A DNA stretch of 33,773 nucleotides from Chromatiales bacterium (GTDB taxonomy: Bacteria; Pseudomonadota; Gammaproteobacteria; Chromatiales; Chromatiaceae), in the NCBI GenBank assembly GCA_024762475.1, contig JANTHJ010000022.1, positions 1-33,773 on the forward strand. Reading direction: 5' to 3'. Positions 1-33,773 of the stretch are shown piece by piece. Under the pieces are notes generated by a model. That model worked only from the letters and a program-made list of their open reading frames with translations. It did not search any database and was not told the DNA's origin. Positions within the stretch are counted from its first letter, which is position 1, and each line of letters opens with the position of its first letter. Both the position numbers and the translations under genes were made by a program.

Positions 1-2195
1 ACCTCGATCACGTCCGGGATCTGCTCCAGCTGGCCCATGACCTGCGCCAGCTGCGGCATGTCCTGTACCTCCACGGAGATGCGCATGCTTGCGGTCTCCT
101 CGCGACGGTCGGATTGGCTGTTGATCCCCAGTACGCGTATCTCGGAGTTGGCGAACACCGAGGTGATGTCACGCAACAACCCCTTCCGGTCCTGGGCATA
201 GAGATGGATATCGGCCACGAAGTGGGAGCCCTGCTGCCCCGGGGACCAGACAGCAGGCACCAGGCGGCTGCGATTGTCCGCATCCATCTTCTCTACCACC
301 CGGCAGTCCTGGCGGTGAATGGTGATACCTCGGCCGCGGGTGATATAGCCCACGATAGGGTCCGGCGGCACCGGCTTGCAGCAACCGGCCATGTGCGTCA
401 TCAGGTCGCCGACGCCCTGTACCACCACCGTCCCCGAGGCCTCACCTGGCGAGGGCCTGCGCTCCTTGACGCGCTCCAGGATCGCCCGCTCCGCCACCTC
501 CTCCGCATCCCCTGCCGGCTCGGGCACTTGGCTGTTGGCCGCCTGGATCGCCGAGACATCACCCCGCCCTATGGCTGCCAGCAGTTCCTCCACCCCCTTG
601 AGATGGAAATGCTCCGCCAGTCTTTCCAGGTCCGGCTTGGGCAGGCCCAGGCGCGCGAACTCACGCTCGAGTGCCGCGCGTCCCATCTGCACGTGCTGAT
701 CGTGGTCCTGCTGCTTGAACCATTGGCGGATGCGGTTGCGCGCGCGCGAGGTGACCACGTATCCCCCTTCGGGATTCAACCAGTCGCGACTGGGTCCGCC
801 CTCGCGTGTCGTCAGAATCTCGACCCGGTCGCCACTCTCCAGCTGGCGCGTCAATGGCACCATCCGTCCATTGACCTTGGCGCCGCGGCAGCGATGCCCT
901 ACCTCGGTATGAATCGCGTAGGCAAAATCCAGGGGGGTGGCGCCCCGGGGCAGCTCGATCACCTTGCCGTTGGGAGTCAGCACGTAGATCAGGCGCGCCT
1001 GGTACTCCTCCTCACCCGGCAGATCCAGCTGCGGCTCCTGGCCATTGTCCTGCTGCTCCAACCAGCTCCTCATCCAGGCAATGCGCCGTTCCAGCTCGGC
1101 ATCGGCGCGGTTGTTCTCCTTGTATCGCCAATGGGCTGCCACGCCCCGCTCGGCCAGTTCATGCATCTGTCGGGTTCGCACCTGGACCTCCAGCGGACGT
1201 CCGTCGTCACCTATTACCGCGGTATGCAGTGACTGGTAGCCGTTGGGTTTGGGGTGGGCGATATAGTCATCGAACTCTCCGGGAATCGGGCGCCACTGGC
1301 CATGCACCAGGCCAAGGACCTCATAGCATTGGGGAACCGTATCCACCAGCACCCGCACCGCGCGAACGTCCATCACCTGCTCGAAATCGAGATCCTTCTG
1401 GCGCATCTTGTTCCAGATGCTGTACAGGTGTTTGGGTCGCCCCATCACCTCCGCCTCGATTCCCTCCTTGCGGCACAGCGCCTCGATGCGCTGGACGATG
1501 TCCCGGATAAAGGCTTCACGCTCGCTGCGCCTGCCCTCCAGCTTGGCAGCCAGCTCCTTGTATTGCTGAGGCTCCAGATAGCGCAGGCACAGGTCTTCCA
1601 GCTCCCACTTGACCTGCCAGACCCCCAGGCGATTGGCCAGCGGAGCATGCACGCGCCGCGTTTCCAGTGCAATCAACTGCTGCAGTTCCGGATCCAGGTG
1701 TTTGAGATGCCGCATCAGGCGCAGCCGTTTGGCCAGCAACACCAACAGGGAGCGCACGTCGCCGGCCAGGTCGAGCAGCAGACGCCGCAGCTTCTCCACG
1801 TTGCGCGCATCCTGGTGGGCGCTCGCGGCACTCAGTTCGCGAATGCGGCCGACCTGCTCGACCATCTGTCGCACCGCCTCGCCGAACGCCTGCCGCAGGC
1901 GCGGGGCATCATAGCCGGGCTCTCCCGGCAGCTCCGAGAGAATGGCGGCAATCAGGGTGTCGGTGTCGAGCTTGAGACGATCGAGGGTGTCGGCGGTATG
2001 CAGCAGGCTGAGCAGCATGTCCATACCATCGATCTGCGACTGCCCGGCATGGGCCTGCTGCGCCACTTCGATGGCGCGGCGCAGGCGCGCAACCTCGTCC
2101 TTGGGCCGGCGCTGGGCGAGGGTCTCGAGCCAGGCAGTGATGTCCTGCTCACCCGGCCGCCCCTCCCTGGGAAGATGGGTGACGAGAGAAACCAA
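1..2195 (-). CDS. relA: GTP pyrophosphokinase RelA, 3' end cut by window edge
   Basis: RelA makes (p)ppGpp from GTP/GDP and ATP on ribosomes stalled with uncharged tRNA. About 731 codons are visible; E. coli RelA has 744, so only the end of the C-terminal ACT domain (last visible residues PDVIEV) is missing. Order: degenerate HD region without the HD hydrolase motif, synthetase domain with KHLYSIWNKM, the acidic motif EFDD at 307-310 followed by HPKPNGYQS, then TGS (IYVLTPNGKVIELPRG), helical and ACT regions. EFDD in place of RxKD marks a monofunctional RelA, not SpoT. The frame is open from an in-frame TGA just upstream; the only sensible start is TTG at 2195, giving LVSLVTHLP, which resembles the family N-terminus MVSV. 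No strong Shine-Dalgarno is seen. It starts 15 bases after the iscX stop and is probably co-transcribed with the isc operon. Confidence 0.93.
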   Translation of the reverse strand, partial: MVSLVTHLPREGRPGEQDITAWLETLAQRRPKDEVARLRRAIEVAQQAHAGQSQIDGMDMLLSLLHTADTLDRLKLDTDTLIAAILSELPGEPGYDAPRLRQAFGEAVRQMVEQVGRIRELSAASAHQDARNVEKLRRLLLDLAGDVRSLLVLLAKRLRLMRHLKHLDPELQQLIALETRRVHAPLANRLGVWQVKWELEDLCLRYLEPQQYKELAAKLEGRRSEREAFIRDIVQRIEALCRKEGIEAEVMGRPKHLYSIWNKMRQKDLDFEQVMDVRAVRVLVDTVPQCYEVLGLVHGQWRPIPGEFDDYIAHPKPNGYQSLHTAVIGDDGRPLEVQVRTRQMHELAERGVAAHWRYKENNRADAELERRIAWMRSWLEQQDNGQEPQLDLPGEEEYQARLIYVLTPNGKVIELPRGATPLDFAYAIHTEVGHRCRGAKVNGRMVPLTRQLESGDRVEILTTREGGPSRDWLNPEGGYVVTSRARNRIRQWFKQQDHDQHVQMGRAALEREFARLGLPKPDLERLAEHFHLKGVEELLAAIGRGDVSAIQAANSQVPEPAGDAEEVAERAILERVKERRPSPGEASGTVVVQGVGDLMTHMAGCCKPVPPDPIVGYITRGRGITIHRQDCRVVEKMDADNRSRLVPAVWSPGQQGSHFVADIHLYAQDRKGLLRDITSVFANSEIRVLGINSQSDRREETASMRISVEVQDMPQLAQVMGQLEQIPDVIE

Positions 2196-2210
2196 GGGCC
2201 GTCCAGCGGT

Positions 2211-2411
2211 TCAGTCGCGCTCGTCGATCCAGGCCATCTGGATGGCCTCCAGGATCTTTTCCCCGCAACGCGCCTCAGTATCGTCGAAATCGGGCAGCGC
2301 CATCACCCATTTCATCAGATCGACGAAGTTGACCTTCATGGGATCCACGTCCGGATGGGTCTCGTCCAGTTCAATGGCGATATCCAGAGTATCGGTCCAC
2401 TTCAAACCCAT
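2211..2411 (-). CDS. iscX: Fe-S cluster assembly protein IscX
   Basis: Small acidic ISC protein (66 aa, the usual family length) that binds IscS and iron and modulates cluster synthesis. The protein begins MGLKWTD and contains the family segments DLDP-like (DVDP), LPDFDD and EKILEAI near the C-terminus. It lies 10 bases downstream of fdx, in the conserved hscB-hscA-fdx-iscX order, and is the last canonical gene of the ISC operon here. Its stop codon is followed after 15 bases by the TTG start of relA, which is not the standard downstream neighbour in E. coli. Confidence 0.93.
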   Translation of the reverse strand: MGLKWTDTLDIAIELDETHPDVDPMKVNFVDLMKWVMALPDFDDTEARCGEKILEAIQMAWIDERD

Positions 2412-2421
2412 GACAGCCTCC

Positions 2422-2760
2422 TCAGTGATTTTCCTTGGCGTGATTGATGGTGTACTTGGGGATCTCCACTACCAGATCCTCGTCATCCACCACTGCCTGG
2501 CAGGACAGGCGTGATTCGGGCTCCAGGCCCCAGGCCTTGTCCAGCAGGTCCTCCTCTTCCTCGCTCGCCTCGTTGAGCGAGCCGTAGCCCTCGCGCACGA
2601 TCACGTGGCAGGTGGTACAGGCGCAGGACATTTCGCAGGCATGCTCGATCTCGATATCGTTCTCGAGCGCTGCCTCGCAGATCGTCTGGCCGGGCTGGGC
2701 CTCGATGAGCGCGCCCTCAGGGCAGATTTCCTCGTGTGGCAGAAAGATGATCTTCGGCAT
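2422..2760 (-). CDS. fdx: ISC-type [2Fe-2S] ferredoxin Fdx
   Basis: Adrenodoxin-type ferredoxin of 112 aa that supplies electrons to the ISC machinery. Cysteines C42, C48, C51 and C87 occupy exactly the E. coli Fdx cluster-ligand positions (HACEMSCACTTC, then RLSC), with an additional C46 next to them as in the family. The C-terminus is YTINHAKENH. It lies 29 bases downstream of hscA and 10 bases upstream of iscX. AGGA precedes the ATG at a reasonable distance. Fully consistent with housekeeping ISC ferredoxin rather than a plant-type redox ferredoxin. Confidence 0.95.
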   Translation of the reverse strand: MPKIIFLPHEEICPEGALIEAQPGQTICEAALENDIEIEHACEMSCACTTCHVIVREGYGSLNEASEEEEDLLDKAWGLEPESRLSCQAVVDDEDLVVEIPKYTINHAKENH

Positions 2761-2789
2761 ATTTCGTTATCCTGTCGGCCGCTCAGCGG

Positions 2790-4664
2790 CTATTCGAATT
2801 CGTCCACCTTGTGGCCAGCCATGGCCTTGCGGATATTACTGTTCATGCGCCGTTCCACGTAGAACTCGCAGCTCTTCTCCAGCTGCTCTATGGCCCGTTT
2901 GATGGTCTCGGAATCCGTGGCGTTCTCCGCCGTCTGCTGCAGATCCTGCAGGGCCTGCTCCACTATTCGACGTTCCGCGGCATCGAGCAGTTCATCGGCA
3001 TCGCCCGCCAGGGCCGACTGCAAAGCCTCGACCACCCGGGCAGCCTCGACCCTCTGCTCGGTGAGGCGGCGCGCGGCCATGTCCTCGCCCGCATGCTCGA
3101 TGGAGGATTCGAGCATGCCCGCGATCTCCTCGTCGGTCAGACCATAGGAGGGCTTGACCTCGACGCTGGCCTTCACGCCCTGGCTCAGCTCCTCTGCCTC
3201 CACGTGCAACAGACCGTCGGCATCCACCGAGAAGGTCACCCGGATGCGCGCAGCACCGGCCACCATGGGCGGAATACCGCGCAGCTCGAAGCGCGCCAGA
3301 GAGCGGTTGTCGGCCACCAGTTCGCGCTCGCCCTGGACCACGTGGATCGCCATCGCAGTCTGTCCGTCCTTGAAGGTGGTGAACTCCTGCGCGCGCGCCA
3401 CCGGAATGGTGGTGTTGCGCGGGATGATCTTTTCCACCAGCCCGCCCATGGTCTCGATGCCGAGGGACAGTGGAATCACGTCCAACAGCAGCATCTCGTC
3501 CTCGGGCTTGTTGCCCGCCAGCACGTCCGCCTGCAGGGCGGCACCGATCGCCACCACCTTGTCCGGGTCGATATCCACCAGCGGCTCAGTAGCGAAAAAT
3601 TCGCCCACCAGCTCACGTACGCGCAGGGTGCGGGTCGATCCGCCCACCATTACCACGTCCTCGATCTCTTCCGGCCGCACCCCGGCGTCGCGCAGGGTAC
3701 GTCGGCAGGCGCTGATGGTCTTGCGGATCAGCGGCTCGATCAGCCGGTTCATAGTGGCGCGATCGAGCTGACCCTGCCAGTGACGGCCATCCGGCAGCGC
3801 CACCTCGATCTCGACGGCGTCCCGCTGCGCCAGCGCCTCCTTGGCAGTGCGTGCCTTGTCCATCAGGCTGCGCAGGAGATTGGGAGAGGCCTCATTGCCG
3901 ATCCCTGCCTGCTGCATGACCCATTCGGCGATCGCCCGATCGAAGTCGTCACCACCCAGCGCAGAATCGCCCCCGGTGGCCATTACCTCGAATACCCCTT
4001 TGTTCAGGCGCAGGATGGAGACATCGAAGGTGCCGCCGCCCAGGTCGTAGACCGCATGGACACCCTCGGCCTCGCGATCCAGCCCGTAGGCCACCGCGGC
4101 AGCGGTCGGCTCATTCAGCAGGCGAAAGACGTGCAGGCCCGCCAGCTTCGCCGCGTCCTTGGTGGCCTGGCGCTGGGCATCATCGAAGTAGGCCGGGACC
4201 GTGATCACCACCCCGGTGAGCGGACCACCGAGGGTCTTCTCGGCCCGCGTTGCCAACACCTTGAGAATCTCGGCCGACACCTCGACCGCGCTGACAGGCC
4301 CGGCCACGGTCTTGATCCTCGGCACGACACTGTCGGTATCGACGAACTCATAGGGCAACCGGTCGCCCAGTGTCTTGAGGTCTTCCACGCCGCGGCCGAT
4401 GAGTCGCTTCACCGAGGCGATGGTGTTGTGGGGATCCTCTGCTGCGGCAGCCCTGGCCGCTTCGCCGACCACGACGCCCTCGGGCGTATAGCGCACCACC
4501 GACGGCAGCAGATGCCTTCCCTCCTCGTCCGGCAGGGTCTCGGCCACGCCACTGCGCACCGCGGCCACCAGAGAATTGGTGGTACCCAGATCGATGCCGG
4601 CCGCCAGCTTGTGCTCGTGAGGGACCGCGGACTCGCCCGGTTCTGCTATCTGCAACAATGCCAT
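2790..4664 (-). CDS. hscA: Fe-S assembly Hsp70 chaperone HscA
   Basis: Specialised DnaK-family chaperone (624 aa; E. coli 616) that with HscB acts on IscU to promote cluster release. The ATPase domain starts with GIDLGTTNS at residues 23-31; later nucleotide-binding segments include [11 protein letters not shown] and [14 protein letters not shown]. The substrate-binding domain and helical lid follow, ending HKVDEFE without the EEVD tail of DnaK. The start codon shares one base with the hscB stop (TAATG), which implies translational coupling. Its partner motif LPPVK is present in the IscU encoded upstream in the same operon. Confidence 0.96.
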
Positions 4665-5209
4665 TAGAGTGACTCTTCCAGTTCGGCCTCGCGCGCCTCG
4701 GCCTCGTTGTACAACTTGTTCAGGAACTGCATCTTGCTAACCGCCTCGCGCGCGACCTCCAACGATTCGGGCGTGGCCTCTTCGAACAACACCGCCAGTT
4801 GGGCCACCTGGGCATCAATCATCTTGCGGATATCGCGCATCAACTCATCCAGTCTCGCGCCTGGATCCTCTGCCTCGGCCGCCGAGGCCAGGGCCTCCCG
4901 AAGTTCCATCTGCTCCATCAGAAACTCGGCATCACGGGTGGTGGCGGTCTCCTGGGTACTGTCCAACCCATGCAGGGTCAGCAGATACTGGGCCCTCCGC
5001 AGGGGATCACGAAGCGTCTCGAACGCCTCATTCACCAACGTCGCCCGCTGTAGTGCCAGGCGCCTCTCCTGCTCCGGGGCGCTCGCAAAGCGATCGGGAT
5101 GCACCACCCGCTGCAGTTCGCGGTATCGGCCCGCCAGGGCGGCAGGATCGAGCGTATACCCTACCGGCAGACCAAACAGCTCGAAATAGTTCCTGGAAAG
5201 ATCGATCAT
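4664..5209 (-). CDS. hscB: Fe-S co-chaperone HscB (J-domain)
   Basis: J-domain co-chaperone that delivers IscU to HscA and stimulates its ATPase. From the start chosen here the protein is about 181 aa (E. coli 171), beginning [15 protein letters not shown], with the J-domain HPD motif at residues 37-39 followed by RFAS and a C-terminal three-helix domain for IscU binding. ATG at 5209 is preferred over ATG at 5215 because GAGAGA lies six bases upstream of the former but touches the latter; a longer frame to 5239 has no family support. It overlaps the hscA start by one base and is separated from iscA by a hairpin. Confidence 0.93.
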
Positions 5210-5230
5210 GGGCATTCTCTCAACCAACAA

Positions 5231-5248
5231 CGCCCGCAAAAGCGGGCG
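5231..5248 (-). other. Intercistronic hairpin between iscA and hscB
   Basis: Perfect 7-bp inverted repeat CGCCCGC / GCGGGCG with a four-base TTTT loop (minus-strand reading), in the gap between the iscA stop and the hscB start. It is not followed by a T run, so it looks more like an mRNA processing or stability element than an intrinsic terminator. It ends roughly 20 bases before the hscB start codon. Confidence 0.55.
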
Positions 5249-5274
5249 CGCGACAGGCCGTCATGAGGGCCGGC

Positions 5275-5598
5275 TCAGACGGTAAAACTTTCTCCGCAAC
5301 CGCACTCATCCTTGACATTGGGATTGTTGAACTTGAAGCCCTCGTTAAGGCCTTCCTTGCCGTAGTCGAGTTCGGTCCCGTCGAGATAGACCAAACTCTT
5401 TTCATCGACGATGATCTTGACACCCTTATCTTCCATGACGGCATCATCGTCGTTCAACTCGTCGACAAATTCGAGGACATAGGCCATCCCGGAACAACCC
5501 GAGGTCTTGACACCCAGACGCACACCGACCCCTGAGCCCCGGCCATCCAGGAACTTGCGAATGCGCTCTGCCGCCGCGTCGCTGAGTGTAATAGCCAT
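5275..5598 (-). CDS. iscA: A-type Fe-S carrier protein IscA
   Basis: A-type carrier that accepts iron or clusters and passes them to apo-proteins. It is 107 aa, identical in length to E. coli IscA, with the three conserved cysteines at C35 (TSGCSGMAY), C99 and C101 (ECGCGESF). It begins 13 bases after the iscU stop, with GGAGAGCGGA as the ribosome binding site region. Context and residue spacing favour IscA over ErpA or SufA. Confidence 0.96.
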
Positions 5599-5611
5599 TC
5601 CGCTCTCCGCC

Positions 5612-6001
5612 TTAGTCGGCCGCGCCCTGCTTGCCCTGCAGGTCTTCTATGGCCGCCTTAATGGCGTCCTCTGCCAGCACCGAGCAGTGCACCTTTACCG
5701 GTGGCAGGGCCAGCTCCTCGGCGATGTCGGTATTCTTGATCTGCTGCGCCTCTTCCAGGGTCTTGCCTTTGACCCACTCGGTCAGGAGTGAGCTGGAAGC
5801 AATCGCCGAGCCGCAGCCGTAGGTCTTGAACTTGGCATCTTCGATTACGCCCTCATCGTTTACCTGGATCTGCAGACGCATGACGTCACCACAGGCAGGC
5901 GCCCCAACCATCCCGGTACCTACATTGGATGCATCCTTGTCGAGGGCACCCACATTACGCGGATGCTCGTAGTGATCGATCACCTTGTCACTGTATGCCA
6001 T
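5612..6001 (-). CDS. iscU: Fe-S cluster scaffold IscU
   Basis: Scaffold on which IscS-derived sulfur and iron form the [2Fe-2S] cluster. 129 aa with C37, D39, C63 and C106 in the E. coli numbering ([22 protein letters not shown]) and the HscA recognition motif LPPVK at residues 99-103. The start [18 protein letters not shown] matches the family N-terminus, and GGAGG lies just upstream of the ATG. Unlike the usual iscR-iscS-iscU order, an RRM gene separates iscS from iscU, and a strong hairpin lies between that gene and iscU. Confidence 0.97.
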
Positions 6002-6036
6002 CTTGTGCCTCCAATACCCGGCAGAAACCAGAACTG

Positions 6037-6066
6037 GCAGGGCGCCGGCGGCTGCCGGAGCCCTGC
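6037..6066 (-). other. Strong hairpin upstream of iscU
   Basis: Inverted repeat of 13 bp per arm (12 of 13 paired) around a four-base loop: GCAGGGCTCCGGC and GCCGGCGCCCTGC on the coding strand. It lies between the stop of the RRM gene and the iscU start. No T run follows on either strand, so it is unlikely to be a full terminator. It could protect the iscUA-hscBA-fdx part of the transcript or mark an RNase processing point; this is inference. Confidence 0.6.
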
Positions 6067-6072
6067 GATAGA

Positions 6073-6321
6073 TCAGCTGCGTGGACGTGCTTCGTTGACC
6101 CGCACATTCCGACCATCGATGGGCTGCTCGTTGAGCCCCTCGATTGCCGCCTGGGCTTCAGCGTCGTTCGGCATCTCGACGAAACCGAAACCCTTGGAAC
6201 GACCGGTATCCCGGTCCATGATCACCTTCGCACGCGCCACTTCGCCAAAGGCGGCGAACGCCTCCCGCAGACTGTCATCGGAAACGCTGTATGCGAGGTT
6301 ACCTACATAGATATTCTTCAT
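6073..6321 (-). CDS. RRM-type RNA-binding protein inserted in the isc operon
   Basis: 82-aa single RNA recognition motif protein. RNP2 is IYVGNL at residues 4-9 and RNP1 is KGFGFVEM at 43-50; the fold is complete (beta-alpha-beta-beta-alpha-beta) and ends with a short tail ARPRS. Small bacterial RRM proteins of this type are often cold- or stress-induced and bind single-stranded RNA. It sits between iscS and iscU on the same strand, with 282 bases upstream to the iscS stop and 71 bases downstream to iscU. That long upstream gap suggests its own promoter or a regulatory leader. Whether it controls the isc mRNA or is only a passenger cannot be decided from sequence. Confidence 0.9.
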   Translation of the reverse strand: MKNIYVGNLAYSVSDDSLREAFAAFGEVARAKVIMDRDTGRSKGFGFVEMPNDAEAQAAIEGLNEQPIDGRNVRVNEARPRS

Positions 6322-6603
6322 CGAACTGTTCTCAACAATAACTGTGCCTTGTCACTCTCGAACTCCACGGTCAGACCAAGTCACCCATCTGGCCCGCGGA
6401 TCGCCGCACCCTTGCCGGCACGGTCGATTCTGTCTCAGCGAAATGACAAGTATGCTGCAGTCCGACGCCGCATCGCGGCGCAGAAGAATAAACCTGTATC
6501 CACGCTGGCAGGGGAACGGCCTCTGCCCTTCCCCGTAATGCGCGCATCATACCGCAACGCCGCCAGTGACGATGCGCTTTTTGCGCCGGCCTTCTCGATC
6601 GGC
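6322..6603 (-). other. 282-base leader between iscS and the RRM gene
   Basis: No credible coding region. Minus-strand reading shows a -10-like TATGAT near 6550 without a convincing -35, a GGGGAA...TTCCCC inverted repeat near 6510-6535, and a perfect 6-bp hairpin CGCCGC-GAT-GCGGCG at 6466-6480. The gap is much longer than the other isc intergenic spaces (10-71 bases). It may be a structured 5' leader of the RRM gene, as is common for cold-shock RNA-binding proteins, but no known RNA family is recognised. Confidence 0.4.
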
Positions 6604-7818
6604 TCAGTGGGCGGCCCACTGCACCGATTCGAGGTCGACCCCTTCCTTGTACATCTCCCACAAGGGGCTGAGTTCGCGCAGGCGCTCCACGTGCTTGCGG
6701 ACCTCGGCGATCACATAATCTATCTCTTCCTCGGTGGTAAAACGGCCGAGGGTGAAACGCAAAGAGCTGTGAGCCAGTTCATCGTTGCGACCAAGTGCGC
6801 GCAATACATAGCTGGGCTCGAGGCTGGCCGAGGTACAGGCACTGCCCGAGGACACCGCGATGTCCTTGAGGGCCATCATCAGGCTCTCGCCTTCCACGAA
6901 GTTGAAGCTGATGTTCAGATTGCCTGCAATGCGGTGCTCGAGGTCGCCGTTGACATAGACTTCCTCCATGTCCTTAAGGCCATCGTAGAGCTTGTTGCGC
7001 AGCTTGAGCAGGCGCGCGTTTTCCTCGGCCATCTCTTCCCTGGCGATGCGGAAGGCCTCGCCCATACCCACGATCTGGTGGGTGGCCAGGGTGCCCGAGC
7101 GCATGCCACGTTCGTGGCCGCCCCCGTGCATCTGGGCCTCGATGCGTACCCTTGGCTTGCGCCGTACATACAGGGCACCGATACCTTTCGGCCCGTAGAT
7201 CTTGTGCGCCGAGAAACTCATCAGATCGACCGGCATGCGCGCCAGATCGATCTCGACCTTGCCGGCGCTCTGCGCGGCATCGACATGGAAGACCACACCC
7301 TTTTCCCGACACAGGGCGCCAATGGCCTCGATGTCCTGAATGACGCCGATCTCGTTGTTCACGTGCATGATCGAGGCCAGGATGGTGTCGTCGCGCAATG
7401 CCTCGCGGAACGCATCCAGGTCGAGCAGGCCATTCGGCTGCACATCCAGGTAGGTCACCTCGAAGCCCTCGCGCTCGAGCTGACGACAGGTATCCAGAAC
7501 CGCCTTGTGTTCGGTCTTGACCGTGACGATGTGTTTACCCTTCTTCTGATAGAAGTGGGCGGCCCCCTTCAGGGCCAGGTTGTCGGACTCGGTCGCCCCC
7601 GAGGTCCATACGATTTCCTTGGGGCTGGCATTCACCAGTTCGGCGACCTGCTCGCGCGCCGCCTCCACCAACTTCTCGGCCGCCCAGCCGAAAGGGTGCG
7701 AGCGCGACGCCGGATTGCCGAAAACGCCATCGGGCGTCAGACAGCCACAGAGTTTGTCGGCCACCCGCGGGTCGCAGGGAGTGGTCGCCGAGTAATCGAG
7801 ATAGATGGGAAGTTTCAT
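6604..7818 (-). CDS. iscS: Cysteine desulfurase IscS
   Basis: PLP-dependent enzyme that converts L-cysteine to alanine and delivers persulfide sulfur to IscU, TusA, ThiI and others. The chosen start gives [14 protein letters not shown] and 404 aa, the E. coli length; gapless alignment to E. coli IscS places the PLP lysine at K206 ([12 protein letters not shown]) and the catalytic loop cysteine at C328 ([10 protein letters not shown]). The C-terminus ends ESVQWAAH. An upstream in-frame extension to 7920 overlaps iscR and has no family similarity, so it is not used. It starts 19 bases after the iscR stop. Confidence 0.97.
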
Positions 7819-7837
7819 GTCTTTAATGACCTCTGAA

Positions 7838-8317
7838 CTATCTGGCCTGAGCCTTGAGAGTACCGGCGGCGATGCTGGGCGCATCGTCTTCCTGGCGTTG
7901 TGCCACCTCTTGCACATCACGCCGTTTCATCAAATCGTCCAGCGTGATGCGACTGAGATAGTCATGGATACGGTCACTCAGATCGTGCCACAACTCGTGG
8001 GTCAGGCACTTCTGGTTGTCCTGACAGTTATGCGCCCCGCCGCAACGGGTGGTGTCGACGTTCTCGTCCACGGCCGTGATCACCTCGGCCACTGAGATCT
8101 CGCCCGCATCACGCCCCAGCGTGTAACCACCGCCAGGCCCGCGCACGCTGCTTACCAGTTGCCGCTTGCGCAGGCGGGAAAACAGCTGCTCCAGATAGGA
8201 CAGCGATATACCCTGCCGCTGGGCGATGTCTGCCAGGGTGATGGGCCCCTCGCCATGGTGGATCGCCAGATCGAGCATGGCAGTGACCGCATAGCGGCCC
8301 TTGGTGGTCAGTCTCAC
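7838..8317 (-). CDS. iscR: Fe-S-sensing transcriptional regulator IscR
   Basis: Rrf2-family regulator, 159 aa. N-terminal winged helix begins [18 protein letters not shown], with [11 protein letters not shown] in the wing. Cluster ligands C92, C98, C104 and H107 are in the E. coli positions. Holo-IscR represses its own operon through type 1 sites; apo-IscR acts at type 2 sites. A type 1 site overlapping the promoter lies about 40-60 bases upstream, so autoregulation is well supported. First gene of the isc transcript. Confidence 0.97.
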
Positions 8318-8348
8318 AGTCCGGAACTCCGTTGTTGAACTGCGCAGA

Positions 8349-8380
8349 ACTATACATTGCCGACTAAATTAGTCAAGAAT
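8349..8380 (-). promoter_or_regulatory. iscR promoter with overlapping type 1 IscR site
   Basis: Minus-strand -35 TTGACT (8371-8376), 16-base spacer and -10 TATAGT (8349-8354). The region 8356-8380 contains GACTAATTTAGTCGG and matches the type 1 IscR consensus layout (YYGACT, AT-rich centre, YAGTCRR), covering the -35. Binding of holo-IscR here would block RNA polymerase, the standard negative feedback of the ISC operon. Confidence 0.85.
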
Positions 8381-8412
8381 TCCCAAGCGCACGAAGCACC
8401 GGGTTTTCTTTC

Positions 8413-9270
8413 TCAGGATGGCCCATCGCCCCGGGAATCCTCGCGCACCGGCGGCTCGCCCTCCGAGGCCGTCTCTTCATCCTCGTCCAGGTGCATCTTG
8501 CGCAGCTCCTCCGCGGTCGAAATGATCTCGCAGGAGGGCAGCTCCGGGATATCCTCTGTGCCGGGCGGCGGTTCCATTCCCATGGCCCGCATCGCCTCGC
8601 ACATCTGCTTCATCCGTGTCTCCACCACGTGCATGTGATCGAGCATGCAGTTGACCGCGTGGGCCACCGGATCCGGGGCGTCGCGGGTGACCCCGTAGGC
8701 ATCGAAACCCATCTTCGTTGCCATTTTTTCGCGGTGACTGGTGTCGCCCCTGTCGCCCGAGCGCTCGATCAGGCGGCCGGGCACGCCCACCACGGTGGCA
8801 CCGGGGGGAACTGCCTTGACCACCACCGCATTGGAGCCGATCCGGGCACCATCACCGATCTCGATAGGCCCCAGTACCTTGGCGCCCGCACCGACCACCA
8901 CGCCATCGCCCAGGGTCGGATGCCGCTTGCCCTTCTCCCAGCTGGTACCTCCGAGGGTGACGCCGTGGTAGAGGGTGCAGTCGTCTCCGATCACGGAGGT
9001 CTCCCCGATCACCACCCCCATGCCGTGGTCGATGAAAAAGCGACGCCCGATCCGGGCAGCGGGATGGATCTCGATACCAGTCAACCAGCGCGCCAGGTGC
9101 GAGATCATGCGCGCCAGCCATTTCGCGCCCAGACGCCAGGTCGCATGCGCCAGACGGTGGAACAGCAACGCATGCACGCCCGGGTAGGCCGTCAGTATCT
9201 CGAAGGTGCTGCGCGCCGCGGGATCACGATCGAACACCACCCGCAGGTCTTCGCGGAAATTCTCGAACAT
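8413..9270 (-). CDS. cysE: Serine O-acetyltransferase CysE
   Basis: Transfers acetyl from acetyl-CoA to L-serine, the first step of cysteine synthesis; cysteine is the substrate of IscS encoded downstream. Start [21 protein letters not shown] at 9270 matches family N-termini; 285 aa. A left-handed beta-helix follows, with D81-H82 ([12 protein letters not shown]) and H102 ([10 protein letters not shown]) at the active site and hexapeptide repeats to about residue 175. An extra C-terminal region of about 100 residues is predicted helical then acidic ([10 protein letters not shown]). An upstream in-frame start at 9315 lacks homology. It lies between trmJ and the iscR promoter on the same strand, a frequent gammaproteobacterial order. 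Confidence 0.93.
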
Positions 9271-9344
9271 GGAACCGAATCCGGTTGTTTTTCTAGGATT
9301 TGAACAAGTATGCACTCATCTGCACGGAACGAAAGCCCCGAAGC

Positions 9345-10112
9345 TCATGAGGCTTCGTCTTGTTCGGAGTGCCGGCGCTCGCCAGAGGCCGCGCGCATCG
9401 ATTTGCCGCCCTGGGCAGCACTGAGGATTCCGCGCAGGATATTCACCTCGCGCTCGTCCGGCCGGGCACGGTGGAAAAGCCGGCGCAGGCGTTGCAGTAT
9501 CTTTCCCTCCCGGCCCGGCTGCAAGAAGCCGATATCGAGCAGGGCCTGTCGCAGATGCTCGAACAGCCCCTCCATCTGCGCCGCCGATGCCGGTTCGGAC
9601 TGCCCTTCCGCCAGGCGCGGGGCGCCAGCCAGATGCGCCACATACAGCTCGTAGGCGAGCACCTGCACCGCCATGGCAATATTCAGGGAGGCATGATCGG
9701 GATTCGAGGGGATCTGCACCAGGTGGCTGCAGCGATCGAGCTCCTCGGAAGTGAGGCCGGTGCGCTCGCGGCCAAACACGAGCGCGACCGGCGCGGTCTG
9801 TGCCTGTCCGAGGGCCAGTGCTGCCATGGCGCGTGGATCCAGCGGCGCCCAGATATCGGCGCGCTTGCGCGCACTCGCGCCAATGACCAGCGGGCATTCG
9901 GCGATTGCCGATTCGAGATCGTCCACCACGTCTGCCTCTGCCAGCAGATCCTCGGCGCCCGAGGCCCGCGCATCGGCCTCTGGCGATGGAAACACCTTGG
10001 GCCGGACCAGCACCAGGTGGCGCAGGCTCATATTCTTCATGGCGCGCGCCACCCCCCCGATGTTGCCAGGATGGGACGTCTCGATCAGCACGACGCGGAT
10101 ATGCTCCAACAT
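9345..10112 (-). CDS. trmJ: tRNA (Cm32/Um32) 2'-O-methyltransferase TrmJ
   Basis: SPOUT-class methyltransferase, 255 aa, that methylates the ribose of nucleotide 32 in tRNA anticodon loops. It begins MLEHIRVVLIETSHPGNIGG; the knot region carries VALVFGRERTGLT and IPSNPDHASLNIAMAVQ, the SAM-binding trefoil motifs of TrmJ/TrmH. The C-terminal extension beyond about residue 165 is typical of TrmJ. It is 74 bases upstream of cysE on the same strand. A TAGAAT -10 lies only seven bases upstream of the ATG and no Shine-Dalgarno is visible, so the mRNA may have almost no leader. Confidence 0.92.
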   Translation of the reverse strand: MLEHIRVVLIETSHPGNIGGVARAMKNMSLRHLVLVRPKVFPSPEADARASGAEDLLAEADVVDDLESAIAECPLVIGASARKRADIWAPLDPRAMAALALGQAQTAPVALVFGRERTGLTSEELDRCSHLVQIPSNPDHASLNIAMAVQVLAYELYVAHLAGAPRLAEGQSEPASAAQMEGLFEHLRQALLDIGFLQPGREGKILQRLRRLFHRARPDEREVNILRGILSAAQGGKSMRAASGERRHSEQDEAS

Positions 10113-10214
10113 CGGCCCATTCTACCAGCCAGGACCACTTGGCCCGCAACGACTGCCCTACGCGCGAGCACTCGCGGTGGCCCGCAATCCCCATTTGCCG
10201 TATCCTCGCGCGCC

Positions 10215-11012
10215 ATGAATCCCACGACCAACATCGCCATCCGCGCGGCCCGCAAGGCGGGCAGCATCGTGATGCGTTATTTCGATCGCATCGACTCCCT
10301 CAAGGTCAGCGAGAAGCAGGCCAACGACTATGTCTCCGAGGTGGATCGCGCCGCCGAGGCCACCATCATCGAGGTCATTCGCCGGGCCTATCCGCAACAC
10401 GCCATCCTGGCCGAGGAGAGTGGTGAACATCAAGGCAACGATTTTCTGTGGATCATCGATCCACTCGATGGCACGACCAACTACCTGCACGGCTTCCCGC
10501 AGTTTTCCATCTCGATCGCGCTACAACATCGCGGCCAACTCCTGAGCGCCGCCGTCTACGACCCGCTGCGCGACGAGATGTTTTCCGCCAGCCGCGGAAA
10601 TGGTGCCCTGCTGAACGACCGACGCCTTCGCGTCAGCGACCAGAAGACGCTCAAGGGCGCCCTGATCGGAACCGGCATCCCCTTTCGGGACCAGCGCTAT
10701 CTAAGGGAATACCTGGACATGCTGGCGGCCATGGTGCGGGATACCGCAGGCATTCGCCGTCCCGGCTCGGCCGCGCTGGACTTTTCCTACGTGGCGGCCG
10801 GACGGCTCGATGGGTTCTGGGAACTGGGCCTTTCTGCCTGGGACTTCGCGGCGGGCGCCCTGCTGGTGCGCGAGGCGGGCGGCGCGGTCAGCGACATCCG
10901 CGGCGGCGACCGCCACCTGGAGAGTGGCAACGTGATCGTTGGCAACATCAAGGTACAGCAGGCCATGGTGAAAGTCCTGGCGCCGCATGTACCCGAGGCC
11001 GTCCGTTACTGA
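10215..11012 (+). CDS. suhB: Inositol-1-monophosphatase family protein SuhB
   Basis: Mg2+-dependent, Li+-sensitive phosphatase fold; in E. coli SuhB also acts in the rRNA antitermination complex. 265 aa from MNPTTNIAIRAARKAG (E. coli 267). Metal-site motifs are AEESGEH (E67, E68), DPLDGTTNY (D82, D85) and WDFAAGALLVREAGG. Divergently oriented from trmJ with about 100 bases between, the conserved gammaproteobacterial suhB/trmJ arrangement. A longer reading frame open upstream to 9360 is antisense to trmJ and not used. Confidence 0.95.
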   Translation: MNPTTNIAIRAARKAGSIVMRYFDRIDSLKVSEKQANDYVSEVDRAAEATIIEVIRRAYPQHAILAEESGEHQGNDFLWIIDPLDGTTNYLHGFPQFSISIALQHRGQLLSAAVYDPLRDEMFSASRGNGALLNDRRLRVSDQKTLKGALIGTGIPFRDQRYLREYLDMLAAMVRDTAGIRRPGSAALDFSYVAAGRLDGFWELGLSAWDFAAGALLVREAGGAVSDIRGGDRHLESGNVIVGNIKVQQAMVKVLAPHVPEAVRY

Positions 11013-11174
11013 CCGCCATCGGCAACCAGCGCCGAGCACGCTCCCGACCGCCCATTCGAACTCCGCCCGCCATTGATGCGCAAGGGTTTTCCCTCGTTGT
11101 CGAGACCACGCCGGTGTGATTTGATTTGGCGTATAACGAATGACAACAGCGACACACTGCCAGGAGCCGGAGAG

Positions 11175-11513
11175 ATGAAAAGCTACCTTACCTCGACCTT
11201 GATCCCGCCACTGGGGGCCTGCCGCTACGGATGCGGCACCAACTGTGCGGCGCCGATCACGGTGTTCTGGCTGTTTGGCGTCGTCAGCGTGGTCTACGGG
11301 CTAATCGGTGGCCCGGCCAACGAGCCCGGTATAAGCTGGTATACGGTAGGACTCGGCCTCGTGATGTGGGCCATCGCGGCCGTCTGGACCCTGTTGACCC
11401 TGCAGGGCGTGGAGGCGGACCGCTGTCATGGCATGTGGAGCCCGCGGGACCACCAGGTCGAGGCCAGCGATCACGAAGCCGACCCCTTCGAAGAAGTCAA
11501 GAAGGCACACTGA
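11175..11513 (+). CDS. Small cysteine-rich two-helix membrane protein, unknown function
   Basis: 112-aa protein not recognised as a named family. The start ATG at 11175 has AGGAG eight bases upstream; an earlier in-frame start lacks this. A cysteine cluster C16-X3-C20-X3-C24 directly precedes the first predicted membrane helix (about 26-45); the second helix is about 54-77. C84 and a hydrophilic tail rich in His, Asp, Glu and Lys follow. It sits 162 bases after suhB and converges on the MetA-family gene. A TATAAC hexamer at 11132-11137 could be a -10, but no -35 is seen. The cysteines could bind metal or form disulfides; no function is assigned. Confidence 0.75.
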   Translation: MKSYLTSTLIPPLGACRYGCGTNCAAPITVFWLFGVVSVVYGLIGGPANEPGISWYTVGLGLVMWAIAAVWTLLTLQGVEADRCHGMWSPRDHQVEASDHEADPFEEVKKAH

Positions 11514-11531
11514 AGCGCGTCCCGCGCACCC

Positions 11532-12605
11532 TCAAGCACCCGCCAGGCCAAGCGGATCATCCGGATCGACCCCCTCCATGAAGGGAATCCTGCGATCCCG
11601 GTGCGTGACCTGATACATCAATCCCATCCAGTTGCCCACCACCGCCTCTCCGGTATCGGTCCAGGTATTGTCCAGGCCGGGCACCAGCAGGGCCTCGGGA
11701 AACTCGGGTACCGCCTTGCCAGCGGCAAGGGCCTCGTCCAGCCGCAACCGGTATTCACGTACCAGCGCGCGTTGGCGCAGCCCGAGGTAATTGTCTGGAA
11801 ACGGCGGAAACCGCTCGATCTCCCCTGCCGCATAACGCAGCGCCTCGCGCTTCAGCTCCTTCAGCAGCGAAATGGTGTCGTATTCGGGATGGCCCTGGAA
11901 GAATACAAAGCGCAGCCCATCGGCACTGGTGGCCAGGTGCACGCCCACTGAGGGGCTCTCGACCAGCACCCGCAGACCGACCGCATCGAACTGGTCACGC
12001 TCGACTGCATTCCAGCGCGAATGCGGCACGTCGAAACGCGTATTCACATCCGCCACCAGAGGATGCCGCTTGTCGACTACCTGGTGCGGGAATACGCCCC
12101 AGACCTTTTCCCTCTGGGCCCGCCGTTTCTGCCCGTAGCGAAAGTCAAGCACGGCATGTGTCGCCAGGCAGGAGCAGAGCGTCGTCGTGACGTTTTCCCA
12201 AGCCCAGTCGATGACCTCGATCAATGGGTTCCAGAACGATTGGGTCGAAAGCTCGGGCCCCACCACATTGGCGCCGGTAATGATCAGGGCGTCCAGTCCT
12301 TGCTCGCGAATCGTGTCGTAGGGCTCGTAGTAGGCCTCGATGTAGTCCCTCGCCCTATCACCCCGCGGCAGTTCAGGCAGCGTGAAAGGGTGCACATAGA
12401 ACTGTGCAATTGGGTTGCTTTCACCCACCAGGCGGAAGAACTGACGCTCGGTTGCCGCCAGGGCCGCGTCCGGCATCATGTTGAGCAGGCCGACATGCAG
12501 TTCACGGATGTCCTGGTTACGGGCCCGGTCTGGCGAGAGTACGGTGACGCCCTCGGCTCGTAGCCTGTCGAAGGAAGGGAGGTCATTGTGGGCAACGATG
12601 GGCAT
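11532..12605 (-). CDS. metA: Homoserine O-acyltransferase, MetA family
   Basis: Activates homoserine for methionine synthesis by transferring an acyl group from acyl-CoA. 357 aa, aligning to E. coli MetA with a constant +4 offset: nucleophile C146 (TTTLCSCLATHA) for C142, and H239 and E241 (GHPEYD) for H235 and E237. The N-terminus LPSFDRLRAEGV and NQDIRELHVGLLNMMP are family hallmarks. The residue corresponding to E. coli G111, which together with E in acetyltransferases decides the acyl donor, is V115 here (ITGANVV), so donor and even acceptor are uncertain. The C-terminus is longer than in E. coli. It starts 14 bases after the stop of a P-loop ATPase gene and is probably in one transcript with it. 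Confidence 0.85.
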   Translation of the reverse strand: MPIVAHNDLPSFDRLRAEGVTVLSPDRARNQDIRELHVGLLNMMPDAALAATERQFFRLVGESNPIAQFYVHPFTLPELPRGDRARDYIEAYYEPYDTIREQGLDALIITGANVVGPELSTQSFWNPLIEVIDWAWENVTTTLCSCLATHAVLDFRYGQKRRAQREKVWGVFPHQVVDKRHPLVADVNTRFDVPHSRWNAVERDQFDAVGLRVLVESPSVGVHLATSADGLRFVFFQGHPEYDTISLLKELKREALRYAAGEIERFPPFPDNYLGLRQRALVREYRLRLDEALAAGKAVPEFPEALLVPGLDNTWTDTGEAVVGNWMGLMYQVTHRDRRIPFMEGVDPDDPLGLAGA

Positions 12606-12619
12606 GCTGTGGCTCCTCC

Positions 12620-13462
12620 TCAGTCCCGGGCAATCGCTGCTTCCACCAGGTCGAGAAAGTCCTGCTCGTCCCGCACACCGGCCACCTCCTGCGAGGTCAC
12701 GGTGTACCCCCGCCTGGCAATCTCCTCGTAGCGGGGGACCCGTGAATGGAACAGGCGGGGAAACACCCAGCGGGTGAATGCGTCAGGATCCATCTGCGCC
12801 GCGTACTCCAGCCCCTGTTCCCGGAGGAAGATATCGAGTTGCTCCGCGAGAAACTCGGGCCGGTAGTAGAGCGGCTTGGGATCACTCTGGGCGCGCTCGA
12901 TGAGCTTTTGCTCCTCGGCCCGATCGGTAACCTTGATATACAGAATCAGTGTATGCGCCTCGAGCAACTCCATTACGCCAGGCTCGTCCAATTCGCATAG
13001 CGAACCTCCGACATCGTTGACGAAATGCCGATACCCGTAGATCTCCTGTGCCTTGCGGATGAACTGTGGCACGTCATACATGGCCGCGATCTCGGCGTCC
13101 CGATACAGCGCCTGGTGCTGGCGAAACGTCTCCAGCTCCAACCCTCCCTGCTCGGGATCGCCCAATTTGCCGACGAATGACAATACCGGCCCTAGATCCG
13201 ATACCTTGATGTTGTTGCGAATATAGATCCAGTCGTTGCGCAGCAGCTCGCGCAGAAAGGGCACCGCCATCGCGCGGCTCTTGATCATGTCGAGGATCGA
13301 CTCATCCAGATAGCGGGTTCCAATGCGATAGTCGCCGGAATAATGGAACCAGTCGTGCCCGCGCAGCATGCCTGAGATGTGGGTCTTGCCGACACCGGAC
13401 ATGCCTACCAGGGTGACCCGCTTGTGCTGCCACGTCTTGAACTGCTCAACGCTGAACTTCAC
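12620..13462 (-). CDS. P-loop ATPase/kinase-like protein upstream of metA, unknown function
   Basis: About 280 aa with a Walker A motif GMSGVGKT at residues 20-27 preceded by a beta-strand RVTLVG, as in adenylate-kinase-like and AAA-type P-loop proteins. Other notable segments: YSGDYRIGTRYLDE, FVNDVGGSLCELDEPGV, TLILYIKVT and a C-terminal VPRYEEIARRGYTVTS. I do not recognise a named family. GTG at 13462 is chosen because GGGGGT lies just upstream and the predicted transcription start is near 13485; TTG at 13483 is possible but would be nearly leaderless. It forms a two-gene unit with the MetA-family gene, so a role linked to methionine or sulfur amino acid metabolism is plausible. Confidence 0.8.
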   Translation of the reverse strand: MKFSVEQFKTWQHKRVTLVGMSGVGKTHISGMLRGHDWFHYSGDYRIGTRYLDESILDMIKSRAMAVPFLRELLRNDWIYIRNNIKVSDLGPVLSFVGKLGDPEQGGLELETFRQHQALYRDAEIAAMYDVPQFIRKAQEIYGYRHFVNDVGGSLCELDEPGVMELLEAHTLILYIKVTDRAEEQKLIERAQSDPKPLYYRPEFLAEQLDIFLREQGLEYAAQMDPDAFTRWVFPRLFHSRVPRYEEIARRGYTVTSQEVAGVRDEQDFLDLVEAAIARD

Positions 13463-13491
13463 ACGACCCCCGAGATGTGCCAAAGCGCGCT

Positions 13492-13520
13492 ATTATCCCC
13501 TACCACGCCGAGGCCGCCAA
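13492..13520 (-). promoter_or_regulatory. Predicted promoter for the ATPase-metA pair
   Basis: Minus strand -35 TTGGCG (13515-13520), exactly 17-base spacer, -10 GATAAT (13492-13497). The predicted start is near 13485, leaving a leader of about 22 bases to the GTG start at 13462. No regulator site is recognised. Confidence 0.6.
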
Positions 13521-13589
13521 GCCACTGATTTTGCAAGCGAGAGCGGATCACTCCCCGCGCCGGAAACTGGTATCCCGCTCGACAACCTC

Positions 13590-13595
13590 TATAAT
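13590..13595 (+). promoter_or_regulatory. Candidate -10 element for the PAS gene
   Basis: Perfect TATAAT on the plus strand about 72 bases upstream of the ATG at 13668. The 17-base-spaced -35 position reads CTGGTA, only a partial match, so the promoter is weak or activator dependent. Confidence 0.4.
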
Positions 13596-13667
13596 GGGCC
13601 GCTACTGTTCTGGCGTCGCACCACTCCGACAGGCTGGCAAACGACCCAGGTATTCGGGCATCGGAAA

Positions 13668-14702
13668 ATGGACATACCGCAAAGCTGGCAAGAACTATCG
13701 GCACTGGCCGAGCGCATTGTCGCATCGCTGGGAAGCCTTTCCGTACCCGGGCTGCGGGTTGTGGACGGCCTGCTCCTGCTGAGTGCCCTGCTGCTGCTCG
13801 TGATCACCATGGTTCTGCTGCGCCAACGCCGCCGGATGAGACACACCGAGCAGGCCCGCAACAACGCAGAGGCGCTGGCCAGCTGCCTGTTCGACGCACT
13901 GCCCGATGCGGCGACCATCACCGACCCGGAGGGCAGATTTCTCAGCGTCAACCCCGCCTTCGCCCAGCTGGTGGGGCGCGAGGAGCGGGAGATCGCCGGC
14001 GCCATGCTCACCGATCTGTTCACCCCGGCGGTGGCTGAGCGCTTCCAGTACCGTCCGGTGGAGGGAGAAGAAGACGAGTTCCACGAGACCTTCCGGATTC
14101 GCGCGGACCACCCCAGCCGCTTCCTCGCCCACAAGACCCCGCTGTTCGACACGCAAGGGCTGTTGATCGGCGTGCTGACGCAGCTCAGCCCCGCCAAGGA
14201 ACCGACATTCCTCACCCGACCCATCAAGTCGCGGCAGAAGCGCGGGCGGCGCCCGGCGGGCACCCAGGCCACAGCGGTGAATATCGATATCCGGGCCGCC
14301 GGCGAAGGGACCGGCTCCCAGGAGCAATTGCCGAAACTCGATGAGCACAGCGACTCTCAGGTCCGGTCGACTGAAGCAGCCGGAACCGGTCTTCGGACGC
14401 CGAAGCAGGACACGGAGCACCGCGAACCGGAAGCCTCCGGGAAGTTTCCCCAGGGTCCGGACAATCCAATGGATTCCACGGCGCCCGACACCGTGCCCAA
14501 CCTGGTCGAGGCATTGCAGATCGCGGTCAAGATCACCGGCAAGACGGACAAGGAGCGGTCCTCGGGCGGGCAAACCGCCACTACCGGCGCAGAGGCCGCC
14601 GAGGGCAACGAGAAACCCCTCCCATTGGCAAGCTTCCAGTTCCAGCTTCCGCCAAAGGATGACCCGAAAGAGCGGGCGCTGCGAGGACTGGGAAAGCGCT
14701 GA
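13668..14702 (+). CDS. Membrane-anchored PAS-domain protein without output domain
   Basis: 344 aa. One membrane helix (about 31-51, followed by RQRRR), a short helix, and a PAS domain at about 72-175 (LFDALPDAATITDPEGRFLSVNPAFAQLVG). The remaining 165 residues are low-complexity, rich in Gly, Glu, Thr and Pro, and end with a compact positively charged segment (DDPKERALRGLGKR). No kinase, GGDEF, EAL, HD-GYP or HTH domain follows, so it is not a conventional sensor enzyme. The start ATG at 13668 is preceded by GGAAA; the reading frame is open further upstream but that part is antisense to the ATPase gene. It converges with rluA. Confidence 0.75.
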   Translation: MDIPQSWQELSALAERIVASLGSLSVPGLRVVDGLLLLSALLLLVITMVLLRQRRRMRHTEQARNNAEALASCLFDALPDAATITDPEGRFLSVNPAFAQLVGREEREIAGAMLTDLFTPAVAERFQYRPVEGEEDEFHETFRIRADHPSRFLAHKTPLFDTQGLLIGVLTQLSPAKEPTFLTRPIKSRQKRGRRPAGTQATAVNIDIRAAGEGTGSQEQLPKLDEHSDSQVRSTEAAGTGLRTPKQDTEHREPEASGKFPQGPDNPMDSTAPDTVPNLVEALQIAVKITGKTDKERSSGGQTATTGAEAAEGNEKPLPLASFQFQLPPKDDPKERALRGLGKR

Positions 14703-14747
14703 GCCGGGAATTCGCGGCAGACCCGAGAGCGGATACGCGACGCGCCA

Positions 14748-15410
14748 TCAAAAGGGCACCGAAAGCTCCACCACCGTTGGTCTGCCATCGCGCGGATGGG
14801 GAAATGCCAGGCGCCTGGCGTGCAACATCAGACGCGTATCCCCCTCCCTGGAGACTGCCCCGCCATAGAGTTCATCGCCAACGATGGGATGGCCGAGCCC
14901 CATCATGTGCACCCGTAGCTGATGGCTCCTGCCCGTCACGGGCATCAGCCGCATACGAGTCGTGCCGGACAACGGGTCCCGGGCAAGCACCCGCCACCGC
15001 GTCAGCGCCGGCTTGCCCCTCTCGAAGTCCACCTTCTGCCTCGGCCGGTTGGGCCAGTCTGCAATCAGGGGCAGCTCCACCACCCCCTCGGTACCCTCGG
15101 GATTCCCCAAGACGATCGCCTCGTAGTCCTTTGAGACCCGGCGCTCGCCGAACAGTCTGCCCAGGCGCGACTGGGTCTCCCGGTTCAGGGCAAACATCAA
15201 CAACCCGGATGTCGCCATGTCCAGGCGGTGAACCACCAGCGCGGTTTCGTACTGCTGACGAACCCGCGTCAATGCACTGTCGTGTTTCGTCGACCCGCGC
15301 CCGGGAACCGATAGCAGGCCCGAGGGCTTGCCCACGATCAGCAGATCCTGATCTCTGTATGCAACGTGTGGCATACCGCCGGGCGGAGGCTGATACGAGA
15401 CCCTGTCCAT
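14748..15410 (-). CDS. rluA: Pseudouridine synthase RluA
   Basis: Makes pseudouridine at 23S rRNA U746 and tRNA U32 in E. coli. 220 aa (E. coli 219) with the catalytic motif HRLDMATSG, aspartate D64 exactly as in E. coli RluA. RluA-family segments also include KPSGLLSVPGRG, RRVSKDYEAIV and VTGRSHQLRVHM. There is no N-terminal S4 domain, which separates it from RluC and RluD. The ATG directly follows the TAG stop of a 32-codon ORF and no Shine-Dalgarno is visible, so translation may be coupled to that ORF. Confidence 0.92.
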   Translation of the reverse strand: MDRVSYQPPPGGMPHVAYRDQDLLIVGKPSGLLSVPGRGSTKHDSALTRVRQQYETALVVHRLDMATSGLLMFALNRETQSRLGRLFGERRVSKDYEAIVLGNPEGTEGVVELPLIADWPNRPRQKVDFERGKPALTRWRVLARDPLSGTTRMRLMPVTGRSHQLRVHMMGLGHPIVGDELYGGAVSREGDTRLMLHARRLAFPHPRDGRPTVVELSVPF

Positions 15411-15509
15411 CTAAACAGGAGCTGACAGCCCAATACGGCGACCCAGCGCCGCCGACACCGCGCTGCCCGACAGCGGACTCATCAGGTCGTTCAGTCGGTG
15501 ATCAGACAT
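15411..15509 (-). CDS. Possible 32-aa leader ORF coupled to rluA
   Basis: ATG at 15509 opens a 32-codon frame (MSDHRLNDLM...GLSAPV) whose TAG stop is immediately followed by the ATG of rluA (TAGATG). A purine stretch AAGAAG lies just upstream of its ATG, better than anything in front of rluA. No similarity is recognised. It could be a real small protein, a leader peptide for translational coupling, or the remnant of a longer N-terminus. It would be missed by usual length cut-offs. Confidence 0.4.
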   Translation of the reverse strand: MSDHRLNDLMSPLSGSAVSAALGRRIGLSAPV

Positions 15510-15629
15510 GCTTCTTGCTTTTCCCCGATACGGCACGCACAAAAGTGCACCCTTTTCTTGAATTCAACCAACCGCGCCCCCACCATGCAAAACGTCATAA
15601 TAAACCCGTAACGCAGGGAGAAATCCAAG

Positions 15630-16160
15630 ATGAACGCTGGTGACGAAAAACTCGAAGTCTTGCTCGAAAAACTGGCCCCGGTCGTCCTGCCGCCCGCCGA
15701 CTTTCCGCCGGCACAGATTGTGAAGGACACGCCGCGCCAGGAACTGCTTGAGCGGATTCGGAAAAACGCCGAAGAAGTCGATCTCGAACTCACCGACGAC
15801 CATTGGGAGGTCATCCATTTCCTGCTCGACTTCTATGCCTTCTGTACCGAGACCCACGAGCCCAAGTACCAGAATGCGCACCAGTACTGGCAGTACGTGG
15901 ACTGCCAGAACGACCCGAACTGCGAAACCGAACTCGAGGGCGAGCGTAGCGAAACCTGCAGATACGGGAAATTGAGCGCCAACGAGGCCACCAAGGCGTA
16001 CCGGGTGTACCGCATGTTGCTCAAGGCCTTTGCGGCCAAAGGCGGGAAGAAACGCCTCTACGAGCTGTTTCCCTATGGACCGGTGTTCACCATTCACCTG
16101 CTGGCCGGTCTGCCGCGCCTGTGGAACGACGTGGACCCGCACTTCGGCACGGCCTACTGA
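15630..16160 (+). CDS. DsrC/TusE-like protein without C-terminal cysteines
   Basis: 176 aa. The segment LELTDDHWEVIHFLLDFY (about 52-69) and the C-terminal KKRLYELFPYGP...AGLP (140-162) match DsrC/TusE (LTEDHWEVIRFLRDYY; LYELFPYGPAKQA..AGLPKP). In active DsrC two C-terminal cysteines carry sulfur; TusE keeps one. Here both positions are lost: GPVFTIHLL replaces the first cysteine region and the tail WNDVDPHFGTAY has none. Between the two matching parts is an insertion of about 45 residues with C92, C98 and C110 (C72 just before it). The N-terminal 50 residues are also additional. ATG at 15630 is preceded by AGGGAG. The next gene on the strand encodes an HPF-sigma fusion 54 bases away. A regulatory rather than sulfur-carrier role is inferred. 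Confidence 0.82.
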   Translation: MNAGDEKLEVLLEKLAPVVLPPADFPPAQIVKDTPRQELLERIRKNAEEVDLELTDDHWEVIHFLLDFYAFCTETHEPKYQNAHQYWQYVDCQNDPNCETELEGERSETCRYGKLSANEATKAYRVYRMLLKAFAAKGGKKRLYELFPYGPVFTIHLLAGLPRLWNDVDPHFGTAY

Positions 16161-16214
16161 CGTGCCAACCCCCGTCTCAGCGCGCACACAACGACAACAA
16201 GGGAGGCGTCAGCC

Positions 16215-17264
16215 ATGAAGATCGATATCACCTATCGCAATCTGCCCAAAGAGGCCCATAGCAAGGCCCGGCAGTCGGTCGAGACCCTGGCTGAGCGTCA
16301 CCTGCGCCCGGCGATAGAGGCCTTCGACGCGGCGGAGCCACGGCTCCATGTGACCCTGGAGAAGCGCAAGCTCGATGATCGAGTGACCCTGCGTATCCAG
16401 TTGCCGCCGCGCAAGGTGCTCGTCGCCCAGGCCGCCGACGAATCGTTGGAAAAGGCGCTGCACGACGCGCTGACCGACCTCGCCAGACAGGCCGAGCGTC
16501 ATCGCAGCCATATCAGCCACCAATCGGAATGGAAACGCAAGGCGCGCCGCCGGCGCCTGCGCGAACTCAAGAACAGGGTGGGCGGCCCTGCCGAGGAGGT
16601 GCAGCAGCAGGTGGAGGTCTCGCTGGCAAGCCTGTTGCCGCGCATCGAGTCATGGATTCGCCATGAACTGACCTATATGCGGGCCAGTGGCCTGCTGGCC
16701 GAGGACTATCCCACCCTCGCCGATGTTCGCGACGAAATGTATGTGCGCATCCAGCGGCACTGGGATGAACTGCCGCATGACGAGGAAGGCCTGTACCGGG
16801 CCGCGATCCGGGCTGTGACCGATATTCTCGAGGAGGAAGCGAAGCGGCTCCGCCTGACGGAGGAAAATCTTGTCTCTCTCGAAGACGAGGTACCGGAAGA
16901 CGCACTGGACCAGGCCGAGGAGATGGTCCAGGAAGAGATCAACGAGTTCTACCAACCCGATGAGGACCTGCACATCGAGGATCTCATTCCGGATACCGAA
17001 ATCGCCACGCCCGAAGCGGCCGCAGAGGCCGAGGCCGTCGATGTCTGTTACGAACTGCTCGGCAGCATGCCGAGCCTGTGGCGGCGTGCGCTTACCCTGG
17101 TCTACCGGGAGCATATCCCAGAGACGGTCGTGGCAGAGCAGATGCTCGAGATCGACCCAGATGAGTTGCGCCAGGTCCTGCGCCTGGGTCAGCAGTTCCT
17201 CACTGAACACCTGCGCGAACGGGGTTTCGACCAGGCGGACGTAGCAAAACTGCTCGCGGCCTGA
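16215..17264 (+). CDS. HPF/RaiA ribosome-hibernation domain fused to sigma-70-like regions
   Basis: 349 aa. Residues 1-103 resemble hibernation promoting factor: ITYRNLPK, a beta-strand VTLEKRKL..RVTLRIQ, then DESLEKALHDALTDLARQAERHRSHIS, compare the HPF end DGLIDKLARQLTKHKDKLK. A basic linker follows (WKRKARRRRLREL, 106-118). Residues 135-213 look like sigma region 2 (LLPRIESWIRHEL...DVRDEMYVRIQRHWDELP...LYRAAIRAVTDIL). After an acidic spacer (223-275), residues 277-335 look like sigma region 4 with a helix-turn-helix (LGSMPSLWRRALTLVYREHIPETVVAEQML). AAGGGAGG precedes the ATG. Domain similarity is judged by eye; the sigma regions are divergent and may not bind core polymerase. Confidence 0.78.
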   Translation: MKIDITYRNLPKEAHSKARQSVETLAERHLRPAIEAFDAAEPRLHVTLEKRKLDDRVTLRIQLPPRKVLVAQAADESLEKALHDALTDLARQAERHRSHISHQSEWKRKARRRRLRELKNRVGGPAEEVQQQVEVSLASLLPRIESWIRHELTYMRASGLLAEDYPTLADVRDEMYVRIQRHWDELPHDEEGLYRAAIRAVTDILEEEAKRLRLTEENLVSLEDEVPEDALDQAEEMVQEEINEFYQPDEDLHIEDLIPDTEIATPEAAAEAEAVDVCYELLGSMPSLWRRALTLVYREHIPETVVAEQMLEIDPDELRQVLRLGQQFLTEHLRERGFDQADVAKLLAA

Positions 17265-17282
17265 GACCGCAGCAATGGAGCA

Positions 17283-17307
17283 GGGCCTCCCAACCGGAGG
17301 CCCTTTT
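17283..17307 (+). terminator. Intrinsic terminator after the HPF-sigma gene
   Basis: Perfect 8-bp stem GGGCCTCC / GGAGGCCC with a five-base loop, followed by TTTT, 18 bases after the stop of the HPF-sigma gene. It ends the DsrC-like/HPF-sigma transcript and separates it from the convergent SLC13 gene. Confidence 0.85.
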
Positions 17308-17321
17308 CGTTTGGGGCCCTG

Positions 17322-19313
17322 TCAGTAGACCAGATTCATCATCAGCATCATCACCACCAGAAACAGCACCGTCATGATGCCGCCGGCGCGCATGAAGTCG
17401 GGCACGCGGTAACCGGCCGGCCCCATGATCAGGGCATTGACCTGGTGAGTTGGAATGATGAAGGAATTGGAGGTCGCAATCGCGACGGTCAGGGCATACA
17501 CCGCCGGATCGGCCCCCACCTGGATGGCGATGTTCACCGCGAGCGGCACCAGCAGCACCGTGGCACCGACGTTGGACATGACCAGGGTGAAGAAGGTCGC
17601 CAGCACGGCAATCGACGCCTGGATGATCCACGGCGAGGCATCTCCCACCAGGCCCACCACCTCCTGGGCAATCCAGCGAGCGGTCCCCGAGGTCTCGACG
17701 GCCAGGCCCAGGGGAATCAGCGAGGCGAGCAGGAAAACCGTCTTCCAGCTCACCGCCTCGTAGGCCTCGTCAATCTTCAAGACGCCGGAGAGCACCATCC
17801 CCACTGCGCCGGTCAGCAGTGCCACCGACAGGCGGATATCGGTGAACAGCACCATGCTCAGAGCAACGAAAAAGAACAACGCGGCCCACCGGACCTTGTG
17901 TGGACGCAGCTTCTCCTCGCGCGGGAACTCGGTGGTCACCACCAGGAAGTTTCTGCGTTCCTTCTCGATTCGCTCCAGAACATTCCAGGGGGTATGTACC
18001 ACCAGGGTATCGCCCGCCTGAAAGGGGATGTTGCGGATATCGTCGCCCTCGCGCAAGGTCTCCCCATTGCGGTGCAGGCCCACCAGCGCCAGCCCATAGG
18101 TCTTGCGCAGCCACAGATCGCGAGCACTCTTGCCGATCAGGTTCGAACCCGGCGGGATGACGATCTCGGCGATGCCCGAGCGGCGCGGTGACAAGGCCTC
18201 GGCAAAGGTCCGGAGCTGATCACGCTTGCGCAGACCGTATTTTTCGACGAAGTGATCCAGATCCCTCGGATCGGCGACGACCCCCAGCACCATACCGGCA
18301 ACGATCTCGGTGTCCCGCGCCAGGGTGCCCGGCCCGAAGTTGACCTCGCCACCCGGACGCTTGTGGGCAATGATCCTCACCCGATAGTCGGTTTCGATAT
18401 CGTCGAGCTTCTTGCCGACCAGTGGGCTGGCGTCGGGCACCACCACCTCGGACAGGCTGTAATCGACGCCATACACGTCGTGGAAATAGCCCAGGGTGTC
18501 CGAGCCGGTAGTGCTCGACTCGCTCTCGGTCACCGGCAGCACATAGCGCCCGACAATCACGAAGTAGAGGATGCCCGTCACCACCAGAACCACCCCAACC
18601 GGGGTGACCGAGAACAGCCCCCAAGGCTGCATCTGCTGGTCTGGCGGAAGCGCCTGGTTGGAGGTCAGCATCAGGTCGTTGAGCAGAATCAGCGGGCTGG
18701 AACCGACCAGGGTCACCGTACCGCCGAGAATCGCACAGAAGCCCATCGGCATCAGCAGGCGTGACATCGGGATGCCGGTGCGTGCGGATATGCGCGAGAC
18801 CACTGGGAGGAACAGCGCCGCCGCGCCCACGTTCTGCATGAACGAGGAGATGAAGGCCACGGTCCCGGAGATGATCGGGATGATACGGGTCTCGGTCTTG
18901 CCTCCGATCTGCAGGATCAGCGCTGCCACCCGCGTCATGATGCCCGTCTTGTCCAGTCCCGCGCCGATGATCATCACCGCGATGATGGAGATCACCGCGT
19001 TGGAGGCAAAGCCGTCGAACAGGTGCTGGTTGTCCACCAACCCTTCCGACAGGCCCATCAGGGGCGCCGTGAGGGAACTCAGACCCAGAACCACCATCAC
19101 CAGCGCAGCCGCCACATCCACACTGACCACCTCGAAGGCGAACAGGTAGATCGTGAACAGCAGGATTGCCGAGACCCAGGCGATCTCCACGCTGGGAACC
19201 ACCTGTGCCAGCCCCAGCGCGACAGCGAGGAAAACGACTGCAGCGATGGCCTGCTTCAGGTCGATCGCTCGCAGCAGCCGGCTCGTTGCCTTGGATTCGG
19301 AAAGCTCGGACAT
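17322..19313 (-). CDS. SLC13/DASS permease with two TrkA-C domains
   Basis: 663 aa inner-membrane permease of the divalent anion:Na+ symporter / ArsB-NhaD superfamily. N-terminal membrane half includes SFMQNVGAAALFLPV (157-171); a cytoplasmic loop holds two TrkA-C (RCK_C) domains at about 285-355 (LSEVVVPDASPLVGKKL) and 378-445 (IAEIVIPPGSNLIGKSA); the C-terminal membrane half has the matching VMSNVGATVLLVP. This is the architecture of SAC1-like and bacterial sulfate/dicarboxylate carriers, and the RCK_C domains may sense ligand. ATG at 19313 is used; the longer frame to 19376 starts with an Arg/Cys-rich stretch without support. Substrate unknown; sulfate export or uptake would fit a sulfur oxidiser but is inference. 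Confidence 0.88.
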   Translation of the reverse strand: MSELSESKATSRLLRAIDLKQAIAAVVFLAVALGLAQVVPSVEIAWVSAILLFTIYLFAFEVVSVDVAAALVMVVLGLSSLTAPLMGLSEGLVDNQHLFDGFASNAVISIIAVMIIGAGLDKTGIMTRVAALILQIGGKTETRIIPIISGTVAFISSFMQNVGAAALFLPVVSRISARTGIPMSRLLMPMGFCAILGGTVTLVGSSPLILLNDLMLTSNQALPPDQQMQPWGLFSVTPVGVVLVVTGILYFVIVGRYVLPVTESESSTTGSDTLGYFHDVYGVDYSLSEVVVPDASPLVGKKLDDIETDYRVRIIAHKRPGGEVNFGPGTLARDTEIVAGMVLGVVADPRDLDHFVEKYGLRKRDQLRTFAEALSPRRSGIAEIVIPPGSNLIGKSARDLWLRKTYGLALVGLHRNGETLREGDDIRNIPFQAGDTLVVHTPWNVLERIEKERRNFLVVTTEFPREEKLRPHKVRWAALFFFVALSMVLFTDIRLSVALLTGAVGMVLSGVLKIDEAYEAVSWKTVFLLASLIPLGLAVETSGTARWIAQEVVGLVGDASPWIIQASIAVLATFFTLVMSNVGATVLLVPLAVNIAIQVGADPAVYALTVAIATSNSFIIPTHQVNALIMGPAGYRVPDFMRAGGIMTVLFLVVMMLMMNLVY

Positions 19314-19439
19314 CCGGGACCCACCCCTGTTACGCATACAGCGGCGCATTCTGGCGTGACCAGCGCCGCATTGCAAAACGCGCCTGCCGGATACGCCCGT
19401 TCAGGCCCTTGGCAGGTGAAAATCAGCGCACCGCAGGGC

Positions 19440-19445
19440 TATAAT
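19440..19445 (+). promoter_or_regulatory. -10 element of the thrC promoter
   Basis: Perfect TATAAT on the plus strand, 34 bases before the thrC ATG. The 17-base-spaced -35 position is TGAAAA, a poor match. It sits in the divergent gap between the SLC13 gene and thrC. Confidence 0.5.
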
Positions 19446-19478
19446 CGGCGCCCATTCGTCCCTGTTCAGACCGATCCC

Positions 19479-20948
19479 ATGCAATTTATCGAAACGCGCG
19501 GCAACGACGGTAGCCGACCCGTCAGGGTGGCCTTCTCCCAGGCAATCCTCAACCCCATGTCCTCGTTCGGCGGGCTCTATGTCCCCGAGATGCTGCCCGA
19601 CCTGGGTATCGACTTCCTGCGCCGGCATCTCGACAGCGACTACAAGGCCCTTGCCCGGGCGGTTATGGAGGCCTTCAACACCGATATTCCTCCGGACGTG
19701 CTGCAGCGCGCGCTCGACCGCTATGATCACTTCGACGACCCGGCCCAGCCGGTACCCGTGGTGAAGGTCACCGACGATCTGTTCGTCAGCGAGCTCTACC
19801 ACGGCCCCACCCGCGCCTTCAAGGATATGGCGCTGCAGCCCTTCGGCGTGGTCCTGTCCGCGCTCGCCCAGGCGCGGGACGAGCATTACCTGATCCTGGC
19901 GGCGACCAGTGGCGATACCGGCCCGGCCACCCTGGAGACGTTCAAGAATCAGGCCAACGTGAAGGTCGCCTGCCTCTACCCCGACGGCGGCACCTCGGAC
20001 GTCCAGCGCCTGCAAATGGTCACCGAGGATGCACCGAACCTGAAGGTGATCGGGGTCCACGGTGCATTCGATGACGCACAGACGGCGCTCAAGTCGCTGC
20101 TGTCTTCGGATCGCTTCCATGCCGCGCTGCGCGAGCGCGATACCCGGCTCTCGGCAGCCAACTCGGTCAACTTCGGGCGCATCATCTTTCAGCAGATCTA
20201 TCACCTCCACAGCTACCTGGAGCTGGTCCGCCAGGGGGCCATCTCGCTGGGCGACAAGGTGTATCTCAACGTCCCCAGCGGCAACTTCGGCAACGCCCTC
20301 GGTGGCTACTATGCGATGAAGATGGGGCTTCCGGTCGAGAAGATCCTGATCTCGTCGAACAGCAACAACATCCTCACCGATTTCGTGCGCCATGGCCGCT
20401 ACGACCTGCGTGGACGCCAGGTCGTCGCCACCACCTCCCCGGCCATGGATATCCTCAAGTCCTCCAACGTCGAGCGCGTCCTGTTCGACCTGTTCGGCGC
20501 AGAACGCACCCGCGAGCTGATGGCGCTGCTGGACGAGCAGGGCCACTATCAGCTGAGCGATAGCGAGACCGCGCGAGTCCGGTCGATCTTCGCTGCGGAC
20601 TTTGCCACCGACCAAGAGGTGGAAACCGCAATCCGTGAGAATTTCGAGCGCGGTTATCTGATGGATCCCCATACCGCGACCTGCCTCAAGGCCCATCATA
20701 ATTGTCGCGATCGAGATCTGCCCGATATCGTCTATTCGACTGCCGAGTGGACCAAATTCTCGCCCACCATCGCGCATGCGCTGACCGGCGAGGTCGACGC
20801 CAACGACATCGACGCGCTGAAATCGATCTCGCAGGAAGCAGGTCTGTCTATACCACCGATGATCGCCGCACTGTTCGACCGGCCCATCACACAACCCACG
20901 GTGATCGACAAACAGGACATCGAGCAAGAAATCCTGTCCTTCATCTGA
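19479..20948 (+). CDS. thrC: Threonine synthase
   Basis: PLP enzyme converting O-phosphohomoserine to L-threonine. 489 aa from MQFIETRGNDGSRPVRVAFSQA; this is the long Gram-negative type with the N-terminal segment MSSFGGLYVPE. PLP lysine is K115 in GPTRAFKDMALQ; the phosphate-binding segment is AATSGDTGPATLE and a second conserved part is VPSGNFGNALGGYYA. The upstream in-frame extension to 19023 is antisense to the SLC13 gene and not used. The downstream MFS gene was probably 28 bases away before a mobile element inserted between them. Confidence 0.95.
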   Translation: MQFIETRGNDGSRPVRVAFSQAILNPMSSFGGLYVPEMLPDLGIDFLRRHLDSDYKALARAVMEAFNTDIPPDVLQRALDRYDHFDDPAQPVPVVKVTDDLFVSELYHGPTRAFKDMALQPFGVVLSALAQARDEHYLILAATSGDTGPATLETFKNQANVKVACLYPDGGTSDVQRLQMVTEDAPNLKVIGVHGAFDDAQTALKSLLSSDRFHAALRERDTRLSAANSVNFGRIIFQQIYHLHSYLELVRQGAISLGDKVYLNVPSGNFGNALGGYYAMKMGLPVEKILISSNSNNILTDFVRHGRYDLRGRQVVATTSPAMDILKSSNVERVLFDLFGAERTRELMALLDEQGHYQLSDSETARVRSIFAADFATDQEVETAIRENFERGYLMDPHTATCLKAHHNCRDRDLPDIVYSTAEWTKFSPTIAHALTGEVDANDIDALKSISQEAGLSIPPMIAALFDRPITQPTVIDKQDIEQEILSFI

Positions 20949-20976
20949 ACTCGGCACAGCCCGCCAGGAGCGGCCT

Positions 20977-21222
20977 TTGAACCTAGAATCCTCCGTTGGA
21001 CGGCCGCCAGAGTGCGGATCGCGTGGTTCCTGGCAAGGCATAACGAGGCGGAATAGTCGCTCTATTCCAACGAGTTATAACGCAGCCAGGGGCCGCGTGA
21101 TGCGTGCTCCGGTGGTCGTAGCGCGCTTCACTCAACAGGTGAGTCCGGCATTACCCCGGTTCTCTATGCCACTCATTGTTTTAGGCTTCATTCATAGCGG
21201 TCAACTGAGGATTCTAGGTTGA
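20977..21222 (+). CDS. 81-codon reading frame through the MITE-like element
   Basis: TTG at 20977 lies in the left target duplication, six bases after AGGAG, and opens a frame of 81 sense codons across the whole inserted element. Its TGA stop (21220-21222) overlaps the TTG start of the MFS gene (21219-21221). The protein is Arg/Ser-rich with no recognisable domain. It most likely results from the ancestral MFS start signals now reading into the element. It may keep translation coupled to the MFS gene rather than make a functional product. Confidence 0.3.
   Translation: MNLESSVGRPPECGSRGSWQGITRRNSRSIPTSYNAARGRVMRAPVVVARFTQQVSPALPRFSMPLIVLGFIHSGQLRILG
20982..21218. mobile_element. MITE-like element with 12-bp terminal inverted repeats and TTGAA duplication
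   Basis: 237-bp non-autonomous element. Left end CCTAGAATCCTC (20982-20993) is the exact reverse complement of the right end GAGGATTCTAGG (21207-21218); similarity continues imperfectly inward (CGTTGGACGGC against AGTTGACCGCT). TTGAA directly flanks both ends (20977-20981 and 21219-21223), as expected of a 5-bp target site duplication. No transposase is encoded. The centre holds a long nested hairpin. The parent insertion sequence is not identified. Confidence 0.8.
21029..21090. repeat. Nested hairpin inside the MITE-like element
   Basis: Three concentric perfect stems separated by symmetric 5-6-base internal loops: CCTGGC (21029-21034) with GCCAGG (21085-21090), ATAAC (21040-21044) with GTTAT (21074-21078), and GGAATAG (21050-21056) with CTATTCC (21062-21068) around the loop TCGCT. 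It can fold on either strand. Confidence 0.75.
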
Positions 21223-22415
21223 ACGCCTTTCGCCGCAATATTCCGCTGCTCGCCCTGGCCCAGGCGATCATGATGAGCAGCACCTCGCTGATGATCACGG
21301 CGGCCTCGCTGGTGGGCTATGTGCTCGCCGACAACAAGGCACTGGCCACGGCCCCACTGGCTGCCGCCTTCGTCACCACCATGCTGACCAGCATTCCCGC
21401 CGCCTGGTTGATGCACCATATCGGGCGCAAGGCCGGGTTCATCCTGGCCAGCCTGATCGGTGCCGGCGGCGCCACGCTCGCCGCCTGGGCCATCACCCAG
21501 GGATGGTTCCTCGGCTTCGTATTGGGTGCGGCGCTGGTGGGGGCCCACAACGCCTTCGGCAACTACTATCGCTTCGCCGCCGCCGACGCGGTCCCTGCCC
21601 CTCTGAAGGGCCGCGCCATCTCCTGGGTGCTCGCCGGCGGTGTCGCGGCTGCCTTCGTCGGCCCCAACCTGGCCAATTTCAGCCATGACTGGATCAGCGG
21701 TGCGCCCTTCGCGGGCGGATTCCTGGCAGTGACCGTGCTGTATCTGTGCGCCACCGCTGCGCTCTCGTTCCTGCAGCTACCGCCACAGGCGGAGGACCAT
21801 GTCGACCCCGAGCAGCCGGTCCGGCCGCTCGCCCAGATCGCGCGCCAGCCTGCTTTCATCGTGGCCCTGATCTGCGCCACCCTGGGCTATGGGGTGATGT
21901 CCCTGGTGATGACGGCCACCCCGTTGGCGATGTCGCACCACCAACACGCGCTGGGGGACACCTCCTTCGTGATCCAGTGGCACGTATTGGCCATGTTCGC
22001 GCCCTCCTTCTTCACCGGAAGGTTGATCGAGCGCTGGGGAATTGCTTCGATACTGCGCCAGGGCGCATTGATCGGGCTGAGTTGCGTGGCCATCAACCTG
22101 GCGGGCACCAGCCTGTGGCATTTCTGGGTGGCGTTGATCCTGCTCGGCCTGAGCTGGAACTTCCTGTTCATCGGCGCCACCACCCTGCTCACCCGCGCCT
22201 ACCGGCCGGCCGAGAAGGCCAAGGTCCAGGCGGCCAACGATTTCGCGGTCTTCACCACGGTGACCCTGGCCTCGCTGTCTGCCGGTGCCCTACAGCATCT
22301 GCTCGGCTGGCAGAGCGTCAATCTGGGGGTGATCCTGCCCTTGCTCATCGCGCTCGGCGCGGGCGTCTGGTATGGACGGCACGCCGCACCGGCCACGGCT
22401 ACTTCGACGGCCTGA
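21219..22415 (+). CDS. Major facilitator superfamily transporter
   Basis: 398-aa inner-membrane protein with about 12 hydrophobic helices. N-terminal half begins NAFRRNIPLLALAQAIMMS; between helices 2 and 3 it has MHHIGRKAG, a form of the MFS loop motif DRxGRR; the C-terminal half has the related GRLIERWGIASIL. The start is TTG at 21219: there is an in-frame TAG at 21195 and later ATGs would remove the first helix. The TTG lies in the right target duplication of the inserted element, whose end supplies GAGG as ribosome binding site. Substrate cannot be told from sequence. Probably once co-transcribed with thrC. Confidence 0.88.
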   Translation: MNAFRRNIPLLALAQAIMMSSTSLMITAASLVGYVLADNKALATAPLAAAFVTTMLTSIPAAWLMHHIGRKAGFILASLIGAGGATLAAWAITQGWFLGFVLGAALVGAHNAFGNYYRFAAADAVPAPLKGRAISWVLAGGVAAAFVGPNLANFSHDWISGAPFAGGFLAVTVLYLCATAALSFLQLPPQAEDHVDPEQPVRPLAQIARQPAFIVALICATLGYGVMSLVMTATPLAMSHHQHALGDTSFVIQWHVLAMFAPSFFTGRLIERWGIASILRQGALIGLSCVAINLAGTSLWHFWVALILLGLSWNFLFIGATTLLTRAYRPAEKAKVQAANDFAVFTTVTLASLSAGALQHLLGWQSVNLGVILPLLIALGAGVWYGRHAAPATATSTA

Positions 22416-22429
22416 TCCCTCTGCGGAAA

Positions 22430-23959
22430 TCAGCCAGAGACCGGGGACGACCGGCGCCGTGCCGCATTGCCTCCGCGCCGCTTGCCGGATTTCCCATTGC
22501 CGCTCCCAGCCTGCCCCCCCGGCTTGCGCTTGGCCCCGTTGCCTCGCTTGCGCCGCGCAATCTCGTGCCCACCAGCGAGCATTACTGGATCCCGATTGCT
22601 GTTATCCGCGGACAGGGTGTTGCCATTGACGTCACCGTTTTCATCACGCGACATGGCCGGGGCCTGCTTCTTCGGCCTCGGCGCCCGATTCTCGTCGCGG
22701 CCCCGCGCAGCCTTCTCACCACGACTCTTCGTCTTGCGCTGGCCGTTTCTTCCACGCGGCTTGCCTCTGGCCGGCCCCTCGCCCCTGCGGCCGCGCATCT
22801 GTATCGGCTCGGGCTGAATCGATGGATCTGGCTCGAAACCCTCGACCACCTCGCTTGGCAGCGAACGACCCAGCAGCCTTTCGATATCCCGCAGCAGTCG
22901 GTCCTCATCCACGCACACCAGGGAGATCGCCTCGCCCTCGCAGCCCGCACGACCGGTGCGACCGATGCGGTGCACATAGTCCTCTGCCACATTGGGTAAC
23001 TCGAAATTGACCACGTGCGGCAGTTGGTCGATGTCCAGACCACGCGCAGCGATATCGGTGGCCACCAGCACGCGGATATCGCCCTGCTTGAAGCCCGCCA
23101 ACGCCCGGGTGCGCGCCCCCTGGCTCTTGTTGCCATGAATGGCGGCCGCACTGATGCCCGCCTTCTCCAGATATTGCGCCAGGCGGTTTGCACCGTGCTT
23201 GGTACGGGTGAAGACCAGCACCTGCTGCCAGTTGTGATGTCCGATCAGCCAGGCCAGCAGCTCGCTCTTGCGCTTCCGATCGACCCGATAGACCTTCTGC
23301 GCCACGGTCTCTGCCGCGGTGTTCCGCGGCGCCACGTCCACCGAGACCGGATTGTCGAGCAGACGATCCGCCAGTTCGCGAATCTCTCTCGAGAAGGTCG
23401 CCGAAAACAACAGGTTCTGGCGCTGCTTCGGCAGCAGCGCAAGGATCTTGCGGATATCATGGATGAAGCCCATATCCAGCATCCGGTCGGCCTCGTCCAG
23501 CACCAGGATCTCTATCTCCGACAGGTCCAGGGTCTTCTGGGAGACGTGATCGAGCAGCCGTCCCGGGGTGGCCACCAGGATATCCACGCCCTTGCGCAAC
23601 TTCTGGATTTGGGGATTGATCTTGACCCCGCCAAAGATGACCGCCGAGCTCAGATCCATGTGCTCCCCGTAGCGCGCCACACTCTCCCCCACCTGAGCCG
23701 CCAGCTCGCGGGTCGGCGTCAGGATGAGCGCACGAGGTCCCTTGCCTTTGCCCCGTGGAGGGTTGGCGGCAAGGCGCTCCAGCAGGGGCAGGGTGAACCC
23801 CGCCGTCTTGCCGGTACCGGTCTGGGCACCTGCAAGCACGTCCCTGCCTTCGAGTATGAGGGGAATGGCCTGAGATTGAATGGGGGTGGGTCGTGAATAG
23901 CCCTGATCAGAAAGAGCACGCAGAATATCGGCCGAAAGGCCGAGCTGGTCGAACGTCAT
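22430..23959 (-). CDS. rhlE: DEAD-box ATP-dependent RNA helicase, RhlE type
   Basis: 509 aa. Q-motif region [13 protein letters not shown], Walker A AQTGTGKT (45-52), [18 protein letters not shown] in [16 protein letters not shown] in FSATFSREI, and [10 protein letters not shown] complete the two RecA-like domains by about residue 375. The last 110 or so residues are a basic, Arg/Lys/Gly-rich unstructured tail typical of RhlE-like helicases and useful for RNA binding. It acts in RNA remodelling, ribosome assembly or decay. A hairpin lies in its leader. It converges with the MFS gene 14 bases apart. Confidence 0.93.
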
Positions 23960-24229
23960 ACCTTGGTTTCCATACGCGTCACCGCGAGCCGGGGCTCGCT
24001 ACGGTCTGGGCGACTCGATTTTGCTTGAATGGAGAATTGACCTGGGCGGCCAAAAGCAGTGCGGACCGAATAGCACTGGAAGCCATCATACAGCACGATC
24101 GCCAATCCGGAAAGTTTTCCCGAAACCGACTCAAAATTGGCTAACATCAGGCGAGAGGGCCAGACGTAGAAAAAGGCCTCATGCAGGAAACTCGATCCTG
24201 CACATAACCAACCAGAGGAGACTGCCTTG
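23960..24229. other. Divergent gap between rhlE and the TRAP operon
   Basis: 270 bases without a credible gene. On the rhlE side, 23984-23999 is a perfect GCGAGCC / GGCTCGC hairpin about 25 bases upstream of the rhlE start, which may be a regulatory leader structure. On the TRAP side AGAGGAG (24214-24220) is the dctP ribosome binding site. No sigma-70 or sigma-54 promoter with good spacing was found, and no sensor or regulator gene for the TRAP system is adjacent. Confidence 0.45.
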
Positions 24230-25384
24230 ATGAAACACAACGACAACGACACAGGCCAGCCGGATGACAACGAGACCGACAACGGCCGTCGAAGCTTCCT
24301 GAAAAAGACCCTGCAAGGCACCGCGGCCGCCGGTGCTGCGACCATTGTGGGCGCCCCCTTCATCCGCAATGCCGAGGCGGCACAGACCACCACCTGGAAG
24401 ATCCAGACCTCCTGGCCCGGTGGCATCGGTCTGGAGATCTTCAAGGACTGGTGCAACGGCATCATCGAGAAGACCGATGGCGAGCTGGCCTTCAAGCCGT
24501 TCGGTGCCAAGGACGTGGTGGGCGAGTTCCAGCTGTTCGATGCGGTGAAGAACGGCGTGCTCGACGCCATGAACCCCTTCACCCTCTACTGGGCCGGTCG
24601 GATGCCGGTCGCGGTGTTCCTCAGCTCCTACCCGTTGGGCCTGCGCCAACCGTCCGAATGGGATGCCTTCTATTACGGTCTGGGCGGACTGGAACTGGCC
24701 CGCGAGGCGTTCGGCAAGCTGGGGCTGCACTATGTCGGCCCGATCCAACACGATGCCAATATCATCCACTCCAAGGTCCCCATCCGCTCCATCGACGACT
24801 TCCGCGGCCGCAAGATGCGCCTCCCTGGCGGCATGGTCGCCGAGCTGTTCCAGGCCGCGGGCGCCAAGACCACCCTGCTCCCCGGCTCGGAGATCTTCCC
24901 CGCGCTGGAGAAGGGCACCATCGACGTGGCCGACTACGTGGGACCGGCGATCAACTACGCCCTGGGTTTCCACCAGGTGACCAAGTACATCTCCATGGGA
25001 CCGCCCGGCTTCATGTCCATCTACCAACCGGTGGACCTGATGGACCTGACGGTGGGGCAGAAGTCGTGGGACAAGCTCTCGGACAAGATGAAGCAGTTCG
25101 TCGAGAACGAGGTGCACGTCTACTCGGACATGCACTTCTCCAAGATCCAGAAGGCAGACCAAGAGGCCTGGAAGAAGTTCGAGGAGGCCGGCACCGAGGT
25201 CACGCGCCTGTCCGAGGACGATGTGGAGGCCTTTACCGAACTCGCCGTTCCACTGTGGTTCAAGTGGGCCAACAAGGATCCCTATGCCGCGCGGGCCTTC
25301 AAGATCCAGCTCGACTACATGATGTCGGGCTCTCTTGGCTACGTTACGCCCGACATGATCAAGGGCTATAGCCTCAAAGCCTGA
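24230..25384 (+). CDS. dctP: TRAP transporter periplasmic solute-binding protein (DctP family)
   Basis: 384 aa. N-terminal Tat signal with RRSFLKK at 20-26, hydrophobic stretch and AEAA cleavage region near 51, so the protein is exported folded. The mature part begins TTTWKIQTSWPGG and follows the DctP fold (FKPFGAKDVVGEFQLFDAVKNGVLDA; FRGRKMRLPGGMVAELFQAAGAKT). This subgroup resembles binding proteins of the keto-acid/mannitol-chloroaromatic type more than classical succinate DctP; the ligand is not known. Start ATG at 24230 has AGAGGAG nine bases upstream. First gene of dctPQM. Confidence 0.92.
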   Translation: MKHNDNDTGQPDDNETDNGRRSFLKKTLQGTAAAGAATIVGAPFIRNAEAAQTTTWKIQTSWPGGIGLEIFKDWCNGIIEKTDGELAFKPFGAKDVVGEFQLFDAVKNGVLDAMNPFTLYWAGRMPVAVFLSSYPLGLRQPSEWDAFYYGLGGLELAREAFGKLGLHYVGPIQHDANIIHSKVPIRSIDDFRGRKMRLPGGMVAELFQAAGAKTTLLPGSEIFPALEKGTIDVADYVGPAINYALGFHQVTKYISMGPPGFMSIYQPVDLMDLTVGQKSWDKLSDKMKQFVENEVHVYSDMHFSKIQKADQEAWKKFEEAGTEVTRLSEDDVEAFTELAVPLWFKWANKDPYAARAFKIQLDYMMSGSLGYVTPDMIKGYSLKA

Positions 25385-25445
25385 TCCCTTGGCGACCCGG
25401 CAGCATCCGGGTCGCCACCTCCTGTCATCCGCACGCGGGGGAGTC

Positions 25446-26588
25446 ATGCCCGAGTTGAATTTCGTGCTGCCGCACTGGTTGTACTGGGGAGGCCTGGTGG
25501 TGTTTCCCCTGATCGCCTGGGGGCTGTATCACACCAAAGGCAAGAACGCCGGAGAGACGGCGCCGGTTTCGCTTTCGGTGGCCTATTTTCTGCTGTTGGT
25601 CGGTGGCTTCATGGGGATCCACCGCCTCTACCTGAAGAGCCGCTGGGCCGTTGTCTTCATGCTGCTGTTCGTGGGCGTTCTGGTGACCAATGTGGAGGTA
25701 CGCCAGGTCCGCAACGAGATCTCCGACGCCCACAACCAGGTCCGCCTGGCCGAGGGCAAGATCCGCCGCGCCGAGAAGGCCATCGCCCGAGGACGGCGCA
25801 ACGCAGACCAGAAGATGGAAAAGGCCCATGCGGCCATGCAACAGGCCCGCCACGAGGAGGCCCTGGCGAGCGACAAGGGCCAGGAGGTCGAATGGGTATC
25901 CCAGGCCTTCGGCGGACTGATCCTGCTGTTGCTGGCCATCGACGCCCTGTTGCTGCCGCGCCTGGTGCGCGAGGCGCGCGCCCGTGAACCACAGCCCGAG
26001 CCCGCCGCCTTTCACTGTCCCGAGATCGAATGCGGCGAGCACGAACCGGAACAGGAGCCTTTTCTGTTCAACCGGGTGGTCTCACGCATCAATGGGTTCG
26101 TGGGCGAACTGGTGGCCTGGTGGTCGGTATTGGCGGTCTTCGTCTACTACTACGAGGTGATCGCGCGCTACGTCTTCAATTCGCCCACCAATTGGGCGCA
26201 TGAGGCGATGTTCCTGATGTTCGGCATGCAGTATCTGCTGGCCGGAGGTTATGTGTTGCGGGAAGGTGCCCATGTACGTGTGGACGTGCTGTACACACGC
26301 CTGTCCAAGCGCGGCAAGGCGCTGGTCGACGTCCTCACCTCGGCATTCTTCTTCATCTTCACCCTTACCCTGATATGGACCGGCTGGACCTTCTTCATGG
26401 ATTCGTACCGGGTGCACGAGGTCTCATTCACCGAGTGGGCGGTCCAATACTGGCCGATCAAGTTCGCCCTGCCGCTGGGCGGGGTGCTGCTGTTGTTACA
26501 GGGCCTGGCGCAACTGCTCAAGGACATTGCTGTGCTGCGCGATCCTGCATCGGCGGAGCTGGATGTCGAAATGCGGGTGGGGAGCTGA
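25446..26588 (+). CDS. dctQ: TRAP small permease DctQ with N-terminal TM2 and coiled-coil extension
   Basis: 380 aa, about twice the usual DctQ length. Residues 208-362 are the DctQ domain with four helices (ELVAWWSVLAVFVYYYEVIARYVF; EGAHVRVDVLY). In front are: a first helix (10-28), a TM2-like pair at 43-80 with the signature GGFMGIHRLYLKSRW, a charged coiled coil at about 84-145 rich in Arg, Glu, Lys and Ala, and another membrane helix at 152-171. The region CPEIECGEHEPEQE (191-204) links to DctQ. ATG at 25446 with GGGGGAG is chosen over an upstream TTG. Three bases separate it from dctM. Confidence 0.88.
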   Translation: MPELNFVLPHWLYWGGLVVFPLIAWGLYHTKGKNAGETAPVSLSVAYFLLLVGGFMGIHRLYLKSRWAVVFMLLFVGVLVTNVEVRQVRNEISDAHNQVRLAEGKIRRAEKAIARGRRNADQKMEKAHAAMQQARHEEALASDKGQEVEWVSQAFGGLILLLLAIDALLLPRLVREARAREPQPEPAAFHCPEIECGEHEPEQEPFLFNRVVSRINGFVGELVAWWSVLAVFVYYYEVIARYVFNSPTNWAHEAMFLMFGMQYLLAGGYVLREGAHVRVDVLYTRLSKRGKALVDVLTSAFFFIFTLTLIWTGWTFFMDSYRVHEVSFTEWAVQYWPIKFALPLGGVLLLLQGLAQLLKDIAVLRDPASAELDVEMRVGS

Positions 26589-26591
26589 GCC

Positions 26592-27956
26592 ATGGGTTGG
26601 GAAATCGATATCTTATGGCTCACGATCCTGATGTTCGGATCGCTGCTGGTGCTGCTGATGGCAGGCCTCCCCTTGGCGTTCGTCACTGGCGGACTGGCCT
26701 GCGTCTTCCTGTTTCTGTTCGGCGACGCGCAGATGCTCAACATCCTGCCTTCGCGCATCTTCCCGCTGATGACCAACTATCAGCTATCGGCCATCCCGAT
26801 GTTCATCCTGATGGCATCGATCTTGGAGCGGGCCGGCATCATCGAAGAACTCTACGACATGGTGTACAAGATCCTCGGCGGCCTGAAGGGTGGCCTGGCG
26901 ATCTCCACCATCATCGCCTCGACCCTGCTCGCGGCGATGTGCGGGGTGATCGGTGCCACCGAGGTGACCATGGGGATGATCGCCCTCCCCGCGATGATCC
27001 GGCGCAACTATCATCCCACCATCGCCTGCGGGTCCATCCTCGCCGGGGGCACGCTGGGAATCCTGATCCCGCCTTCCATCCTGGCGATCCTGTTTGCCGT
27101 GATCGCGCAACAGTCGGTAGGCGAACTGTTCATCGGCGCGGTGGTGCCCGGGCTGATCCTCTCGGGGATGTACATCGTCTACGTCCTGGTGGTGACCACC
27201 ATCAATCCGGCGGCAGGACCGCCTCTCCCGCCGGAGGAGCGGGTCGATCTGCGGGAAAAGATCCGGTTGCTGAGCAAGATGGGCGCGCCCATCGCCCTGG
27301 TGACGCTGGTCCTGGGCATCATCTTTGCCGGTATCGCGACCCCCGTTGAGGCTGCGGGCGTGGGCACCTTCGGCGCCCTGGTGGTGGCCGCGATGCATCG
27401 CCGGCTGACCCTGAAGAACGTCCGCGAGGCCGCGATCTCGACCCTGCGGGTGACCGGCATGGTGCTGTGGATCATCTTCGGTGCGACCCTGTTCGTCGGT
27501 TTCTATGTCGTCAACGGTGGCCAGGAGTTCGTCAACGACACCATCGTCGGCACCGGCCTGGGACCCTATGGGATCCTGACCCTGATGATGGTGATCCTGG
27601 TGATCCTGGGCATGTTCCTCGACTGGGTAGGCATCCTGCTGCTGGCCGTTCCCATCTTCATCCCGCTGCTCAGCACAATGCAGTTCGATGGCGTGTTCGG
27701 CCTCCCCGGTGTGGCGCCGGAGGAGATGGCGCTGTGGTTTGGCGTGGTCTACATGGTGAACATGCAGATGTCGTTCATCAGCCCGCCCTTCGGCTATGCG
27801 CTGTTCTATCTGAAGAGCGTGGCGCCGCCCGAGGTGACCATGGGGCAGATCTACCGCTCTTCCCTGCCCTTCCTGGTGCTCCAGGCCATTGGCCTGGCGA
27901 TCTGCATCATCTTCCCCGAGGTGGTGCTGTGGCTGCCGCGGCAGGTCTATGGATGA
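26592..27956 (+). CDS. dctM: TRAP transporter large permease DctM
   Basis: 454 aa, about 12 membrane helices, the Na+-coupled transport subunit of the DctM/ion-transporter superfamily. Family segments: ILMASILERAGIIEELY, GVIGATEVTMGMIALPAM, GGTLGILIPPS, and the C-terminal repeat FISPPFGYALFYLK. It follows dctQ by three bases and completes the dctPQM unit. A hairpin some 90 bases downstream separates it from convergent soxB. Confidence 0.94.
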   Translation: MGWEIDILWLTILMFGSLLVLLMAGLPLAFVTGGLACVFLFLFGDAQMLNILPSRIFPLMTNYQLSAIPMFILMASILERAGIIEELYDMVYKILGGLKGGLAISTIIASTLLAAMCGVIGATEVTMGMIALPAMIRRNYHPTIACGSILAGGTLGILIPPSILAILFAVIAQQSVGELFIGAVVPGLILSGMYIVYVLVVTTINPAAGPPLPPEERVDLREKIRLLSKMGAPIALVTLVLGIIFAGIATPVEAAGVGTFGALVVAAMHRRLTLKNVREAAISTLRVTGMVLWIIFGATLFVGFYVVNGGQEFVNDTIVGTGLGPYGILTLMMVILVILGMFLDWVGILLLAVPIFIPLLSTMQFDGVFGLPGVAPEEMALWFGVVYMVNMQMSFISPPFGYALFYLKSVAPPEVTMGQIYRSSLPFLVLQAIGLAICIIFPEVVLWLPRQVYG

Positions 27957-28048
27957 GCAATGTTCACAGGCAGGCGGACGCGCGGCGGCTTCGCATTACC
28001 CGGAGTTACAGGACGCAGCCGGGCCTATTGAGGTCGACGAACAACAAA

Positions 28049-28081
28049 CAGTCCCGCCCCGGCTACGCTGGGGCGGGACTG
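28049..28081 (-). terminator. Terminator hairpin between dctM and soxB
   Basis: Perfect 12-bp inverted repeat CAGTCCCGCCCC / GGGGCGGGACTG with a nine-base loop. In the minus-strand reading it is followed by TTTGTTGTT, making it an intrinsic terminator for soxB; on the plus strand the T run is missing but the stem could still slow readthrough from dctM. Confidence 0.8.
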
Positions 28082-28097
28082 GCAAAGAGCAACCCGC

Positions 28098-30011
28098 TTA
28101 TCCGATCACCTTGCCCGCATAGTCGGCAATGCCCGGGTTGTCGGCCACACCCCTGAGGGTCGGTACGTTGATCTTCGGCAGGCGCAGCACGTTGTCTTCA
28201 CCCTTGTTGGCCAGGATGTAGTCGCGCACCACGTCCCACATCAGGCGACCCTCGGGAGTCCGGTTGACCGTCGCCCAGCCTGCCACCGTGTAGGTCGCTT
28301 CAGGGTCCAGCTTGCGCCCATCGTCGAGAATAATGTTGGTGATGCGCTTACCGAGCTTCTCTCCCGGCTCGACGGTATAGTCCATGCCGCCCACCCGCAC
28401 CATGTCGCCGCCGGACTGCAGGTACGGGTCCGGATCGAACAGGTTGTCGGCAACGCCCTCGAGCATGTCGTGGATCTGCTTGCCGCTCATCTCGGTGACA
28501 TAGGTCTCGCCATAGGTGATGGCACACTGGGTCATCAGGTCCTCCATGGTGATCCAGTCGCCCTTGAGCGTGCTGGTGCCCCAACGGACGCCCGCCGAGA
28601 GCGAGATGTCCGCATTGAATTCCCAGCGCAGGGCATTACACAGCACCTGATCCCAGGTGCCCATGAAGTTGCCGCGCCGGTAGAGTGTACGGTCGGCGAT
28701 GGCCAGTTTCTCGGACAGGATCTCGTCGAAGGTCTTGCCCACGCGGTCCTTGTTGTAGAAAAGGTCGCTGCGTCGCGACTCGACGATGTGCTCGTCGTAC
28801 ACCTTGTTACGCATCTGCTTCAGATACGCAGCCATTTCCTTGTCTTCGGGGAGCCATTCGGTGATTACGGGCAGTTGCTTGTACTGAATACCCTTGAGCT
28901 TGCCCCCCTGGACGTCCAGGTCCAGCACACCCACGAATTTGCCATTGGAGCCGGCGTTGGTGACCCAGCATTCGTGTCCTTCGACATTCTTGACTTTGAC
29001 CGGCTTGGCGATGCCATCGTGGGTATGTCCGCCCAACACCGCGTTCAGGCCCGGCACGCGTTCGGCCATCTTGATATCCACGTCCATGCCGTTGTGCGAC
29101 AGCAGGACAATGACATCGGGCTTTTCCTCTTCGCGAATCGCCTCGACCATCTCGATCATGTCGTCTTCGCGCAGGCCGAACGACCAGTCGGGGAAGAACT
29201 CCTGCGGATTGGCGTTGCCGGTACGCGGGAAGGCCTGACCAACGATACAGACCTTGGCACCGTCGATCTCCTTGATCACATAGGGCTGGAAGGCATAGCC
29301 GGCATCCTCGTCGTACAGGCCCCGGCCGTCATACTTCTCGACCATGGTCAGATATTCGTCGCTCATCAGCGCGTCGGGCTTGACCCGAACGTTCTGACCG
29401 ATGAAATCCCCCTTGAACAGGGCCACGTTGTTGAGCACCTCCTCTTCCTTGTAGGTGAACTCCCAATGCCCGACCATGACGTCCAACCCCAGGATGTTCG
29501 AGGCCTCCACCATGTCCACCCCGCGTGTCCACAATGCCGTGGCCGACCCCTGCCACAGGTCACCGCTGTCGAGCGTGATGGTCCTGTCACGGCCACCGGC
29601 CTGCTCACGCAGCCGGTCGAGCAGCGTCTTGATGTGCGCAAAACCCCCGGTGCGCCCATACTTGTGGGCGTCCTGTTCGAAATTGAGGTAGGTATAGGCG
29701 TAGGATCGGGGCGTGTTCGGTTCCATGTCCATGGCCTTGAGCAGCCTCTTGCCCACCAGGTGCGGCAGACGACCATAGGCCTCGCCGACCCCCAGGTTGA
29801 CGTTGGGCTCACGGAAGTAGACCGGCAACAGCTGACCATGCACGTCGGTGATATGCAGCAGGCGGACATTGCCCTGCATTGGTACGTCATAGAAACCCTC
29901 GGGCGGCTTGGGTCCGGCCAGGGCGCGGTTCACGGCCCAGGGGGCGGCAACGGCGCCCGCGCCCAAGCCCATGAGTTTCAGAAAATCGCGACGGTCGATC
30001 TTTTTAGACAT
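28098..30011 (-). CDS. soxB: Thiosulfohydrolase SoxB
   Basis: Periplasmic di-manganese enzyme of the Sox thiosulfate oxidation system that hydrolytically releases sulfate from the cysteine-bound SoxY intermediate. 637 aa. Tat signal RRDFLK at 7-12. The 5'-nucleotidase-like core has HITDVHGQL, DSGDLWQGS, the SoxB-typical VGHWEF in place of GNHEF, LLSHNGMD and GGHTHD; the C-terminal domain follows. No soxX, Y, Z, A, C or D is adjacent: the neighbours are galE upstream on the same strand and a convergent TRAP operon. Separate soxB is known in sulfur oxidisers with the truncated Sox pathway. GAGAGGAAA is the ribosome binding region. Confidence 0.96.
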   Translation of the reverse strand: MSKKIDRRDFLKLMGLGAGAVAAPWAVNRALAGPKPPEGFYDVPMQGNVRLLHITDVHGQLLPVYFREPNVNLGVGEAYGRLPHLVGKRLLKAMDMEPNTPRSYAYTYLNFEQDAHKYGRTGGFAHIKTLLDRLREQAGGRDRTITLDSGDLWQGSATALWTRGVDMVEASNILGLDVMVGHWEFTYKEEEVLNNVALFKGDFIGQNVRVKPDALMSDEYLTMVEKYDGRGLYDEDAGYAFQPYVIKEIDGAKVCIVGQAFPRTGNANPQEFFPDWSFGLREDDMIEMVEAIREEEKPDVIVLLSHNGMDVDIKMAERVPGLNAVLGGHTHDGIAKPVKVKNVEGHECWVTNAGSNGKFVGVLDLDVQGGKLKGIQYKQLPVITEWLPEDKEMAAYLKQMRNKVYDEHIVESRRSDLFYNKDRVGKTFDEILSEKLAIADRTLYRRGNFMGTWDQVLCNALRWEFNADISLSAGVRWGTSTLKGDWITMEDLMTQCAITYGETYVTEMSGKQIHDMLEGVADNLFDPDPYLQSGGDMVRVGGMDYTVEPGEKLGKRITNIILDDGRKLDPEATYTVAGWATVNRTPEGRLMWDVVRDYILANKGEDNVLRLPKINVPTLRGVADNPGIADYAGKVIG

Positions 30012-30044
30012 GTTGGGAGTTTCCTCTCATCCGAAAGTGTGACG

Positions 30045-30069
30045 GCTGGCCCGAAGGCCGGCGCCGGCC
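30045..30069 (-). other. Structured soxB leader with UUCG tetraloop
   Basis: In the minus-strand reading GCCGGCC-TTCG-GGCCAGC forms a hairpin (30045-30062, one mismatch) capped by a UUCG tetraloop. It overlaps the 14-bp perfect palindrome GGCCGGCGCCGGCC (30056-30069). About 35 bases separate it from the soxB start. It could be an mRNA stabiliser, a regulator site, or a weak galE terminator; no T run follows. Confidence 0.45.
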
Positions 30070-30164
30070 AGTGTAACAACTGGACGCGGACCGACCCAGT
30101 TTTCCTCGGGAGCGGATCAGGCCTCCAAGGTAGACGTTTATCGAGACCCTTTATTCCTGCCGGC

Positions 30165-31196
30165 TCAGCAGTCCCCGTATCCCGCCGGATTCGTCGACTG
30201 CCAGCGCCAGGTGTCTGCACACATCTCCCCCAGATCATGCCCGGCCTGCCAGCCCAGCTCCTCGCGCGCCAGAGAAGGATCGGCATAGCAGGCCGCAATG
30301 TCACCGGGACGACGCTCAACGATCCGGTAGGGCACCTTCCGCCCGGAGGCCTGCTCAAAGGCCTTCACCATATCCAGTACCGAGTAGCCCGTACCGGTAC
30401 CCAGATTGTAGATAACGCAACCCGGATGATCCTCCAGCCGCGCCAGTGCCGCGAGATGCCCGCGGGCCAGATCCACGACATGGATATAGTCCCGGACACC
30501 GGTACCGTCTGTGGTCGGGTAGTCACCGCCGAAGACCGACAGCTCCGCAAGCTTCCCGACTGCCACCTGGGCGATGAAGGGCATCAGGTTGTTGGGGATG
30601 CCGGCCGGGTCCTCGCCGATGCGCCCGCTGGGGTGTGCCCCCACCGGGTTGAAATAGCGGAGAATCCCGATATCCCATTCGGGGTCCGCACGATACAGGT
30701 CTCGCAGGATCTCCTCGATCATCAGCTTGGAGCGCCCATAGGGATTGGTGGCCGAGAGCGGGAAGTCCTCGCGTATTGGCAGGCTCGTCGGATCCCCGTA
30801 GACGGTGGCCGAAGAGCTGAAGACGATCTTCTTCACTCCTTTGTCCGCCATCACCTCCAACAATGCCACCGTGCCGCCAACATTGTTGTCGTAATACGCC
30901 AGTGGCCTCTCCACCGACTCGCCCACCGCCTTCAGCCCGGCGAAATGGATCACCGAATCGACCGAGTGTGCCTCGAAGACCGTCGCCAGCGCGGCCGGAT
31001 CGCGAATGTCCGCCTCGATGAACGACACCGCACGGCCGGTGATCTGCGCCACCCGCCGTAGCGCCTCGGGGCTGCTGTTGCTGAGGTTGTCGACCACCAC
31101 CACGTCGTAGCCCGCCTCCAGCAGCTCGACGCAGGTGTGGCTGCCGATGTAGCCGGCGCCGCCGGTGACGAGCACGGTCCCTGTTTGCCTATTCAT
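30165..31196 (-). CDS. galE: UDP-glucose 4-epimerase
   Basis: NAD-dependent short-chain dehydrogenase interconverting UDP-glucose and UDP-galactose for surface polysaccharide synthesis. 343 aa from [20 protein letters not shown]; Rossmann motif GGAGYIG at 12-18, FSSSATVYG for the catalytic serine/threonine, and [12 protein letters not shown] for YxxxK. The ATG at 31196 has AAGGAA upstream; the longer frame to 31322 lacks support. It precedes soxB by 153 bases on the same strand without a shared pathway. Confidence 0.94.
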
Positions 31197-31472
31197 TTTG
31201 GATTCCTTCAGATTCCGCCCGCTCGATGGCCGGCCTCCATGTCGTCTCGTTGTCCGTGTAATTCCGGGCACCCCACCCGCCAATGCGCCGGGGTCCAGCC
31301 GAAACACTGGCTCGCCACGCAACCTCTACTCTCCGTCATGGTACCCCACGGCCAAGCCCAGGCAACAGGCGCAGCCACCAAGCCGGGGCACCCCACTTCA
31401 GCCGGGCCGCAAAATCTGCTAGCCTTTTGGCGCGAGTGATCACATGCCGCACGGAAGCGGCGGGGAGTAAGA
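31197..31472. other. Divergent gap between galE and the exporter gene
   Basis: 276 bases. On the galE side TTGGCG, a 17-base spacer and TACACG form a weak promoter candidate. An 11-base direct repeat GGGCACCCCAC occurs at 31266-31276 and 31386-31396. GGGGAG before 31473 is the ribosome binding site of the ABC gene; no convincing promoter for it was seen. Confidence 0.35.
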
Positions 31473-33593
31473 ATGCAAGGAACGCAAACCCAATTGCCAC
31501 CTGTGGCCCCCACGGTCGTGGCTGCCGAATCCTTTCTGTGGCTGATCGGCAATCTGGCCGATTTCTACCGGTGCACGGTCGACCCCACCCTGCTGCAGCA
31601 GCAGTTCCCCCCGCCGTTGACACCGGTGGCGGTGGGCGAGGCGTTGCGGGGCCTCGGGCTCTCGACCCGCACCCGGCAGTGGACCGAGCAACCCGCCGAG
31701 GACTTCCCGTTGCCCGCTGTCGTCTTCCTGGCATCGGACGACAAGGACGGCAGCCTCGAGGCTGCCCTGATAGTCAAGAGCGACGGACACCGGGTCGAAC
31801 TGCTGCGCCGGGCGCAATCGGCCCCCGAACTGGTCCCGATCGAGACATTGCGGCAACGCGCCTCCGGCCCCCTGCTGCTAGTCGAAGCGCCCGAGCCCGC
31901 CCTCGCCGAAGAATCCCCACAGGACGACCGCCCGACACAACGCCCCTTCGGCCTGGGCTGGTTGCTGCCCGAGATGCTGCGCCACAAGCGTATCTGGCGC
32001 GACGTGCTGTTCGCCAGCCTGGCGATCCAGCTACTGGCGCTGAGCACGCCGCTGTTCACCCAGGTCATCATCGACAAGGTGATCGCCCATCACACCCGCA
32101 GCACCCTGCTGGTCCTGGGCATCGCGATGCTCGCCTTCATGCTGTTCAGCAGCGGGCTGTCCTGGCTGCGCCAATACCTGGTGCTGCATACCGGCAACCG
32201 CATCGACGCGGTGCTCGGCCAGAAGGTGTTACGCCATCTGCTGCGACTGCCGTTGGGGTACTTCGATCACCGCCCCACCGGCACCCTGGTCACTCGGATC
32301 AACGGTATCGAAACCCTGCGCGATTTCGTCACCGGCGCCACCATCACCCTGTTTCTGGACCTGCCCTTTCTGGTGCTGTTCCTGGCGGTGATGTTCAGTT
32401 ACAGCACCCTGCTCACCCTGATCAGCCTGGGCATCATCGCCCTGATCGCCATTGCCAGCCTGCTGATGGTGCCGCGCTTCCGCCGCCGGCTGGACCGCCA
32501 GTTCCTGCTCGGTGCGCGCAACCAGGCCTTCCTCACCGAGCACATCGCGGGTATCCGCACGGTCAAGGCCCTGCAGATGGAACCGGAACTCGACCGACGC
32601 TACGGCGACCAGCTGGCGCAGTACCTCTCCTCGGCGTTCGCCACACGGCAGCTTGGCAACAGCTACCAGGTCGTCGCCTCGACCCTGGAGCAGACCATGA
32701 CCCTGACCATCCTGCTCGCCGGCGCCTGGCTGGCGATCCAGGATCCCGGCTTCACCATCGGCATGCTGGTCGCCTTCCAGATGTTCGCCAGCCGTCTCAG
32801 CCAGCCCGTGATGCGCCTGGTCGGGCTGTGGCAGGACTTCCAGCAGGCCAGCGTCGCCATGCGGCGCCTTGCCGACATTCTCGACATGCCCACCGAGCCC
32901 CATACCCTGGCACCCCGCAGCAGCAAGGGCCATGGCGCCATCCAGATCGAAGGCCTGGGCTTCCGCTACTCGGCCAATCATCCCTGGATATTCCGCCATC
33001 TCGATCTGCACATCCCCGCAGGCGAGCTGTTGGTGCTCACCGGGGCCTCCGGCTGCGGCAAGAGCACCCTTGCGAGCCTGCTGCTCGGCTTTCAGCTGCC
33101 CAGCGAAGGACGCATCCTGCTGGACGGCGCCGATACCCGTCACCTGGCGGCCAACGAGCTCCGCGCCCGCTTCGGCGTGGTACCGCAGGAGACCGTGCTG
33201 TTCTCCGGCACCCTGGAGGAGAACCTGAAGAAGGCCAATCCGCATGCCAGCCTCGAAGACATCGTCCAGGCCTGCAAGGCAGCGGAGATCCACGAGGTCA
33301 TCGCGGCGCTGCCACAGGGATACAAGACCGAGGTCGGCGAGAACGGCGTCGGTCTGTCCGGCGGACAGCGCCAGCGCATCGCCATCGCCCGCGCCCTGCT
33401 CAAACGACCCCCCATCCTGATCTTCGACGAGGCGGTCTCGGGTCTCGACGCCGAAACCGCCGCGCACCTGGCCCAGACCATCAACCGGATCAAGGGCAAG
33501 GTCACTATTGTGTTCATTACCCACCAGATGCCGCCGGGGCTCGCGACGGACAGGGTGATCGATCTTGGTGCCAACAGCGGGAATGGTCCATGA
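31473..33593 (+). CDS. Type I secretion ABC transporter (HlyB-like)
   Basis: 706 aa. Residues 1-140 resemble a peptidase-C39-like domain but lack the catalytic cysteine motif, as in HlyB-type exporters of RTX proteins where it docks the substrate. The membrane domain (about 160-440) contains TPLFTQVIIDKVI and RIDAVLGQKVLRHLLRLPLGYFDHRPTG. The ATPase has Walker A GASGCGKS (524-531), signature LSGGQRQR, Walker B ILIFDEA and the H-loop FITHQ. Start ATG is preceded by GGGGAG. The stop overlaps the start of the next gene (ATGA), so an exporter operon continues beyond the window. No RTX or double-glycine substrate is visible here. Confidence 0.9.
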   Translation: MQGTQTQLPPVAPTVVAAESFLWLIGNLADFYRCTVDPTLLQQQFPPPLTPVAVGEALRGLGLSTRTRQWTEQPAEDFPLPAVVFLASDDKDGSLEAALIVKSDGHRVELLRRAQSAPELVPIETLRQRASGPLLLVEAPEPALAEESPQDDRPTQRPFGLGWLLPEMLRHKRIWRDVLFASLAIQLLALSTPLFTQVIIDKVIAHHTRSTLLVLGIAMLAFMLFSSGLSWLRQYLVLHTGNRIDAVLGQKVLRHLLRLPLGYFDHRPTGTLVTRINGIETLRDFVTGATITLFLDLPFLVLFLAVMFSYSTLLTLISLGIIALIAIASLLMVPRFRRRLDRQFLLGARNQAFLTEHIAGIRTVKALQMEPELDRRYGDQLAQYLSSAFATRQLGNSYQVVASTLEQTMTLTILLAGAWLAIQDPGFTIGMLVAFQMFASRLSQPVMRLVGLWQDFQQASVAMRRLADILDMPTEPHTLAPRSSKGHGAIQIEGLGFRYSANHPWIFRHLDLHIPAGELLVLTGASGCGKSTLASLLLGFQLPSEGRILLDGADTRHLAANELRARFGVVPQETVLFSGTLEENLKKANPHASLEDIVQACKAAEIHEVIAALPQGYKTEVGENGVGLSGGQRQRIAIARALLKRPPILIFDEAVSGLDAETAAHLAQTINRIKGKVTIVFITHQMPPGLATDRVIDLGANSGNGP

Positions 33594-33773
33594 ACCGACC
33601 ATCCCGCCGATACTTGATCGGCGGTCTCTTCGTTGGACTGCTCGCCAGCGGCCAGGTCCTTGCCGGCGCCATGCCGCTGCTCGGCACCACCGTCTACATG
33701 AGCCGGCTCGGGCTGCTCGGCTACAAATACCTCTACCTGCCCGCGGTCCTGGTCGTGGTGCTGCTGGTCTATT
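33590..33773 (+). CDS. Membrane protein, N-terminal part only
   Basis: Starts with ATG overlapping the ABC transporter stop (ATGA) and stays open to the window edge (61 codons). It begins MNRPSRRYLIGGLFVGLLA, a possible signal peptide or first helix, and a second hydrophobic segment YLPAVLVVVLLVY follows near the edge. HlyD-type adaptor proteins usually follow such ABC genes, but the visible part does not show HlyD features, so no family is assigned. Confidence 0.6.
   Translation, partial: MNRPSRRYLIGGLFVGLLASGQVLAGAMPLLGTTVYMSRLGLLGYKYLYLPAVLVVVLLVY

Follow-up and report, generated by a model that had tools for sequence, protein, structure and literature searches.

In a window of 33,773 nucleotides (the whole stretch of DNA analysed) from a Chromatiales bacterium, an upstream frame, labelled thrC in an earlier reading made from the sequence alone, ends at position 20948 and is followed, 28 bases on, by the first of two TTGAA copies that enclose a 237-bp element with perfect 12-bp inverted ends. 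The second TTGAA opens the frame of an MFS transporter gene (Table 1). Direct reading of the sequence bears out this description, and with it the claims that the MFS frame opens at the second TTG, that an 81-codon frame running through the element ends in a TGA overlapping this TTG, and that the end of the element supplies a GAGG upstream of it. No transposase was found within the element, only the 81-codon frame, which has no coding signal, and a Rfam-type search of positions 20900-21300 returned no known RNA family up to E=1. A single, weak sigma-70-like site lies on the minus strand (21204 to 21175, 9 of 12 positions), and we place no weight on it.

Table 1. Features of the element and its surroundings (positions in the window)
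Feature	Position	Strand	Remarks
Left target duplication TTGAA	20977-20981		Direct sequence reading; TTG is probably the original start codon (congeners start at the homologous codon)
MITE, 237 bp	20982-21218		One of 8 copies in the genome
Left terminal inverted repeat CCTAGAATCCTC	20982-20993	+	Perfect 12-bp ends
Right terminal inverted repeat GAGGATTCTAGG	21207-21218	+	Perfect 12-bp ends
Shine-Dalgarno-like GAGG	21207-21210	+	8 bases before second TTG; predicted anti-SD pairing -5.9 kcal/mol
Internal hairpin, conserved	21000-21119	+	Alignment A1 columns 19-139; many pairs kept by two-sided changes
Right target duplication TTGAA	21219-21223		TTG is the first in-frame start of the MFS frame
MFS transporter gene, 398 aa	21219-22415	+	PF07690, E 2.1e-22
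81-codon frame through element	20977-21222	+	Stop TGA overlaps second TTG; no sign of a conserved gene

The element is a MITE that sits on a start codon. Its 237-bp length, inverted ends, target duplication and dispersed copies, together with an element-free site in relatives, all fit this assignment. The genome from which the window comes (G000) holds eight copies on eight contigs (89-100% identity), and their 5-bp duplications are exact in six copies and carry one mismatch in two. The MFS gene is present in six of the eight genomes of the genus, its own included; in the five congeners it starts at the homologous ATG, with no element, and three 12-base motifs of the element ends are absent at the gene. 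Only G003 and G005 also retain the upstream neighbour, as its C-terminus indicates by eye; the other congeners have a different upstream region, and the MFS gene of G001 contains an internal TGA. The sequence-only reading had proposed a MITE with a target duplication on the start codon, and had named a lone copy in a spacer conserved among relatives as the finding that would speak for a fixed intergenic region; the further copies, the element-free congeners and the IS1380-type elements with similar ends described below all support the MITE. Matches to the element (E up to 0.001, many of them partial) occur in 57 of 210 genomes of the family and in 8 of 55 relatives, its own genome being counted in both. 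Diverged copies used as queries matched 69 of the 210 family genomes (L031) and 29 of 369 genomes of the class (L015), and an exact 20-base pattern from the element had a match in one named genome, a Gallionella MAG. A plasmid collection gave no match, and in viral contigs one end pattern occurred in 1 stretch and the other in 8, with no full copy among the matches listed. We also note a 273-bp version present as three copies in one genome (L121, L122 and L123, all in G224). Other families of the class contain shorter elements, of 73-178 bp, whose ends are the same and whose target motifs are similar (L224, L228, L231, L232, L245, L249, L269 and L270); it seems that one end type is common to several MITE lineages.

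Among well-scored copies, the left duplication is TTNAA or ATNAT in 57 of 72 and the length is exactly 237 bp in 47 of 72. Among IS1380-type elements of the host family, ends like CCTAAAAAGGGCAGTTG occur together with duplications like ATGAA or GTCAA, and three of these elements (L097-L099) share CCTA...GCAGTT. These three came from weaker PF13701 hits, which were examined after the strong PF13701 loci (L065-L084) had yielded no matching ends; matches to NF033539, the IS1380 transposase, fell below the cut-off for L097 and L098 and above it for L085. No CCT-type end pair was found for L085-L087, L089, L090 or L092, and L096 and L100 had one end each only. Within G164, one PF13701 fragment extends to some 10 bases short of an end; the outer 17 bases of this end are identical to the MITE ends of L129, in the same genome, and of L118, in G163, and the other end of this element was not found. 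Further IS1380-type elements in this set have the duplications TATAA, GGATA and TATTT, all outside the motif. A search for an IS sharing the 12-bp ends, as the sequence-only reading had suggested, found none with exactly the ends of the window's element (CCTAGAATCCTC), from which the IS1380-type ends differ at several positions, and a PF13701 profile search of G000, a draft of 190 contigs, gave no match. The 5-bp target duplication is common to the element and to the IS1380 family, which includes ISEcp1 (a 5-bp duplication, TATGA, is given in the part of that report considered here; PMC2887853), but the element has no transposase and G000 no PF13701 match. In its ends and 5-bp duplications the element resembles the IS1380 type, and it is probably an IS1380-family transposase that moves it. 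Separately, in the single contig of G222 an IS1380-type transposase is present in 8 or more copies whose scores are identical (L067).

The ends of the G000 copies are typically CTGAGGATTCTAGG, and what directly follows an end is NTGAN (start codon at offset 0, spacing 8), ATNAT-G (offset 3) or TTNAA-TG (offset 4). Because the GAGG lies within the inverted repeat, either end can carry it, and ends of either orientation abut start codons (13 in one and 28 in the other, out of a set of 41 that includes short or weak frames and the orthologous pairs L040/L119 and L015/L172). Related copies have NCGG or NCCG in place of GAGG, which provides a natural comparison. When the flanks are read, six of the eight G000 copies adjoin the start of a gene (MFS, folK, an AstE/AspA-like gene, coaE, hisZ and kdsB), and for the other two the next called start is 44-55 bases away; this recurrence, like the place of GAGG within the inverted repeat, goes beyond what the sequence-only reading had described. 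The MFS and AstE/AspA-like genes start with TTG, the latter start being less certain because the domain match begins only at residue 45. For folK and coaE the family alignment starts at residue 1, for hisZ at residue 2 and for kdsB at residue 5. Within G000 coaE has a single match, and kdsB has one full match and one weak partial match (34%). In all seven congeners coaE starts at the corresponding codon (six ATG, one GTG) with the element motifs absent, and the same holds for kdsB in the three congeners in which its start could be seen. Outside G000, an element edge also marks the start of serS and rnhA, where the ends are GAGG, and of def, moaE and a PF03602 gene, where they are GCGG. At one locus (L031:4077-4311) two divergent frames, a formate dehydrogenase-like one of 906 aa and another of 122 aa, flank the element, both of whose edges carry a candidate start codon. 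At the kdsB copy in L007 (1481-1510) the element end CCTAAA provides, by eye, an in-frame stop for the upstream gene, and one insertion may therefore both end one gene and start another.

The best reading of these observations, and in our judgement a probable one, is that this is a MITE whose ends would act as portable ribosome-binding sites. According to this proposal, a non-autonomous element moved by an IS1380-family transposase would insert mostly into TTNAA or ATNAT with a 5-bp duplication, and such targets would often overlap start codons (TTG-AA, ATG-AT, ATNAT-G or TTNAA-TG). Each inverted repeat of this lineage ends in GAGG-N8, and so the end facing the gene, whichever it is, leaves 8-12 bases between GAGG and the start codon that is duplicated or regenerated. 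The native ribosome-binding site would be displaced and the element would supply a replacement of similar predicted strength, so that selection could tolerate copies on the starts of important genes. Predicted pairing with what we take to be the anti-Shine-Dalgarno letters averages -4.6 kcal/mol for the element at 36 start-abutting ends whose frames have 360 bases or more (L207 and some others being orthologous or doubtful) and -4.5 kcal/mol for the leaders that it displaced, as compared with -3.9 kcal/mol for 369 called genes and -2.4 kcal/mol for 1520 random sites; for GAGG ends it is -5.9 kcal/mol or better. Ribosomes would then use the supplied GAGG.

The positions of the copies can also be compared with chance. 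We found 188 copies, of which 153 were left after related flanks had been removed; sites were rebuilt empty, a codon model provided the gene calls, and the null consisted of the TTNAA/ATNAT sites of those loci. The gene calls are home-made: a first codon model, trained on L001-L140, failed on A+T-rich genomes and was replaced by models for four G+C classes. At a 60-base setting, 32 of the 153 copies (11 with GAGG, 5 with NCGG and 16 of the rest) were classed as interior to genes and excluded from the tables of start and intergenic sites, L142 and L207 among the copies so classed even though they abut a start codon in the outward reading (in L207 the T2SSE match lies only downstream, and the reading may be truncated); the caller also missed the starts of folK (L002) and of L003 in G000. 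Among the non-interior copies, those with GAGG ends lie on starts in 12 of 34 cases against 29 of 329 null sites (p=8e-5), those with NCGG ends in 9 of 29 against 28 of 165 (p=0.069) and those with neither in 4 of 58 against 23 of 254 (p=0.78). The direct comparison of GAGG with neither gives p=1.1e-3 at this setting and p<=0.005 at all four settings tried. At the other three (0, 30 and 150), GAGG differs from the null with p from 5.7e-6 to 6.9e-4 and from neither with p from 0.0046 to 5.2e-4, and NCGG differs from the null with p from 0.035 to 0.082, its excess being non-significant at three of the four. G000 contributes four of the 12 GAGG starts; when it is excluded the comparison becomes 8 of 26 against 4 of 58 (p=6.8e-3, counts entered by hand). 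The first model, applied to 123 copies, had placed 11 of 24 GAGG, 9 of 29 NCGG and 4 of 48 remaining copies on starts, against 55 of 754 null sites. GAGG ends are thus statistically associated with insertion at start codons, in a sample in which they are confounded with lineage and host.

A class-wide subset fetched by end pattern, and meant as a replicate, behaved differently. None of its 10 non-interior GAGG copies lies on a called start (6 further GAGG copies were classed as interior), as against 1 of 9 NCCG copies. By eye, three GAGG copies out of the 16 (L292, L225 and L294) seem to lie at starts, and L292 alone, beside a gene that we take to be leuS-like, was recovered automatically, at the loosest setting. 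Many copies in this subset are shorter (145-178 bp) and lie in A+T-rich genomes, and the GAGG effect may therefore be confined to the lineage of about 237 bp. The absence of an automated excess here is also what would be expected if the element were an ordinary TTNAA/ATNAT MITE whose motifs happen to overlap start codons, with insertions in gene bodies counter-selected and GAGG incidental. At the 60-base setting 9-17% of the non-interior null sites do have the motif overlapping a called start, the earlier model having given 7%, and copies with neither GAGG nor NCGG reach starts at the null rate. Against this explanation, GAGG-ended copies exceed their own null about fourfold, also when G000 is left out, and six of the eight copies in G000 adjoin starts; we regard it as possible but rather unlikely. 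A second alternative is steering, in which something at gene 5' ends, such as open DNA, would direct the transposition machinery towards start regions. In keeping with this, the first gene model gave an overall excess at starts (26 of 104 non-interior copies, related flanks included, as compared with 55 of 754 null sites), but copies with neither GAGG nor NCGG share the target motif and show no excess, and we consider steering very improbable. Selection rather than targeting is probably what makes the start-codon pattern.

It has also been suggested, in the sequence-only reading, that the insertion preserved translation coupling. As a property of the element this found no support, and what it describes is geometry: NTGAN, 237 bp and NTGAN again, a duplication combined with a length divisible by three, give the TGA/TTG overlap. 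A process compatible with portable ribosome-binding sites would be that ribosomes from the old start traverse the element and reinitiate at the overlapping TGA/TTG. The 81-codon frame is indeed open in the window, frame +1 is open in 40 of 127 copies where each of the other five frames is open in 1-4 of 127, and read-through would have the further effect of unfolding the hairpin described below. On the other hand, the ends that abut a start face either way, the upstream start is lost when the insertion has offset 3 or 4, and the read-through frame is closed in several start-abutting copies. Frame +1 shows no codon-position pattern, although 36 of 70 copies of 237 bp keep it open where about 24 would be expected, and a conserved small protein encoded by the element was likewise rejected on this ground. 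We therefore think it unlikely that reinitiation explains the pattern; coupling may help in the window, but it is not a general property.

The interior of the element has a feature of its own. The plus strand folds with -119 kcal/mol (z -8.3), as against a z of -4.4 for the minus strand, and a consensus of 25 copies, chosen from a list of diverse ones, has 64 pairs, 34 of them with pair-keeping changes on both sides, and an energy of -104 kcal/mol on the plus strand versus -58 kcal/mol on the minus strand. The hairpin, of about 120 bases and with no Rfam match, has many compensatory changes, and its wobble pairs are kept on one strand. From the two-sided pair changes and the strand difference it appears to be kept across genomes and looks selected on one strand; it is possibly a functional RNA or DNA structure. 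In the predicted fold of a full-length transcript the closing stem pairs GAGG with the opposite CCUC, which should hide the GAGG and makes simple initiation harder to envisage. The masking could be relieved if ribosomes translated through the element, if transcription began at a promoter inside it, or by folding kinetics.

Other bacterial MITEs, such as MITEAba12 and the TIMEs, are likewise short, with inverted ends, a target duplication and strong predicted structure. For MITEAba12, the part of the report considered here describes start codons near the ends and possible fusions with neighbouring genes (PMC6382973); in the corresponding parts of the papers on TIMEs (PMC4133298) and on pneumococcal repeats, which form reading frames (PMC3049150), a supplied ribosome-binding site is not described. 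What differs here is the recurrence of copies on existing start codons with Shine-Dalgarno-like ends. The words "start codon" and "ribosome" are absent from the main text of a 2024 review of prokaryotic MITEs, which presents Rickettsia palindromic elements as repeats that persist in genes, in-frame and compatible with translation (PMC10969869). Persistence compatible with translation is a likeness to our element, but those repeats add in-frame peptides inside proteins, and the MITE here lies at the start codon and would resupply the initiation signal. A keyword search of the open-access literature, covering titles and abstract openings, brought up no recognised description of a start-codon MITE that supplies a ribosome-binding site among the matches listed. 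The introner elements of eukaryotes carry splice sites, signals that make their insertion harmless. Such signals would be found in both cases, a ribosome-binding site here and splice sites there. We tentatively suggest, with rather less than even confidence, that the element belongs to a MITE lineage whose bidirectional portable Shine-Dalgarno ends, matched to a target that duplicates the start codon, would allow it to spread onto the starts of essential genes while these are still translated, as a translation-level counterpart of introner elements.

The finding matters for annotation because an element at offset 0 leaves two candidate start codons, and the natural variants with and without GAGG ends offer a ready comparison. 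An element that replaces the translation-initiation region of its host gene would open a niche for transposons at start codons, those of essential genes included.
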